Program-made: the position numbers and the translations under genes
Notes under the pieces: model-generated
Seen by the model: only the letters and a program-made list of their open reading frames with translations
What the model was told of the DNA's origin: nothing
Databases searched by the model: none
Assembly (NCBI RefSeq): GCF_025215495.1
Contig: NZ_CP104302.1
Coordinates: 620,001-684,000, forward strand
Reading direction: 5' to 3'
DNA: 64,000 nucleotides
Source: Mycolicibacterium brumae
GTDB lineage: Bacteria; Actinomycetota; Actinomycetes; Mycobacteriales; Mycobacteriaceae
Part shown: piece by piece, positions 1-64,000 of the stretch
Numbering within the stretch: the first letter of the stretch is position 1
Layout: the number at the start of each line of letters is the position of its first letter

Positions 1-1509
<1,509 letters not shown>

Positions 1510-1515
1510 GGTTAC

Positions 1516-1565
1516 ACCCTAGCGATCGGGGACCGTTTGGGGACTTTGGCGCGCGTATCGGGGAC
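1516..1565 (-). promoter_or_regulatory. devR promoter with phased DevR-box half-sites
   Basis: The -10 element TAGGGT lies at 1521-1516 (minus strand). Three GGGGAC motifs occur at 1528-1533, 1539-1544 and 1560-1565, spaced 11 and 21 bp apart, that is, on one face of the helix. The middle one lies within TTGGGGACT (1537-1545), which matches the first nine bases of the DevR-box consensus TTSGGGACTWWAGTCCCSAA; the second half is degenerate. The 20-bp box centre lies near -37 relative to a start-codon TSS. Autoregulation is inferred. Confidence 0.55.
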
Positions 1566-1790
1566 GTTCGCCGGTATTTCAGGGCTGCTCAGGCTGGCAA
1601 TGTCAGGGGTGGCAGACCGCCGGCGACGGTGACCCGGACTCCGCGGGGGAGGTCCCGGTGGCGCTGGTTGCGGCGGTCTGCCGATTCCTCGCCTGGTGAT
1701 CCGGCGGCGGCGCAGTTGCCACCGCGCTATGACGCCGGCGGCCGCCGCGCTTAGACGCCGGCGGGCGGTGCGGGGTTTACGCTGGCGGCT

Positions 1791-2180
1791 GTGATCAGAC
1801 TGCTGGTGAACTTCCTCATCTTCCTCGGCTCGTCAGCCATCGGCCTGCTGGTCGCCTGGCTGATCCTGCGTCCGGAGTTGTCCGTGCGGCCGTCGGGCTT
1901 CATCACCGCGGTATTGATCCTGGCGGTGGCGCAGGCGGTGCTCGCGCCGTTCTTCGCCAAGATGGCCAGCCGGTACGCCGGCGCGTTCCTGGGTGGGGTG
2001 GGGTTGCTGTCCACGCTGGCCGCGCTGCTGCTCGCGACCCTGCTGACCGGTTCGGGCGGCTTGAACATCTCCGGGGTCGGCACCTGGATCGCCGCGACGG
2101 TGATCGTCTGGCTGGCGACCGCGCTGGCATCGGTGGCGCTGCCGGTGCTGCTGGTCAAGAAGAAGGCCGGCGCGCAGTAG
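1791..2180 (+). CDS. Small four-helix integral membrane protein
   Basis: 129 aa with four predicted membrane helices (about residues 5-25, 37-57, 66-86, 98-122) and a basic C-terminus (KKKAGAQ). The arrangement resembles the small actinobacterial phage-holin-superfamily-like membrane proteins, but no diagnostic motif is visible and the function is unknown. It starts with GTG at 1791; a -10-like TACGCT at 1778-1783 ends 7 nt upstream, suggesting leaderless translation. The gene stands alone, divergent from devRS. Confidence 0.7.
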   Translation: MIRLLVNFLIFLGSSAIGLLVAWLILRPELSVRPSGFITAVLILAVAQAVLAPFFAKMASRYAGAFLGGVGLLSTLAALLLATLLTGSGGLNISGVGTWIAATVIVWLATALASVALPVLLVKKKAGAQ

Positions 2181-2256
2181 CGGTCGGCGGTGACTAGGTC
2201 TGCCCGTGGTGAGACTGCGCGCTTCCATCCCCCTGTCGCGCCGATAAGGTCGGATC

Positions 2257-2676
2257 GTGATTCGTCTCAATCCCGGGTGGCTGGTCGTGGCGTGCGCGAC
2301 CGTGCTGGCGGCCAGCTGCTGGCTGCCGTGGCTGGTGAGCGGCGAATTCGGCCGGGTCAGCGCGATCGGCGGCACCGGCGGTGGGATGACCGTGGCGCCC
2401 GGCTTCGGGATCGGGCAGACCATTGCGTTGCTGGCTTCGGCGTTGCTGGTGGCCGGCGCGATGACGGCGCGCGGACTGCTGCGGATCGTCGCCGCGTCGG
2501 CGGCGCTGGGGCTGGGCGTGCTGCTCAACGTCCTGATCTGGCGGTATCACCACCTGGGTGTCGGCGGTGAGGTCAGCGCCGGTTTCGGTTTCCACATTGC
2601 CGCGGGCGCGGCGGGTGTCGCGGCGGCGCTGTCGGTGTGGGCGCTGGTCGAGGCGATCATTGCGCGCCGCGCCTGA
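2257..2676 (+). CDS. Small four-helix integral membrane protein of unknown function
   Basis: 139 aa with four hydrophobic segments: about 8-27, 51-71, 76-93 and 110-134. The first loop is glycine-rich (GGTGGG). There are no catalytic or transport motifs and I do not recognise the family. GTG start at 2257 with TAAGGT at 2245-2250 ending 6 nt upstream (leaderless pattern). It follows the previous membrane protein in the same direction after 76 bp and could be co-expressed, but it appears to have its own promoter. It is followed immediately by a palindromic repeat element. Confidence 0.65.
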   Translation: MIRLNPGWLVVACATVLAASCWLPWLVSGEFGRVSAIGGTGGGMTVAPGFGIGQTIALLASALLVAGAMTARGLLRIVAASAALGLGVLLNVLIWRYHHLGVGGEVSAGFGFHIAAGAAGVAAALSVWALVEAIIARRA

Positions 2677-2685
2677 TTCGGCATC

Positions 2686-2761
2686 CGTACCGAAATGGGG
2701 TGGCTGCGGCCCGCGGTGTGGATAGTCCAATCCGCGCCTGGCGCACACCCCATTTCGGCAC
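2686..2761. repeat. Palindromic intergenic element, copy 1
   Basis: About 76 bp whose ends are inverted copies (outer motif GTACCGAAATGGGGTG on the left, its complement with one or two changes on the right) around the core GGATAGTCCAATCC. It lies between two convergent genes. Copies 2 and 3 at 20.6-20.8 kb share the outer motif and/or the core, so this is a dispersed family. Confidence 0.75.
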
Positions 2762-2771
2762 AGCTCGGCCG

Positions 2772-4319
2772 CTACATCACCTCAAGAATGTCGTTCTTCA
2801 GCGCTTCCGAGCGGGTGCCGAACACCGCCTGCATGCTGTTGCCGACTTGAATCACCCCGGCCGCGCCGAGTTCCTTGAGCCGGGCCTGGTCGACCAGGGC
2901 GGTGTCGGCGACCTCCATCCGCAGCCGGGTGATGCAGGCGTCCACGTTGACCAGGTTCCCGCGGCCGCCGAACGCGGCGATGAGTTGCTCGGGGAAGCTG
3001 TCCGGTGGCCCGGCGGCCGTGGCAGCAGCCGCGACCACGGTGTCGTCGGAGGCGTTGGCGGCCTGCTCGGCGTCGAATTCCCGCTCCGGCTCGCGGCCCG
3101 GGGTGCGCATATTCCACCGGACGATCACGAATCGGAACAGCGCGTAGTAGACGACGAAAGCGACGACGCCCATCACCAGCAGCAGCGGGATGTTCTTGGC
3201 GGCCGGCGCGTTGCCCCACAGCAGCAGGTCGATCAACCCGGCCGAGAACGAGAAGCCCAAGTGGATGTCGAGGAGGTAGGCGATGGCCAACGACGCCCCG
3301 GTGAGCAGGGCGTGGACGCAGTACAGCGGGAACGCCACGAACATGAACGCGAACTCCAGCGGCTCGGTCACACCGGTGAGGAACGCGGTCAGTCCGGCGG
3401 CCGACAGGATGCCCAGGGCAACCTTGCGCTGCTTCTTGTTGGCGACGTGAATCATCGCCAGCGCGGCGGCCGGCAGACCGAACATCAGGATCGGGTAGAA
3501 GCCCGCGGTCAGGTGTCCGCCGGTCGGATCGCCGGCGGCGAAGCGGGTCAGCTCGCCGGTGACGACTTCCCCGTCGGGGGTCTGGTAGTCGCCGTAGATG
3601 AACCACACGTAGGAGTTGACGATGTGGTGCAGGCCGATCGGGATCAGCAGCCGGTTGACCACGCCGTAGACGAACGCGCCGAACGCGCCGGCGCCGGCGA
3701 TGAACTCACCGAGCGCGGTCAGGCCGGCGTTGAACAGCGGGTAGGCGTAGCTCATCGCGAACGCCAGCACCAGGCAGGTCACCGCAACGACGATCGGCAC
3801 GAATCGCCGGCCGCCGAAAAAGCCGAGATACGAAGGCAGTTCGATGTTGTGGTAGCGGTCGAACAACCACGCGGTGACCAGGCCGACGACGATGCCGGTC
3901 AGCACGCTGTAGTTGATCTGGGCCTGCTCGCCGCTCTTGTCGAGCACCCCGTCGAGCACCACCGGGGACATCGTCTTGAACACCGCGTCCATCACCAGAT
4001 ATCCGACGACGGCGGCCAGCGCGGTGGATCCGTCGGCCTTGCGCGCGAACCCGATCGCCACGCCGACGGCGAACAGCAGCGCCAGGTTGGTGAACAGCGC
4101 GCCGCCGGCGGCGCTCATCGCGACGAAGAACGGTCCGATCACCGGAATGTCGATCCGGCCCAGCAGGTCGTCCTGCCCGAGCCGCAGCAGCAGACCGGCC
4201 GCGGGCAGCACCGCGATCGGGAGCATCAGGCTCTTGCCGAGGCGTTGCATCTGGGCGAACCCAGGAACGCGCAGTCGTGACTTTCCGGGGCCGGCGGAGG
4301 CCGGGGTCGATACGCTCAT
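2772..4319 (-). CDS. nagE: PTS EIICB permease, N-acetylglucosamine/glucose family
   Basis: Sugar-transporting phosphotransferase permease, 515 aa. The EIIC membrane domain (about residues 20-400) has the GVTEPLEF motif of the glucose/GlcNAc family. After a linker comes an EIIB domain (about 435-515) with phospho-cysteine C462 in ACITRLR. The partner EIIA is encoded divergently 71 bp away, followed by nagB and nagA, so N-acetylglucosamine is the likely substrate; glucose is the alternative. HPr and EI are not in the window. No dre-type GntR operator was found in the short divergent region. ATG start at 4319. Confidence 0.9.
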
Positions 4320-4390
4320 TTCGGGGAGCTTAGGCAGCGATCAGCCGGGCCGCCCGCCGAACTGACGAAGACTGTGAAGGAGTGCCGCCA

Positions 4391-4849
4391 ATGACCAGCA
4401 TCCAGATTCTAGCCCCGGTGCCGGGAGTCGCCGTGGCGCTGGCCGACGTCCCGGATCCGGTGTTCTCCCAGGGCATGGTCGGCTGGGGCGCCGCGGTCAA
4501 CCCGCCGCCGGGGCCGGTCGACGCGGTGGCGCCGGTCGGCGGCAAACTGTTCAAGCTGATGCCGCACGCCTATGTGGTGATGACTCCGGACGGGGTCGGC
4601 GTGCTCACCCACCTCGGGCTGGACACCGTGAAGCTCAACGGCGAAGGCTTCATCGCGTTGGCCGCCGAGGGCGACGAGGTGGCTGCCGGCCAGCCGCTGA
4701 TGGTCTACGACGTGCCCGCCGTGACGGCCGCCGGGTACAACCCGATCGCCCTGGTTGTGGTGATGGACGAGCGTGACCCGAACAGCGTCACCGGAGTCGC
4801 CAGCGGTGAAATTGACGGCGGCGGTGTCCTTTTCACCGTGAGCCGCTGA
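4391..4849 (+). CDS. crr: PTS EIIA component, glucose family (Crr-like)
   Basis: Cytosolic EIIA that accepts phosphate from HPr and passes it to C462 of the divergent EIICB. About 152 aa with the two active-site histidines H59 (LMPHAYV) and H74 (LTHLGLD), spaced as H75/H90 in E. coli EIIA-Glc; H74 is the phosphorylated one. An upstream in-frame GTG at 4382 exists, but ATG 4391 has a GAAGGA ribosome site about 9 nt before it. The stop overlaps the nagB start by one base (TGATG), indicating an operon. Confidence 0.9.
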   Translation: MTSIQILAPVPGVAVALADVPDPVFSQGMVGWGAAVNPPPGPVDAVAPVGGKLFKLMPHAYVVMTPDGVGVLTHLGLDTVKLNGEGFIALAAEGDEVAAGQPLMVYDVPAVTAAGYNPIALVVVMDERDPNSVTGVASGEIDGGGVLFTVSR

Positions 4850-5634
4850 TGGAAGTCATTGTCGAATCCGGCGCCCACGCCATCGCGGTCCGGGTCGCCG
4901 ACGCGGTGTGCGAGCTGTTGCGCCGCAAACCCGACGCGGTGCTCGGGCTGGCCACCGGCGGGTCGCCACTGCCCAGTTACGACGAACTGGCCGAGCGCTG
5001 CGCCGCCGGGCTGGTGTCGTTCGCCCGTGCGCGCGGGTTCACCCTCGATGAGTACGTCGGCCTGCCGCCGGGGCATCCGGAGAGCTACCGGGCCGTGATC
5101 GACCGCGAGTTCGTTTCCCGGGTGGACTTCGGGCCCGGCGCGGTGGCCGCCCCGGACGGGTCCGCGCCCGACATCCCGGCCGCCTGCCGCGCCTACGACG
5201 ACGCGATCAGCGCCGCCGGCGGAGTCGATCTGCAGATCCTGGGCATCGGGGCCGACGGGCACATCGCGTTCAACGAGCCCGGTTCGTCGTTGTCCTCGCG
5301 GACCCGGATCAAATCGCTGACCCGGCAGACCCGCGTCGACAACTCCCGGTTCTTCGGCGGCGACGTGGACGCGGTGCCCGCGCACTGCCTGACCCAGGGG
5401 CTCGGCACCATCAGCGAGGCCCGCCACATCATCCTGGTCGCCACCGGCGCGAACAAGGCCGAAGCGGTGCGCCAACTCGTGGAAGGCCCGATCAGCGCCC
5501 GCTGGCCGGCCACCGTCTTGCAGCTGCACCAACACGTGACGGTGCTGGTCGACGAGGCTGCCGCGACGGGCCTGGAACTGCTGGACTACTACCGCGAGAC
5601 GTTGCGGCTCAAGCCCGACTGGCAGGGCATCTAG
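4849..5634 (+). CDS. nagB: Glucosamine-6-phosphate deaminase
   Basis: Converts glucosamine-6-phosphate to fructose-6-phosphate and ammonia, the last step linking GlcNAc to glycolysis. 261 aa, the usual length. Characteristic motifs are LATGGSPLPSY near the N-terminus, FTLDEYVGL (catalytic Asp) and GIGADGHIAFNEPGSS (Asp-His-Glu relay). Translationally coupled to crr upstream (1-bp overlap) and directly abutting nagA downstream. Pgi, which interconverts the product, is also in this window but not in the operon. Confidence 0.95.
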   Translation: MEVIVESGAHAIAVRVADAVCELLRRKPDAVLGLATGGSPLPSYDELAERCAAGLVSFARARGFTLDEYVGLPPGHPESYRAVIDREFVSRVDFGPGAVAAPDGSAPDIPAACRAYDDAISAAGGVDLQILGIGADGHIAFNEPGSSLSSRTRIKSLTRQTRVDNSRFFGGDVDAVPAHCLTQGLGTISEARHIILVATGANKAEAVRQLVEGPISARWPATVLQLHQHVTVLVDEAAATGLELLDYYRETLRLKPDWQGI

Positions 5635-6792
5635 GTGCTGCTGACCGCCGAGACGGTGCTCACCGGCTGGGAACTGTTGCGGCCCGGCTGGATTGAGATC
5701 GACGGCGAGCAGATCCTGGGCGTTGGCGCCGGCACGCCGCCGCGGCGCGCCGAACCCGCTCGCGACCTCGGCGCGGTGACCGTGGTGCCCGGGTTCGTCG
5801 ACACCCACGTGCACGGCGGCGGGGGAGCGTCGTTCGCGGCGGAGGGCGGCGCGGACACCGCCGACGAGTCCGTCGTCGCCGCGGCGCAGTTCCACCTGCG
5901 CCACGGCACCACCACGCTGGTCGCGTCGCTGGTGACCGCGACGCCGGCGGACCTGCTGGAGCAGACCGCCCGGCTGGCCCGGCTGACCCGGGCGGGCGTG
6001 ATCGCCGGTGTCCACCTGGAGGGCCCCTGGCTGTCGGCGGCGCGGTGCGGCGCGCACGATCCCCAGTTGCTGCGCGACCCGGACCCCGCCGAACTGGACC
6101 GGGTGCTCGACGCCAGCGGCGGCGCGGTTCGGATGGTCACCCTGGCGCCGGAGCGCCGGGGCGCGCTGGAAGCGATCCGGCGGGTCGTCGCTGGCGGCGC
6201 GGTGGCGGCCGTCGGGCACACCGACGCCGACTACGCCCAGACCCGGGCGGCCGTCGACGCCGGCGCGACGGTGGCCACCCACCTGTTCAACGCGATGCGC
6301 CCGATCCATCATCGCGAGCCGGGGCCGGTGGTGGCGCTGCTGGAGGACCCGCGGGTGACCGTCGAGGTGATCGGCGACGGGGTGCACGTGCACCCGGCGC
6401 TGTACCGGCAGGTCTGCGCGGTGGCCGGGGGGAACCGGGTGTCGCTGATGACCGACGCGATGTCGGCGGCCGGGATGCCCGACGGGTCCTACCGGCTGGG
6501 CGCCCTGGACGTGCGGGTCAGCGGCGAGGTGGCCCGGCTGGCCGGGACCGACACCATCGCCGGCAGCACCGCCACCATGGACGCGGTGTTCCGGTTCGCC
6601 GTCGAGAACGCCGGTCTGCCCCGCGACGACGCGCTGCTGCAGGCGGTGCGGCAGTCCTCAATCAACCCCGCCCGGGCACTCGGACTGCCTGACGGCGGTC
6701 TGAGTGCCCGGGCGGTGGCTGATCTCGTGGTGCTGGACCCGCGGTTACGGGTCAGCGCCGTGATGCGCTCCGGACGCTGGGTCTCCGGTTAG
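5635..6792 (+). CDS. nagA: N-acetylglucosamine-6-phosphate deacetylase
   Basis: Amidohydrolase that removes acetate from GlcNAc-6-P and feeds NagB. 385 aa; metal-binding motif GFVDTHVHGGG near residue 56, further metal/substrate histidines in VGHTDADY and ATHLFNAM, and the catalytic Asp in MTDAMSAAG. GTG start at 5635 immediately follows the nagB TAG. The stop overlaps the end of the convergent small exported-protein gene by three bases. With nagE, crr and nagB this makes a complete PTS-dependent GlcNAc route, plausibly used on recycled peptidoglycan or environmental chitin. Confidence 0.95.
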   Translation: MLLTAETVLTGWELLRPGWIEIDGEQILGVGAGTPPRRAEPARDLGAVTVVPGFVDTHVHGGGGASFAAEGGADTADESVVAAAQFHLRHGTTTLVASLVTATPADLLEQTARLARLTRAGVIAGVHLEGPWLSAARCGAHDPQLLRDPDPAELDRVLDASGGAVRMVTLAPERRGALEAIRRVVAGGAVAAVGHTDADYAQTRAAVDAGATVATHLFNAMRPIHHREPGPVVALLEDPRVTVEVIGDGVHVHPALYRQVCAVAGGNRVSLMTDAMSAAGMPDGSYRLGALDVRVSGEVARLAGTDTIAGSTATMDAVFRFAVENAGLPRDDALLQAVRQSSINPARALGLPDGGLSARAVADLVVLDPRLRVSAVMRSGRWVSG

Positions 6793-7067
6793 AAGTTCGA
6801 GCGACCGGACGACGGCGAGGAGTCCTTGTTCGGGTTCGTCGGCTTGAAGTAGTCGTTGCGGTAGTTGTACCGCTGCCGCTGGCTCCTCGGGGTCAGCTGT
6901 TGGTTGTTCGCGCTCACCGGCGGGGTCCACTGCGGCTGGGTGGTCGCGGAGTTGGGGCCCGGCGCCGGCTGGTCGAATCCGGTGTCGGCCGCAGCGGTGA
7001 CAGGCAGTGAGATGGCCAGCACCGCGGCGGAAGCGCCGGCGATGAACGCGGTCTTGATGTTCGTCAT
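6789..7067 (-). CDS. Small exported protein, proline/asparagine-rich
   Basis: 92 aa with a Sec-type signal peptide (residues 1 to about 27, cleavage near TAAADTG). The short mature chain is rich in Pro, Gln, Asn and Ser and has no cysteines. A basic, tyrosine-containing stretch (SQRQRYNYRNDYFKP) may interact with the envelope. No family recognised. It has a 356-bp upstream region with several short inverted repeats. The 3' end is convergent with nagA. Confidence 0.65.
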   Translation of the reverse strand: MTNIKTAFIAGASAAVLAISLPVTAAADTGFDQPAPGPNSATTQPQWTPPVSANNQQLTPRSQRQRYNYRNDYFKPTNPNKDSSPSSGRSNF

Positions 7068-7423
7068 GGTGTGAGCACTCCCTTGTGTTCAGGTGGGCCA
7101 GTCGGCTGCCGCAGATGCGGCAACGCTGTGGAAGGCAGGTCCACCTGGTGTTGCTGGGAAGGTGGCCTTTCGGGTTGTCTCCCTCAGGTTTCCCTTCCTA
7201 CGGGTCTTGCAACGACAGCTGGTCTGACAACATTCCCGAAGCTACAGCGTTCGGCGGTTCCGATCACTGGAATATCGACGAAGATGGTGTGACGATCCTG
7301 CGACAACGATGACGAATTTGCTACGTGACGTGGCAAAAGGCGGTTTTGCGACGTCGCGTTGCGGCCGAGCGCCTACAGATTAAGCGCTGGCAGGGCCGCT
7401 CGCGCGGCAATTGAAACGCGGAG
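7068..7423. other. Intergenic region upstream of the small exported protein
   Basis: 356 bp without a convincing gene. The part nearest the gene (7080-7200) can form short hairpins on the minus strand, for example GCCGCA-TC-TGCGGC at 7111-7124. It could be a structured 5' leader, but I could not match it to a known riboswitch class. The half next to the tRNA is lower in GC and shows nothing recognisable. Confidence 0.35.
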
Positions 7424-7496
7424 TGCCCCCGGCAGGATTCGAACCTGCGACACCGGCTTTAGGAGAGCCGTGCTCTATCCCCTGAGCTACGGGGGC
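7424..7496 (-). tRNA. tRNA-Arg (anticodon CCU)
   Basis: 73-nt cloverleaf on the minus strand. The 7-bp acceptor stem pairs GCCCCCG (7496-7490) with CGGGGGC (7431-7425), with discriminator A at 7424. The anticodon loop CTCCTAA gives CCU, reading AGG. The T-arm has GGTTCGAATCC. No CCA is encoded, as is common in actinobacteria. No integrated element is visible next to it. Confidence 0.95.
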
Positions 7497-7572
7497 AGTC
7501 GGCCACGTTCGGCGGGTGCGAGTGTATCGCGGATGGTTCCCCGAACTCCGAGTACCGCATACCATCGGCCGG

Positions 7573-9465
7573 GTGCACCCGGAGACCACACGCCCCGCAG
7601 CAGATCGGCCCGACCCCGGCGCCCGATTCGACATCGGACCCGAGATCTACCCGAAGACGCACCTGGACAGCACGGTCGTCATCCCGATGTCCGACGGGAT
7701 CATGCTGTGCGCCGACCTGTTCCGCCCCGCCGACGACGCCGGAGCCCCGGTCGCCGAGCCACTGCCGACCGTCGTGCAGTTCACCGCCTACAACCGGGTC
7801 GTGCACCGCACGGTCGGGCGGTTGGCCCCGATGCTGGCACGCGTCGCCGACTGGGTCGCGCCCTCGGACCGGAGCCGGTTCCAGCGCCGCGACCTGCTGC
7901 ACGGCCCGGCCAGCGGGATCGCCGACGTGTGGAGCCAAAACCGCGCGCTGCTGGCCCGCGGCTACGCCGTCGTCGTGGTGGATGTGCGGGGCGCCGGAAC
8001 CTCGACCGGCGAGTGGGACTTCTTCAGCCCGCGTGAGCAGCAGGATTACCGGGAAGCGCTGGAGTGGATCGGGGCGCAGCCGTGGTGCGACGGGCGGTTG
8101 GGGACCACCGGCATCTCCTACGCCGGGATCGCCGGGCTGCTGGCCGGCGCGCAACGGCCCAAGGGTTTGGACGCGGTCTTCGCCAGCATGGCCGGCGAGG
8201 ACGCGCCGCGTGAGCTGGGACTGACCGGCGGGGTGATCACCCCGCTGATGGGGGTGTGGCTGGCCGCGGTCAACTTCGCCAAGTGGGCGCCTTCGCCGCG
8301 CACCCTGTTCGTCAATGGGCTCTGGCCCAAGTATCTGACCGACCGCATCAGCCACCCGGCGAGTTGGCTGGGCCGGGCCATCAAGATTCTGGGCGTCGAC
8401 GGCCACCCCGACGGCTACCTCAATGACCAGTGGGCGCAGCGCACCCCGGAGCTGGAGAATATCCGGTGCGCGACGCTCATCCACGCCGGCTGGCACGACG
8501 TCTACAACCGCTCCACCTTCGCCATGTACGACCGGATCCCGACGCCACCGGGACGCAAGCAGGTCGTCGTCGACGAGGGCTACCACCTCAGCGCCGGCGC
8601 CGGGTTCGGCGAGCCGGGCGGCCCGCCACGGCTCGATGAACTGCAGTGCGCCTGGTTCGACCGCTGGCTGCGCGACATCGACAATGGCGTCGACGGCTAC
8701 GGCCCGATCACGCTGCGCCGGCAGGGCAACGGCTGGCTCACCCAGCCGCAGTTCCCCGACCCCGCCGCCGAGGTGCGCCGGCTGTACCTGCACGCGGCGC
8801 CCAGCGGGTCGGCCGGCCACGCCGCGCTGGACGCGTCCCTGCGCGAAGACCCGCCGACCGAGCGGTCGGTGCTGGGGTTGCCGGCCGCCCGGAGCAGCTT
8901 CGCCTCCAACAACACGGCCATCATCACCACCGGGTTGAGTGTGCTGTTCGGTCCGGACTTCTTCGCCGACGAACGCCGCGCCGAGGCCGGCGCGGTGACG
9001 TTCAGCACCGAACCGTTCGACCACGACGTGGTGATCTCCGGACCGATGAATCTGCGGTTGCGGGCGGTGGCCGGTGGCGCCGACGCGTTCTGGTCGGTCA
9101 CCGTCAGCGACGTGGAACCGACCGGGACGTCGGTGGCGCTGACCCGCGGCGCGCTGCTGTCCTCGCGCCGGGCGGTGAACGAGAAGGCCAGCACCTATGT
9201 GGACGGGCAGCTGCTGTTCCCGATCCACAGCCTGCGCGCCGAGGACGCGCACCCGTTGACCCCGGGTCAGCCGTTCGACATCGACATCGAGATCAACCCG
9301 ACCGACGCGGTGCTGCGGTGCGGACACCGGCTGCGGGTGGCCGTCGCCGCGGGCAGCTTTCCACGGCACTACCTGCCGCGATGGCTCAAGAATCGGGTGC
9401 GTGGCCAGAGCGTGCTGATCGACCCGGCGAACCCGGGTCACCTGACATTTCTGTCAGTTCCTTAG
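7573..9465 (+). CDS. CocE/NonD-family alpha/beta-hydrolase (X-Pro dipeptidyl-peptidase S15-like)
   Basis: Probable serine hydrolase (esterase/acylase or peptidase), about 630 aa. An N-terminal alpha/beta-hydrolase fold contains the nucleophile elbow GISYAG. Histidine and aspartate candidates lie in DEGYHLS and HAGWHDVYN. A C-terminal jelly-roll domain typical of the family follows (DHDVVISGPMNLRLRAV onward). The open frame extends back to GTG 7516, but GTG 7573 has TACCAT at 7560-7565 ending 7 nt upstream, the pattern of leaderless mycobacterial genes, so I prefer it. No signal peptide is evident. Substrate unknown; a monocistronic gene. Confidence 0.85.
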   Translation: MHPETTRPAADRPDPGARFDIGPEIYPKTHLDSTVVIPMSDGIMLCADLFRPADDAGAPVAEPLPTVVQFTAYNRVVHRTVGRLAPMLARVADWVAPSDRSRFQRRDLLHGPASGIADVWSQNRALLARGYAVVVVDVRGAGTSTGEWDFFSPREQQDYREALEWIGAQPWCDGRLGTTGISYAGIAGLLAGAQRPKGLDAVFASMAGEDAPRELGLTGGVITPLMGVWLAAVNFAKWAPSPRTLFVNGLWPKYLTDRISHPASWLGRAIKILGVDGHPDGYLNDQWAQRTPELENIRCATLIHAGWHDVYNRSTFAMYDRIPTPPGRKQVVVDEGYHLSAGAGFGEPGGPPRLDELQCAWFDRWLRDIDNGVDGYGPITLRRQGNGWLTQPQFPDPAAEVRRLYLHAAPSGSAGHAALDASLREDPPTERSVLGLPAARSSFASNNTAIITTGLSVLFGPDFFADERRAEAGAVTFSTEPFDHDVVISGPMNLRLRAVAGGADAFWSVTVSDVEPTGTSVALTRGALLSSRRAVNEKASTYVDGQLLFPIHSLRAEDAHPLTPGQPFDIDIEINPTDAVLRCGHRLRVAVAAGSFPRHYLPRWLKNRVRGQSVLIDPANPGHLTFLSVP

Positions 9466-9590
9466 TTCGGGAGCCTGAAGGCGCGGTGCCGGTCGCCGAG
9501 GGCCAGCAGGGGAAGATAACCGTGCCGCGGGGCTTCGGGCGGGTAGCCCGTCCGCACCCAAGTGACTGCCTTGTTGACGATATCGATCAT
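9462..9590 (-). pseudogene. Truncated DUF3349-like ORF (42 aa)
   Basis: Minus-strand ORF from ATG 9590 to TAA 9462. Its translation contains VTWVRTGYPPEAPRHGYLPL followed by LLAL, the signature N-terminal half of the actinobacterial DUF3349 family. Family members run to about 100 residues with a second helical part; here the reading frame becomes unrelated (GDRHRAFRLPN) and stops inside the end of the CocE-type gene. A good ribosome site (GAGGAC, 7 nt from ATG) remains, so a short peptide may still be made. Remnant is my preferred reading; a genuine short protein is the alternative. Confidence 0.55.
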
Positions 9591-9696
9591 GGCAACGTCC
9601 TCGGTCAGCTGTGTCTCGTGACAACAGTTTACCTCGTGTTTGGCCAGGATTCACTTTGGCGCGCCCGGTGACCTGCGCAAATGCGCAAGCGCCGGC

Positions 9697-9975
9697 TCAG
9701 AGCATGAACATCCCGTCGCCCCACGGGAACATGCCCATGCCGCCCATGGCGCCGGTCGGCGGGATGTAGGCCGGGTGGCTGGTGATCTCGGCGTTGCCCG
9801 GGGACTCGCAAACCGTGGTGCCGCCGCCCTCGATGCCGCCCGCGCCCTGATCGGTCTCCACACAGGCCGGGTTCAGGCCCGGCTCCGCGGCGGCGGCCGG
9901 GCTCAGGGTCAGAGCCACCGCTGCGCCGCCGGCGACCAGGAACCCCGAAATCAGTCCAGCTCGCTTGTTCGTCAT
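9697..9975 (-). CDS. Small exported protein, Gly/Met-rich C-terminus
   Basis: 92 aa with a clear signal peptide (residues 1 to about 30, SPAAAAEPG). The mature part has two cysteines (NPACVET and TVCESPG) that could form a disulfide, and ends in a Gly/Met/Phe/Trp-rich tail (TGAMGGMGMFPWGDGMFML). No family recognised. ATG start at 9975 with an upstream GGAGGACGAAGC-type ribosome site. Monocistronic, divergent from the kinase-like gene at 10090. Confidence 0.65.
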   Translation of the reverse strand: MTNKRAGLISGFLVAGGAAVALTLSPAAAAEPGLNPACVETDQGAGGIEGGGTTVCESPGNAEITSHPAYIPPTGAMGGMGMFPWGDGMFML

Positions 9976-10089
9976 GCTTCGTCCTCCCAGACAGTCAGTC
10001 GGCAGCGGATTGGCGCCTGTCGTTCATCGTAGAACGCGGGGGCCCGGGCCGCCCGGTCTCCGCCACAACGGAGCCCTACTGTGTTCGCC

Positions 10090-11076
10090 ATGTCGGTGGG
10101 CAACGAGGACGCGCGCGCCGCGGCGCTGGCCGCGGCCGCCCGGCACGGCCTCGCGCCGGGGTCGGCGCTGCGGCTGCTCAACCGTTCGGAGAACACCACC
10201 TTCGCCCACACCGACGTCGACGGGCAGCGGTCGGTGCTGCGGGTGCACCGGCCCGGGTATCACCGCCGCGCCCAGATCGAATCCGAGTTGGACTGGCTGG
10301 CGGCGCTGCGCGGCGACGGCGAGGTCGCGGTCCCGGCAGTGCTGGCCACCCCCGACGGCCGGCGGGTCGTCGACGTCGACACCCCCGCCGGGCGCCGGCA
10401 GGTGGTCCGATTCGCCTTCGTCGACGGCGCGCACCCCGACGCCGGGGCGCAGACCATCGAGGAGTTCGCCACCCTGGGCCGGATCACCGCGGCCCTGCAC
10501 GATCACGCGCAGCGCTGGCGGCGGCCGGCGTCCTTCGACCGATTCGTCTGGGACTGGCGGCACTGCCTGGGTGACGACCCGCGCTGGGGCCGCTGGGAAC
10601 AGGCCCCCGGGGTGAGCGCTCACGATCGCGCGGTGCTCACCCGGGTAGCCGGGTTGCTGGCTCGCCGGCTGGCCGACTACGGCGACGGACCGGACCGCTT
10701 CGGCCTGGTGCACGCCGACCTGCGCGCGGCCAACCTGCTCATCGACGACGGCGAGGTCACCGTCATCGACTTCGACGATTCCGGATTCGGTTGGCTGCTC
10801 TACGATTTCGGCGCCGCGGTGTCCTTCGTCGAGGACAGCCCGGAGCTGGGGGACTGGCAGCAGGCCTGGGTCGACGGCTACCGCAGCCGCCGGGAACTCT
10901 CGACCGCCGACGAGGGGATGCTCGCGTCGTTCGTGCTGCTGCGCCGGCTGCTGCTGCTGGCCTGGATGGGAACCCACGGCCACGCCGACGAGGCGCGCGC
11001 CCTCCTCGCCGACTACGCCACCGGCAGCGTGGAACTCGCCGAGCGTTACCTCGGCTCGGATGGTCGTCAGCTGTAG
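10090..11076 (+). CDS. APH/homoserine-kinase-II-type phosphotransferase
   Basis: Small-molecule kinase of the aminoglycoside phosphotransferase/choline kinase fold, about 328 aa. The N-lobe has nucleotide-contact strands (SVLRVHRPGY). The C-lobe has the Brenner-type catalytic motif LVHADLRAANLL (catalytic Asp) and metal-binding VIDFDDSGFGW. The frame opens at GTG 10081, but ATG 10090 is preceded by TACTGT (10077-10082) at leaderless spacing. The substrate cannot be told from sequence; related proteins act on amino alcohols, amino acids or sugars. Its 3' end overlaps the convergent prpE by 10 bp. Confidence 0.75.
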   Translation: MSVGNEDARAAALAAAARHGLAPGSALRLLNRSENTTFAHTDVDGQRSVLRVHRPGYHRRAQIESELDWLAALRGDGEVAVPAVLATPDGRRVVDVDTPAGRRQVVRFAFVDGAHPDAGAQTIEEFATLGRITAALHDHAQRWRRPASFDRFVWDWRHCLGDDPRWGRWEQAPGVSAHDRAVLTRVAGLLARRLADYGDGPDRFGLVHADLRAANLLIDDGEVTVIDFDDSGFGWLLYDFGAAVSFVEDSPELGDWQQAWVDGYRSRRELSTADEGMLASFVLLRRLLLLAWMGTHGHADEARALLADYATGSVELAERYLGSDGRQL

Positions 11077-12956
11077 TTGTAGTCCTCGCCGGTGAGGATC
11101 GGCCGCAGCGCGTCCAGCACCGAGGCGTCCTCGATGGTCGACGGGATCGGCTCGTTGTGGCCGGCGGCGATGCCGCGCAACGTCTTTCGCAGGATCTTGC
11201 CGGATCGCGTCTTCGGCAACGCGGGCACCACATTGACCAACCGGAACGCCGCCACCGCGCCGATCTCATCGCGCACCATGGTGACCAGGTCTTGGGCCAA
11301 ACCGTCGGCGGTCGCGCCGTCCTTGAGCACCACCAGGCCGCGGGCCGCCTGCCCTTTGATCTCGTCGGCCACCCCGATCACCGCGCATTCCGCGACGCTG
11401 GGGTGGGTGGCCAGCACTTCCTCGATGGCCCCGGTGGACAGCCGGTGCCCGGCGACGTTGATGACGTCGTCGGTGCGGCCCATCACCCACAGGTAGCCGT
11501 CCTGATCGATGCGGCCGCCGTCGCCGGTGAGGTAGTAGCCGGGATGCTCGGACAGGTAGGAGGCGGCGAACCGGTCCTCGGCGTCCCACAGGGTGGCCAG
11601 GGTGCCCGGCGGCATCGGCAGCTTGATGCAGATCGCGCCTTCCTCACCGGGCCGGCAGGCGGTGCCGTCGTCGTGCAGGATCCGCACGTCATAACCCGGC
11701 ATCGGCACGGTCGGGGATCCAGCTTTGACCGGAAGCTGTTGCAGCCCCATCGGATTGGCGGCGATCGGCCAACCGGTCTCGGTCTGCCACCAGTGGTCGA
11801 TGACCGGGATGCCGAGCTTCTCGCACGCCCAGTGATAGGTGTCGGGGTCCAGCCGCTCACCGGCGACGAACAGGTACTTCAGGCCGGACACGTCGTGCCA
11901 GTTGAGGTGGGCGGCGTCCGGATCCTCCTTGCGGATCACCCGGATCGCGGTCGGAGCGGTGAACAGCGCCTTGACGTTGTGCTCGGCGATGACCCGCCAG
12001 AACGCGCCGGGATCCGGGGTGCCCACCGGCTTGCCCTCGTAGAGCACCGTCGTCGCGCCGGCCAACAGCGGCGCGTAGACGATGTAGGAGTGCCCGACCA
12101 CCCAGCCGACGTCGGAGGCGGCCCAGAACACCTCGCCGGGTTTGATGTCGTAGATATTGCGCATCGTCCACAGCAGTGCGACGGCGTGCCCGCCGTTGTC
12201 GCGGACGATGCCTTTCGGTTTGCCGGTGGTGCCCGAGGTGTAGAGCACATACAGCGGGTCCGTCGCGGCGACCGGCACCGGGTCGACGGGTTCGGCGGTC
12301 TCCATCAGCTCGTCGTAGTCGCGGTCGCGGTAGTGCGCGATCTCGCGGTGGTAGCCGTCGCGCTGCACCACCACGCAGTGCATCGGGGGATGGGCCGCCA
12401 GCGCGATGGCGTCCTCGATCATCGGCAGGTACTCAACGACCCGGCTCGGCTCGATGCCGCATGAGGCGGTGACGATCAGCTTGGGCCGCACATCGTCGAT
12501 CCGCACCGCCAGTTCGTGTGGCGCGAACCCGCCGAACACCACCGAGTGCACGGCGCCGATCCGCGCGCAGGCCAGCATGGTGATGACGGCCTGCGGGATC
12601 ATCGGCAGGTACACCACCACCCGGTCGCCGCGCTCGACGCCGAGCCCGCGCAGCGCCCCGGCGAACCGGGCGACCTCGTCGAGCAGCTCGGCGTAGCTGT
12701 AGGTCTTCTTCACCCCGGTCACCGGGGAGTCGTAGATCAGCGCCGGCTGCTCACCGCGGCCCGCCACGACGTGGCGGTCCAGCGCGTTGGCGCAGGTGTT
12801 GAGCTCCGCGTCGGGGAACCAGCGGTAGAACGGCGGCCGGTCGTCGTCGAGGACGCGGGTGGGCGGGCGTGTCCAGTCCACCGCGAGGGCGGCTTCGGCC
12901 CAGAACGCCTCGGGAACGGCGAGGCTTGCGTCGTATACGTCGGAATAGGCGCCCAC
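11067..12956 (-). CDS. prpE: Propionyl-CoA synthetase (acyl-CoA synthetase, ANL superfamily)
   Basis: Activates propionate (or acetate/other short acids) to the acyl-CoA via an acyl-AMP. 629 aa. The N-terminal FWAEAALAVDWTRPPTRV block is typical of PrpE rather than Acs. P-loop TSGTTGKPKG, motif ASDVGWVVGHSYIVYAPLLAG, adenylate motif WWQTETGWP and hinge GRTDDVINVAGHRLS are all present. The C-terminal catalytic lysine lies in PKTRSGKILR, the site usually controlled by reversible acetylation. Stands alone; convergent with the APH-type kinase. Confidence 0.88.
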   Translation of the reverse strand: MGAYSDVYDASLAVPEAFWAEAALAVDWTRPPTRVLDDDRPPFYRWFPDAELNTCANALDRHVVAGRGEQPALIYDSPVTGVKKTYSYAELLDEVARFAGALRGLGVERGDRVVVYLPMIPQAVITMLACARIGAVHSVVFGGFAPHELAVRIDDVRPKLIVTASCGIEPSRVVEYLPMIEDAIALAAHPPMHCVVVQRDGYHREIAHYRDRDYDELMETAEPVDPVPVAATDPLYVLYTSGTTGKPKGIVRDNGGHAVALLWTMRNIYDIKPGEVFWAASDVGWVVGHSYIVYAPLLAGATTVLYEGKPVGTPDPGAFWRVIAEHNVKALFTAPTAIRVIRKEDPDAAHLNWHDVSGLKYLFVAGERLDPDTYHWACEKLGIPVIDHWWQTETGWPIAANPMGLQQLPVKAGSPTVPMPGYDVRILHDDGTACRPGEEGAICIKLPMPPGTLATLWDAEDRFAASYLSEHPGYYLTGDGGRIDQDGYLWVMGRTDDVINVAGHRLSTGAIEEVLATHPSVAECAVIGVADEIKGQAARGLVVLKDGATADGLAQDLVTMVRDEIGAVAAFRLVNVVPALPKTRSGKILRKTLRGIAAGHNEPIPSTIEDASVLDALRPILTGEDYNYS

Positions 12957-13028
12957 GGTAGGGACCCTACCGGCGTGCGGGCCTGGTCATGGGGAAGATT
13001 TGGGCCTCACCGGCGGGGACTTTGGGCT

Positions 13029-13676
13029 TCAGGTCAGCGCGTACGGCGGCGCGCCGGCGCCGACGATCATGAACACGCCCTGCGAGGTCCGTTCGGTCAG
13101 CTTGGCCTCCACCGTGTTCCCGTCGATGGTCAACCGCACCGGTCCCGCCCGGTCGATCTCCTGGCCGTCGAAAACGATGCCCTGCCAATGGAAGTGGCCG
13201 TCGACCGGGTGCAGATGCCCGGTGAGCCGCACTCGGGCGGTGAGTTCGGTGTCGCCGACGGCCAGGGTGGCGGGGCCGTCGTAGACGTCGTCCTCCACGC
13301 TTTCGGTCCCGGACAGGTAGAACCGCAGCGCCAGCCCGCCCGGATAGAATCTGCGGGCGCGCACCTTCGAACGCGCCTCGATCCGGCCGACGCCGGATCG
13401 CTCGACCAGCTCGATCAGCCGGCTCACCGTCTTCAGCTGCACCGGATTGTCCGGGTCGCCGATGGCGAACCAGTTCGGCCTGCCGTGCAGGGCGATCATC
13501 GGGCACTGGGTGCGGCGGGCGTCGACGATCAGATGCGCGGTGACCGGGCGGTTGTCCACCGAGATCGCCGACCAGGTGTCGGTGGCGTTGTCGAACCGCG
13601 GGCGAGCGTCGTCGGGCAGCACCGCGACGGGTTCGCCGGGCAGCCCGTCGGCGGCGCCGATCAGCAGATAGCTCAC
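13029..13676 (-). CDS. DUF4873 domain protein
   Basis: 215 aa, starting at GTG 13676 and overlapping the upstream AurF-like gene stop by 4 bp (GTGA). The open frame extends further upstream only as an antisense-like tail inside that gene. The last about 90 residues (from YDGPATLAVGDTELTARVRL onward, with HWQGIVFDG) match DUF4873, a beta-rich module often fused to or paired with flavin monooxygenases in mycobacteria. The first half (HGRPNWFAIGDPD) is unrecognised. Coupled translation with a diiron oxygenase suggests an accessory or substrate-handling role. Confidence 0.75.
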   Translation of the reverse strand: MSYLLIGAADGLPGEPVAVLPDDARPRFDNATDTWSAISVDNRPVTAHLIVDARRTQCPMIALHGRPNWFAIGDPDNPVQLKTVSRLIELVERSGVGRIEARSKVRARRFYPGGLALRFYLSGTESVEDDVYDGPATLAVGDTELTARVRLTGHLHPVDGHFHWQGIVFDGQEIDRAGPVRLTIDGNTVEAKLTERTSQGVFMIVGAGAPPYALT

Positions 13677-14587
13677 AGGAATCCGGCCCGGCGCCACATC
13701 CGCCGCGACAGCCGGCCCATCAGGCCGACCTCGGTGAAGAAATCGGTCAGCGGGGCCGCGCCCTCCTTGCACGAGCGGCGGAAGTTCGGATTCGCCAGCG
13801 CCGCGCGGCGCGCTTCGCGCGGGTCGAGGCCGGCGCGGGCGTAGATGGCCGGGTTGGTGAACAGGTAGCGGTAGAACGGCCCGCCCACGCCATGCAGATT
13901 GGCCACCAGCATCTTGCGGTACCACGGCATGGTCGGCGCGGTCTTGCGCAGATCGTCACGGGCGAACTGGATGTGCCGGGCTTCCTCGGTGACGTGGATC
14001 CGCATCAGCCGCAACACGATCGGCTGGGCGTCGCCGTTTTCCAGGATGTCGCGCTGCAGCGCGTCGAAGATCTCCTCGCCGACCAGCGCGGCGCCCCACA
14101 GCACGGGGCCGCGGAACAGGAACGGCAGCGCGTTGATGATGATCCGCTGCCACAGCCGGGGGCGCACCGGGATGCCGCCGGCCCAGTCGATGGCCTTGCC
14201 GAACATGACCATGTGCCGGGTCTCGTCGCCGAGCTCGGTGAGCTTGTAGTGCGAGCTGGCCGCGGTCGGGTTGCGGTGCATGAGGTCGCGCAGCAGCGCC
14301 TGGTTCAGGATGTTCTCGAACCAGATGCCGGCGGAGAGCACGTTCACCAGTTCCTGGCGGGACAGCTCGATCTGCTGCTCGCGGGACATGTTGTCCCACT
14401 GTTCGGTGCCGTAGAGGCTGAGCATCTGCGGCGGCAGGAAGAAGACATCCGGCTCGACCGGGGCTTCCCAGTCGATGTCGACGACGGGCGCGTAGGACTT
14501 GCGCACCGACCCCTTCAGCAGGCGCTGGGCGACTTCCTCGCGGCTGCGCGCGCGGGTGCTGTTCGGGTTTTCCAATGCGCGGGTCAT
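13673..14587 (-). CDS. AurF-like diiron oxygenase (ferritin-like)
   Basis: Putative di-iron N-oxygenase/oxygenase related to AurF. 304 aa from ATG 14587, which has a GGGGAAGAGAG ribosome site. The frame opens as far as TTG 14656, but a TATAAT -10 box at 14645-14640 (minus strand) lies inside that extension and favours the inner start. Carboxylate/histidine iron-ligand motifs are visible: an E in AGIWFENILNQ, ELGDETRHMVMF, GEEIFDALQ and VTEEARHIQFA. The C-terminus is basic (RRMWRRAGFL). Co-transcribed with the DUF4873 gene. Substrate unknown. Confidence 0.8.
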   Translation of the reverse strand: MTRALENPNSTRARSREEVAQRLLKGSVRKSYAPVVDIDWEAPVEPDVFFLPPQMLSLYGTEQWDNMSREQQIELSRQELVNVLSAGIWFENILNQALLRDLMHRNPTAASSHYKLTELGDETRHMVMFGKAIDWAGGIPVRPRLWQRIIINALPFLFRGPVLWGAALVGEEIFDALQRDILENGDAQPIVLRLMRIHVTEEARHIQFARDDLRKTAPTMPWYRKMLVANLHGVGGPFYRYLFTNPAIYARAGLDPREARRAALANPNFRRSCKEGAAPLTDFFTEVGLMGRLSRRMWRRAGFL

Positions 14588-14727
14588 GTCGGCATCGCTC
14601 TCTTCCCCGGGGGCGTGGTCGGGAGTGACCGTAATCACGATTATAGCCTCAGTCAATACCGGCGGTACCGGGTACTTCTGATCGTGACCAACCCGGGCCG
14701 ACGGCGTTCTCAGACTACGGTGTCGGG

Positions 14728-15477
14728 ATGCGAAAGATCCACGTCATCGGCATCGGAGCCGGCGATCCGGCGCAGGTCACCGCGCAGGCCGTCGAGGCCC
14801 TCAACGACACCGACGTGTTCTTCGCGATGGACAAGGGCGAGGCGAAATCCGACCTCGTCGAACTCCGCCGGCAGATCTGCGCCCGGTTCATCGCCGACCC
14901 CGGCTACCGGTTCGTCGAACTCGCCGACCCGCCGCGGGAACGCTCAGACGACGCCGACGGCTACCGCCGCGCGGTCACCGACTGGCACGAGGCCCGGGCC
15001 CGGGTGTGGGCTGCCGCCATCGAATCGGAGCTGCCCGACGGCGGCGTCGGCGCCTTCCTGGCCTGGGGCGACCCGTCGCTGTATGACAGCACGCTGCGGA
15101 TCCTGGACCGGGTGGCCGCGCGAACCGACATCGACTACGACGTCATCCCGGGCGTCACCGCCATCCAGACGCTGACCGCGCGGCACCGGATCCCGCTTAA
15201 CGACCTCGGCGAGCCGGTGCTGATCACCACCGGCCGCCAGTTGCGCGAGCACGGGCTGCGCGGCGCGGCGGTGGTGATGCTCGACGCCGAATGCTCGTTC
15301 CTGCGGTGCCCGCCGGACACCCGGATCTGGTGGGGCGCCTACCTGGGCACGCCGCACGAACTGCTGGCCGACGGGACCGTCGGCGCCGACGGCGAGCGCA
15401 TCGCGACGCTGCGGGCCGAGGCCCGGGCGCGGCACGGCTGGATCATGGACACCTACCTGCTCAGGCCATCCGTTTGA
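14728..15477 (+). CDS. cobF: Precorrin-6A synthase (deacetylating)
   Basis: SAM-dependent methyltransferase of the aerobic cobalamin pathway, which methylates C-1 of precorrin-5 and releases the acetyl group. 249 aa with the tetrapyrrole-methylase fold: GIGAGDPAQVT near residue 8, FLAWGDPSLYDST and YDVIPGVTAIQ. TACGGT at 14716-14721 ends 6 nt before ATG 14728 (leaderless pattern). No other cob gene is nearby, so it is unlinked here. It overlaps the convergent SDR gene by 17 bp. The M. tuberculosis complex lacks cobF, which fits an environmental species. Confidence 0.93.
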   Translation: MRKIHVIGIGAGDPAQVTAQAVEALNDTDVFFAMDKGEAKSDLVELRRQICARFIADPGYRFVELADPPRERSDDADGYRRAVTDWHEARARVWAAAIESELPDGGVGAFLAWGDPSLYDSTLRILDRVAARTDIDYDVIPGVTAIQTLTARHRIPLNDLGEPVLITTGRQLREHGLRGAAVVMLDAECSFLRCPPDTRIWWGAYLGTPHELLADGTVGADGERIATLRAEARARHGWIMDTYLLRPSV

Positions 15478-16210
15478 CCAGGGCGGTGGGCGCCACCCGC
15501 ATCAGCGCGGCCACCGGCCGCCACGGCCACGCCGGAACGACGGCGCTGCCCTGTTCGGCCTCGATGGCCTTGACCAGCCCCGCCACCCCGGTGTCGGTGT
15601 CCACCACCATCTTGGTGGCGTTGGAACGCGCGGTCATCTCCGATTCGATGTAGCCCGGCTCCAGCACCGTCACCTTGATCGGTGTGCCGTGGAACTCCGC
15701 GCGCAGCGACTGCCCGATCGAGGTCAGCCCGGACTTGCTGGCCGCGTACGCCGTGAGCGTCCCGGGCAGCCCGCGGTTGGCGACCAGCGAGGAGACCAGC
15801 ACCAGGTGCCCCGCGCCGGCGGCCCGGAACATCTCCAAGGTGTGCTCGATCTGCACCAGGGCCGCAACAAGATTCGTTTCGATGGTCGCCACGTTGGCGG
15901 CCAGGTGCCCGGTGCCCAGCGGCGCGCCCTTGCCCAGGCCCGCGTTCACGATCACCCGGTCGAGCCCGCCGAGTTCCCCGGCCAGCCGGGCGAACACGTC
16001 GGCGACGGCCTCGTGGTCGTTGACGTCCAGCGCGGCGATCGCCACGGTGATGCCGGGGTGCCGGGCGGTCAGTTCGGCCTTGAGCTCTTCGAGGCGGTCG
16101 ACGCGGCGGGCGCAGAGCGCCAGGTCGCGGCCCTTGGCGGCGAACGCGCGGGCCATGCCCGCGCCCAGACCGGAACTCGCGCCGGTGATGAGGATCTTCT
16201 GCCTGTGCAT
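15461..16210 (-). CDS. Short-chain dehydrogenase/reductase (Rv0945-like)
   Basis: Classical SDR, 249 aa: Rossmann cofactor motif TGASSGLGAGM (residues 9-19), NAGLG motif at about 90, catalytic Ser in LVLVSSLV and the YAASK (YxxxK) pair near residue 155. The C-terminus (PWRPVAALMRVAPTALVKRMA) resembles mycobacterial SDRs with a basic amphipathic tail. Located as Rv0945 is, between the Fpg/Nei gene and another gene. Substrate unknown. Confidence 0.88.
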   Translation of the reverse strand: MHRQKILITGASSGLGAGMARAFAAKGRDLALCARRVDRLEELKAELTARHPGITVAIAALDVNDHEAVADVFARLAGELGGLDRVIVNAGLGKGAPLGTGHLAANVATIETNLVAALVQIEHTLEMFRAAGAGHLVLVSSLVANRGLPGTLTAYAASKSGLTSIGQSLRAEFHGTPIKVTVLEPGYIESEMTARSNATKMVVDTDTGVAGLVKAIEAEQGSAVVPAWPWRPVAALMRVAPTALVKRMA

Positions 16211-16223
16211 GCCCGCAGCGTAA

Positions 16224-17078
16224 CTACTTGAGCAGGCGGCTCATTCGCCGGTCGGCCAGCACCTTGCCGCCGGTCTGGCAGGTGGGGCAGTACTGGAACG
16301 AACGATCGGCGAAGGACACCTCCCGCACGGTGTCCCCGCACACCGGGCACGGCAGACCGGTGCGGGCATGCACCCGCAGCCCGGATCGCTTCTCGCCCTT
16401 CAGCGTTGCCGCGCGCTGGCCGACCAGCCGGGTGACCGCGTCGGTCAGCGCGCCGGTCATCGCCGCGTAAAGATCGTCGAGCTGCGCGTCGGTGAGTTTG
16501 CCCGCGGTGGCGAACGGGGAGATCCCGGCGACGTGCAGGATCTCGTCGCTGTAGGCGTTGCCGATCCCGGCGATCACCCGCTGATCGGTGATCACCGTCT
16601 TGATCCGGCCGGTGTTGCCGGCCAGCGCCGCGGCCAGCCCGTCCCGGTCCAGCTCCAGCGCGTCGGGTCCCAGCGACGCGATGCCGGGCACCGCCTGCGG
16701 ATCGTCGACCAGCCAGATCGCCAGCCGCTTCTGGGTGCCGGCCTCGGTGAGGTCGAAGCCGGCTCCCTCACCTAGTCGCACCCGCAACGCGATCGGGCCC
16801 CGGCCCGGTTTGAGCGGGCTGGCCGGCAGCGCGTCGGACCAGCGCAGCCAGCCCGCCCGGGACAGGTGCGCGATCAGGACCAGTCCGTCGGCCTCCAGGC
16901 CCAGGAACTTGCCCCACCGTCGCGCGCCGGTGACCTGCCGGCCGTGCAGCGCGGTCAGCGGCGGGTCGAACGTTTTCAGCGCGGACAGCGCGGCGACGTC
17001 GACCCGGTCGATAGTGGCCCCGACGGCGTGGCGGCGCAGATGCTCGGCGAGCGCCTCGACTTCGGGGAGTTCCGGCAT
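16224..17078 (-). CDS. Fpg/Nei-family DNA glycosylase/AP lyase (full length)
   Basis: Base-excision repair enzyme for oxidised bases, 284 aa. It has the N-terminal catalytic MPELPEVE (Pro2 nucleophile, Glu3), a beta-sandwich lysine region (RRWGKFLGL), an H2TH domain (GIGNAYSDEILHVAGISPF) and a C-terminal zinc finger with two CxxC pairs (CPVCG and CPTCQ). The corresponding M. tuberculosis gene (Rv0944) is annotated as a shorter protein; this one is complete. Which of Fpg or Nei lesion specificity applies cannot be decided here. Confidence 0.9.
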   Translation of the reverse strand: MPELPEVEALAEHLRRHAVGATIDRVDVAALSALKTFDPPLTALHGRQVTGARRWGKFLGLEADGLVLIAHLSRAGWLRWSDALPASPLKPGRGPIALRVRLGEGAGFDLTEAGTQKRLAIWLVDDPQAVPGIASLGPDALELDRDGLAAALAGNTGRIKTVITDQRVIAGIGNAYSDEILHVAGISPFATAGKLTDAQLDDLYAAMTGALTDAVTRLVGQRAATLKGEKRSGLRVHARTGLPCPVCGDTVREVSFADRSFQYCPTCQTGGKVLADRRMSRLLK

Positions 17079-17094
17079 GACTCCAGTGTGCCCG

Positions 17095-18747
<1,653 letters not shown>

Positions 18748-18836
18748 GGCCCAAACCTTAGTGGCCGTCGGGCGCCCGTGCGGGGGTTCGCGAACCTGCC
18801 TGCGCCGGGCCGCTGGACAAGGTAGAAGATGAAGGC

Positions 18837-20285
18837 ATGGATACCTCGCGCCTGCTTTCCGGAGTTCCCACGGGATTGTGGATCGGGGGTGAAGAGCGCG
18901 ACGGCACGGACACGTTCGAGGTGTTCAACCCGGCCAACGAGCACGTGATCGCCACTGTCGCCGACGCGAAACCAGCCGACGCCATCGCCGCCCTGGACGC
19001 CGCCGAGGCGGTCGCCGCGGAGTGGGCCGCCACCCCGGCCCGGCAGCGCGGGGAGATTCTGCGTTCGGTGTTCGAGACCATGATGGACCGCATCGAGGAC
19101 ATCGCCGCGCTGATGACCCTGGAGATGGGCAAGGTGCTCGACGAGAGCCGCGGCGAGGTCCGCTACGGCGCCGAGTTCTTCCGCTGGTTCGCCGAGGAAG
19201 CGGTGCGCATCGGCGGCCGCTACACCCCCGCGCCGGCGGGCAACGGCCGGATCATGGTGACCAAGGCGCCCATCGGGCAGTGTTACGCCATCACCCCGTG
19301 GAACTTCCCGCTGGCCATGGGCACCCGCAAGATCGGCCCGGCGCTGGCCGCCGGCTCCACCATGATCGTCAAGCCCGCGCATGAGACCCCGCTGACCATG
19401 CTGCTGCTGGCCAAACTGATGGCCGACGCCGGGCTGCCCAAGGGCGTGCTGTCGGTGCTGCCCACCACGTCGTCCGCGGAGCTGACCACCGCGCTCATCG
19501 ACGACGGACGACTCCGCAAACTGACCTTCACCGGTTCCACCGGGGTCGGCAAGACGCTGATCCGGCAGGCCGCCGACAAGGTGCTGCGAACCTCGATGGA
19601 GCTCGGCGGCAACGCCCCGTTCCTGGTGTTCGACGACGCCGACGTCGACGCCGCCGTCGAGGGTGCGTTGCTGGCCAAGATGCGCAACGGCGGCGAGGCC
19701 TGCACGGCCGCCAACCGGTTCCACGTCGCCAACTCGGTGCGCGAGGAGTTCACCACCAAACTGGTGGCCCGGATGAGCGAGTACACCCTCGGCAACGGGC
19801 TCGAGGACGGCACCCGGCTGGGCCCGATGATCACCGCCAAGCAGGTTGCCTCCATCGCCGACCTGGTGTCCGACGCGGTCGCCCGCGGCGCGACCGTGGC
19901 CGTCGGCGGCGTCGCCCCGGGCGGTCCGGGCAACTTCTACCCGGCGACCGTGCTGGCCGACGTGCCCGCCGACGCCCGCATCCTCAAGGAAGAGGTGTTC
20001 GGGCCGGTCGCGCCGATCACCGGCTTCGACTCCGAGGAGGAGGCGATCGCCGCGGCTAACGACACCGAGTACGGCCTGGCGGCCTACGTCTACACCCAGT
20101 CGCTGGACCGCGCGCTGCGGGTGGCCGACGCGCTGGAAGCCGGCATGGTCGGCGTCAACCGCGGGGTGATCTCGGATGCGGCGGCGCCGTTCGGCGGCAT
20201 CAAGGAGTCCGGGTTCGGCCGGGAAGGCGGCAGCGAGGGCATCGAGGAGTACCTGGAGACCAAGTACATCGCCCTGACCAGCTGA
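18837..20285 (+). CDS. Succinate-semialdehyde-dehydrogenase-type aldehyde dehydrogenase
   Basis: NAD(P)+-dependent aldehyde dehydrogenase, 482 aa. Present are [10 protein letters not shown] and [10 protein letters not shown] (cofactor), [10 protein letters not shown], the general-base motif [12 protein letters not shown] and the catalytic cysteine in [10 protein letters not shown] (family form is usually GQxC; here GEACT). [10 protein letters not shown] and [12 protein letters not shown] follow. It resembles GabD-type succinate semialdehyde dehydrogenases most, but the substrate should be treated as provisional. A single gene inserted between pgi and chorismate mutase relative to M. tuberculosis. 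Confidence 0.85.
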
Positions 20286-20303
20286 GGCGGTGGGCCGACG
20301 GGG

Positions 20304-20558
20304 CTACTTCCCGAGCTTGCCGCGGCCCATCTGCAGCAGCAGCATGGCCAGGTCCTTGCCTTCGGGACCCAGCACGCTGTACCGCTCGATGACCCGCATC
20401 TCGCGGTTGTGCACCAGCTTGGTCCCACCGGAGGCCATCCGGATCTTGCCGATCTCCTGGGACACCTCTTGGCGGCGTTTGACCGCGGCCAGGATCTCCG
20501 CGTCGAGGCGGTCGATCTCCTTGCGCAGGTCGTCGATGTCCGGTGCGGCTTCTGACAT
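20304..20558 (-). CDS. Chorismate mutase, AroQ class (Rv0948c-like)
   Basis: Converts chorismate to prephenate for Phe/Tyr synthesis. 84 aa from ATG 20558 (MSEAAPDIDD); the open frame extends upstream without a better start. All-helical AroQ fold with the expected charged residues: RKEIDRLDAEILAAVKRR, KIRMASGGTKLVHNREM. The C-terminal LLQMGRGKLGK matches the intracellular mycobacterial enzyme, which gains activity by binding the DAHP synthase AroG through its C-terminal end. Position between pgi and pcrA matches Rv0948c. Confidence 0.92.
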   Translation of the reverse strand: MSEAAPDIDDLRKEIDRLDAEILAAVKRRQEVSQEIGKIRMASGGTKLVHNREMRVIERYSVLGPEGKDLAMLLLQMGRGKLGK

Positions 20559-20620
20559 GCCGGTGATTCTCGCACCCGGGGCCGCCGCGGCCAATTCCGG
20601 CTGCGCTCGCCGCGATCCGA

Positions 20621-20697
20621 TGTGCCAAACCACCGGCTGTGCGGGCCATGAATTGGATAATCCATTTCATGGTCCGCACAGCCGGTGGTTTGGCACA
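20621..20697. repeat. Palindromic intergenic element, copy 2 (perfect 24-bp arms)
   Basis: 77 bp with perfect 24-bp inverted arms (20621-20644 and 20674-20697, outer motif TGTGCCAAACCACCGG). Between them is a further near-palindromic core with TTGGATAATCCA. A transcript of either strand would fold into a very long hairpin. The core is shared with copies 1 and 3; the arms differ. Confidence 0.85.
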
Positions 20698-20711
20698 CCT
20701 TCGGCGGTCGT

Positions 20712-20786
20712 GTACCGAAATGGGGTGGGTGACGACCTTCGAGTGGATTATCCAATCCATGGCCCGCTCCGGGAATAATTCGGTAC
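20712..20786. repeat. Palindromic intergenic element, copy 3
   Basis: About 75 bp starting GTACCGAAATGGGGTG like copy 1 and ending AATTCGGTAC, with the core GGATTATCCAATCC. The 11-bp sequence CCTTCGGCGGT occurs on both sides (20698-20708 and 20788-20798), which looks like a duplicated target or part of a larger unit. Confidence 0.75.
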
Positions 20787-20851
20787 GCCTTCGGCGGTAG
20801 GCCCGACGGTTGGCGGCCTCGTCGGAGCCGGGCGGTAGGTTTGACACCGAT

Positions 20852-23230
20852 ATGAGCGGTGAACTGTCCCTTTTCCCGGAAACCAGCAGCGGGTCCGACG
20901 AGCTCCTGGTCGGCCTGAATCCCCAGCAACGCCAGGCGGTGCTGCACGAGGGCACGCCGCTGTTGATCGTCGCCGGGGCCGGCTCGGGCAAGACGGCGGT
21001 GCTGACCCGTCGGATCGCCTATCTGCTGGGCGCCCGCGACGTCGGTCCCGGGCAGATCCTGGCGATCACCTTCACCAATAAGGCCGCCGCGGAGATGCGG
21101 GAGCGTGTCGCCACCCTGGTCGGTCCGCAGGCGCGCAGCATGTGGGTGTCGACGTTCCATTCCACCTGCGTGCGGATCCTGCGCAGCCAGGCCTCGCTGC
21201 TGGAGGGGCTGAACTCCAACTTCTCCATCTACGACGCCGACGACTCGCGCCGACTGCTCGGCATGATCGCCCGGGACATGGGCCTGGACGTCAAGAAGCA
21301 CTCGCCGCGGCTGCTGGCCAACTCGATCTCGAACCTGAAGAACGAACTGATCGACCCCGATCAGGCGGTGGCCAACCTCGATGACAGCTCCGATGACCTG
21401 TCCCGGCTGGTGGCCTCGGTCTACGGGGAGTACCAGCGCCGGTTGCGCTCGGCCAACGCGATGGACTTCGACGACCTGATCTCCGAGACCGTCGGACTGC
21501 TGCAGGCGTTCCCGGACATCGCGAGCTACTACCGGCGGCGCTTCCGGCACATCCTGGTCGACGAGTACCAGGACACCAACCACGCGCAGTACGTGCTGGT
21601 CCGCGAACTCGTCGGGCACAACGTGGCCGCCGACGACCCGGCGCCGCCGGGACAGTTGTGCGTGGTGGGCGACGCCGACCAGTCCATCTACGCGTTCCGC
21701 GGCGCGACGATCCGCAATATCGAGGACTTCGAGCGCGACTATCCCGACGCCACCACCATCATGTTGGAGCAGAACTACCGCTCCACCCAGAACATCCTGA
21801 GCGCCGCGAACTCGGTGATCTCGCGCAACGCGGGTCGCCGGGAGAAGCGGCTGTGGACCGACGCCGGCGAGGGCGAGCTGCTCGTGGGCTACGTCGCCGA
21901 GAACGAGCACGACGAGGCCCGGTTCGTGGCCGGCGAAATCGACGCGCTGGTTGATCGGGGCGGGTTCACCTACAACGACATCGCGGTCTTCTACCGGACC
22001 AACAACTCCTCCCGCGCGTTGGAGGAGGTGTTCATCCGCACCGGCATCCCGTACAAGGTGGTCGGCGGCGTTCGCTTCTACGAGCGCAAGGAGATTCGCG
22101 ACATCGTCGCCTACCTGCGGGTGCTGGACAACCCCGGGGACGCGGTCAGCATGCGGCGCATCCTCAACACCCCCCGCCGCGGGATCGGCGACCGCGCCGA
22201 GGCCTGCGTGGCCGTGCACGCCGAGAACGCCGGCATCGGGTTCAACGACGCCCTGCGCGATGCCGCCGACGGCAAGGTCGCGATGCTCAACTCGCGCTCG
22301 GAGAAGGCCATCGCGGGCTTCATGGAGATGCTCGACGGGCTGCGCGGCCTGCTCGGCGACGAACTCGGCGATCTGGTGGAGGCGGTGCTCGATCGCAGCG
22401 GCTACCGCCGCGAGCTGGAATCCAGCAGCGACCCGCAGGAGCTGGCCCGGCTGGACAACCTCAACGAATTGGTCTCCGTCGCACACGAATTCAGCACCGA
22501 CCGGGCTAACGCGCAGGCGCTGCGGGAGGAAGAGGGGCTGGCCGATGATGTGCCCGACGCGGGCGCGCTGGCCGAGTTTCTGGAGCGGGTCTCGCTGGTC
22601 GCCGACGCCGACGAGATCCCGGAGGAAGGCGACGGCGTCGTCACCATGATGACCCTGCACACCGCCAAGGGCCTGGAGTTCCCGGCGGTGTTCGTCACCG
22701 GCTGGGAGGACGGGATGTTCCCGCACATGCGCGCCCTGGGCGACCCGCGGGAACTGTCCGAGGAACGACGGCTGGCCTACGTCGGCATCACTCGGGCGCG
22801 GCAGCGGCTGTACCTGAGCCGGGCCAAGGTCCGATCGTCGTGGGGGCAGCCGATGCTCAACCCGGAGTCGCGGTTTCTGCGTGAGATCCCGCAGGAGTTG
22901 ATCGACTGGCGGCGCACCGACAACGAGCCTGCGCGCGGTTTCGGCAACCGGGACGGGTACGGCCGCAGCGGCGACGGTTATGGCCGCAGCGCCCCGGTCA
23001 GCGGTGGCGGTTTCGGATCCGGGCGACCCGCGCCGGGCCGTAGCGCCGCGCCGCGCAATCGTTCGGTGATCACCCTGGAGCCCGGCGACCGGGTCACCCA
23101 CGACAAGTACGGCCTGGGCCGGGTCGAGGAGGTCTCCGGCGTCGGCGAGTCGGCGATGTCGCTGATCGACTTCGGCTCAGCGGGGCGGGTCAAGTTGATG
23201 CACAACCACGCTCCGCTGACCAAGCTGTAG
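20852..23230 (+). CDS. pcrA: ATP-dependent DNA helicase PcrA/UvrD1 (SF1A)
   Basis: 3'-5' SF1 helicase for nucleotide-excision repair and replication; the mycobacterial UvrD1 is partnered by Ku. 792 aa from ATG 20852 (MSGELSLF); an earlier in-frame start at 20810 is less likely. Motifs in order: GAGSGKTAVL (Walker A), ILVDEYQDTN (Walker B), DADQSIYAFRGA, MLEQNYRST, LHTAKGLEFPAVFV and YVGITRARQRLYLS. The C-terminal extension is Gly/Arg/Tyr-rich (GNRDGYGRSGDGYGRS) and ends in a Tudor-like module (GDRVTHDKYGLGRVEEV) as in UvrD1. In synteny with Rv0949. Confidence 0.96.
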   Translation: MSGELSLFPETSSGSDELLVGLNPQQRQAVLHEGTPLLIVAGAGSGKTAVLTRRIAYLLGARDVGPGQILAITFTNKAAAEMRERVATLVGPQARSMWVSTFHSTCVRILRSQASLLEGLNSNFSIYDADDSRRLLGMIARDMGLDVKKHSPRLLANSISNLKNELIDPDQAVANLDDSSDDLSRLVASVYGEYQRRLRSANAMDFDDLISETVGLLQAFPDIASYYRRRFRHILVDEYQDTNHAQYVLVRELVGHNVAADDPAPPGQLCVVGDADQSIYAFRGATIRNIEDFERDYPDATTIMLEQNYRSTQNILSAANSVISRNAGRREKRLWTDAGEGELLVGYVAENEHDEARFVAGEIDALVDRGGFTYNDIAVFYRTNNSSRALEEVFIRTGIPYKVVGGVRFYERKEIRDIVAYLRVLDNPGDAVSMRRILNTPRRGIGDRAEACVAVHAENAGIGFNDALRDAADGKVAMLNSRSEKAIAGFMEMLDGLRGLLGDELGDLVEAVLDRSGYRRELESSSDPQELARLDNLNELVSVAHEFSTDRANAQALREEEGLADDVPDAGALAEFLERVSLVADADEIPEEGDGVVTMMTLHTAKGLEFPAVFVTGWEDGMFPHMRALGDPRELSEERRLAYVGITRARQRLYLSRAKVRSSWGQPMLNPESRFLREIPQELIDWRRTDNEPARGFGNRDGYGRSGDGYGRSAPVSGGGFGSGRPAPGRSAAPRNRSVITLEPGDRVTHDKYGLGRVEEVSGVGESAMSLIDFGSAGRVKLMHNHAPLTKL

Positions 23231-23234
23231 CCGG

Positions 23235-23999
23235 TTACTGGCTGCAGTACTGCCTGGTGGGCTTCAGGAACGCCAGCGCGATGGCCGCCGCGGCGAGCAG
23301 GATGACCAGGATGGAATCCGCCGACACCACGCTGGGCGTGGGGACCGAGATTCCGCCGAGCATGTCGGAGAGGTCACCGAACACCGAGTCGATCATCAGC
23401 TTGCTGGCGACGATGGATACGACGACCGCGATGATGGCCGCCGCCCCACCGATGATCACCAGCAGCGGGCCCTTGGCTTTTCGGAGCAGCGCGAAGACGC
23501 CGCCGGCGATCATCGCGGCGCCGGCGATCGGGCAGAGCACGCCGACGAGCATCATGACCGGGCTGTACCAGCCGGGAAGGGCGGAAAGGCCGTATGACTC
23601 GTAGGTCGACAGTGCCGACATCGCGTTGAAGGATTCGACCGCGGCCCACAGCAGCAGGGCGCCGGTGAGGAACGAGATGATCGCCATGATGATGGCGGTG
23701 ACGTTCGACGGGGCAGGCGCGCCGAACGGGGCGCCCGCCGGCCCGTACCCGGGCTGGGCGCCATAGCCCGGCTGTGCCGGCTGGGCGCCGTAACCGGGCT
23801 GGGCCCCGTATCCGGGTTGTCCACCGTAGCCCGGCTGCGGGTACGGCTGGCCCTGCGGTGGCTGCCCCTGTTGCGGGTAGCCTTGCTGGTATGGCTGGCC
23901 TTGTGGGTACGGCTGGCCGGGCTGCGAGTAGGGCTGACCTTGCTGAGGATGGGGCTGGCCCCACTGCGGCTGCTGGCCCGGGGGCTGGTACGGATTCAC
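23235..23999 (-). CDS. QPGYG-repeat tail membrane protein, paralogue 1
   Basis: 254 aa. The N-terminal about 95 residues are low-complexity Q/P/G/Y repeats (GQPYPQ, QPGYGAQPGYG). About four membrane helices follow (from SNVTAIIMAIISFLTGALLLW to ILVILLAAAAIALAFL), and the protein ends FLKPTRQYCSQ. The end motif TRQYC is shared with the next gene upstream (ASTRQYCNR), and the two share layout and an AGGVFALLRKAKGPLLVIIGG-like helix; they are tandem paralogues. GTG start at 23999. Convergent with pcrA (4-bp gap). Not present between Rv0949 and Rv0950c in M. tuberculosis. Function unknown. Confidence 0.75.
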   Translation of the reverse strand: MNPYQPPGQQPQWGQPHPQQGQPYSQPGQPYPQGQPYQQGYPQQGQPPQGQPYPQPGYGGQPGYGAQPGYGAQPAQPGYGAQPGYGPAGAPFGAPAPSNVTAIIMAIISFLTGALLLWAAVESFNAMSALSTYESYGLSALPGWYSPVMMLVGVLCPIAGAAMIAGGVFALLRKAKGPLLVIIGGAAAIIAVVVSIVASKLMIDSVFGDLSDMLGGISVPTPSVVSADSILVILLAAAAIALAFLKPTRQYCSQ

Positions 24000-24141
24000 C
24001 TGAGCAGGTTATCCCGGCCTGAGCGCCGATGAGCGCACGAGTTTCGCCGGGATGGGCTTCCCGGCACTCGGAGCCTGGTCTGGGCCGCACGTCGCAGCTG
24101 GGCCTTCTGCCGCCGAGCGTGCATCCAGCGCCGCCACTCGG

Positions 24142-24355
24142 GGCGAGCGTGCACGCAGCGTCAGATTCGGGCGGCGAAGGTGCACGCAGGTCAGTTTTCA
24201 GGCGCGAGGGTGCGCTCAGAGTCAGTTTTCGGGCGCGAGCGTGCGCTCAGGTCCGCCTCGTCCTGGGAGTTTGCGGACGTGGGCGCACGCTCGTCCGTGG
24301 ATTCTGACCTGCGTGCACGCTCGTGACGAGATACGACCGTGGCTGCACGTTCGTC
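24142..24355. repeat. Array of short direct and inverted repeats in a 462-bp gene-free gap
   Basis: The gap 24000-24461 has no credible gene. On the + strand four imperfect units of 30-31 bp begin near 24143, 24174, 24204 and 24235, each built on GCGAGCGTGCACGCAG-TCAG-type sequence. At about 24281-24352 the same motif recurs in reverse orientation (GACCTGCGTGCACGCTCGT and two degenerate copies). The region can fold on itself. The units vary by substitution and have no unique spacers, so this is not a CRISPR. Confidence 0.7.
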
Positions 24356-24461
24356 CTCCTGGCCAGGGAGAAGCCCAGACCTTCCATCGTCGTCGCGCAC
24401 TCTGGCCCGAAAACGCGTCGCGCCCCGCCGACCGGGGTCGACGGGGCGCGAACGGACGAAA

Positions 24462-25559
24462 TCACCGGTTGCAGTACTGCCTGGTCGAGGCCAGCAGCGA
24501 CAGCCACAGGGTGGCCGCCGGGAAGATGAGACCGACGATGGAGAAGAACGAGGCCGCGCCGGCGCCGCTCATATTGACCCCGTAGGTCGAGGACAGGCTG
24601 GACACCACGGCGGCGGCCAACAGCATGCTGAGGATTCCGATCGCGATGACCACCGCGCAGGTGATCGTGATGATCAGCGGTCCGAGCCTCTTGCGCTGCA
24701 ACGAGAACACGCCGCCGGTGATCAGGCCCGCGGCCACCGCCAGGTTCAGCAGGCCCAGGACCAGCAGCCAGCCGCTGTACCAGCCGACCGAGCTGAAAGC
24801 GGTCGCGGAGCTGGCGCCGAACGCGGAGAACCCGCCGTACAGCGACGGCAGGGCGCCGAGGAAGGCCAGGCCGACCATGATGAACGTGGTCAGGTTCGAC
24901 GCGTCCGGGGTTCCGAACCCGGGGATGTTGAAGCCGCCGGGGGCGCCGTAGCCGGGCTGGGCGCCGGGCTGCGAGTAGGGCGCGCCGGGCATTCCGTAAC
25001 CGGGCTGAGCGCCGGGCTGGCCGTACGGCGCAGAACCGGGCTGGGAGTACGGGGCGCCCGGCTGCGGCGCCTGCTGGCCGTAGGGCGCCTGCTGACCGAA
25101 CTGCGGAGCCTGCCCGAACTGCGGCGGCTGTCCGTACTGGGGGGCCTGTCCGTACTGGGGCGGCTGCCCGTACTGCGGCTGCTGCCCGAACTGCGGGGCC
25201 TGCTCGCCGTACTGCGGCGCCGACGAACCCGGCTGTGAGTACGGCTGGGAGTAGGGCTGCTGCGGACCCGAGGCGCCGAACTGCGGCGCGGACGATCCGG
25301 ACTGAGGCGAGGCGCCGAACTGCGGCGCGGAAGAGCCGAACTGCGGCGCCGACGAACCGGACGGCGGAGCAGATGAAGGAGCCGAGGAACCGGGCTGCGG
25401 AGCAGAAGAACCGGACGACGAGGCCGACGAATCGAATTGCGGGTACACCGTGGTCGGCTGCGCGGACGGGTCGTCCTGCGGGGCGGGAGCCCCGGCCTGA
25501 TCCCACGGCGAAGAGGGCTGCTGCTGGGGCTGCTGGCCCTCAGGTTCGTTCGAATTCAC
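24462..25559 (-). CDS. Q/P/G/Y-rich tail membrane protein, paralogue 2
   Basis: 365 aa from GTG 25559 (a TTG lies one codon earlier). The first about 215 residues are low complexity: SSAPQFGASPQSG units, then PQYGQPPQYGQAPQYGQ, then QPGAPYSQPG and QPGYG repeats. Four membrane helices follow (starting LTTFIMVGLAFLGALPSLY), with conserved TGGVFSLQRKRLGPLIITI and a final LLASTRQYCNR. It shares the C-terminal architecture and TRQYC ending with the gene at 23235. The repeat tract is likely length-variable between strains. Function unknown; a membrane-anchored, self-associating tail is an inference. Confidence 0.72.
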   Translation of the reverse strand: MNSNEPEGQQPQQQPSSPWDQAGAPAPQDDPSAQPTTVYPQFDSSASSSGSSAPQPGSSAPSSAPPSGSSAPQFGSSAPQFGASPQSGSSAPQFGASGPQQPYSQPYSQPGSSAPQYGEQAPQFGQQPQYGQPPQYGQAPQYGQPPQFGQAPQFGQQAPYGQQAPQPGAPYSQPGSAPYGQPGAQPGYGMPGAPYSQPGAQPGYGAPGGFNIPGFGTPDASNLTTFIMVGLAFLGALPSLYGGFSAFGASSATAFSSVGWYSGWLLVLGLLNLAVAAGLITGGVFSLQRKRLGPLIITITCAVVIAIGILSMLLAAAVVSSLSSTYGVNMSGAGAASFFSIVGLIFPAATLWLSLLASTRQYCNR

Positions 25560-25602
25560 CAACGCAGACTATCGCGGCCGCTGAGGCCGACGCAGCACCA
25601 GC

Positions 25603-26361
25603 TCACCCGGCCGCCCAGCGGCGGGTCGACGGCAACAACGCCAATATGACCGTGGCCAGCGGCAACGCGGGCACTGCGTAGACCACCGCTTCCAGCCGTG
25701 CGCCGGCGACGAACACCCCGGCGAACATCAACAGCGCGATCACCGCGCCCGCGGTCAGCAGGTACGGGCCCCAGGATCGTCGGCGCAGGGTGAACAGCAC
25801 GCCGACGATGGTGGCCGCGGCGAACACGCAGGTCAGGAACCCGATCGCCACGCAGAACAGTTGGTCGCCGTCCCACCAGCCGGCGATCAGATTGGTGGCG
25901 ACCACCGAGGTCGGCCAGCCGCTGAGCATGGCGGTGACGGCGGCGGCCTGCGCGGTTAGCCCGGAGGGCTCGACGAGCGAGGAACGAGTGAGGGAGGGGC
26001 CCTCCGCGACATCCCCGGAGGGCTCGACGAGCGAGGAACGAGCGAGGGAGGGGCCCTCCGCGACATTCCCGGACGGCTCGACGAGCGAGGAACGAGCGGC
26101 CGCCACCTCCGCGGGGACGACGGGAATCGCGCCGGTGGGGGCGCGGCGAATGATTCGGGTCTCCGAGCCAGTCCCGTCCGAGCCGCGCTCGCTGGGTTCC
26201 TCGGCGGCCTGCGCGGGCGCGCGGCGCAGAATGCGAGTGTGCTCACCCGAGCCCGAGCCCGAATCCGAGCCCGAATCCGGGTTTGGTGAAGCAGTCGAAT
26301 CAGGCAAACGCCTGGTCAGCCGGCGTAGGAACCGACGCTGATACCGCGGGCGGCCAGCCAC
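25603..26361 (-). CDS. Membrane protein paralogue 3 with 18-residue tandem repeats
   Basis: 252 aa. A charged/polar N-terminal half contains two ILRRAP/IIRRAP-type motifs (EHTRILRRAP, ETRIIRRAP) and then three 18-residue repeats (ARSSLVEPSGNVAEGPSL type). About four membrane helices follow, with GVLFTLRRRSWGPYLLTAGA, and the end is LLPSTRRWAAG. The helix layout and STR-W/Y ending match the two preceding genes, but the tail is not Q-rich. GTG start at 26361 overlaps the end of the M23 peptidase gene by 46 bp; a later start is possible. Confidence 0.65.
   Translation of the reverse strand: MAGRPRYQRRFLRRLTRRLPDSTASPNPDSGSDSGSGSGEHTRILRRAPAQAAEEPSERGSDGTGSETRIIRRAPTGAIPVVPAEVAAARSSLVEPSGNVAEGPSLARSSLVEPSGDVAEGPSLTRSSLVEPSGLTAQAAAVTAMLSGWPTSVVATNLIAGWWDGDQLFCVAIGFLTCVFAAATIVGVLFTLRRRSWGPYLLTAGAVIALLMFAGVFVAGARLEAVVYAVPALPLATVILALLPSTRRWAAG
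25961..26096 (-). repeat. 54-bp in-frame tandem repeat (VNTR-like)
   Basis: Unit start points at 25967, 26021 and 26075 (period exactly 54 bp, 18 codons). The first two copies differ at few positions; the third is partial. It lies inside the coding sequence of the gene at 25603 and keeps the frame, so copy-number changes would lengthen or shorten the extramembrane region without a frameshift. Confidence 0.85.
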
Positions 26362-27299
26362 GGCACCGGGTCGATGCGGCTGCTGCCGTCGGGCATGACC
26401 TCGAAGTGACAGTGCGGGCCGGTGGAGAAGCCGCGGTTGCCGACGGTGGCGATCTGGTCACCGGCCATTACCTGCTGGCCGGTGGTGACGGTCCAGGAGT
26501 TGATGTGGCCGTAGAGCGTGACGGTTCCGTCGGTGTGGCGAAGTTTGACGTAGGCGCCATAGCCGGCGGTCGGACCGGCCTCGATGACGACGCCGTCGGA
26601 CACCGCGTAGATCGGGGTGCCGATCGGGGCGGCCATATCGATGCCGCCGTGCAGCGCGCCCCAGCGGTAGCCGTAGCCGGAGGTGAAGATGCCCTGGGTG
26701 GGCTTGACGAACAGCGGGCGCGACAGCCGGGCTTCACGCTCGGCGCGCTCCTGGGCGAACGCGGTGCCCTTGGCCAGTTCTTCCTGATGTCCGCTCGTGC
26801 TCAGCGCCGGGTTCATCGCCACCAACTGCATGCCCTTGGACGTGCCGGTGATGGTGGCGCCCTCGACCTCGTCGGCAGAGCCGGCGGCCAGCACGGTCTT
26901 GGTGACCGGGGCGACGTCGCGGGGGGCCATCGCGGTGTAGGCGGCGGCAGCGGCGGCGCCGGCTGCCATCGCGACGATCAGCGCGCGGCCCTTGGCTGCG
27001 CTGGTGTCGGCCTTGCGGTGCTGGCCGAGGCGGGGCAGCACCTCGGTGCTGACATTGTCGGAGTCGTCGCGGCGCTCCAGGCGGATCGCGACGAGGTTCT
27101 CGGTGTCGGCCAGGTCGTCGAGCTCGGGCGCCCGCAGCACGTCGGTGGCGCCGCCGAAGGTGTTGTCGAAAAAGTCCAGGTCGGAAGCGTCGTCGCGGTT
27201 CAGTCGGACGGGCCTCTTAGCCCCGCTGGCGGCCGTCTTCGAGCGGCGGGCATCCCGCGGAGCTCCCGAACGCGAAGCACCTGAAAATGTCTGCTGCAC
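26316..27299 (-). CDS. M23 family metallopeptidase, membrane-anchored (Rv0950c-like)
   Basis: Probable zinc endopeptidase/LytM-domain envelope protein, about 327 aa. A basic/acidic cytosolic N-terminus (about 1-105) is followed by one membrane segment (ALIVAMAAGAAAAAAYTAMA). The C-terminal M23 domain has ALHGGIDMAAP (HxxxD metal ligands) and GPHCHFEV (HxH), both complete, so catalysis is possible. Start GTG 27299 or TTG 27302, 7-10 nt after GGAG. It is divergent from sucC; the shared 5' region contains a CRP-type palindrome. Matches Rv0950c in position. Confidence 0.88.
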   Translation of the reverse strand: MQQTFSGASRSGAPRDARRSKTAASGAKRPVRLNRDDASDLDFFDNTFGGATDVLRAPELDDLADTENLVAIRLERRDDSDNVSTEVLPRLGQHRKADTSAAKGRALIVAMAAGAAAAAAYTAMAPRDVAPVTKTVLAAGSADEVEGATITGTSKGMQLVAMNPALSTSGHQEELAKGTAFAQERAEREARLSRPLFVKPTQGIFTSGYGYRWGALHGGIDMAAPIGTPIYAVSDGVVIEAGPTAGYGAYVKLRHTDGTVTLYGHINSWTVTTGQQVMAGDQIATVGNRGFSTGPHCHFEVMPDGSSRIDPVPWLAARGISVGSYAG

Positions 27300-27404
27300 C
27301 AACCCAAAACTCCACGTGTCGTAACCAAAGCGTTATCTTGACCAAGGGAACGTTAACGAAACCCCAGCGATCCTCGCAAGCGAATCAGGGGAGCGCCATG
27401 GCTT

Positions 27405-27420
27405 TGTGAGTGGTATCACC
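27405..27420. promoter_or_regulatory. CRP-type binding site between M23 peptidase and sucC
   Basis: TGTGAGTGGTATCACC fits TGTGA-N6-TCACA in nine of ten fixed positions. It is about 105 bp upstream of the M23 gene and 145 bp upstream of sucC, so either or both could be controlled by the cAMP receptor protein. Confidence 0.6.
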
Positions 27421-27565
27421 CGCGCCGCCCGGTGACTTTAACCACAACCAGAGGTCGCTGTGACGACTCTACATGCGGGTCGATATGGTTTGTACCGGGC
27501 GACTACCGCCACCTTTGGATCCCGCGGCGCCGCCAACCATAAGCCGAATAGAACAGTGAGTTCAC

Positions 27566-28729
27566 ATGGATCTTTTCGAGTATCAGGCGAAGGAGCTTTT
27601 CGCCAAGCACGACGTCCCCACCAGCGCCGGACGGGTCACCGAATCCGCCGATGACGCCAAGGCCATCGCCGAGGAGATCGGCAAGCCGGTCATGGTGAAG
27701 GCCCAGGTCAAGACCGGTGGCCGGGGCAAGGCGGGCGGCGTGAAGTACGCCGCCACCGCCGACGACGCGCACACCCACGCCGGAAATATTCTCGGCCTGG
27801 ACATCAAGGGCCACGTCGTCAAGAAGCTGTTGGTGGCCGAGGCCAGCGACATCGCCGAGGAGTACTACATCTCCTTCCTGCTCGACCGGTCCAACCGCAC
27901 CTACCTGGCGATGTGCTCAGTGGAAGGCGGTATGGAGATCGAAGAGGTCGCCGCCACCAAGCCGGACCGCCTCGCCAAGGTGCCCGTCGACGCCATCAAC
28001 GGCGTCGACATCGCCACCGCCCGGTCCATCGCCGAGCAGGGCCACCTGCCCGCCGAGGTGCTCGACGCCGCCGCGATCACCATCGCCAAGCTGTGGGAGG
28101 TGTTCGTCGGCGAGGACGCCACCCTGGTGGAGGTCAACCCGCTGGTCCGCACCCCCGACGACCAGATCCTGGCGCTCGACGGCAAGATCACCCTGGACGA
28201 GAACGCCGACTTCCGGCACCCCGACCACGAGCAGTTCGTCGACCAGGACGCCACCGATCCGCTGGAGCTCAAGGCCAAGCAGCACGACCTGAACTACGTC
28301 AAGCTCGACGGCCAGGTCGGCGTGATCGGCAACGGCGCCGGCCTGGTGATGTCCACCCTGGACGTCGTCGCCTACGCCGGGGAGAACCACGGCGGGGTCA
28401 AGCCGGCCAACTTCCTGGACATCGGCGGCGGCGCGTCGGCCGAGGTGATGGCCGCCGGACTGGACGTGATCCTGGGCGACAGCCAGGTCAAGAGCGTGTT
28501 CGTCAACGTGTTCGGCGGTATCACCAGCTGCGACGCGGTGGCCACCGGCATCGTCAAGGCGCTGGAGATCCTCGGCGATGAGGCCAACAAGCCCCTCGTC
28601 GTCCGCCTGGACGGCAACAACGTCGAAGAGGGCCGCCGCATCCTGGCCGAAGCCAACCACCCCCTGGTGATCCAGGCCGAGACCATGGACTCCGGCGCCG
28701 ACAAGGCCGCCGAGCTGGCGAACAAGTAA
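27566..28729 (+). CDS. sucC: Succinyl-CoA ligase (ADP-forming), beta subunit
   Basis: TCA-cycle enzyme making ATP from succinyl-CoA. 387 aa, standard length. It begins [18 protein letters not shown]; the ATP-grasp domain has [17 protein letters not shown]. The CoA-ligase domain carries [16 protein letters not shown] and [14 protein letters not shown]. Operon with sucD (14-bp gap). 263 bp upstream hold a CRP-type site. Confidence 0.97.
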
Positions 28730-28743
28730 GGGAGCCCACGAAC

Positions 28744-29646
28744 ATGTCTATCTTCCTGAACAAGGATTCCAAGGTCATCGTCCAGGGCATCACCGGCGGT
28801 GAGGGCACCAAGCACACCAAGCTGATGCTCAAGGCCGGCACCCAGGTGGTCGGCGGCGTCAACGCCCGCAAGGCCGGCACCACCGTGGCCCACGTCGACG
28901 CCGACGGCAACGACGTCGAGCTGCCGGTGTTCGGCAGCGTCGCCGAGGCGATGGAGAAGACCGGCGCCGACGTGTCGATCGCCTTCGTGCCGCCGGCGTT
29001 CTGCAAGGACGCCATCATCGAGGCCATCGACGCCGAGATCCCGCTGCTGGTGGTCATCACCGAGGGCGTCCCGGTGCAGGACACCGCCTACGCGTGGGCC
29101 TACAACCTGGAGAAGGGGCAGAAGACCCGGATCATCGGGCCGAACTGTCCGGGCATCATCACCCCGGGTGAGGCGCTGGTCGGCATCACGCCGAACAACA
29201 TCACCGGCAAGGGGCCGATCGGCCTGGTGTCCAAGTCCGGCACGCTGACCTACCAGATGATGTACGAGCTGCGCGATCTCGGTTTCTCCACCGCGATCGG
29301 CATCGGCGGCGACCCGGTCATCGGCACCACCCACATCGACGCCATCGCCGGCTTCGAGAAGGACCCGGAGACCAAGGTCATCGTGATGATCGGCGAGATC
29401 GGTGGCGACGCCGAGGAGCGGGCGGCCGACTACATCAAGGCCAATGTCAGCAAACCGGTCGTCGGCTACGTCGCGGGCTTCACCGCCCCGGAGGGCAAGA
29501 CCATGGGCCATGCCGGCGCGATCGTGTCGGGCTCCTCGGGCACCGCGCAGGCCAAGAAGGAGGCCCTGGAGGCCGCTGGCGTCAAGGTCGGAAAGACCCC
29601 GTCGGAGGCCGCGCGGCTGGCCCGCGAGCTCTACCAGTCGCTGTAG
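28744..29646 (+). CDS. sucD: Succinyl-CoA ligase (ADP-forming), alpha subunit
   Basis: Partner of SucC; carries the phosphohistidine. 300 aa: CoA-binding Rossmann start ([18 protein letters not shown]), [17 protein letters not shown], and the active-site histidine in [16 protein letters not shown] strong Rho-independent-type hairpin follows 16 bp after the stop. Confidence 0.97.
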
Positions 29647-29661
29647 GCACATCCACAAGAC

Positions 29662-29690
29662 CGGCGCCGGGGCGAACCGCCCCGGCGCCG
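29662..29690 (+). terminator. Terminator after sucCD
   Basis: Perfect 13-bp GC-rich stem (CGGCGCCGGGGCG and its complement) with a 3-nt AAC loop, followed by ATCGCTTTTC. Confidence 0.85.
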
Positions 29691-29854
29691 ATCGCTTTTC
29701 GGTCTCGCCGCCCTGACACGCCAAGCGGGCACACGGTCAGCCCAGCAACGTGCGCTAGCGTGGTTCACCGAGCCGCACCGCGCGCCGCTGTCTGCGTGCG
29801 CGCGATGCGGGACGGTTGCGCCATCTGTCGGCGCCCAATGATTCAGGAGGGGTC

Positions 29855-30829
29855 ATGACCTACTCGTCCGGCGGTTACCAGCCGCCACAGCCGCCGTCCT
29901 ACGGCGGTCCCGGCTCCGGGTCGTTCGCCGCCCAGAATCCGGCCCCGGCCGCGGCCGTCGAGCCCGCCGAACCCGGCGAGAGCAAGCTGCCGTTCCTGCT
30001 GAAGATCACCGTGGTGGCCACCGGCCTGCTGGCCTACCTGGCCGCGTTCGGCCCGACGCTGGTCTACAACAGCGAGTACCTGGAGGGCAACGCCACCGAC
30101 AGCTGGCTGGTGCTGTTCTCGCTGGCCGCCGCGCTGGTCGCCGGCGTCAGCCTGCTGCCCAAGGCCAAGGAACTGTCGCCGACGGTGGCGGTGCTCGCGT
30201 CGCTCGGCCTGCTGGTGGTGATCGCCAAGATTGTCAACGCGGGCGAGGGCCTCGAGTACGGCTGGGCCATCTGGATCGTGCTGGCGCTGGCGCTGCTGCA
30301 GGCCGCCGCGGCGGTGCTGGAGCTGCTGTACGACAGCGGCGTGCTGACCCCGCCGGTCCCGCAGCCCAAGGCCCCCGAGTTCCCGCAGTACGGCGGTTAC
30401 GGCGCGCAGGGCGGCTACTACGGCCAGGCCCCGCAGCAGGGCGGTCCCGGCGAGCGCCCCGGCTACCCGACCCAGTACGGCGGCTACAACCCGCCGTCGA
30501 CCCCGTCCTACGGGCAGTCGCCGTCCTACGGCCAGGCCCCGTCCTACGGTCAGGCTCCGCAGCAGCGCACCGGCCCGCAGTCGTCGCAGGGCCATGCCCC
30601 GCAGGGTCCGGACACCCCGCCGACCGGGTTCCCGAGCTTCAGCCCGCCGCCGGCCGTCGGCTCCGGGCAGCACTCGGCGCAGCCCACCCAGGCGCAGCCG
30701 ATTCAGCAGTCGCAGCCGAGCCAGCGTTCCGAGCCGAGCCAGCGCTCCGCTCCGGAGCCGTCCGCGGAGCCGACGCAGCAGGTCGAGCAGAATCCGTCGT
30801 CGGGGCCCGGTCAGGGCCCGTCGGCCTGA
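29855..30829 (+). CDS. DUF5336 membrane protein (Rv0954-like, 34-kDa antigen family)
   Basis: 324 aa from ATG 29855, which follows AGGAGG at 29845-29850. Short polar N-terminus (SSGGYQPPQPPSYGG), then four membrane helices (about residues 45-165) and a long C-terminal cytosolic or extracytosolic tail. The tail is rich in Gly/Tyr/Gln/Pro (YGQAPQQGG, SYGQSPSYGQ) and ends Ser/Gln/Pro-rich. Family of unknown function conserved in mycobacteria. It precedes perM by 25 bp, so an operon and a link to cell division or envelope are plausible. Confidence 0.9.
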   Translation: MTYSSGGYQPPQPPSYGGPGSGSFAAQNPAPAAAVEPAEPGESKLPFLLKITVVATGLLAYLAAFGPTLVYNSEYLEGNATDSWLVLFSLAAALVAGVSLLPKAKELSPTVAVLASLGLLVVIAKIVNAGEGLEYGWAIWIVLALALLQAAAAVLELLYDSGVLTPPVPQPKAPEFPQYGGYGAQGGYYGQAPQQGGPGERPGYPTQYGGYNPPSTPSYGQSPSYGQAPSYGQAPQQRTGPQSSQGHAPQGPDTPPTGFPSFSPPPAVGSGQHSAQPTQAQPIQQSQPSQRSEPSQRSAPEPSAEPTQQVEQNPSSGPGQGPSA

Positions 30830-30854
30830 TCCGGTCAATCGCGACCGGGTCTGA

Positions 30855-32390
30855 ATGACGGACAACGGCGTAGCGGGGGCGAGGCAGGCCCGGGATTTGC
30901 TCCGGGTCGCCTTCGCCCCCGCACTCATCGCGCTGCTCATCATCGCGGCAGTGGTGCTGCTGCAGCTGCTGATGGCGAACAGCGACATGACCGGCGCCTT
31001 CGGCGCCATCGCCAGCATGTGGCTGGGCGCGCACCAGGTGCCGATCTCCATCGGCGGCCGGGTGCTCGGCGTGATGCCGCTGCTGCCGGCCATGTTGATG
31101 GCCTGGGGCGCGGCGCGCACCACCGCCGCCGCCACCGCGGCCAACTCGTCCTGGTTCGTCATCCGCTGGGTGGTGGCCTGCGCGCTCGGCGGCCCGCTGC
31201 TGATCGCGGCGGTGTGCCTGGCCGTCGTGCACGACGCCGCGTCGGTGCTCACCGAACTGCAGACCCCCAACGCGTTGCAGTCGTTCGGCTGCGTGCTGTT
31301 CGTGCACGGCGTCGGGGCCGTCATCGGGGTCGGCTCGCGGGTGGGCCGACGCGCCCTGGACGCCACCCCGCTGCCCGGATGGACGTTCGACGCGCTGCGG
31401 GCAGCCGCCGCGGGCGTGCTGGCGCTGTTCGGCCTCTCGGCCGCCGTCACCGCCCTGTCGCTGGTGGTGCATTGGGGCACCATGCACGACCTGTACGGCA
31501 TCACCGACTCGATGTTCGGGCAGTTCAGCCTCACCGTGCTGTCGGTGCTGTACGCGCCGAACGTGATTCTCGGCATGTCCGCGGTCGCCGTCGGATCCAG
31601 CGCCAACATCGGCTTCGCGACCTTCAGCGCGTTCACCGTCTACGGCGGTGACATCCCGGCGCTGCCGATCCTGGCGGCCGCCCCGACGCCGCCGCTGGGC
31701 CCGGTCTGGGTGGCCTGGCTGATCATCGGCGCGGCAGCCGGCGTCGCCCTCGGGCAGCAGTGCGCGCGGCGCCCGCTGCCGATCGGCCCCGCCGCGGCGA
31801 AGCTGGCGGTGGCCTCGCTGCTCGGTGCGCTGGCGATGGCGGTGCTCGCCCACTTCGGGGCCGGAGCGCTGGGCAACTTCGGCGACGTCGGAGTGGACCA
31901 GGCCACCTTCGGTCCCGCGGTGTTCTTCTGGTTCTTCACCATCGGCGCGCTGACCGTCGCGATGGCCGGCGGGCTGACCCGCGCGCCGCGCAAGCCCAAG
32001 GTCGCCGCCACCCCTGAGCCCACGGAACCCCTCTCCGAGTCCTCGGCTGAGGAGTCCGTTGAGTTCGACGACTTCGACGATCCAGAAGCCGCCGAGGACG
32101 CCGATCCGTTGTCTTGGTCCAACCCGGTGACCGAACCCATCGGTGGCCTGCTCGGCGAGCCGGAAGCCCCGCCCGCCGACGAGGGGCCGGCGCTGCGGCT
32201 GGGCCCCGATCCTGCGCCCCGCCCAGCTTCGGCAGCTCCTCCTCCTGCTGGGCCCCCGGCACGGCCCGCTGGGCCTCCGCCGCGCCCCGCTGGGCCTCCG
32301 GCACGGCCCGCTGTGCCCCCGGCAGGGCCCGCTGCGCCGCCGGACCTCCCCGACGTCGAGGACCTGCTCGACACCGACGACGACGGGTAG
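30855..32390 (+). CDS. perM: Cell division protein PerM (Rv0955 family, DUF6350)
   Basis: Integral membrane protein, 511 aa, with about eight to ten helices over residues 15-380. An acidic C-terminal region follows ([24 protein letters not shown]), then proline-rich repeats ([19 protein letters not shown]) and an acidic end ([12 protein letters not shown]). In M. tuberculosis PerM is needed for persistence and has been linked to divisome stability via FtsB. The Pro-rich repeat tract could vary in length. ATG start at 30855 without a strong ribosome site; likely co-transcribed with the DUF5336 gene. Confidence 0.88.
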
Positions 32391-32906
32391 GGCCTACCCG
32401 CGGTTGCGCCGTCGCTGCCGGGTAATCCCGTACGGAACAGAGCGCTCGCGGAGTTCGCTTTCCGCGAGCGCTCGCCTGTGTACGCCGGGGGCTGTACCTA
32501 GCCGAGCTGTCGCCGGGCTGGCTAGCCGCGAGCGCTCGGCTGTGCCCGCGTTCTTCTGCGAATTTGTGCGAGCTTCCTCGCGAGCGTCGCGGGCTCGGCA
32601 CGAGAGACCACGTTCTGCACGAGCGCCACTTTCTGCACGAGAGCCACTTTTGGTACGCGAAAGCCCAGGACAGGGTGTGCCAGAAGCGGCGCTCGTGCAG
32701 AAAGTGGCGCTCGCGGACGGCGGACGGCCTTCGAGGCACGCCGCTCGCGGACGGCGGACGGCCTTCGAAACACGCGCTCGCGGACGGTGGACGGCTTCGA
32801 AGCACGCCGCCCGCCACGCGGAGGCGCCCATGAGGGCACGCCCGACAAGGCAGCGCACGCCACGACCCACCGAACTCGCCGGCAGCACGCCGATTAAGCT
32901 GCTCAC
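32391..32906. repeat. Gene-free region with inverted and tandem repeats between perM and purN
   Basis: 516 bp without a supported gene. Perfect 12-bp inverted repeat with 8-nt loop at 32441-32452/32461-32472 (AGCGCTCGCGGA). Perfect 22-bp inverted repeat with a 50-bp loop at 32620-32641/32692-32713. Three imperfect tandem copies of a 33-34-bp unit (GCTCGCGGACGGCGGACGG type) begin at 32709, 32743 and 32776. The first hairpin may act as terminator for perM; the rest is unexplained. Confidence 0.75.
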
Positions 32907-33548
32907 GTGCCGAATCCCCCCAGCCTGCCCGCCTGTGCGCCGGCGCGACTGGTGGTGCTGGCCTCCGGGCAGGGTTCGCTGCTGGAATCGCTGTTGAAGG
33001 CCGCGGTCGGGGACTTCCCGGCCCGCGTGGTGGCCGTCGGGGTGGATCGCGACTGCCGCGCCGCCCACATCGCGGAGCAAGCCGGGGCGAGCGTGTTCAC
33101 CGCAAAACTGCGCGACCACCAAGACCGCGACGCCTGGGACGCGGCCTTGACCGAGGCCGCCGCCGCGCACGACCCCGACCTGGTGGTCTCGGCCGGTTTC
33201 ATGAAGATCCTGGGGCCGCAGTTTCTGGGCCGCTTCCCCGGCCGGGTGATCAACACCCACCCGGCGCTGCTGCCGGCGTTTCCGGGCGCGCACGCGGTGT
33301 CGGAGACACTGGCCTACGGCGTGAAGGTCACCGGCTCCACCGTGCACGTGGTGGACGACGGCGTGGACACCGGCCCGATCCTGGCGCAGCAAGCCGTGCC
33401 GGTGCTCGATGACGACGACGTCGACACGCTGCACGAGCGGATCAAGGCCGTCGAGCGGAAGCTCTTGGTGGATGTGATCGACGCGGTGGTGACCCGCGGA
33501 GTGAGTTGGAACGGCCGTCAGGCCCAGTTTGGTGTGAAGGCCGAGTGA
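32907..33548 (+). CDS. purN: Phosphoribosylglycinamide formyltransferase
   Basis: Third step of purine synthesis (GAR to FGAR with 10-formyl-THF). 213 aa. VVLASGQGSLLESLL binds the phosphate, and SAGFMKILGPQFL, INTHPALLPAFPGAHAV (catalytic Asn/His) and VDDGVDTGPILAQ (catalytic Asp) are present. GTG start at 32907 with TAAGCT (32895-32900) ending 6 nt upstream, suggesting a leaderless transcript. The 3' end contains a 15-bp stretch repeated 21 bp later in the gap before purH. Confidence 0.95.
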   Translation: MPNPPSLPACAPARLVVLASGQGSLLESLLKAAVGDFPARVVAVGVDRDCRAAHIAEQAGASVFTAKLRDHQDRDAWDAALTEAAAAHDPDLVVSAGFMKILGPQFLGRFPGRVINTHPALLPAFPGAHAVSETLAYGVKVTGSTVHVVDDGVDTGPILAQQAVPVLDDDDVDTLHERIKAVERKLLVDVIDAVVTRGVSWNGRQAQFGVKAE

Positions 33549-33579
33549 AGGTCAGTGAAGGCCGAGTGAGGAGAACCCG

Positions 33580-35145
33580 ATGAGCGCGAAACGACAGATC
33601 CGGCGTGCCCTGATCAGCGTGTACGACAAGACCGGCCTGGCAGATCTTGCCCGCGGCCTGCACGAGGCCGGCGTGACCATCGTCTCCACCGGCTCGACCG
33701 CGAAAACCATTGCCGCCGCCGGTGTTCCGGTGACGCCGGTCGAGGATGTCACCGGCTTCCCGGAGGTGCTCGACGGCCGGGTCAAGACGCTGCACCCCAA
33801 GGTGCACGCCGGGCTGCTGGCCGACACCCGCAAGGCTGAGCACGTCGCGGCGCTGGCTGAACTCGGCATCGAGGGCTTCGACCTGGTGGTCGTCAACTTG
33901 TACCCGTTCTCCCAGACCGTCGAGTCCGGCGCGTCCGAGGACGAGTGCGTCGAGCAGATCGACATCGGCGGACCGTCGATGGTGCGCGCCGCCGCCAAGA
34001 ACCATCCCAGTGTCGCCGTGGTCGTCGACCCGCTCGGCTACGACGGGGTGCTGGCCGCGGTGCGCTCCGGCGGCTTCACCCTCGAGGAGCGCAAACGCCT
34101 TGCCTCGCTGGCATTCCGGCACACCGCCGAGTACGACGTCGCCGTCGCGTCCTGGATGGGTGAGACGCTGTCACCCGAGGACGGCGACCACAAGACCCTG
34201 CCGCAGTGGGTGGCCGGGGCGTGGAAGCGTTCCGCGGTGCTGCGCTACGGGGAGAACCCGCACCAGCAGGCCGCGCTGTATGTCGACAACGTCGGCTGGC
34301 CGGGACTGGCGCAGGCCCAGCAGCTGCACGGAAAAGAGATGTCCTACAACAACTTCACCGACGCCGACGCGGCCTGGCGGGCGGCGTTCGACCACGAAGA
34401 GACCTGCGTGGCGATCATCAAGCACGCGAACCCGTGCGGCATCGCGGTCTCGACGACGTCGGTGGCCGACGCGCACCGCAAGGCGCACGCGTGTGACCCG
34501 CTGAGCGCCTTCGGCGGTGTGATCGCCACCAACACCACGGTCAGCGTCGAGATGGCGGAGACGGTCGCGGACATCTTCACCGAGGTGATCGTCGCCCCCG
34601 CCTATGAGGACGGGGCGGTGGAGATTCTGGCCCGCAAGAAGAACATTCGCATCCTGGTGGCCGCCGAGCCGCAGCCCGGCGGCGCGGAGTTCCGTCAGAT
34701 CAGTGGCGGCCTGCTGGTGCAGACCCGCGACGAGTTCGGCGCCGACGGCGATGACCCGAACAACTGGACGCTGGCCACCGGCGACCCCGCCGATCCGGCC
34801 ACCCTCGCCGACCTGGTGTTCGCTTGGCGGTCCTGCCGCGCGGTGAAGTCCAACGCGATCGTCATCGCCGCCGACGGGGCCACCGTCGGCGTCGGGATGG
34901 GCCAGGTCAACCGGGTCGACGCGGCCCGGCTGGCGGTGGAGCGCGCCGGCGAGCGCACCCAGGGGGCGGTCGGCGCGTCGGACGCGTTCTTCCCCTTCCC
35001 GGACGGGCTGGAGACCCTGATCGCCGCGGGCGTGAAAGCGGTCGTCCATCCGGGCGGATCGGTGCGTGACGACGAAGTGACCGCGGCCGCCGCGAACGCC
35101 GGCATCACGCTGTACCTCACCGGAGCGCGGCACTTCGCGCACTAG
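33580..35145 (+). CDS. purH: Bifunctional AICAR transformylase/IMP cyclohydrolase
   Basis: Last two steps of IMP synthesis. 521 aa. The N-terminal IMPCH/MGS-like domain (about 1-200) has [15 protein letters not shown]-type [10 protein letters not shown] and [13 protein letters not shown]. The C-terminal AICARFT domain has [23 protein letters not shown] (catalytic Lys-His), SNAIVIA and a final TGARHFAH. Ribosome site GAGGAG 9 nt before ATG 33580. Operon with purN. Confidence 0.97.
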
Positions 35146-35175
35146 GGGCCGCTGCCGCGGGATTGGGAGACGCCG

Positions 35176-36078
35176 ATGCTGATCAGGAAACGCATCCCGG
35201 TGAAGATGATCGTCGGGCGCACCTGGCACGAGTTGCTGCTCGCGGCGGGCATCACCGTCGGGACGTTCTTCGCCGACAAGTACCTGGCCAACAGTGAGTT
35301 CGAGTTCCCGACGGTGGTCCCCACCCTGCTGGGCACCGCGCTGGCCTTCTTCATCGGCTTCTCCAACAGTCAGGCCTATGACCGTTGGTGGGAGGCGCGG
35401 GTGGTGTGGGGCGCCATCACCAACGAATCCCGCTCCTGGGCGCGGAACTGCTTGAACAACATCGACGGCGAGCGCGCGGTCGCCGAACGAATGGTGCTGC
35501 GCCAGATCGCGTTCGTCTACGCATTGAAGGACACCCTGCGCGGCGCGTCGGACGCGAAGCTCAAGCAGGACGTCGTCAAGTATCTGACCGACGACGAGTA
35601 CGCCGAACTGGCCGACAAGAAGAACAAGCACAACGCGCTCCTGGACTGGCACAGCAGGGATTTGGAGCGGCTGCGGGCCGGCGGCAACGTCGACGGCTTC
35701 CGGTTCATCGAATTCAACGAGCGGATCGTCAAGCTGTGCGACGAGATGGGCAAGGCGGAGCGGATCCGCAACACGGTCTTCCCGCCGACCTATAACTACT
35801 ACACCCGGCTGTTCGTGTGGATCTTCATCGCCAGCCTCACCGTGGTGCTCTCGACCGCGGTCGGAGTGCTGGGGATCGTGCTGGCCTTCGCGGTCGGCTA
35901 CGTCTTCCTGGTGAGCCAGGGCATCGGGATGACCCTGCTGAATCCGTTCGAACCCACCATCTTCGGCACCCCGCTGGACCAGATCAGCCGCACCATCGAG
36001 ATCAACCTGCTGGAGATGCTCGGGCGCACCGACCTGCCCGAACCCTGGCCCTCGGTGCACGACGACTACGTGACCTAA
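35176..36078 (+). CDS. Bestrophin-family ion channel
   Basis: 300 aa, the prokaryotic bestrophin length, with about four membrane helices (about 18-35, 45-65, 210-230, 233-255). Diagnostic segments are ALAFFIGFSNSQAYDRWWEAR (N-terminal) and LLNPFEPTIFGTPLDQISRTIE (C-terminal acidic cluster region). Bacterial homologues conduct mono- or divalent ions as pentamers; selectivity is not predictable here. It sits between purH and the AAA+/VWA pair, which are adjacent in M. tuberculosis (Rv0957-Rv0958), so it is a lineage insertion or an Mtb loss. Confidence 0.88.
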   Translation: MLIRKRIPVKMIVGRTWHELLLAAGITVGTFFADKYLANSEFEFPTVVPTLLGTALAFFIGFSNSQAYDRWWEARVVWGAITNESRSWARNCLNNIDGERAVAERMVLRQIAFVYALKDTLRGASDAKLKQDVVKYLTDDEYAELADKKNKHNALLDWHSRDLERLRAGGNVDGFRFIEFNERIVKLCDEMGKAERIRNTVFPPTYNYYTRLFVWIFIASLTVVLSTAVGVLGIVLAFAVGYVFLVSQGIGMTLLNPFEPTIFGTPLDQISRTIEINLLEMLGRTDLPEPWPSVHDDYVT

Positions 36079-36087
36079 CGTGGAGGT

Positions 36088-37503
36088 GTGAGCGCACCCA
36101 CCACCGCACCCACCACCGCACCCGCCGACCTGCCCCGCACCGTCGGCGAACTCCGCGCCTCCGGGCACCGGGCCAAAGGCGTCAAGCAGGAGATCGGTGA
36201 CAACCTGCTGGTGGCGCTGGCCGCCGGAGACACCGCCGAAACCATCTGGCCCGGCATCCACGGCTTCGACGACACGGTGCTGCCGCAGCTGGAGCGGGCG
36301 CTGATCGCCGGCCACGACGTGGTGCTGCTCGGCGAACGCGGCCAGGGCAAGACCCGACTGCTGCGTTCGCTGGCCAACCTGCTCGACGAATGGACCCCGG
36401 TGATCGCCGGCTCGGAGCTCGGTGAGCATCCGTACCACCCGATCACCCCCGAATCCATCCGGCGGGCAAGAGAATCTGGTGATGACCTGCCGGTGGAGTG
36501 GCGACACCGCAGCGAGCGCTACACCGAGAAGCTGGCCACCCCGGACACCAGCGTCGCCGACCTCGTCGGCGACATCGACCCGATCAAGGTGGCCGAGGGT
36601 CGCAGCCTCGGCGACCCGGAGACCATCGCCTACGGATTGATCCCGCGCGCGCACCGCGGCATCGTCGCCGTGAACGAACTCCCGGACCTGGCCGAGCGGA
36701 TCCAGGTCGCCATGCTCAACGTGATGGAGGAGCGCGACATCCAGGTCCGCGGCTACACGCTGCGGCTGCCTCTGGACGTGCTGGTGGTGGCCAGCGCCAA
36801 CCCGGAGGACTACACCAACCGCGGCCGCATCATCACCCCGCTCAAGGACCGCTTCGGCGCGGAGATCCGCACCCACTATCCGCGTGAGCTGGCCGCCGAG
36901 GTCGATGTCATCGCCCAGGAAGCGCAGCTGAGCGCGGAGGTCCCGCCGTACCTGCTCGCCGTGATCGCCCGGTTCACCCGGCTGCTGCGCGAATCCACCT
37001 CGGTGGACCAGCGGTCCGGGGTCTCGGCGCGGTTCGCCATCGCCGCCGCCGAGACGGCCGCCGCTTCGGCGCGCCGGCGCGGCGCGTTGCTCGGCGAGGC
37101 GGAGCCTGTCGCGCGGGTGGTGGACCTCGGCGCGATCATCGACGTGCTGCGCGGCAAGCTGGAGTTCGAGTCGGGGGAGGAGGGCCGCGAGCAGGCCGTG
37201 CTGGAGCACCTGCTGCGCCGCGCCACCGCCGACACCGCCGCCCGGGTGATCGGCGGCATCGACGTCGCGCCGCTGGTCGCCGCCATCGACGACGGCGCGC
37301 CGGTCACCACCGGTGAGCGGGTGTCGGCCGCCGAGGTGCTGGAGGCGCTGCCGGAACTGTCGGTGCTCGACGAGATCGCCGACCGGGTGGACGCCCAGAA
37401 CGACGGGCAGCGCGCCGCCGCAATAGAATTGGCGCTGGAGGCGCTGTACCTGGCCAAACGCATCGACAAGTCCTCCGAGGACGGCGAAGTGGTCTATGGC
37501 TAG
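36088..37503 (+). CDS. MoxR/Mg-chelatase-type AAA+ ATPase (Rv0958-like)
   Basis: 471 aa. AAA+ core with Walker A GERGQGKTR (about residues 81-89), an ATPase region with NELPDLAERIQVAMLNVMEERDIQVRG split around Walker B-like acidic residues, sensor motif VVASANPEDYTNRG and a sensor-2 arginine region. GTG start at 36088 after GGAGG. It overlaps the VWA gene by 8 bp; such ATPase + VWA pairs act as metal insertase or protein-remodelling chaperones. Substrate unknown. Confidence 0.9.
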   Translation: MSAPTTAPTTAPADLPRTVGELRASGHRAKGVKQEIGDNLLVALAAGDTAETIWPGIHGFDDTVLPQLERALIAGHDVVLLGERGQGKTRLLRSLANLLDEWTPVIAGSELGEHPYHPITPESIRRARESGDDLPVEWRHRSERYTEKLATPDTSVADLVGDIDPIKVAEGRSLGDPETIAYGLIPRAHRGIVAVNELPDLAERIQVAMLNVMEERDIQVRGYTLRLPLDVLVVASANPEDYTNRGRIITPLKDRFGAEIRTHYPRELAAEVDVIAQEAQLSAEVPPYLLAVIARFTRLLRESTSVDQRSGVSARFAIAAAETAAASARRRGALLGEAEPVARVVDLGAIIDVLRGKLEFESGEEGREQAVLEHLLRRATADTAARVIGGIDVAPLVAAIDDGAPVTTGERVSAAEVLEALPELSVLDEIADRVDAQNDGQRAAAIELALEALYLAKRIDKSSEDGEVVYG

Positions 37504-39457
37504 AACGCGCTACTCCCCCTACACCGGCGGCCCCGACCCACTGGCCCCGCCGATCGACCTGCGCGACGCGCTGGAGCGCATCGGCGAGGACGTGATGGCG
37601 GGCGCGTCACCGCGGCGGGCGCTGCGCGAACTGCTGCGCCGCGGCATGAAGGGCATGACCGGCGCCGACGGGCTGGCCGCCGCCGCGAACCGCAAGCGCC
37701 GAGAACTGCTGCGGGAGAACAACCTTGACGGCACCCTGGCCGAGGTCAAGCGGCTGCTCGACGAGGCGGTGCTGGCCGAACGCAAGGAACTCGCCCGCGC
37801 ATTGGACGACGACGCCCGCTTCGGCGAGCTGATGCTGGAGGCGCTGCCCAACTCGCCGGCCAAGGCGGTGTCCGAACTCTCCGAATACAACTGGCGCAGC
37901 GTGGACGGCCGCGACAAGTACCAGCAGATCAAGGACCTGCTCGGCGCGGAGGTGCTGGACCAGCGTTTCGAGGGTATGAAGGACGCCCTGCAGGGGGCCA
38001 CCGACGAAGACCGCCAAGCGGTCACCGAGATGGTCAATGACCTGAACGCGTTGCTGGACAGGCATTCCCGCGGCGAGGACACCCAGGCGGACTTCGACGA
38101 GTTCATGGCCAAACACGGCCGGCACTTCCCGGAGAAGCCGTCGAACATCGACGAACTGCTGGACTCGCTTGCCCGTCGCGCCGCGGCAGCCCAGCGGTTC
38201 CGCAACAGCCTTTCGGCCGAGCAACGCGCCGAACTCGACGCGCTGGCGCAGCAGGCGTTCGGCTCCCCGGAGCTGATGTCGGCGCTGGACCATCTCGACG
38301 CGCACCTGCAGGCCGCCCGCCCCGGTGAGGACTGGTCCGGTGAGCAGCAGTTCTCCGGGGACAACCCGCTCGGCATGGGCGAGGCGACCCGGATGATGGA
38401 GGATATCGGCGAACTCGAGCAGCTCGCCGAACAACTGTCCCAGGGCTATGCCGGGGCCAGCATGGACGACATCGACCTGGACCTGCTGGCCCGACAACTC
38501 GGCGAGGACGCCGCTGTCAGCGCCCGCCAGCTGGCCGAACTGGAGCGCGCCCTGGCAGATCAGGGCTTCCTGGACCGCGGCGCCGACGGCAATTGGCGGC
38601 TGTCCCCGAAAGCGATGCGCCAACTGGGCAAAGCCGCATTACGCGATGTGGCACAACAGCTTTCCGGCCGCCACGGTGAGCGGCAGACCCGGCGCGCCGG
38701 CGCGGCCGGTGAGTTGACCGGCGCCACCAGAGCGTGGGAGTTCGGCGACACCGAACCGTGGAACGTCACCCGAACGCTGACCAACACGGTGCTGCGCCAG
38801 GCCGGATCCGGTGAGCCGGGTCCGCTGCGCGTCACCGTCGAGGACGTCGAGGTCTCCGAGACCGAGACCCGCACCCAGGCCGCGGTCGCGCTGCTGGTGG
38901 ACACCTCGTTCTCGATGGTGATGGAGAACCGCTGGCTGCCGATGAAACGCACCGCGCTGGCGCTCAATCACCTGATCGGCACCCGCTTCCGCTCCGACGA
39001 GCTGCAGATCATCGGGTTCGGGCGGCATGCCCGGGAACTGTCGGCCGCCGAGCTGACCGCGCTCGAAGGCGCCCACGCCCAGGGAACCAACCTGCATCAC
39101 GCGCTGTTGCTGGCCGCCAGGCATCTGCGCAGGCACCCGAACGCCCAGCCGGTGTTGCTGGTGGTGACCGACGGGGAGCCGACTGCGCACCTGGAGGACT
39201 TCGGCGACGGCGCCGAATCGTACTTCGATTACCCGCCGCACCCCCGGACCATCGCGCTGACGGTCAAGGCGCTCGACGACGTCGCCCGGCTGGGAACGCA
39301 GATCACCATCTTCCGGCTCGGCGACGATCCTGGATTGGCGAGGTTCATCGACCAGATCGCCCGCCGGGTCGGCGGGCGGGTCGTCGATCCTGACCTGGAC
39401 GGCCTGGGCGCCGCGGTGGTGGGGGACTACCTGCGCTCCCGCCGCAAGCGCGCGTGA
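37496..39457 (+). CDS. von Willebrand factor A domain protein (Rv0959-like)
   Basis: 653 aa partner of the upstream AAA+ ATPase (ATG inside its last codons). A long, charged helical N-terminal part (residues 1 to about 430) is followed by a C-terminal VWA domain. The MIDAS motif is VDTSFSM at about residue 466; LLVVTDGEPTAH is the second metal-site motif and ends in a beta/alpha region. The VWA domain probably binds the client through a metal bridge. In synteny with Rv0959. Confidence 0.9.
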   Translation: MARTRYSPYTGGPDPLAPPIDLRDALERIGEDVMAGASPRRALRELLRRGMKGMTGADGLAAAANRKRRELLRENNLDGTLAEVKRLLDEAVLAERKELARALDDDARFGELMLEALPNSPAKAVSELSEYNWRSVDGRDKYQQIKDLLGAEVLDQRFEGMKDALQGATDEDRQAVTEMVNDLNALLDRHSRGEDTQADFDEFMAKHGRHFPEKPSNIDELLDSLARRAAAAQRFRNSLSAEQRAELDALAQQAFGSPELMSALDHLDAHLQAARPGEDWSGEQQFSGDNPLGMGEATRMMEDIGELEQLAEQLSQGYAGASMDDIDLDLLARQLGEDAAVSARQLAELERALADQGFLDRGADGNWRLSPKAMRQLGKAALRDVAQQLSGRHGERQTRRAGAAGELTGATRAWEFGDTEPWNVTRTLTNTVLRQAGSGEPGPLRVTVEDVEVSETETRTQAAVALLVDTSFSMVMENRWLPMKRTALALNHLIGTRFRSDELQIIGFGRHARELSAAELTALEGAHAQGTNLHHALLLAARHLRRHPNAQPVLLVVTDGEPTAHLEDFGDGAESYFDYPPHPRTIALTVKALDDVARLGTQITIFRLGDDPGLARFIDQIARRVGGRVVDPDLDGLGAAVVGDYLRSRRKRA

Positions 39458-40045
39458 TCAGTCCGAGCAGTCCAGCCACTTTCCGTCCTCGCGGACGTAG
39501 GTGGCCTTGTTGGAGAAGGTCTTCGGCGCGTCGTCGCCCACCTGGTTGACAACGGTGACGTCGGCCGTCGCGGTGTCGCCGTCGACGGCGATGTTCTCGA
39601 TCTGTTCCAGCGTCATGGTGGTGGAGTCCGCGTAGATCTGCTGGAACGCTTTGTCCATCGCGGCCTGGTCGCTGGCGAGCAGCGCGTCGGCGGCGGCGTT
39701 CACGGCGGTTTCGCTGGCCTTCGGGTAGTCCCGCTGGAACTTCGCCGCCACAGTCGCCCGATCCAGGGCGGCGTTCTCCGCGGGGGTTCCGATCTCGGCG
39801 ACCTGCGGGGCCTTCGTCGGCTTGGAGGCGACCTCTTCGCGGTTCTTCGAGCAGGTCAGCGCCGCCATCGCGGAACGGTCGTAGCTGGCGGTGGCCAACA
39901 GCATCTGGTCGGTTACGTCCCGGATCTGCTGCTCGTCGCTGACGCTTGAGGATTCGGGCGCGGCTGCCGGCTCCTCGGACTGCTTCGAACATCCGACCAG
40001 CCCGACGGAGGCAATGGCCAGTCCGGCCACCATGGTTCGCAACAT
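39458..40045 (-). CDS. Putative lipoprotein with DUF4878/SnoaL-like domain
   Basis: 195 aa from ATG 40045 (MLRTMVAG); an in-frame upstream start would spoil the signal. Lipobox VGLVGC with the modified cysteine at residue 19, then a Glu/Ala/Ser linker. The domain of about 120 residues ends TYVREDGKWLDCSD, the pattern of the cystatin/NTF2-like lipoproteins of mycobacteria. Probably anchored outside the membrane; function unknown. Convergent with the VWA gene (stops touch). Confidence 0.75.
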   Translation of the reverse strand: MLRTMVAGLAIASVGLVGCSKQSEEPAAAPESSSVSDEQQIRDVTDQMLLATASYDRSAMAALTCSKNREEVASKPTKAPQVAEIGTPAENAALDRATVAAKFQRDYPKASETAVNAAADALLASDQAAMDKAFQQIYADSTTMTLEQIENIAVDGDTATADVTVVNQVGDDAPKTFSNKATYVREDGKWLDCSD

Positions 40046-40083
40046 GGGATCAGTCTCGCATGACGCCGGGACAGGTATCGGCG

Positions 40084-40506
40084 TCATTTCGAAGCGCGGT
40101 CCAACTCGTCGTCGGGCAGGTCATGGCGCACGACGCGCACCCGACCCGGGGGCAGGCAGGCCATGTATCCGTGTCGCCGGCCGTAAAGCTCCCACGCGGT
40201 CTCATTCTCATCGGGGTCGACGTCGATGCGGTGCCCGTGGGAGAAGCTGACGCGCAGGGCGCCGTTCTCTTCGCAGCACGCCTCGGTGACCGCCGCGCCG
40301 CTGAAGTTCAGCAACGGCACCTCGTAATCGTGGAAGTGCTTCGGGTCGACGAGGACCTGTTCCTCGGGGTGGGGTTCCACCGGTGGGGAGGTGAGCCGCA
40401 TGGGCGTCGCGATGACGAGTTCGTTGTTGTCGTTGAAATTGAGCACGAGTCCGTCGCGCAGGCCGATCCGCTGGACGACGCACTGCTCGATCCACAGCGT
40501 ATGCAC
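40084..40506 (-). CDS. DUF6188 family protein
   Basis: 140 aa, no signal peptide or membrane segment. The motifs IGLRDGLVLNFNDNNELVIA and GHRIDVDPDENETAWELYG are typical of the actinobacterial DUF6188 family, of unknown role. The GRRHGYMACLPPGRVRVV part is conserved at the C-terminus. Separate gene with a 38-bp gap to the lipoprotein. Confidence 0.75.
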   Translation of the reverse strand: MHTLWIEQCVVQRIGLRDGLVLNFNDNNELVIATPMRLTSPPVEPHPEEQVLVDPKHFHDYEVPLLNFSGAAVTEACCEENGALRVSFSHGHRIDVDPDENETAWELYGRRHGYMACLPPGRVRVVRHDLPDDELDRASK

Positions 40507-40579
40507 GGTCGACTCCCTTCGACCTGGCGAGGTGAAACCGATGCTACGCCGGTCCGAAGGGGCCGAACAGGGCTCAAGG

Positions 40580-42084
40580 TCAGTCCTTGATCAGCCCGTA
40601 CTCCACCAGCAGCTCGCCGATCTCGTTGTCGGTGAGCTTGCCGACCAGCCGCTTGCGGATGATCTCCGGCACCGGCAGGTCGACCTCTTCCTTGTCCCGC
40701 AGGTACACGGTGGCCTTGACGAGCTCGCGCACGTCGAAGGTGGAGCCGAACACCTCAGGCACGCCGCGTTCGATGCCGAGCAGCCGGTAGGCGGCCTCCA
40801 TGCCGGTGCGCACCGAGTACTCGGTGGTGAAGATGCAGTCGCGGGTGGTCTCGGCGAACTGCCCGATGAACGCGAAGTTCACCGCGCCCTCGGGCACGAC
40901 GTCGGGGCGGTCGCCGGCTTGCCGCGGCATGAAGAACGACGTGACGTAGGGCATCATCACCGGCACCGCTTTGGCCGCGTTTGCCGCCAGTTCGGGGATG
41001 TCGGCCTCGGTCACCCCGAGGTGGTAGAGCCACTCCTTGGTGATCTCCTCACCGGTGCAGTCCTGCATCGGCTTTTCCACGAAATCACCTGGGGTGTCGA
41101 CGAACAACGCGTACACCCACACCACGATCTGGTCCTTGGGCTGCTGCTTGAAGTGCGGCTGACGATTGACCGTCCAGCTCATCAACCACTTGGAGTCCTT
41201 CACCGTCACAATGCCGCCGGTGACGACCTTGCCGCTGAACAGGTCCCGTTTGCAGATCCGCTGGATGTGCTCCGGGATCCGCTTGTCCAGGGTGGTGACG
41301 GTGCACGACTCCCACTTGGTCTTGGGAATGTCGCCGCCGAACACGTCGGGGCGCCCGAACGACGGGTCCTTCGCGGCGACGCGCCGCCACAGATCCCAAG
41401 CTGGAGCGGGCCCGGTGTTCAGTTTGGCCGGCGTGTGGTGGTCCCCTTCGTCGGAGTTTTCGGTCAGTGAGCCGATGGTGGCCAGCACCAGGTCGTCGGG
41501 CCCGAGGTCCACACCGCCGGGCTCGCCGCCGCTGATCCAGTGAATCCTGGTGGCTTGCTTGCGATCCGCGGTGATGTCGAAGTCGATGTCGGTGACCTGC
41601 GTGCCGAACTTGAAGGTCACGCCCTGGCCCAGCAGCCAGCGGTACAGCGGCAGCACCAGCGACTCGTACTGGTTGTACTTGGTGAACTTCAGCGCCGAGA
41701 AGTCCGGCAGCCCGCCGATGTGGTGGATGAACCGGTGCAGGTAGAGCTTCATCTCCAGCGCGCTGTGCCACTCCTCGAAGGCGAACATGGTGCGCCAGTA
41801 CAGCCAGAAGTTGCTGGCCAGGAACTCCTCGCCGAACACCTCGTTGATGCGCTTGTTCTCCATCTCAGCCCGGGTGGCCAGGAAGACGTGCACGAGTTCT
41901 TTCTGCGCGGTCTGGGTGAGGGTGAACTTGCCGTCGAGGTGGGCATCTGGCCGTCGCGAATCATGAAGGCGGCGGCCGACATCGAGGCCAGTCCGGCGCC
42001 GACGAGCCATGCCGTCTTGTCATCGACTCCGGCGGGTTTGCGGGGGCGGGCGAAGGCTTCGTAGTTTCCGTTGCTGTAGTACAT
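40580..42084 (-). pseudogene. ohyA: Oleate hydratase disrupted by a frameshifting internal deletion
   Basis: Oleate hydratase adds water to cis-9 double bonds, making 10-hydroxy fatty acids. The N-terminus in one frame (ATG 42084, after AGGAG) is typical: [20 protein letters not shown], then FAD-binding [20 protein letters not shown]. After GQMP at about 41945 the family sequence jumps about 88 residues and one frame to [12 protein letters not shown], and runs normally from there to the stop at 40580. The missing piece includes the catalytic-Glu region (GGREME in family members). The junction has 6-bp microhomology potential (GATGCC). An internal start could give a 470-residue C-terminal fragment. 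A sequencing or assembly error is the alternative. Confidence 0.85.
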
Positions 42085-42211
42085 GGGCGCTCCTCGGTCG
42101 TGGCGGATCGGACGGTAGCGAGATCCGGTGCTCCGCTGCCCGGGTTCATCGCCAGCTTGTGCGTGACGCGAGATATTGACGAGTCCTGTTGTGTCGCGCC
42201 ACAAGTGAGGA

Positions 42212-43069
42212 TTAGACGTATTTGTAGAAACCCTCGCCCGATTCCAGGCCGAGCTTGCCCTTGTCGATGTAGTTCTCCTTGAGCCAGGCGGCGAGCTTGC
42301 GTTCCTCCTCGTCGCCGTGGCTCATGATGTTGTAGCCGGTGCGCATCCCGACGACGTCCCAGATCTGGCACGGCCCGGCCGGCGCGCCGGTGCCGATCCG
42401 CCAGGTGTTGTCCACATCGCCGGGGTCGGCGTAGCCGCCGGCGACCAGTTCCATTCCCGCGCGCAGGAACGGGACCAGCAGCGAGTTCAGCACGTAGCCG
42501 GCCTTCTCCTTGTGCAGTTCGATCGGCACCATGCCGATGGCGCGGGCGAATTCGACGACTTCGGCGTACACCTTCGGGTCGGTGTCGGGGTGGCCCATCA
42601 CCTCGGCGGTGTTGTGCAGCCAGATCATGTTGGCGAAGTGCAGGTTCAGGAACCGGTCCGGCCGGCCGGTGTATGTGACCAGATCACTCGGGAGCAGGGT
42701 GGAGGAGTTGCTGGCGAAGATGGTCTTCGCTGGCGCGATGTCCGCCAGCTTCTGGTAGGTCTCCTGCTTGAGCGCCAGGATCTCCGGGATCGCCTCGATC
42801 ACCAGGTCGGCGTCGGCGACGGCCGCGGCCAGATCGGTGGTCAGAGTGAGTCGGTCCAGCGCGGCCCGGGTGTTGTGCTCGTCCGCGCCGTCGACGTTCT
42901 TGACGTAGTTGGCCGCCAGCCGTTCGAAACGCCCGCGGGCGGCGACCAGCGCGTCGTTGTTGATGTCGTAGGCGGTGACCGGGAACCTCTTGTACGCGGC
43001 TTGGAAGGCGATCTGGGCGCCGAGCACCCCGCAGCCCATGACGGTGACGTTGCGGATCTCGGTGGCCAT
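42212..43069 (-). CDS. 3-hydroxyacyl-CoA dehydrogenase
   Basis: NAD-dependent oxidation of 3-hydroxyacyl-CoA (beta-oxidation). 285 aa: N-terminal Rossmann [16 protein letters not shown] (the usual GxGxxG is CGVLG), [26 protein letters not shown] and catalytic His/Glu in [11 protein letters not shown] and [10 protein letters not shown]. The C-terminal domain has [26 protein letters not shown]. Downstream is the broken oleate hydratase, so both may have served fatty acid metabolism. Confidence 0.9.
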
Positions 43070-43266
43070 GGCGCTCCCTGAACGGTCGATGACAGGTGTC
43101 GAGCCGAACCCTAATGACCTGCCGTGGCAGGAGGGGGTTGTTGATCAAACCGAGGTGTTGATTGCGTGATGTCGGTCTCGGTACCTAAGATTGTCTCAGG
43201 TTGATCTCAGCGGATTCGCAGCCATTTGGGTGCGGGTCGGGGGACATAAAATGGGGGGATATCCCG

Positions 43267-44481
43267 ATGGCGATGAAACGTACCTTGACCAGCGGTGTTG
43301 CCGCTGTTGGCGCGGCGGGTCTGGTTGCTGCTGGCACAGCGCTGACCCAGACGCCGAACTCCGATGCCGTCGTGCCGATGGCCAGTGTGTCGGCCGACTA
43401 CCAGCTGACGGGCATTCAGGACATCGATCCGCTGCAGGCGCTGACCATCTTCTCCACGTTCGGTTCTCACAGCGGGCAGTACACCGATCCCGATTCGATG
43501 CCCTACGACGACAGGCTGAATTGGGACGTGTTCAAGGGCGCGGACGGTGAGATCTACACCACGCGCAACAAGGCTGAAACTGTGGGTGGAGGCGTCGCAG
43601 CGGAGTACACGAACAGCGCCAGCGGTCCGTGGGGCGCGGCGTACTACTTGGTCGATCATGCCCTCGGAGATGTCCTCGGGAAGGATTTCGTCGTCGATGA
43701 CTACTTCTTCACTACGGGTCCCAGCACCACGACGCTGAGAGCGCTCTTGTACCAGGTCGCCGAATGGACCACCGGGTCCGAGGACATCGGCCCGCTAAAG
43801 GATCTCCTCGACGTCATTGACAGTCCCATCGAGGGCTTGATCGGGCTCATCGGAGGCCAGACTCTGGGGGATGAGGGGACGGCGCTCTTGTGGGAGGGCC
43901 TGACCAATCCCATCATGTTGGTGGTTGGGCTTCTCACCGATCAATTGGGCAGTGGAGGACTGGGAGACATCCTGGGCGGCGGAGGTCTGTTCGGAGGCCT
44001 TCTGGGTGGCGACGAGAGTGAGGAGCCTGCACCTGCCGGCGCGCGGTTTGTCCATCAGGAGACCACTGTGGTCCAACAGCAGGAGGCCGGAACGTTCACG
44101 GCCGCCGTTGTTCAGGACAACGAAACGACTAAGGGTCTCACCGATACCAAGGACGACCAGAAGAAGTCTGCTCCGCTCGCCAAGCTGCGAGACGAACTAT
44201 CAAGCAAGTCGAAGTTTGCTGAGAAGCTGATCGGCGCCGACAAGGACAGCAGCCTTAGCAAGCGGATGGTTGAACTTGGCAAGATCGGGGACCAGCTGTC
44301 CGAAGGCAACGTCGTCGGCGCCGCCGAAGAAAGCGGCAAGTTCGTGACCAAGAGGGTCGAGCGTCTCGGCAAGGACATCAGGAACGGCATCGACAAGGTC
44401 GCCACCGCAGTAAAGAACCTCGCCGGTGGTCGCGACAACGGCAGCGACAGCGGGGATACGAAGAAGAAGCCCGCTGAATAG
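43267..44481 (+). CDS. Exported protein of unknown function, lower GC than surroundings
   Basis: About 404 aa from ATG 43267 (MAMKRTLTSG), preceded by GGGGGA; an earlier in-frame start at 43201 would spoil the signal peptide. Signal peptide to about residue 24. Residues 30-160 hold a Tyr/Asp-rich globular part. A Gly/Leu-rich hydrophobic stretch follows (GLGDILGGGGLFGGLLGG), then a Lys/Glu/Asp-rich, probably coiled C-terminal third (KLRDELSSKSKFAEKLIG). No family recognised. Codon choice is visibly less GC-rich than neighbours, suggesting later acquisition. A strong terminator follows. Confidence 0.7.
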   Translation: MAMKRTLTSGVAAVGAAGLVAAGTALTQTPNSDAVVPMASVSADYQLTGIQDIDPLQALTIFSTFGSHSGQYTDPDSMPYDDRLNWDVFKGADGEIYTTRNKAETVGGGVAAEYTNSASGPWGAAYYLVDHALGDVLGKDFVVDDYFFTTGPSTTTLRALLYQVAEWTTGSEDIGPLKDLLDVIDSPIEGLIGLIGGQTLGDEGTALLWEGLTNPIMLVVGLLTDQLGSGGLGDILGGGGLFGGLLGGDESEEPAPAGARFVHQETTVVQQQEAGTFTAAVVQDNETTKGLTDTKDDQKKSAPLAKLRDELSSKSKFAEKLIGADKDSSLSKRMVELGKIGDQLSEGNVVGAAEESGKFVTKRVERLGKDIRNGIDKVATAVKNLAGGRDNGSDSGDTKKKPAE

Positions 44482-44504
44482 CAGTAGTTCAACGCAGTCC
44501 CACG

Positions 44505-44540
44505 AAACCGGGACAACGCCTAAGTGCGTTGTCCCGGTTT
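44505..44540 (+). terminator. Terminator after the exported protein
   Basis: Perfect 15-bp stem (AAACCGGGACAACGC and complement) with a 6-nt loop CTAAGT, followed by TGTATTC. Confidence 0.85.
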
Positions 44541-44602
44541 TGTATTCGTGGCGACGGCGCGGCAGGGCTGAGGCCCAATCGCTGAAGGCACGTTGACGGC
44601 TC

Positions 44603-45193
44603 TTAATCAGCCGGAATGGCCAGCGGCCTGCGCTTCTTGCGCTTGATGTGAATCCCGCCCCACAGCGCGAAGCAGCGCACCGTCACGACCGGGGCGCCCG
44701 AGGCGCCGGAACCGCTGGCGGCGTCCTCGATATTGCCCATCAGCTTGGTGCCCTCGACCACGACGTTGATCTCCGGCGGGGCCAGGATAGACTGAATGCC
44801 CATGATCGAGTACGCCTTGATCTCCACTTCCGAGGAGGTGAAATCGGCGTAGCGCAGATCCACCACCCCGTTGCCCCACAGCGCGATCAGTGTCAGCTTG
44901 CGCGGGACGTTCCAGCGCCCGCGGCGCTCGAAGCTGCTCAGGATCCCCAACACCAACGATTTGGGCAGCGCCCGGCAGGCGCCGCGCGGGGTGGTGGCGA
45001 TGCCGGGTAGGTCCGAGGCCAACCGATCCAGCTCGTGATACGTCTTCGCCGAGTAGGCGCGGGCCAGCCGCGACTCGTACTCATTGAGGTCCAACCGGCC
45101 CTGGGCGGCGGCGTCGGTCAGCAACTGCGCGACCTGGATCCGGTCGGTGTTGTCCGCGCGCGACAACGCGTCCCTGGGAGCTGGAGAAGACAT
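44603..45193 (-). CDS. DUF1707 (SHOCT-like) domain protein, Rv0966c-like
   Basis: 196 aa. The N-terminal DUF1707 (ADNTDRIQVAQLLTDAAAQGRLDLNEYESRL) is a short helical module found in many actinobacterial regulators and membrane proteins. The C-terminal half is beta-rich (VDLRYADFTSSEVEIKAYSIMGIQSI; GTKLMGNIEDAASG) like cell-wall-active antibiotic response proteins. No membrane segment. Start ATG 45193, with ATG 45199 two codons earlier. Location next to echA7 as in Rv0966c, but the csoR/ctpV genes that separate them in M. tuberculosis are missing. Confidence 0.88.
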   Translation of the reverse strand: MSSPAPRDALSRADNTDRIQVAQLLTDAAAQGRLDLNEYESRLARAYSAKTYHELDRLASDLPGIATTPRGACRALPKSLVLGILSSFERRGRWNVPRKLTLIALWGNGVVDLRYADFTSSEVEIKAYSIMGIQSILAPPEINVVVEGTKLMGNIEDAASGSGASGAPVVTVRCFALWGGIHIKRKKRRPLAIPAD

Positions 45194-45264
45194 CACCATC
45201 GAGCCTACGACGAACCGGCCGCAACCTCCTAGTCAGCATCGATAGGTGAGGCCGGGTCGTGACC

Positions 45265-46053
45265 TCAATCCGCCGGAGCAGCCCAACTGGGCGGGCGCTT
45301 CTGCAGAAACGCCAGCATCCCCTCGTGCGCTTCGGCGGTGGTGAACAACCGCGCCGAAGTGGCGGCCAGCGCCTCGGCGTCGCGGTCGAAGCTGGCCAGG
45401 ATCGCCGCCGTCGTGAGCTTCTTGGACTCCGCCAATCCCTGCGGAGAACCCTTGCTCAGATCGGCCACCAGGTCGATCAGCGCGGAGTCCAAATCCTCGC
45501 CGGTCTCGGCGGCCAGGGTGATCAACCCGATCTCCTGGGCCGTCGCGGCGGTGAACGTCTCCCCGGTCAGGAAGTACCGCCCGGCCGACCGTGCGGTCAT
45601 TTTCGGCAGCAGCGTCAGCGAGATGATCGCCGGCGCCACCCCGATCCGCGCCTCGGTCAGCGCGAACGTCGACCGCGGACCGGCCAGCACCAGATCGCAC
45701 GCGCCGACCAGACCCATCCCACCGGCGCGCACGTGCCCGTCGATCACCCCGATCACCGGTAACGGGCACGCCACCAGCGCCCGCAGCAGCCCGGCCATCT
45801 CCAGGGCGCGGGCGGAGGCCATCTCCTCCGGCGAGCCGCCGGAGGCCTCCGACAGATCCGCTCCGGCGCAGAAGGTGCCGCCGGTGTGGGACAGCACCAC
45901 CAGCCGCACGTCCGGGTCGGCGACGGCGTCGCGCAGCCCCTGGTGCAATTCGGCCACCAGACGGGTGGACAGCGCATTGCGGTTGTGCGGGGAGTTCAGC
46001 GTCAGCCGCGCCGCCCGGCCCTCGACGCGGTACTCGACGAGTGGATCCGACAT
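45265..46053 (-). CDS. echA7: Enoyl-CoA hydratase/isomerase family protein
   Basis: Crotonase-fold enzyme, 262 aa: substrate-binding FCAGADLSEA (oxyanion hole) and HVRAGGMGLVGACDLVLA (second oxyanion loop), with TEARIGVAPAIISL. Its start codon overlaps the fadE12 stop (ATGA). Last gene of the six-gene acyl-CoA operon; probably hydrates a branched enoyl-CoA. Orthologue position Rv0971c. Confidence 0.88.
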   Translation of the reverse strand: MSDPLVEYRVEGRAARLTLNSPHNRNALSTRLVAELHQGLRDAVADPDVRLVVLSHTGGTFCAGADLSEASGGSPEEMASARALEMAGLLRALVACPLPVIGVIDGHVRAGGMGLVGACDLVLAGPRSTFALTEARIGVAPAIISLTLLPKMTARSAGRYFLTGETFTAATAQEIGLITLAAETGEDLDSALIDLVADLSKGSPQGLAESKKLTTAAILASFDRDAEALAATSARLFTTAEAHEGMLAFLQKRPPSWAAPAD

Positions 46054-47219
46054 CAGTACGACCGGGGCAGACCCAGCGAGGTCTGAGCGACGAAGTTAAG
46101 GATCATCTCGCGGCTGACCGGCGCGATTCGCGCCAGCCGGGACGCGGTCAGCACCGAGGCGATGCCGTACTCCTTGGTCAGGCCGTTGCCACCGAGGCTC
46201 TGCACGGCCTGGTCCACCGCCCGCACCGACGCCTCACCGGCGGCGTACTTCGCCATGTTCGCCGCCTCGGCGGCGCCCCAGTCATTGCCCGCGTCGTACA
46301 GCGTGGCGGCCTTCTGCATCATCAGCTTGGCCATCTCGATCTCGACGTGGATGGCGGCCAGTGGATGCGACAGGCCCTGATGCGAGCCGATCGGCGTCTT
46401 CCACACCTGTCGGGTCTTCATGTAGTCCGCCGCCTTGCCGATCGCGAAACGGCCCATGCCGACCGCGCTGGCCGAACCCATGATCCGCTCCGGGTTCAAC
46501 CCGGCGAACAGCTGCGCGATCGCGGCGTCCTCGGCGCCCACCAGCGCGTCGGCCGGCAACCGCACATCGTCGAAGAACAACTGGAACTGCGACTCCGGGC
46601 TGACGATCTCCATGTCGATCTTGGTCCAGCTCATACCGGGGGTGTCGATGGGGACGACGAACAGCGCGGGCTTGAGGTTCCCGGTCTTGGCTTCCTCGGT
46701 GCGCCCCACCACCAGAATCGCCTGCGCCTGATCGACGCCGGAGATGAACACCTTCTGGCCGTTGAGGATCCAGTCGCTGCCGTCGCGGCGCGCGGTGGTG
46801 GTGATCTTGTGCGAGTTGGAGCCGGCGTCGGGCTCGGTGATGGCGAACGCCATGGTGATCGAGCCGTCGGCGATGCCGGGAATCCAGCGCTTCTTCTGAT
46901 CGTCGGTGCCGAACTTCGAGATGATGGTGCCGTTGATGGCGGGGGAGACCACCATCATCAGCAGCGCGCAGCCGGCCGCCGACATTTCTTCCATCACCAT
47001 GGCCAGCTCGTACATGCCGGCGCCGCCGCCGCCGTACTCCTCGGGCAGGTTCACCCCGATGAAGCCCAGCTTGCCGGCTTCGTTCCACAGTTCGGTGGTG
47101 TGCTCGCCCGCGCGGGCCTTCTCCAGGTAGTACTCGGGGCCGAAGCTGGCGGCGAAGTCCGCGACCGCCTTGCGCAATTCGCGGCGGTCTTCGCTCTCGA
47201 TGAATCCGGTGTCGGTCAT
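46053..47219 (-). CDS. fadE12: Acyl-CoA dehydrogenase
   Basis: FAD-dependent dehydrogenase, 388 aa: MAFAITEPDAGSNSHKI (flavin site), KTGNLKPALFVVP, GLNPERIMGSASAVGMG, and an arginine/glutamate-bearing C-terminus (AVQSLGGNGLTKEYG). The catalytic base is probably the Glu in LTKEYG. Overlaps echA7 by 1 bp and follows accA2 by 28 bp. Position of Rv0972c. Confidence 0.9.
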   Translation of the reverse strand: MTDTGFIESEDRRELRKAVADFAASFGPEYYLEKARAGEHTTELWNEAGKLGFIGVNLPEEYGGGGAGMYELAMVMEEMSAAGCALLMMVVSPAINGTIISKFGTDDQKKRWIPGIADGSITMAFAITEPDAGSNSHKITTTARRDGSDWILNGQKVFISGVDQAQAILVVGRTEEAKTGNLKPALFVVPIDTPGMSWTKIDMEIVSPESQFQLFFDDVRLPADALVGAEDAAIAQLFAGLNPERIMGSASAVGMGRFAIGKAADYMKTRQVWKTPIGSHQGLSHPLAAIHVEIEMAKLMMQKAATLYDAGNDWGAAEAANMAKYAAGEASVRAVDQAVQSLGGNGLTKEYGIASVLTASRLARIAPVSREMILNFVAQTSLGLPRSY

Positions 47220-47247
47220 GGGCTGTGCTCCTCGGTTGGGGTTCGGG

Positions 47248-49236
47248 TCAGTTGTCTGCGGGGTCGGCGACGAGCGCCAGAACGGCGCCGACGTCGACCT
47301 GCTGTCCTGCGGTCACATTGAGTTCGGCCAGCACACCGTCGTTCGGCGCGGACAGGGTGTGCTCCATCTTCATCGCCTCCAGCCACAGCAGCGGCTGCCC
47401 GGCGGTGACGGTGTCGCCGACCTCGGCGCCGACGCGGATCACCAGGCCGGGCATCGGGGCGACCAGTGAACCCTTGGCCAGCTGCGAACCGGGTTCGACG
47501 AACCTGGGCACGCGAGCGAACTCCACACCGCCGCATGGTGAGTCGACGAACACCGCGTCGCCGTGGCGGGCCACGTCATAACTCGTCTCGCGGGCCCCGT
47601 CGGCCAACACCACCCGGTCCGGGGTCGAGGACACCACCCGCAGGTCCTCGTCATCGGGCAACACGATCTCGGTGCGGGTGTAGCGGTAGGCCACCGTGAT
47701 GTCCTCGGCGTCCTCGTCGACGCCGGCCAAGCGGAAGGCCTTGCGCTGGTCGGTGGAGACCACGTTGCGCCACCCGGCCCGGATCCCGGGCACCGCCCTG
47801 GCGGTCGCGCGGTTGTGCTCGACTTCGGCGATGGTGGCGGCCACCGCCGCGGCCCGGATCACCCGGTCGTCGGTCAGCGGCGACGCCAGCCCGGCCAGTC
47901 CGTGCGTGTCGAAGAACGCGGTGTCGGTCGCGCCGGCGATGAACGCCGGGTGGCGCAGCACGTTCACCAGCAGGTCGCGGTTGGTCCGCACGCCATGCAG
48001 TCGGGTGCGTGCCAGCGCGTCGGCCAGCAGCGCCGCCGCCGCCCGGCGGGTGGGGGCATACGAGATGACCTTGGCCAGCATCGGGTCGTAGTGGATGGAG
48101 ACCTCGGAGCCACTGACGATGCCGGTGTCCAGCCGCACCTCGGTGCGGCCGGTGTTCTCGAACTCCGTTGTGGCCGTGGGGACCTGGAAGTCCAGCACGG
48201 ACCCAGCCTGCGGCTGCCAGTTGCGGGACGGGTCCTCGGCGTAGAGCCGCGCTTCGATGGAGTGACCGCGCGCGGCCGGCGGCTCGGCCGGCAGTGCGGC
48301 GCCCTCGGCGACCTGGAGCTGCAGTTCCACCAGATCCAGCCCAGTGGTGGCCTCGGTGACCGGATGCTCCACCTGCAGGCGGGTGTTCATCTCCAGGAAG
48401 AAGAAGTCGCCGTTGTCGTCGGCGAGGAATTCCACGGTGCCCGCGCCGGTGTAGCCGATGGCGGCCGCCGCCAACCGGGCGGCGGTGAACAACCGCTCCC
48501 GCATTCCGTCGACGCGTTGCACCAGCGGCGCGGGTGCTTCCTCGATGATCTTCTGGTGCCGACGCTGGATGGAGCATTCTCGTTCTCCGACGGCCCAGAC
48601 GGTGCCGTGCGCGTCGGCCATCACCTGCACCTCAATGTGGTGCCCGGTGGGCAGGTAGCGCTCGCAGAACACCGTCGGGTCCCCGAACGCGGAGGCGGCC
48701 TCCCGGCCGGCGGCGGCCACCTCGTCGGCCAGCGCGGCCAACTCGGTGACCACCCGCATGCCGCGGCCGCCGCCGCCGGCGGAGGCCTTCACCAGCACCG
48801 GCAGTTCCGCGTCGGTGACGCCTGCCGGGTCGAGTTCGGCGAGCACCGGAACCCCGGCCTCGGCCATCATCTTCTTGGATTCGATCTTGGAGCCCATCGC
48901 GGTCACCGCGGCGACCGGCGGGCCGATCCACACCAAGCCCGCGGCCTGCACGGCGCCCGCGAAATCGGCGTTCTCGGAAAGGAATCCGTAGCCGGGGTGG
49001 ATGGCGTCCGCGCCGGAGGCCTGGGCGGCGGCCAGGATGGCGTCGATGTCCAGGTACCCGCGAACGTCATCGAGCCGGACCCGGGTGTCGGCCTCGGCGA
49101 CGTGCGGAGCGCCTGCGTCGGGGTCGGTGTACACCGCGACGGTGCCGATGCCGAGCTTTCGGCAGGTGTGGAACACCCGGCGGGCGATCTCGCCGCGGTT
49201 GGCGACCAGGACCTTGGTGATGGGGGTGTGCGTCAT
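47248..49236 (-). CDS. accA2: Acyl-CoA carboxylase alpha subunit (biotin carboxylase + BCCP)
   Basis: Carboxylates biotin with bicarbonate/ATP and carries it to the beta subunit. 662 aa from ATG 49236 (VLVANRGEIARRVF). ATP-grasp KASAGGGGRGMRVV, FFLEMNTRLQVEHPVTE and YAEDPSRNWQPQAG. Biotinyl site LEAMKMEHTL near the C-terminus. The frame opens further upstream only as an antisense tail in accD2. Paired with accD2 8 bp away. Related to methylcrotonyl/propionyl-type carboxylases; substrate unproven. Confidence 0.92.
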   Translation of the reverse strand: MTHTPITKVLVANRGEIARRVFHTCRKLGIGTVAVYTDPDAGAPHVAEADTRVRLDDVRGYLDIDAILAAAQASGADAIHPGYGFLSENADFAGAVQAAGLVWIGPPVAAVTAMGSKIESKKMMAEAGVPVLAELDPAGVTDAELPVLVKASAGGGGRGMRVVTELAALADEVAAAGREAASAFGDPTVFCERYLPTGHHIEVQVMADAHGTVWAVGERECSIQRRHQKIIEEAPAPLVQRVDGMRERLFTAARLAAAAIGYTGAGTVEFLADDNGDFFFLEMNTRLQVEHPVTEATTGLDLVELQLQVAEGAALPAEPPAARGHSIEARLYAEDPSRNWQPQAGSVLDFQVPTATTEFENTGRTEVRLDTGIVSGSEVSIHYDPMLAKVISYAPTRRAAAALLADALARTRLHGVRTNRDLLVNVLRHPAFIAGATDTAFFDTHGLAGLASPLTDDRVIRAAAVAATIAEVEHNRATARAVPGIRAGWRNVVSTDQRKAFRLAGVDEDAEDITVAYRYTRTEIVLPDDEDLRVVSSTPDRVVLADGARETSYDVARHGDAVFVDSPCGGVEFARVPRFVEPGSQLAKGSLVAPMPGLVIRVGAEVGDTVTAGQPLLWLEAMKMEHTLSAPNDGVLAELNVTAGQQVDVGAVLALVADPADN

Positions 49237-49244
49237 GTCCCTAC

Positions 49245-50840
49245 TCACATCCGGAAGACGCCGAAGTTCGACGTCCCCTCGATCTTGTTGTTGGCGATGG
49301 CGGACAGGCACATCCCGAGCACCGTGCGGGTGTCGCGGGGGTCGATGACGCCGTCGTCGTAGAGCCGTCCGGACAGGAACATCGGCACCGACTCGGCTTC
49401 GATCTGCGCTTCGACCATGGCGGCCAGCGCGGCGGCGCCGTCCTCGTCGAAGGCCTGTCCGCGGGATTCGGCGGCGGCCCGGCTGACGATGGTCAGCACA
49501 CCGGCCAGCTGCGCGCCGCCCATCACCGCCGACTTGGCCGACGGCCAGGCGAACAGGAACCGCGGGTCGTAGGCCCGGCCGCACATGCCGTAGTGCCCGG
49601 CCCCGTAGGACGCCCCGATCAGCATCGAGATGTGCGGGACCTTCGAGTTGGAGACGGCGTTGATCATCATCGAGCCGTGCTTGATCATCCCGCCTTCCTC
49701 GTACTCGCGGCCCACCATGTAGCCGGTGGTGTTGTGCAGGAACAGCAGTGGCGTGTTGGAGCGGTTGGCCAGCTGGATGAACTGGGTGGCCTTCTGGGAC
49801 TCCTCGGAGAACAGCACGCCGCGGGCGTTGGCCAGAATCCCCAGCGGGTAGCCGTGCACGTTGGCCCAGCCGGTGACCAGCGAGCTGCCGTAGACCGGCT
49901 TGAACTCGTCGAAGTCCGAATCGTCGACCACGCGGGCGATCACCTCGCGGGGATCGAATGGGATCTTCAGATCCGCCGGCACGATCCCGATCAATTCCTC
50001 TGCGCTGTACCGTGGTTCGGCATACGGCTGGGGCGCGGGCCCCTGCTTCTGCCAGTTCAGCCGCTTGACGATGTTTCGCCCGATCCGGATGGCGTCGAGT
50101 TCGTCGACGGCCAGGTAATCGGCCAGGCCGGAGATGCGGGCGTGCATCTCGGCGCCGCCGAGGGACTCATCGTCGGACTCCTCCCCGGTGGCCATCTTCA
50201 CCAGCGGCGGGCCGGCAAGGAACACCTTGGAGCGTTCCTTGATCATCACCACGTAGTCGCTCATCCCGGGGATGTAGGCGCCACCGGCGGTGGAGTTGCC
50301 GAAAACCAGTGACACCGTGGGGATTCCGGCCGCCGACGCCTGCGTCAGATTCTTGAACATCGCGCCACCCGGGATGAAGATCTCCTTCTGGGTGGGCAGG
50401 TCGGCGCCGCCGGACTCCACCAGCGAGATCACCGGCAGCCGGTTCTGCATCGCGATGTCGTTGACCCGCATGGATTTGCGCAGCGTCCACGGGTTGGAGG
50501 CGCCGCCCTTGACGGTTGGGTCATTGGCGACGATGAGGCACTCCACGCCCTCGATCACGCCGATTCCGGTGACGATGGACGCGCCAACCAGGAAGTCCGA
50601 GCCGTAGCCGGCCAGCGAGCACAGCTCCAGGAACGGCGAATCCTCGTCGATGAGGGCCTCGACGCGTTCCCGCGCGGTCATCTTGCCGCGCTTGCGGTGC
50701 CGGTCCACGTACTTCTCGCCGCCACCGGCCAGCGCCTTGCCGAGTTCGACGTCCAGGTCGGCGAGTTTGGACTCGGCGGCCGCAGCTGCGTCCCGGTAGG
50801 CCTCCGAGGAGGTGTCCAGGGTGGATTTGAGGGTGGTCAT
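49245..50840 (-). CDS. accD2: Acyl-CoA carboxylase beta subunit (carboxyltransferase)
   Basis: Transfers the carboxyl group from biotin to acyl-CoA; forms the complex with AccA2. 531 aa, crotonase-like halves with GGASNPWTLRKSMRVND, STAGGAYIPGMSDYVVM and NTTGYMVGREYEEGGMIKHG; C-terminal PRDTRTVLGMCLSAIANN resembles methylcrotonyl-CoA/geranyl-CoA-type subunits rather than AccD6. Ribosome site GGAAGG before ATG 50840. Confidence 0.92.
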   Translation of the reverse strand: MTTLKSTLDTSSEAYRDAAAAAESKLADLDVELGKALAGGGEKYVDRHRKRGKMTARERVEALIDEDSPFLELCSLAGYGSDFLVGASIVTGIGVIEGVECLIVANDPTVKGGASNPWTLRKSMRVNDIAMQNRLPVISLVESGGADLPTQKEIFIPGGAMFKNLTQASAAGIPTVSLVFGNSTAGGAYIPGMSDYVVMIKERSKVFLAGPPLVKMATGEESDDESLGGAEMHARISGLADYLAVDELDAIRIGRNIVKRLNWQKQGPAPQPYAEPRYSAEELIGIVPADLKIPFDPREVIARVVDDSDFDEFKPVYGSSLVTGWANVHGYPLGILANARGVLFSEESQKATQFIQLANRSNTPLLFLHNTTGYMVGREYEEGGMIKHGSMMINAVSNSKVPHISMLIGASYGAGHYGMCGRAYDPRFLFAWPSAKSAVMGGAQLAGVLTIVSRAAAESRGQAFDEDGAAALAAMVEAQIEAESVPMFLSGRLYDDGVIDPRDTRTVLGMCLSAIANNKIEGTSNFGVFRM

Positions 50841-50868
50841 CTTGCCTTCCGATGAATTCGGGTGCTGA

Positions 50869-52017
50869 TCAGCTCTGGTAGCCGCGGACCTTGGCGGCCA
50901 GTCCGGTGAGGATTTCGGTGGTGCCGCCGCCGATGCCGATGATGCGCATGTCCCGGAACTGTCGCTCCACCTCGGATTCGCGCATGTAACCCATGCCGCC
51001 GAAGAGCTGGACGGCCTGATTGGCCACCCATTCGCCGGCCTCCACCGCGGTGTTCTTGGCGAAGCAGACCTCGGCGATCAGATCGGTCTCGCCGGCGAGT
51101 TGGCGCTCCACCACGTTGCGGGAGTACACCCGGGCCACGTCGATCCGGCGGTCCATCTCGGTCAGCGTGTTCTGCACGGCCTGTCGGGAGATCAGCGGCC
51201 GGCCGAAGGTTTCCCGGTCCCGGCACCACGCCAGGGTGAGTTCCAGGCAGCGCTGCGCGCTCGAATACGCCTGCGCGGCAAGGCCGATGCGTTCGGAGAC
51301 GAACGCCGCGGCGATCTGGAAGAAGCCGCTGTTCTCGGCCCCGACCAGGTTGGTCACCGGCACCCGCACGTCGGTGTAGGACAGCTCGGCGGTGTCACTG
51401 GAGAGCCAGCCCATCTTGTCCAGCTTGCGGGTGACCTCGAAGCCGGGCGTGCCCTTCTCCATCACGATGAGCGACACCCCTCCCGCGCCGGGCCCGCCGG
51501 TGCGCGCGGCGGTGACGACGTAATCCCCGCGCACCGCCGAGGTGATGAACGTCTTGGCCCCGTTGAGCACGTAATGGTCGCCGTCGCGGTCGGCGCGGGT
51601 CGTCAGATGCCCCACATCGGAGCCGCCGCCGGGTTCGGTGATGGCCAGCGACCCGATCAGTTCGCCGCGCAATGTGGGGGCCGCGAAGCGCTCGATGAGG
51701 TCCTGGTTGCCCGAGGCGATGATGTGCGGGACGGAGATTCCGCAGGTGAACAGCGAGGCGAAAACCCCACCGGGAACACCACTTTCGTGCATCGCCTCGC
51801 AGACCACCACAGCATCGGCGCTGTCACCGCCGCTGCCGCCGACCGATTCGGGGAACTGCACGCCCAGCAGGCCGAGCTCACCGGCCTTGCGGGACAGCTC
51901 ACGCGGCAGTTCGCCGCTTTTCTCCCAGGCTTCGACGTGCGGCAGGATCTCGCTTTCGGCGAAGTCTCGGACGGTGGCGCGCAACGCCAGTCGCTCGGGG
52001 GTGTTCCAGATGCTCAC
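50869..52017 (-). CDS. fadE13: Acyl-CoA dehydrogenase
   Basis: 382 aa from GTG 52017 (VSIWNTPERL), which overlaps the stop of the AtuA-like gene (GTGA). Motifs: ITEPGGGSDVGHL, WLSSDTAELSYTDVRV and QLFGGMGYMRESEVERQFRD (catalytic Glu and FAD contact). The frame extension upstream is antisense sequence. Position of Rv0975c. In operon with AccA2/D2; likely desaturates the CoA ester before carboxylation. Confidence 0.9.
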   Translation of the reverse strand: MSIWNTPERLALRATVRDFAESEILPHVEAWEKSGELPRELSRKAGELGLLGVQFPESVGGSGGDSADAVVVCEAMHESGVPGGVFASLFTCGISVPHIIASGNQDLIERFAAPTLRGELIGSLAITEPGGGSDVGHLTTRADRDGDHYVLNGAKTFITSAVRGDYVVTAARTGGPGAGGVSLIVMEKGTPGFEVTRKLDKMGWLSSDTAELSYTDVRVPVTNLVGAENSGFFQIAAAFVSERIGLAAQAYSSAQRCLELTLAWCRDRETFGRPLISRQAVQNTLTEMDRRIDVARVYSRNVVERQLAGETDLIAEVCFAKNTAVEAGEWVANQAVQLFGGMGYMRESEVERQFRDMRIIGIGGGTTEILTGLAAKVRGYQS

Positions 52018-53720
52018 GGGATGAGTTCCTCCGGGATCTCGAGATAGCGGGCGCGCAGCCATTCGGCCAGGCCCTTGGCCTGCGGATCGAAGCGGGCGTT
52101 GTAGGAGACGCCCTGGCCGAGAATGTCTTCGATGACGAAGTTGACTGCCCGCAGGTTGGGCAGCAGGTGCCGGGTGACGTCGAGATCGGCTGTCTCCGGC
52201 AGCAATTCGCGCAGCCTATCCACGGTCAGGGTGTGCGCGAGCCAGCGCCACTGCGCGTCGGTGCGCACCCACAGGCCGATATTGGCGGACCCGCCTTTGT
52301 CGCCGCTGCGGCCGCCGGCGATCAGCCCGAGGGGCACGCGGCGGGTGCGAGCCAGGGTGTCGGCCGGCAGTGGTTCCGGCAGGGCCGGATCTTCGGCGGG
52401 GGCCAGCGGGAGAGTTTCGGTGGCCGGCGGAATGTTCACCCGGGCGCCGTCGGCGTGTACGGCGACGTGCGGGACCTCGGCGGCGTCGACGTAGCCGGCG
52501 GTGTAGACCCCGTAGACCTGGCCGTCCCCGGGGGGCGCGGTCACATTGAAGCCCGGGTAGCTGGCGAGCGCGAGTTCGATGCCGGCGGCGGTGAACGCGC
52601 GGCCGACCTTGGCCGGGTCGGCGTCGCGGGCCACGCAGTGCAGCAGCGCACTGGCGGTCTCCTCGGTCTCGGCGTCGACGTGGTCGGTGCGGGCCAGCGT
52701 CCACTCCAGTTCGGCGGGCCGCACTGTGATCGCGGCCTCCAGCTGACGCTGCAGCAAAGCGGCCTTGGCCTCGATGTCCAGACCGGTCAGCACGAAGGTC
52801 ACTGAATTGCGGAACCCGCCGATGGCGTTCAGCGACACCTTGAGCGTTGGCGGGGGGGCCTCGCCCACCGGGCCGCTGATCAGCACCCGGTCCGGGCCGT
52901 CGTCGCTCAAGGAGATGCTGTCCACGCGGGCGGTGACATCGGGGTTCGCGTAGCGGGCCCCGGTGATCTCGTAGAGCAACTGCGCGGTGACGGTGTCGAC
53001 GCTGACAAGCCCACCGGTGCCGTCGTGCTTGGTGATCACCGAGGAGCCGTCGTCGCGGATCTCGGCGATGGGGAAGCCGGGGTGCAGCAGATCCGGGACC
53101 TCGCGGAAGAACGCGAAGTTGCCGCCGGTGGCCTGGGTGCCGCATTCGATGACGTGCCCGGCGAGCACCGCGCCGGCCAACCGGTCATAGTCGGTCGGCG
53201 ACCAGCCGAAGGTGGCGGCAGCCGGCCCGACGATCACCGAGGCGTCGGTGACTCGGCCGGTGACCACCACCTCGGCGCCGTTGTTGAGGCAGTCCACGAT
53301 TCCCCAGGCGCCCAGATAGGCGTTGGCGGTCAGCGGGGCGCCCAGGCCGAGGTCGGCGGCCCTGGGCAGCAGGTCGTCGCCCTCGACGTGGGCGACGTTG
53401 ACGTCCAGGCCCAACTTCGATGTGAGCTCACGGATCGCGGTGGCCAGCCCGGCCGGGTTGAGCCCCCCGGCGTTGGCGACGATGCGCACGCCCTTGTCCT
53501 GGGCCAGGCCGAGGCAGTCCTCCAGTTGGCGCAGGAACGTCTTGGCGTATCCGCGGGCGGGGTCCTTCATCCGGTCCCGGCCCAGGATCAGCATGGTCAG
53601 CTCGGCGAGGTAGTCGCCGGTGAGAAAGTCCAGCTCACCGCCGGTGAGCATCTCCCGCATGGCGGCCAGTCGATCGCCGTAGAAACCCGAACAGTTCCCG
53701 ATACGCACCGCAGCGGTCAC
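52014..53720 (-). CDS. AtuA-like (acyclic terpene utilisation) protein, DUF1446
   Basis: 568 aa from GTG 53720 (VTAAVRIGNCSGFYGDR). The DUF1446/AtuA domain covers most of the chain (GNCSGFYGDRLAAMREML; FLTGDYLAELTMLI; NAGGLNPAGLA). A C-terminal beta-rich part (LGLIAGGRSGDKGGSANIGLW) is characteristic. In Pseudomonas, atuA belongs to the citronellol/geraniol degradation cluster with a geranyl-CoA carboxylase and acyl-CoA dehydrogenases; here it heads an operon with the same enzyme classes. Function of AtuA itself is not established. Position of Rv0976c. Confidence 0.88.
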   Translation of the reverse strand: MTAAVRIGNCSGFYGDRLAAMREMLTGGELDFLTGDYLAELTMLILGRDRMKDPARGYAKTFLRQLEDCLGLAQDKGVRIVANAGGLNPAGLATAIRELTSKLGLDVNVAHVEGDDLLPRAADLGLGAPLTANAYLGAWGIVDCLNNGAEVVVTGRVTDASVIVGPAAATFGWSPTDYDRLAGAVLAGHVIECGTQATGGNFAFFREVPDLLHPGFPIAEIRDDGSSVITKHDGTGGLVSVDTVTAQLLYEITGARYANPDVTARVDSISLSDDGPDRVLISGPVGEAPPPTLKVSLNAIGGFRNSVTFVLTGLDIEAKAALLQRQLEAAITVRPAELEWTLARTDHVDAETEETASALLHCVARDADPAKVGRAFTAAGIELALASYPGFNVTAPPGDGQVYGVYTAGYVDAAEVPHVAVHADGARVNIPPATETLPLAPAEDPALPEPLPADTLARTRRVPLGLIAGGRSGDKGGSANIGLWVRTDAQWRWLAHTLTVDRLRELLPETADLDVTRHLLPNLRAVNFVIEDILGQGVSYNARFDPQAKGLAEWLRARYLEIPEELIP

Positions 53721-53760
53721 GCAAGCTCCCGTCGTCAGAAGGCCAACCGCCACGAACCTA

Positions 53761-53780
53761 CCAACCGACCGGTTAATTGG
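53761..53780. promoter_or_regulatory. Candidate TetR-type operator upstream of the AtuA/FadE/Acc operon
   Basis: CCAACCGACCGGTTAATTGG, with inner AACCGACCGGTT, a near-palindrome typical of TetR-family sites in actinobacteria. It lies about 42 bp before GTG 53720; the regulator is not in the window. The rpmF promoter lies on the other side. Confidence 0.4.
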
Positions 53781-53920
53781 GAACGCCGGTACCGGGTAGC
53801 GTTTCGCGCGGGCCGCGTTTTGGCGGACGCCGTGCCCACCGGTTATTCTTTTCGACAACTGTCGCCGTTGGCGTGCGTTCATCCCGCCCGACGGATTCAC
53901 CGATCAAGGAGTTGCACGTC

Positions 53921-54094
53921 ATGGCTGTGCCCAAGCGCCGGATGTCTCGCGCGAACACCCGTTCCCGTCGCGCGCAGTGGAAGGCCGAGGCCCCTGGCCT
54001 GGTCACCGTGACCGTCGCCGGCCGCCAGCACAAGGTGCCGCGCCGGTTGCAGAAGGCCGTCCGCCTCGGCCTGATTGACCTCGACAAGCGCTGA
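53921..54094 (+). CDS. rpmF: Ribosomal protein bL32
   Basis: 57 aa: [18 protein letters not shown], then [10 protein letters not shown]. There is no cysteine, so this is the zinc-independent (C-) form. Ribosome site AAGGAG before ATG 53921; the open frame upstream is not coding. Position Rv0979A. Confidence 0.95.
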
Positions 54095-54128
54095 CGCTCC
54101 CCTGACCTGTGGGAGTTCCCGGCGCGCC

Positions 54129-54147
54129 TCTCAGTGCGCTCTCAGGT
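54129..54147 (+). promoter_or_regulatory. MprA box upstream of mprA
   Basis: TCTCAGTGCGCTCTCAGGT: two 8-bp direct repeats (TCTCAGTG/TCTCAGGT) separated by 3 bp, the known 8-3-8 layout of MprA sites. It ends 22 bp before GTG 54169, consistent with autoregulation. Confidence 0.7.
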
Positions 54148-54168
54148 CGTGCGATAACACTGGTCGCC

Positions 54169-54855
54169 GTGCGAATTCTTGTCGTTGACGACGACCGAGC
54201 GGTCCGTGAGTCCCTACGTCGATCCCTGTCCTTCAACGGCTATTCGGTCTCGCTGGCCGAAGACGGCCAGGAGGCGCTGGAGGCCATCACCGCGGAGCGG
54301 CCCGACGCCGTCGTGCTGGATGTGATGATGCCCCGGCTGGACGGCCTCGAGGTCTGCCGCCGACTCCGCAGCACCGGTGACGATCTGCCGATCCTGGTGC
54401 TGACCGCGCGGGATTCGGTGTCCGAGCGGGTCGCCGGCCTGGACGCCGGCGCCGACGACTATCTGCCCAAGCCCTTCGCGCTGGAAGAACTTCTGGCGCG
54501 GATGCGGGCGCTGCTGCGGCGCACCACCGCCACCGACACCGGCGACAACGCCGCGATGTCCTTCGGCGATCTGACTCTGGACCCGGTGACCCGCGAGGTC
54601 ACCCGCGGGGAGCGCCAGATCAGCCTGACCCGCACCGAGTTCGCGCTGCTGGAGATGCTGATCGCGAACCCGCGCCGGGTGCTGACCCGGAGCCGCATCC
54701 TGGAGGAGGTGTGGGGCTTCGATTTCCCCACGTCGGGAAATGCGTTGGAGGTCTACGTCGGCTATCTTCGCCGGAAGACCGAAGCGGAGGGGGAGCCGCG
54801 ATTGATTCACACGGTGCGCGGGGTGGGTTACGTGCTGCGTGAAACTCCGCCGTGA
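54169..54855 (+). CDS. mprA: Response regulator MprA
   Basis: OmpR/PhoB-class regulator of the envelope stress response, 228 aa from GTG 54169 ([19 protein letters not shown]). Receiver with D51 (VVLDVMMP) and K100 (DYLPKPFAL); winged-helix DNA-binding domain with [20 protein letters not shown] and [13 protein letters not shown]. In M. tuberculosis MprA controls sigE, sigB and pepD. Overlaps mprB by 4 bp (GTGA). Confidence 0.95.
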
Positions 54856-56435
54856 GCCCGCGGCTGCCGTGGCGGCGCGCCGAGCGTGAACAGGGCCCGC
54901 CCGCCGCTGCGTCGCTCTCATTGCGCTGGCGGGTGATGGCGCTGGCCATGTCGATGGTCGTCATGGCCTTCGTGCTGATCAGCCTGGCGGTTTACGCCGT
55001 GGTCGGCGCCGCGCTTTCCGACGACGTCAACGATCAGTTGCTCAGTCGGGCCCAATTGCTGATCGCGAGTGGGTCGTTGGCCGCCGATCCCGGCAAGGCC
55101 ATCGAGGGCACCGCCTACTCCGACGTGAACGCCATGCTGATCAACCCCGGTCGTTCGGTCTACTCCACCAACCAGGAGGGTCAGACCCTGCCGATCGGGG
55201 AGCAGGAGAAGCGGGTCATCACCGGCGAGCTGTTCATGTCCCGGCGCACCGCCGGGAACCAGCGGGTGCTGGCGATCCATCTCAGCAACGGCAGCACGCT
55301 GCTGATCTCCAAGAGCCTCGCGCCCACCCAGGCGGTGATGAACCGGCTGCGCTGGGTGCTGCTCGGCGTGGGCGGCGTCGGGCTGGTGATCGCCGCCATC
55401 GCCGGTGGCGCGGTGACCCGAACCGGTCTCAAACCAGTCGGCCGGTTGACCCGGGCCGCCGAACGGGTCGCCCGCACCGACGACCTGCGCCCGATCCCGG
55501 TGTACGGCACCGACGAGCTGGCGCGGCTGACCTCGTCGTTCAACATGATGTTGCGCGCGCTGGCGGAGTCCCGGGAACGCCAGGCCCGGTTGGTCGCCGA
55601 CGCCGGCCACGAACTGAAGACGCCGCTGACCTCGTTGCGCACCAATGTCGAGCTGCTGATGGCCGCTCACGCGCCCGGAGCCCCGCAGATCGCCGAATCC
55701 GACCTCGTCGAGCTGCGCGCGGACGTGATCGCCCAGATCGAGGAACTCTCCACCCTGGTCGGAGACCTGGTCGATCTCGCCCGCGACGACGCCGGCGGAG
55801 TGGTCAACGACACCGTCGACGTGCCGGAGCTGATCGACCGTTGCCTGGAGCGGATCCGCCGCCGCCGCAACGACGTCGAATTCGACGTCTCGGTCATTCC
55901 GTGGCAGATGTTCGGCGACTCCGCCGGGTTGTCCCGCGCGGTGCTGAACCTGCTGGACAACGCCGCCAAATGGAGCCCGCCCGGCGGGCGGGTCACCGTG
56001 GATCTGCACCGCTACGACGCGGCCAACGCCGAACTGGTGGTCGCCGACCGGGGCCCGGGCATTCCCGCGGACGAACGACGGCTGGTGTTCGAGCGGTTCT
56101 ACCGATCGGACGCCGCGCGCGCGATGCCCGGCTCCGGCCTGGGCCTGGCGATCGTCAAACAGGTGGTGCTCAAACACGGCGGCGCGTTGCGCGTCGCCGA
56201 GACCTCGCCCGGCGCGAACGCGCCCGGCACCTCCTTCTACGTGCTGCTGCCCGGTGAGCCGGGCCTGCCGCCTGCGGAGGTCGACGAGTTCGACGTCGAC
56301 CGCGACACGGTGATCTCGGCTACTGATGAGTGGATCGGGAACGCCCACAATGAGAAGCACGTTGAATCAGTGGCAAAACCACCGGGCGCGCCGAACGTCA
56401 TCTCAGTCGACTCTAAGCAGTCGTCGGCAGATTGA
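54852..56435 (+). CDS. mprB: Sensor histidine kinase MprB
   Basis: 527 aa. TM1 at about residues 28-52, an extracytoplasmic domain of about 110 residues, TM2 at about 168-188, then HAMP and HisKA ([16 protein letters not shown], phospho-acceptor H253) and HATPase ([33 protein letters not shown]). Partner of MprA; the C-terminal about 45 residues are variable. Its 3' end contains the MprA box for pepD. Confidence 0.95.
56401..56419 (+). promoter_or_regulatory. MprA box upstream of pepD, inside the mprB 3' end
   Basis: TCTCAGTCGACTCTAAGCA: the two half-sites (TCTCAG and TCTAAG) have the same 11-bp period as the box before mprA. It ends 67 bp before the pepD start, so pepD may be induced separately. 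Confidence 0.55.
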
Positions 56436-56485
56436 TCGGCAACGCCACACACGCGCTGCGCGCAGAGGATCGGGAGACCAGGACG

Positions 56486-57865
56486 ATGACCCACGACCCG
56501 CGGTATTCCGCGCCCCAGACCCGCACCGGCGCGTCACCGATATACAACACCGGCGCGCACCAGCAGCCGGGCTACACCACGGGCGCCCAACAGCAGCCCG
56601 GCTACCAGACCGGCGCGCACCAGCGCCCCGGCTACGACTGGCGCTACGCCACCCAGCAGCCCGGTCAGCACACGCAACAGAGCGCGGCCTATGACCCGTA
56701 CCGGCGTCAGCCCACACCCGCGCCGGCCCAGCCCGCGCCGAAGTCGCGCCGCGGCCGCACCGCCGGGCTGTGGGCCGGCGCGCTGGCCATCGCGATGGTT
56801 TCGGCCGGCATCGGCGGCGGCGTCGCCGTGCTGGCGACCCCGGACCAGGCCACCTCCATCAGCAACGCGGTGGCGCCGGATTCCCCGGGCGCGACGGAGA
56901 CCCCGACGCAGCCCGCGGTGAGCCTGCCGGTCGGGTCCCGAGAGCAGGTCGCCGCCAAGGTGGTGCCCTCGGTGGTCAAGCTGCAGTCCAACTACGGCCG
57001 GGCCGAAGGGGAGGGGTCGGGTGTCATCCTGACCGCCGACGGCCTGATCCTCACCAACAACCACGTGGTCGCCGGCGACGGCGGCGCGGCCACCAGCGGT
57101 GATCCGGAACGGACGGTGGCCTTCGCCGACGGCCGCACCGCTCCCTTCACCATCGTGGGCGCCGACCCGGCCAGTGACATCGCGGTGGTCCGCGCCGACG
57201 GGGTCACCGACCTCACGCCGATCACCATCGGCCGTTCCGCCGACCTGCGGGTTGGTCAGGACGTGGTGGCCGTCGGTTCGCCGCTGGGCCTGGAGGGCAC
57301 CGTGACCACCGGAATCGTCAGCGCGCTGAATCGCCCGGTGGCCGCCTCCGGGGACGCCAATAACCAGAACACCGTGCTCGACGCGATTCAGACCGACGCC
57401 GCGATCAACCCGGGTAACTCCGGTGGCGCGCTGGTCAACATGAATGGCGAGCTGGTCGGCATCAACTCGGCGATCGCCACCCTGGGCGCGTCTTCCCAGC
57501 AGGGCCAGGGTGGTTCGATCGGTCTGGGCTTCGCGATCCCGGTGGACCAGGCAAAGCGCATCGCCGACGAACTGATCGCCACCGGCAAGGCCACCCACGC
57601 CTCGCTGGGTGTGCAGGTCAGCCACGACCGCGCGGTCAGTGGCGCCAAGGTCATGGAAGTGGTCGCCGGCGGCGCCGCGGACAAGGCCGGCCTGCCGGCC
57701 GGGGTGATCATCACCAAGCTCGACGACCGCACCATCACCACTTCGGACGCGCTGGTGGCGGCGGTGCGCTCCCGGGCGCCCGGGGACGAGGTCACACTGA
57801 CCTACTCCGAACCGGGTGGCCAGCCGCAGACCCTGAAGGTCACTCTCGGGCAGACGCAGAAATGA
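56486..57865 (+). CDS. pepD: HtrA-type serine protease PepD
   Basis: 459 aa from ATG 56486 (MTHDPRYS); an upstream TTG at 56432 would add residues before the homologous start. A cytosolic N-terminal tail has three 10-residue repeats (TGAHQQPGYT type, 56549-56638), then a single TM (about residues 92-114) and a trypsin-like domain. Catalytic residues: NNHVVAGDGG (His), ASDIAVVR (Asp), NPGNSGGALV (Ser). A PDZ domain (VVAGGAADKAGLPAGVIIT) closes the protein. Periplasmic quality control; in M. tuberculosis controlled by MprAB. Confidence 0.94.
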   Translation: MTHDPRYSAPQTRTGASPIYNTGAHQQPGYTTGAQQQPGYQTGAHQRPGYDWRYATQQPGQHTQQSAAYDPYRRQPTPAPAQPAPKSRRGRTAGLWAGALAIAMVSAGIGGGVAVLATPDQATSISNAVAPDSPGATETPTQPAVSLPVGSREQVAAKVVPSVVKLQSNYGRAEGEGSGVILTADGLILTNNHVVAGDGGAATSGDPERTVAFADGRTAPFTIVGADPASDIAVVRADGVTDLTPITIGRSADLRVGQDVVAVGSPLGLEGTVTTGIVSALNRPVAASGDANNQNTVLDAIQTDAAINPGNSGGALVNMNGELVGINSAIATLGASSQQGQGGSIGLGFAIPVDQAKRIADELIATGKATHASLGVQVSHDRAVSGAKVMEVVAGGAADKAGLPAGVIITKLDDRTITTSDALVAAVRSRAPGDEVTLTYSEPGGQPQTLKVTLGQTQK

Positions 57866-57918
57866 CCACGCTGGGCAATGTGACGACCGTGTCGGTGGAC
57901 CCATATACGGTGGCACCC

Positions 57919-58413
57919 ATGGAACAGCCCACGAGCGTTGTCGGACGGGCCCTGGTGGTCGTCGTCGACGACCGCACCGCCCATGGCGAAGAAGACCACA
58001 GCGGCCCCTTGGTCACCGAACTGCTCACCGAAGCCGGGTTCGTCGTCGACGGTGTGCTGGTGGTCTCCGCGGACGAGGTGGAGATCCGCAATGCCCTCAA
58101 CACCGCGGTGATCGGCGGTGTCGATCTGGTGGTGTCGGTCGGCGGCACCGGTGTCACGCCGCGTGATGTCACCCCGGAGGCCACCAGCGAACTGCTGGAT
58201 CTGGAGTTGCTGGGCATCGCCGAGGCGCTGCGCGCCTCCGGCTTGGCGGCCGGCATCCACGATGCGGCGTTGTCCCGCGGGCTGGCCGGGATTTCCGGTT
58301 CGACGCTGGTGGTGAACCTGCCCGGTTCGCGGCCGGCGGTGCGGGACGGGATGGCGACGCTCAACCCGCTCGCCGCCGCGGTGATCGTCCAGCTGTCGAC
58401 GCTCGAGATCTGA
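57919..58413 (+). CDS. moaB2: Molybdopterin adenylyltransferase-like protein MoaB2
   Basis: MogA/MoaB-fold protein, 164 aa from ATG 57919 (MEQPTSVVGRA). TACGGT at 57906-57911 ends 7 nt upstream, the leaderless pattern; an in-frame ATG at 57862 overlapping pepD is the alternative. Motif VGGTGVTPRDVTPEAT binds the pterin phosphate; SGSTLVVNLPGSRPAV is the other conserved patch. Follows pepD as in Rv0983-Rv0984. Confidence 0.92.
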   Translation: MEQPTSVVGRALVVVVDDRTAHGEEDHSGPLVTELLTEAGFVVDGVLVVSADEVEIRNALNTAVIGGVDLVVSVGGTGVTPRDVTPEATSELLDLELLGIAEALRASGLAAGIHDAALSRGLAGISGSTLVVNLPGSRPAVRDGMATLNPLAAAVIVQLSTLEI

Positions 58414-58531
58414 ACGCTCGGTGAAACCGGCGGGACACGGATATGTCGGTTTACGCATGTGAAAGCGCTGAACACAGCCCGGCGTACGGTGTCCGAAGGA
58501 TTCCTGTCCTGACCCAGAATCCCGCAGCAGA

Positions 58532-58555
58532 TGTGATCTTGATCACATTTAGGAT
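58532..58555 (+). promoter_or_regulatory. CRP-type palindrome abutting a -10 box
   Basis: TGTGATCTTGATCACA at 58532-58547 is a perfect TGTGA-N6-TCACA site. TAGGAT at 58550-58555 is a -10 box whose expected TSS is 58562. Binding would cover the -35/-10 area, so CRP is predicted to repress. Confidence 0.65.
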
Positions 58556-58561
58556 GGGTGT

Positions 58562-58720
58562 GTGATGGGTGGCTCCCGGCCGGATCCGGCGCTAGTTAAC
58601 AAGATCTTCGGCTCCGACAGTCCCCGCGAATCCTCCGATGAGCGTGATGCGGACGCGTCCAGGCAGCGATCGGACCGTGATCAATGGATCCAGGACAACC
58701 GGCCGCCGCACCATAACTGA
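58562..58720 (+). CDS. Small ORF, 51-52 aa, highly polar
   Basis: Starts at GTG 58562 or ATG 58565 and ends TGA 58720. Translation begins MGGSRPDPALVNKIFGSDSP, then acidic/basic polar sequence, ending QDNRPPHHN. No signal, no membrane segment and no cysteines. Expression support is indirect: a -10 box at leaderless spacing and a perfect CRP palindrome directly upstream. No family recognised. Confidence 0.55.
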   Translation: MMGGSRPDPALVNKIFGSDSPRESSDERDADASRQRSDRDQWIQDNRPPHHN

Positions 58721-59010
58721 TCAGTAACCAGTGTTTCTGCTGGGACTGTGCTGGAGATTTGCTCACCAACATTTTTCCGACGACTCGCGCGACGCGACCG
58801 GCCGTGGGCGCACCCAGGTCGGACACTTCGCCGTGGTGGCGGCGACTCCTCACCACGGTCAGCAAACTTCTCGGCACGGCAGACATAAGTTGTGATTTGT
58901 CCCGTACGCGTTGCCGGGTCGAATGGCCCCCGTTATGTTCCTTTCGACATCGACGATGAGGTCAAGTACGAGCGTCCCATCGGGAATCGCCAAAAGGCCG
59001 CTCAGGTGCG

Positions 59011-59039
59011 GTGAGTGCGTCAATATTGACCCCACTCAC
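59011..59039. promoter_or_regulatory. Nested dyad upstream of porin gene 1
   Basis: GTGAGTG (59011-59017) and CACTCAC (59033-59039) flank the perfect 12-bp palindrome GTCAATATTGAC (59019-59030). It lies 62-90 bp before ATG 59102 and looks like an operator or a structured leader. The rest of 58721-59101 has no gene; TATGTT at 58934-58939 is a possible -10. Confidence 0.45.
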
Positions 59040-59101
59040 ACACCACCCACCGACCGGTGAGCCACATCCGGATCACCGCCGACAGACGGAGCGAACGCGA
59101 G

Positions 59102-59758
59102 ATGAAGGTGCTAGCGCGGATTTTCCTCACGATGGCGCTGGCCATCGGCGCGTTGTTTGTGGGTACGGGCACGGCCTCGGCGGGTTTGGACAACTCCAAC
59201 ACCCTCGTCGACGGCAAGGGCCGGACCATGGTGATTGAGCAGTGGGACACCTTCCTCAACGGTGTGTTCCCGCTGGACCGCAACCGGCTGACCCGTGAGT
59301 GGTTCCACTCCGGTCGCGCGGTGTTCGACGTCCAGGGCGAGGGCGCCGAGGACTTCGAGGGTGTGCTGGAACTGGGTTACCAGGTCGGCTTCCCCTGGTC
59401 ACTCGGTGTGGGCATCAACTTCAGCTACACCACCCCGAACATCGCGTTCGACGGCTGGGGAGTTAATCCCGATGAGGACGGCGTTATCACCGGCACCGGG
59501 CTGGCGAACAGCATTGTGACCCCCCCGTTGCTTCCCGGTGTGTCGATCTCGGCTGACCTGGGCAACGGCCCGGGCATCCAGGAGGTCGCCACCTTCTCCG
59601 TCGACATCGCCGGCCCGCACGGCGCGGTGGCCGTCTCCAACGCGCACGGCACGGTGACCGGCGCCGCCGGCGGTGTGCTGCTGCGCCCATTCGCCCGTCT
59701 CATCTCCAACGATGGTGACTCGGTGACCACCTACGGCGAGCCCTGGAACATGAACTGA
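59102..59758 (+). CDS. MspA-family outer-membrane porin, copy 1
   Basis: Octameric channel of the mycolic-acid outer membrane for small hydrophilic solutes. 218 aa from ATG 59102; signal peptide residues 1-27 (TGTASA then GLDN), mature 191 aa. Family blocks QWDTFLNGVFPLDRNRLTRE, ELGYQVGFPWSLGVGINFSY, PGVSISADLGNGPGIQEVAT and YGEPWNMN are preserved. The loop corresponding to the MspA constriction (D90/D91) reads FDGWGVNPDEDG: D90 is kept, D91 is Gly, and about seven residues are inserted. A strong terminator follows. Nearly identical copy 2 starts 150 bp after this stop. Confidence 0.94.
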   Translation: MKVLARIFLTMALAIGALFVGTGTASAGLDNSNTLVDGKGRTMVIEQWDTFLNGVFPLDRNRLTREWFHSGRAVFDVQGEGAEDFEGVLELGYQVGFPWSLGVGINFSYTTPNIAFDGWGVNPDEDGVITGTGLANSIVTPPLLPGVSISADLGNGPGIQEVATFSVDIAGPHGAVAVSNAHGTVTGAAGGVLLRPFARLISNDGDSVTTYGEPWNMN

Positions 59759-59770
59759 TCTCTCACGTCA

Positions 59771-59812
59771 AAGAGCGGCGGCGGTGTCGAATTCGACACC
59801 GCCGCCGCTCTT
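59771..59812 (+). terminator. Terminator after porin copy 1
   Basis: Perfect 21-bp inverted repeat with AATT at its centre (AAGAGCGGCGGCGGTGTCG arm) followed by TTTG. It should separate the two porin transcripts. Confidence 0.85.
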
Positions 59813-59908
59813 TTGTGAATGACCTGAAGATCCCATTCTCCGCCGAGCCAGGGCAGTGAAGGTAGGTTAGCCTGCGTTGACGGGCCGCTCACGCATGGAG
59901 AAGGATGG

Positions 59909-60562
59909 ATGAGCCTCGCGCGGATTTTCCTCACGATGGCGCTGGCCATCGGCGCGTTGTTTGTGGGTACGGGCACGGCCTCGGCGGGTTTGGACAACTC
60001 CAACACCCTCGTCGACGGCAAGGGCCGGACCATGGTGATTGAGCAGTGGGACACCTTCCTCAACGGTGTGTTCCCGCTGGACCGCAACCGGCTGACCCGT
60101 GAGTGGTTCCACTCCGGTCGCGCGGTGTTCGACGTCCAGGGCGAGGGCGCTGAGGACTTCGAGGGTGTGCTGGAACTGGGTTACCAGGTCGGCTTCCCCT
60201 GGTCACTCGGTGTGGGCATCAACTTCTCCTACACCACCCCGAACATCGCGTTCGACGGCTGGGGAGTTGATCCCGATGAGGACGGCGTTATCACCGGCAC
60301 CGGGCTGGCGAACAGCATTGTGACCCCCCCGTTGCTTCCCGGTGTGTCGATCTCGGCTGACCTGGGCAACGGCCCCGGCATCCAGGAGATCGCCACCTTC
60401 TCCGTCGATATCGCCGGCCCGCACGGCGCGGTGGCCGTCTCCAACGCGCACGGCACGGTGACCGGCGCCGCCGGCGGTGTGCTGCTTCGTCCGTACGCCC
60501 GTCTCATCTCCAACGATGGTGACTCGGTGACCACCTACGGCGAGCCCTGGAACATGAACTGA
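59909..60562 (+). CDS. MspA-family outer-membrane porin, copy 2
   Basis: 217 aa. The mature protein differs from copy 1 at only three positions: N95D in the constriction loop (FDGWGVDPDEDG), V to I in IQE-ATF, and F to Y in RP-ARL. The N-terminus MSLARIF replaces MKVLARIF. Own short upstream region with GAGAAGG ribosome site. The coding DNA is almost the same over its length, so this is a recent tandem duplication or gene conversion. Convergent with the SulP gene (20-bp gap). Confidence 0.94.
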   Translation: MSLARIFLTMALAIGALFVGTGTASAGLDNSNTLVDGKGRTMVIEQWDTFLNGVFPLDRNRLTREWFHSGRAVFDVQGEGAEDFEGVLELGYQVGFPWSLGVGINFSYTTPNIAFDGWGVDPDEDGVITGTGLANSIVTPPLLPGVSISADLGNGPGIQEIATFSVDIAGPHGAVAVSNAHGTVTGAAGGVLLRPYARLISNDGDSVTTYGEPWNMN

Positions 60563-60582
60563 TCTCGCTCTGTGTGTCCCGA

Positions 60583-62901
60583 CTAGCGCGCGCCCTGGGA
60601 GATCAGCTCGCCGTTGAGCGCGGCGGACGCGAGCGCGACATCGTCACGGTCTGCCTGCGTCGATGGATCGATGATGTCGTCGGTGGTGATCTGCAGCACC
60701 CGCCCGGTCGGAATGTCGAAGAACAACCCGAGAACGTCGCGGCCGGCCCCGCCGTCGTTGACGGCGCGGTGGGTGCGCAGCGTGTGCGCCTGCAGCGCCA
60801 CATTCACCATGGCCAGCTGGTCGATGATGCCGAAGCCCCGGGCTGCCGCGGCCTGCGCAACAGGGTGCCCGGCCAGCAGCGCGTCCCGAGAGGGCTTGGC
60901 GTACTCGATCCAGTCCATCACCGCCGATGCGCCGCCGCCGCCGGTGTGCTCGCCGCCGCCGTGCCAAAGCGCGTGCATCGCGCCGCAGCCGGAGTGCCCG
61001 CACACGATCAGGGTGTCGACACCCAACTCGCCGATCGCGAACTCCAGGGCCGCCTCCACCGACGGGTCGGAGCCCTCCCGTGGCACGAGGTTGCCGACAT
61101 TGCGGATGGTGAACAGGTCACCGGGGCCGGTGCCGGTGATGAGGTTCGGCACCACCCGGGAATCCGCGCAGGTCAGGAAGACGGCGTGCGGGTCCTGGCC
61201 GCCGCTGAGCTTGTCCAGGTGCGGCCGCAAGGCGGAGGCGTGCTTGCGGTGGTAGCGGTCGATGCCGGACAACACCAGATCCGTGCCGCTTTTCCCGTCC
61301 CCGTTGCACTGCTTGGCGTTGTCGGCCAGCGGCGCCAGCTCACGCGCCAGCGCGACATTGGTGTGCCGGCGTGGGGGAGCGGTGGCCGCGGCTTCCAGCA
61401 CCGCCGCGCCGAGCTCGTCGACGTGCACCACACCGCCGCCGGCCTGGTACTGCCGCCGCCAGTCGTTGATGACCTCGAACGCGGCGTGGTCGATGAAGTC
61501 GACGGTGATCTCCACGTTGACCTCGGCGCCCGGCGGGATGGAGGCCAGGGTCCGGGTGAGCCGCGGCAGCGAAAGGAAGCTCGCCGCGCCTTCGACGACG
61601 ACCTGCCAGCGCCCGTCACCGAGCTCCTCGGCCTGCACCGAGGCGCGCACCGCACGCCACACCACCAGCGCGATCGCGACCAGCAGGCCCAGCGCCACGC
61701 CTTCGAGCAGGTTGATGAAGAGCACGCCCGCGACGGTCACCAGGTAGACCACCAGGTCACCGGTCTTGTGGGCGAGCCGAACGTGGGCCATCTTGACCAG
61801 CTGAATGCCGATCACGATGAGCAACCCGGCCAGTGCGGCACGCGGAATCTGCTGGATCCCGGTGCCGAAGAAGGTCGCGAACACCAGCACCCAGATGCCG
61901 TGCATGATCGTGGAGGCGCGGCTCTTCGCGCCGGCGGTGACGTTGGTGGCGCTGCGGACGATGACGCCGGTCACCGGGAGTCCGCCGAGCATGCCGGACA
62001 CCGTGTTCGCGGCGCCCTGGCCGATCATCTCCCGGTTGAGGTCCGATCGGGGGCCGTCGTGCATCTTGTCCACGGCCACCGCCGACAGCAGGGACTCCAC
62101 GCTGGCGATCATGGCGATGGTCAGCACGCCACCGATGAAGGCCAGCCACATTCCGGACTCCGGCAGGGTCGGCAAGCCGATGGCGTCGAACAACGAGCCG
62201 CTCATATCGAGGCGCTCCACCGACAGCGGCGCGATCAGGGACAGCACGGTGGCCAGCAGGATGGCGACCAGGGCGCCGGGGATCTTCCGCAGCCGTTCCG
62301 GGGTGTACTTCCAGAGCAGCATGACCGCGATGACGATCACGCCGACCAGCACGTCGGCGGGATGCAGGTTGGCGATCGCCGAGGGCAGACTCACCAGGTT
62401 GTCCCAGACCCCGGCTGCGGAGGTTCCGCCCAGCACCACGTGCAGCTGCTGGATGGCGATGGTCAGACCGATACCGGCCAGCATCGCGTGCACGACGATC
62501 GGGGAGATCGCCAGCGCGACGGTGGCGACCCGGCTCATGCCGATGATGACCTGCAGGATCCCGGCTCCGACGGTGATCGCCGCGGTGGTGGTCCAGCCGA
62601 AGGTGTTGATCATCTGGGCCACAACCACGGTCAGGCCGGCGGCCGGGCCGCTGGCCAGCAACGGTGACCCGCCCAGCGCGCCGGCGACAATGCCGCCGAC
62701 GATGGCGGCGATCAGGCCGGCCATCAGCGGCGCGCCGGAGGCGACCGCGATGCCCAGTGACAGCGGCAGGGCGACGAGGAACACCACGATGGAGGCGGGG
62801 AGATCGTGGCGGATCAGGACATCCCGGATGTAGCCGCGGGTGTCGGTGGACGCGGAATCGGCGGGTGGCGCGGCAGGCGGCGCGGAGGAGGTGATGCTCA
62901 C
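60583..62901 (-). CDS. SulP-type anion transporter fused to beta-carbonic anhydrase
   Basis: 772 aa. The N-terminal SulP membrane region (about residues 30-440, ten or more helices, ASGPAAGLTVVVAQM) is followed by a STAS-like stretch (about 450-540). A C-terminal beta-class carbonic anhydrase (about 560-760) has zinc ligands in FLTCADSRVVPN (Cys and Asp/Arg dyad) and VCGHSGCGAM (His and Cys). A bicarbonate transporter coupled to CO2 hydration is the natural reading; Rv3273 has the same layout. GTG start at 62901. Confidence 0.93.
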   Translation of the reverse strand: MSITSSAPPAAPPADSASTDTRGYIRDVLIRHDLPASIVVFLVALPLSLGIAVASGAPLMAGLIAAIVGGIVAGALGGSPLLASGPAAGLTVVVAQMINTFGWTTTAAITVGAGILQVIIGMSRVATVALAISPIVVHAMLAGIGLTIAIQQLHVVLGGTSAAGVWDNLVSLPSAIANLHPADVLVGVIVIAVMLLWKYTPERLRKIPGALVAILLATVLSLIAPLSVERLDMSGSLFDAIGLPTLPESGMWLAFIGGVLTIAMIASVESLLSAVAVDKMHDGPRSDLNREMIGQGAANTVSGMLGGLPVTGVIVRSATNVTAGAKSRASTIMHGIWVLVFATFFGTGIQQIPRAALAGLLIVIGIQLVKMAHVRLAHKTGDLVVYLVTVAGVLFINLLEGVALGLLVAIALVVWRAVRASVQAEELGDGRWQVVVEGAASFLSLPRLTRTLASIPPGAEVNVEITVDFIDHAAFEVINDWRRQYQAGGGVVHVDELGAAVLEAAATAPPRRHTNVALARELAPLADNAKQCNGDGKSGTDLVLSGIDRYHRKHASALRPHLDKLSGGQDPHAVFLTCADSRVVPNLITGTGPGDLFTIRNVGNLVPREGSDPSVEAALEFAIGELGVDTLIVCGHSGCGAMHALWHGGGEHTGGGGASAVMDWIEYAKPSRDALLAGHPVAQAAAARGFGIIDQLAMVNVALQAHTLRTHRAVNDGGAGRDVLGLFFDIPTGRVLQITTDDIIDPSTQADRDDVALASAALNGELISQGAR

Positions 62902-62919
62902 CCCTCCACTGTCCGGAGG

Positions 62920-64000
62920 CTATGTGGCGAGATTCCCGGTCAAATCATGACGATTCTGTGACACCGGAAGCTCGACTGTGAACGTGGCGCCCTGCCCGGC
63001 TCCGGGTGATGCGGCGCGGATCCAGCCGCGGTGCGCTTCCACCATGGCCTTGGCGATCGCCAGGCCGATACCGCTTCCGCCGGCGTCGCGGTCGCGGGCG
63101 GTGTCGGTGCGGTAGAACCGCTCGAAAATGTGCGGCAGGTGTTCGGCGGCAATGCCTTCTCCATCATCAGAGACCGCGATGGTGGCGGTGAGATTCCGCT
63201 TGTCGCGCCCGGCCGACAGGATCACCGTTCCGCCGGGCCCGTTGTGGCGCAGCGCGTTCTGCAGCAGATTGACCAGCACCTGAACCATGCGTTGGGTGTC
63301 GACGCAGACCGTCACTCCGGGCGGCGCGGGCGTGACGATCAGGCTCACTCCCTTGTCGTCGAATGCCAGCCGCACCGCGCGTTCGGCCTGGGACAGCAGA
63401 TCGGCCACTTCGATCAGCTCCGGTTCCAGTCTCAGCTGGCCCTCTTCCGCCGCGGAGATGGCGTTGATGTCCTCGGTCAGCCGGGCCAGCCGGGCGGTTT
63501 GCACCCGCAGCAGTTCGACGGTTTCCTCGTTGGGCTCGACGATCCCGTCTTGGATGGCCTCCAGGTGCCCGTCCAGGATGGTCAACGGGGTGCGTGCCTC
63601 GTGGGCGAGGTCGGCGAGCAGCCGCCGCCGGTTGGCTTCGATGGTGTCCAGCCGCCGCCCCATCCGGCCCAGCGCGATGGCCAGCGAATCCAGTTCGGGC
63701 CCCAGCCCCGGGCTCACCGATGGCGTCCGGTAGCGGCCGTCGGCGATGGCTGTGGCGGTGTTGGCCAGCCGGCGGGTGGAGCGGGCGATACGCCGAGAGA
63801 TGAACGCGCTGACCATGAGGGAGGCGAAGAAGGCCACCGCCAGGCCCATCGACAGCGCCACCAGGTTCGCCCCGGCGAACGCCTCCTGGGCGTGCTGGGC
63901 AATCGCCTTGGTCATCGGATCGTTGTGCTGGTGCAGCTCGGACCAGAACAACCGCGGTCCGGCAATGGTGGCGATGATCCAGGTCACCACCGAGGTGACG
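62920..64000 (-). CDS. Sensor histidine kinase, BaeS/HAMP type (5' end off the window)
   Basis: At least 360 residues visible; the frame stays open to the window edge. One membrane segment (ANLVALSMGLAVAFFASLMVSAF) and HAMP (SRRIARSTRRLANTATAIADG), then HisKA with H in LADLAHEARTPLTILDGHLE, and HATPase (VNLLQNALRHNGPGG, DDGEGIA, GSGIGLAIAKAMVEAHRG). An extracytosolic sensor region precedes. The response regulator should lie just beyond 64000. The 3' end is 18 bp upstream of the SulP gene. Confidence 0.9.
   Translation of the reverse strand, partial: VTSVVTWIIATIAGPRLFWSELHQHNDPMTKAIAQHAQEAFAGANLVALSMGLAVAFFASLMVSAFISRRIARSTRRLANTATAIADGRYRTPSVSPGLGPELDSLAIALGRMGRRLDTIEANRRRLLADLAHEARTPLTILDGHLEAIQDGIVEPNEETVELLRVQTARLARLTEDINAISAAEEGQLRLEPELIEVADLLSQAERAVRLAFDDKGVSLIVTPAPPGVTVCVDTQRMVQVLVNLLQNALRHNGPGGTVILSAGRDKRNLTATIAVSDDGEGIAAEHLPHIFERFYRTDTARDRDAGGSGIGLAIAKAMVEAHRGWIRAASPGAGQGATFTVELPVSQNRHDLTGNLAT

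Follow-up and report, generated by a model that had tools for sequence, protein, structure and literature searches.

Near-identical tandem MspA-type porins of Mycolicibacterium brumae at a locus with a length-invariant scaffold and a variable constriction loop

Introduction

The MspA-type pore is used in nanopore sensing. Its described relatives in mycobacteria are arranged in several ways. In Mycolicibacterium smegmatis, the four genes for MspA, MspB, MspC and MspD lie at separate places, according to their locus tags (PMC13098993). M. chelonae has a cluster of three, MCH_4691c, MCH_4690c and MCH_4689c, with spacers of 115 and 222 bp, and MCH_4691c is reported to encode the main porin of this species (PMC3989263). 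In the M. abscessus complex, MAB_1080 and MAB_1081 (mmpA and mmpB) form a tandem with a spacer of 463 bp; these copies recombine, as is reported from fusions in patient isolates (PMC8317493, PMC10243398), and porin fusions and deletions in such isolates went with reduced porin expression (PMC10243398). PorM1 and PorM2 of M. fortuitum are separately flanked paralogues, for which the available text of the source describes no tandem (PMC2651896). Paired cell-wall channel subunits are also reported for Nocardia farcinica (NfpA/NfpB) and Rhodococcus ruber (PorA/PorB), the latter pair in tandem (PMC9233653).

We analysed a pair of porin genes in a 64,000-nucleotide stretch of the M. brumae genome (hereafter, the window; positions 620,001 to 684,000 of contig NZ_CP104302.1), together with their counterparts in related genomes. 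An earlier note on this DNA had described near-identical tandem MspA-type porins with a remodelled constriction, and had proposed that a single charged residue in this constriction reflects a retained functional difference between two pores.

Results

The porin pair

Both porin reading frames are intact and stand in tandem on the forward strand (Table 1), downstream of three genes that we take to be mprB, pepD and moaB2. Reading frames and alignment confirm the earlier note's description of two near-identical tandem MspA-type porins whose mature proteins differ at three sites, one of them in the loop: the differences are exactly N95D, V135I and F170Y. The DNA was also said to be highly identical outside these sites. 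This holds in that 11 of the 642 shared bases differ (98.3% identity, aligned from 59117/59921 to the stop codon), with silent differences confined to seven codons (8 bases), including that of Ser81 (AGC in the first copy, TCC in the second). However, the signal peptides (27 and 26 residues by eye, each ending in ASA and followed by GLDN) differ too, at their first residues, and the identity ends sharply at the frame. The shared tract starts within the signal peptide and stops four bases past the stop codon, and outside it, on either side, 17 of 60 bases match. The differences are also clustered, with four of them in the nine bases at 60487-60495 (p 0.002 against random placement, with codon structure ignored).

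Table 1. Features of the porin locus, in coordinates of the window
Feature	Position	Strand	Basis or remark
Sensor histidine kinase gene (mprB-like), kept upstream neighbour	54852..56435	+	gene name putative
HtrA-type serine protease gene (pepD-like), kept upstream neighbour	56432..57865	+	gene name putative
Molybdopterin-binding-domain gene (moaB2-like), kept upstream neighbour	57862..58413	+	gene name putative
Promoter-like element GTTGCCGG-N13-CGTTATGTTCCT (TTGCCG and TATGTT, 17 bases apart), ahead of copy 1	58910..58942	+	conserved; putative function
Porin copy 1, MspA type (N95, V135, F170)	59102..59758	+	218 aa; mature protein from 59183
Tract shared by both copies	59114..59762 (copy 2: 59918-60566)	+	bounded at open reading frame
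Constriction loop of copy 1, IAFDGWGVNPDEDGVITGTGLANSIV (residues 87-112; N95 codon 59465-59467)	59441..59518	+	placed by MspA alignment
Long hairpin between copies, at least 18 consecutive pairs, ending in T	59770..59814	+	folding -44.2 and -40.7 kcal/mol (two cuts)
Porin copy 2, MspA type (D95, I135, Y170)	59909..60562	+	217 aa; mature protein from 59987
Constriction loop of copy 2, as copy 1 but D95 (codon 60269-60271)	60245..60322	+	alignment

Family and fold

That the proteins are of the MspA type is agreed upon by Pfam, NCBIfam, alignment to 1uun and fold. Both copies score above the curated cut-off of the Pfam family MspA (PF09203; 126 bits against 22.9) and above that of the NCBIfam equivalog 'porin MspA' (NF053716; 379 bits for copy 1 and 378 for copy 2, with a cut-off of 280), and copy 2 aligns to MspA in PDB entry 1uun with E 1.3e-90. 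The best fold match of an AlphaFold2 monomer of copy 2, built with 57 sequences, is likewise 1uun (Foldseek E 1.1e-23, TM 0.68-0.70), at an rmsd of 25.6 and with the loop/stem region poorly modelled. The pLDDT of this monomer is below 50 over residues 84-97 and 102-120; because residue 95 lies within such a stretch, the model does not fix its place, nor does it bear on the width of the pore. By analogy with MspA, both proteins would form octameric pores, with residue 95 presumably in the lumen. Both keep Asp90, hence an acidic constriction, while Gly91 replaces Asp91 of MspA.

The locus in relatives and its putative expression elements

We compared the pair with the 80 porin loci, of 198, whose proteins most resembled that of the window, together with nearby genomes, so that the sample leans to close relatives. 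Genes were kept if the mature length was 175-205 residues, and cut or frame-broken genes were left out, which retained 119 genes from 126 tblastn pieces in the named loci. Overlapping loci were skipped before counting; repeated genomes remain, so that the 141 filtered genes comprise 129 distinct sequences.

The porin locus is accompanied by moaB2 in 50 of 78 named loci, and in 49 by pepD as well. A tandem arrangement is ordinary for the moaB2-linked locus and is shared by many relatives: at least two filtered porins lie in the fetched stretch at 24 of these 50 loci (two at 17, three at 3, four at 3 and eight at 1), and one lies at the other 26. The locus with eight, in M. chlorophenolicum (L010, 1188-8198), holds a further, frame-broken porin (1922-2697), and several of its spacers are identical, at about 95 bases. 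In Mycobacterium sp. PSTR-4-N (L012, 4267-4905), the first porin after moaB2 is frame-broken, ending at 4455, and three that pass the filter follow downstream. Directly downstream of the M. brumae porins, on the reverse strand (60583-62901), is a fusion of a sulfate-permease-type transporter with a carbonic anhydrase (772 aa), to which tblastn found no match in the fetched flanks of the named loci.

The promoter-like element upstream of copy 1 occurs once in the window, and with up to 3 mismatches allowed the genome has no other match; in the 150 bases before copy 2 it is absent. Across relatives, it takes the form GTTGCCGG-N12/13-CGTTATGTTCCT and, at up to 2 mismatches, stands at a median of 190 bases before the porin. 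At this threshold, the first porin after moaB2 is preceded by it in 49 of 55 cases, a downstream copy in 12 of 41, and a porin at a locus where no moaB2 was seen in 2 of 38. The first porins that lack it at 2 mismatches are those of L023, L043, L063 (3 mismatches), L067, L069 (4) and L012, although in L012 the true first copy is the frame-broken one, so that the second was counted.

The hairpin between the copies is a probable terminator of copy 1. A simple terminator scan returned three other sites (1.1 expected) and not this hairpin, while an Rfam scan of the region gave six hits, all over the hairpin and all under their gathering scores; a scan of the region for the Sigma-70 consensus gave no site. 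Since copy 2 lacks the element and lies behind a strong hairpin, it is probably expressed less than copy 1, or differently.

Variability of the constriction loop

The constriction loop had been described as longer and more acidic than that of MspA, and so it is: the mature window proteins have 191 residues against 184 in MspA (PDB 1uun), an excess of seven, and the loop includes the acidic run D97-E98-D99. By the same rule, the MspA loop comprises 19 of the 184 residues (by eye from the alignment). The term "remodelled" is apt in that, position by position, D90 is kept, residue 91 is Gly and residue 92 is Trp. However, Gly91, a loop Trp and the length all recur in relatives, and M. smegmatis MspD carries Gly91 too (PMC13098993). 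Because loop length, residue 91 and Trp all vary in this way, we regard the window loop as one sample of a variable loop.

Among 106 distinct mature proteins (the two of the window included), mean entropy is 2.24 bits in columns 88-112 against 0.27 outside. Asp90 is present in 105 of these 106, whereas position 91 is Asp in 41, Gly in 34 (making it the second commonest residue, the window's two included), Gln in 19 and Ala in 11. With Asp at 91 in so few, Asp91 does not define the MspA family. The scaffold is of fixed length: all 141 filtered genes (129 distinct) encode 165 residues outside the loop and 16-35 inside it, as do, for the 165 residues, all 121 genes when only the named loci and the window are counted. 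There are 81 distinct loops among the 141 genes, with 1 to 6 acids each; copy 1 has 4 and copy 2 has 5.

Similar results were obtained with the best 120 of 2362 homologues, which were drawn with the same window query and are thus no independent sample: within these 120, 113 of 114 scorable proteins have 165 residues outside the loop, Asp90 is found in all 115 readable loops, and a loop Trp in 13 of these 115, the window genome's own entry included. Five of the 120 lack the loop-end motif, and one further protein (P0004, discussed below) has no called mature start and is 22 residues short outside the loop. The one protein among the 114 that departs from 165 residues, P0012 of Mycolicibacterium sediminis, has a repeated C-terminal stretch. 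A literature search that covered few subscription papers found no paper on loop hypervariability or on concerted evolution of MspA porins.

Concerted evolution of tandem copies

Seven species (L034, L063, L070, L073, L075, L079 and L080) have a spacer in common, which is 535-555 bp long and can be aligned at 60-85% identity. Since this spacer is orthologous, the duplication in these species is older than their split. Yet the copies within each of them are 95.1-100% identical (third positions 89.6-100%), whereas copies at the same position in different species are 85.4-94.7% identical (66.7-86.3%). Copies that are closer to one another than to their orthologues, despite an old and shared spacer, point to gene conversion. 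In a tree built from the DNA outside the loop, 21 of 26 tandem loci, including that of the window, have all their copies in one monophyletic group; the five exceptions (L008, L009, L010, L012 and L013) are arrays of at least three copies with older subgroups. As judged from these sequence comparisons, the tandem copies at this locus evolve in concert in the relatives.

For the M. brumae pair itself, we infer conversion as well: the identity bounded by the frame and the clustered differences fit conversion, possibly of a mosaic kind. A third template as the origin of the differences at 60487-60495 was considered and rejected, as the codon strings CTTCGTCCGTAC and CTGCGCCCATTC occur in no other gene examined and no donor was found. 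When the window spacer was searched in 147 other genomes of the genus (five candidates scored in each), only fragments of the hairpin matched, and the closest porin DNA in 296 other genomes (two candidates scored per genome) is 79% identical. Because the spacer itself turned up in none of these genomes, conversion in M. brumae is on this evidence indistinguishable from recent duplication. The proposal that the pair reflects recent duplication or gene conversion is supported.

Duplication alone, recent and within the M. brumae lineage, with conversion playing no part, would explain a tandem of such high identity, and would also fit the restriction of this spacer to M. brumae among the genomes of the genus that were searched. 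It is at odds, however, with an identity that stops at either end of the reading frame, where unrelated flanks begin, with the clustering of the differences, and with conversion that can be demonstrated at the same locus in relatives. We therefore consider plain duplication rather unlikely, and take homogenisation by conversion as the preferred reading in what follows.

Residue changes between recent copies

If N95/D95 were a retained functional difference, as the earlier note had it, the pair would form two pores with different cation preference. We looked at changes between recent copies in general. There are 43 adjacent pairs, of which 5 were left out for unequal length, 10 for divergence above 6% and 1 for an unread loop. 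In the remaining 27 (at least 94% DNA identity), residue changes affect 31 of 680 loop sites against 20 of 4347 elsewhere (odds ratio 9.6, p 3e-10; the largest p on leaving out one pair at a time is 3e-8), while purely silent codon changes, 21 in the loop and 130 outside, are proportional to length. Pooled pN/pS (Nei-Gojobori, 28 pairs) is 0.36 in the loop and 0.07 elsewhere. Pairs that share an array depend on one another; the bootstrap for the loop (0.27-0.50) was taken over 23 loci. By this measure, the loop is about five times less constrained than the rest, and the pooled value of 0.36 does not support positive selection; being below 1, it can be explained by relaxed constraint alone. Per silent site, silent changes are also more frequent in the loop than outside, by a factor of 1.7 (0.067 and 0.039, Nei-Gojobori), so a higher mutation rate or an effect of conversion tracts may share in the variability.

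Against this background, the change at residue 95 is not unusual: the tandem copies of L073 also differ by an N to D substitution, N97D, and position 91 has changed repeatedly between copies (L010, L013 and L019). In the window pair, just one of the three residue differences falls in the loop. Given that relatives vary far more in this loop than elsewhere in the protein, N95D is likely to be ordinary, tolerated variation.

Several observations do speak for a functional difference. Gating of MspA and of other barrel pores is governed by the charge in the lumen (PMC12819157), M. smegmatis MspD, which is neutral at 91, has been tied to zinc uptake (PMC13098993), and differences between paralogues concentrate in the loop, the change in L073 among them. 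They are countered by a loop pN/pS below 1, by the range of acids that distinct loops already span and by the missing element before copy 2. Moreover, the subunits of the two copies differ at only three residues, so they would be expected to co-assemble, and, by simple arithmetic, random mixing in equal amounts would leave only 0.8% of octamers pure. The figure of eight extra charges per pore presupposes homo-octamers and is unlikely if, as is probable, the subunits mix. Two pores of distinct cation preference are thus an unlikely explanation, and tolerated variation within a shared pore is the one we favour.

Possible regulatory divergence of the copies

It might instead be regulation that matters, with copy 2 answering another signal, perhaps iron, and the protein difference being incidental. 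Besides the missing element, this idea draws on the best forward-strand match in the window to what we take to be the IdeR consensus, which is found at 59862-59880, 28 bases before copy 2, at 13 of 19 positions, a score that no other forward-strand site of the window attains; among 2000 single-base shuffles of the spacer, 12 attain it. However, seven sites in the genome match the consensus at up to 3 mismatches (the reversed pattern gives none), and the site before copy 2 has six. We regard regulatory divergence as the key to the pair as distinctly unlikely, and retain the reading of a homogenised pair with tolerated loop changes.

Soundness of the assembly

The window genome is a single contig of 3,988,920 bases, 100% complete. 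It presumably corresponds to the PacBio assembly that was published for M. brumae ATCC 51384T, which has a depth of 136x and a read N50 of 6,188 bases (PMC9850167). Reads of this length span the 1.5 kb tandem, so that, provided that the two assemblies are the same, the doubt about repeat collapse is largely met. For three further M. brumae strains, the available text of the same source lists no high-confidence SNP near 679-681 kb, if the same numbering is assumed, and names no partly missing gene as a porin; its SNP list had been cleared of sites in repeats (PMC9850167).

P0004, another protein deposited as M. brumae, has 196 residues and equals copy 1 minus 22 residues, with two substitutions; the combination N95/V135/F170 of copy 1 recurs in it. 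Its shortening (22 residues, or 66 bases) is either a genuine deletion or the result of misassembly at the repeat. Although P0004 illustrates that such repeats can trouble assembly or recombine, an artefactual tandem is very improbable in a single contig with a read N50 above the repeat length in what we take to be the same published assembly (PMC9850167), with distinct flanks and with 11 fixed differences between the copies.

Elsewhere in the genome, the only other PF09203 matches are two distant proteins at 3.43 Mb, which form a second tandem (G000:C1:3431648-3432931, L113). This was considered as a further MspA-type pair and rejected, in that the MspA protein search recovered neither protein.

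Discussion

We consider it quite probable that the genes are a tandem MspA-type pair at the moaB2-linked locus, likely homogenised by conversion within the frame, and that N95/D95 is likely one of many tolerated changes of the loop. Copy 1, with its conserved promoter-like element, would supply most subunits, while copy 2, which lies past a terminator-like hairpin and has no such element, would be expressed less or under other conditions. Subunits of both would then mix in one octameric outer-membrane pore, in which D95 would add a graded 0 to 8 charges per octamer rather than act as a switch. Because lumen charge affects gating in MspA, an effect of D95 is possible in such mixed octamers, but it would be graded.

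The pair itself is of a familiar kind; more interesting is the homogenised scaffold with a free loop across the locus as a whole. A broader suggestion, which is possible but which we offer only tentatively, is that a fixed scaffold of 165 residues carries an exchangeable constriction cassette, and that conversion homogenises the scaffold and spreads loops, so that each species sets the permeability of its outer membrane. Loop length, charge and residue 91 would change freely around an almost invariant Asp90, and paired copies such as N95/D95 would be the raw material from which octamers of mixed composition and finely graded charge arise. Whatever the merit of this suggestion, nature has sampled dozens of constriction loops (the 81 distinct ones counted above) on one length-invariant scaffold, and their conductance and selectivity are directly testable. 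It also matters that near-identical tandem porins recombine, as in M. abscessus patient isolates (PMC10243398).

Comparison with known systems

The M. brumae porins share with MspA, MspB, MspC and MspD of M. smegmatis (PF09203; 1uun) the fold, the 165 non-loop residues (for MspA by eye) and Asp90, and with MspD also Gly91 (PMC13098993). They differ from MspA in the seven additional loop residues with D97-E98-D99, and from the M. smegmatis genes in standing as two tandem copies (PMC13098993). The channels of Nocardia and Rhodococcus also have paired subunits, but NfpA and NfpB need each other to form a channel (PMC9233653), which is not expected of the window pair, and the single filtered porin at 26 of the 50 named moaB2-linked loci argues against an obligate hetero-oligomer of this type. 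PorM1 and PorM2 of M. fortuitum are comparable in that their mature proteins are one residue apart, with flanks unrelated save for 13 bp before the frames, but they are unlike the window pair in their separate flanking (PMC2651896). The M. chelonae genes are clustered as here and encode mature proteins that differ at one to four positions, although there are three copies, about 73% identical to MspA (PMC3989263). The mmpA/mmpB pair of the M. abscessus complex is in tandem as here, with mature proteins 97% identical, and its copies recombine, but the recombination reported is fusion or deletion and not homogenisation (PMC8317493, PMC10243398).
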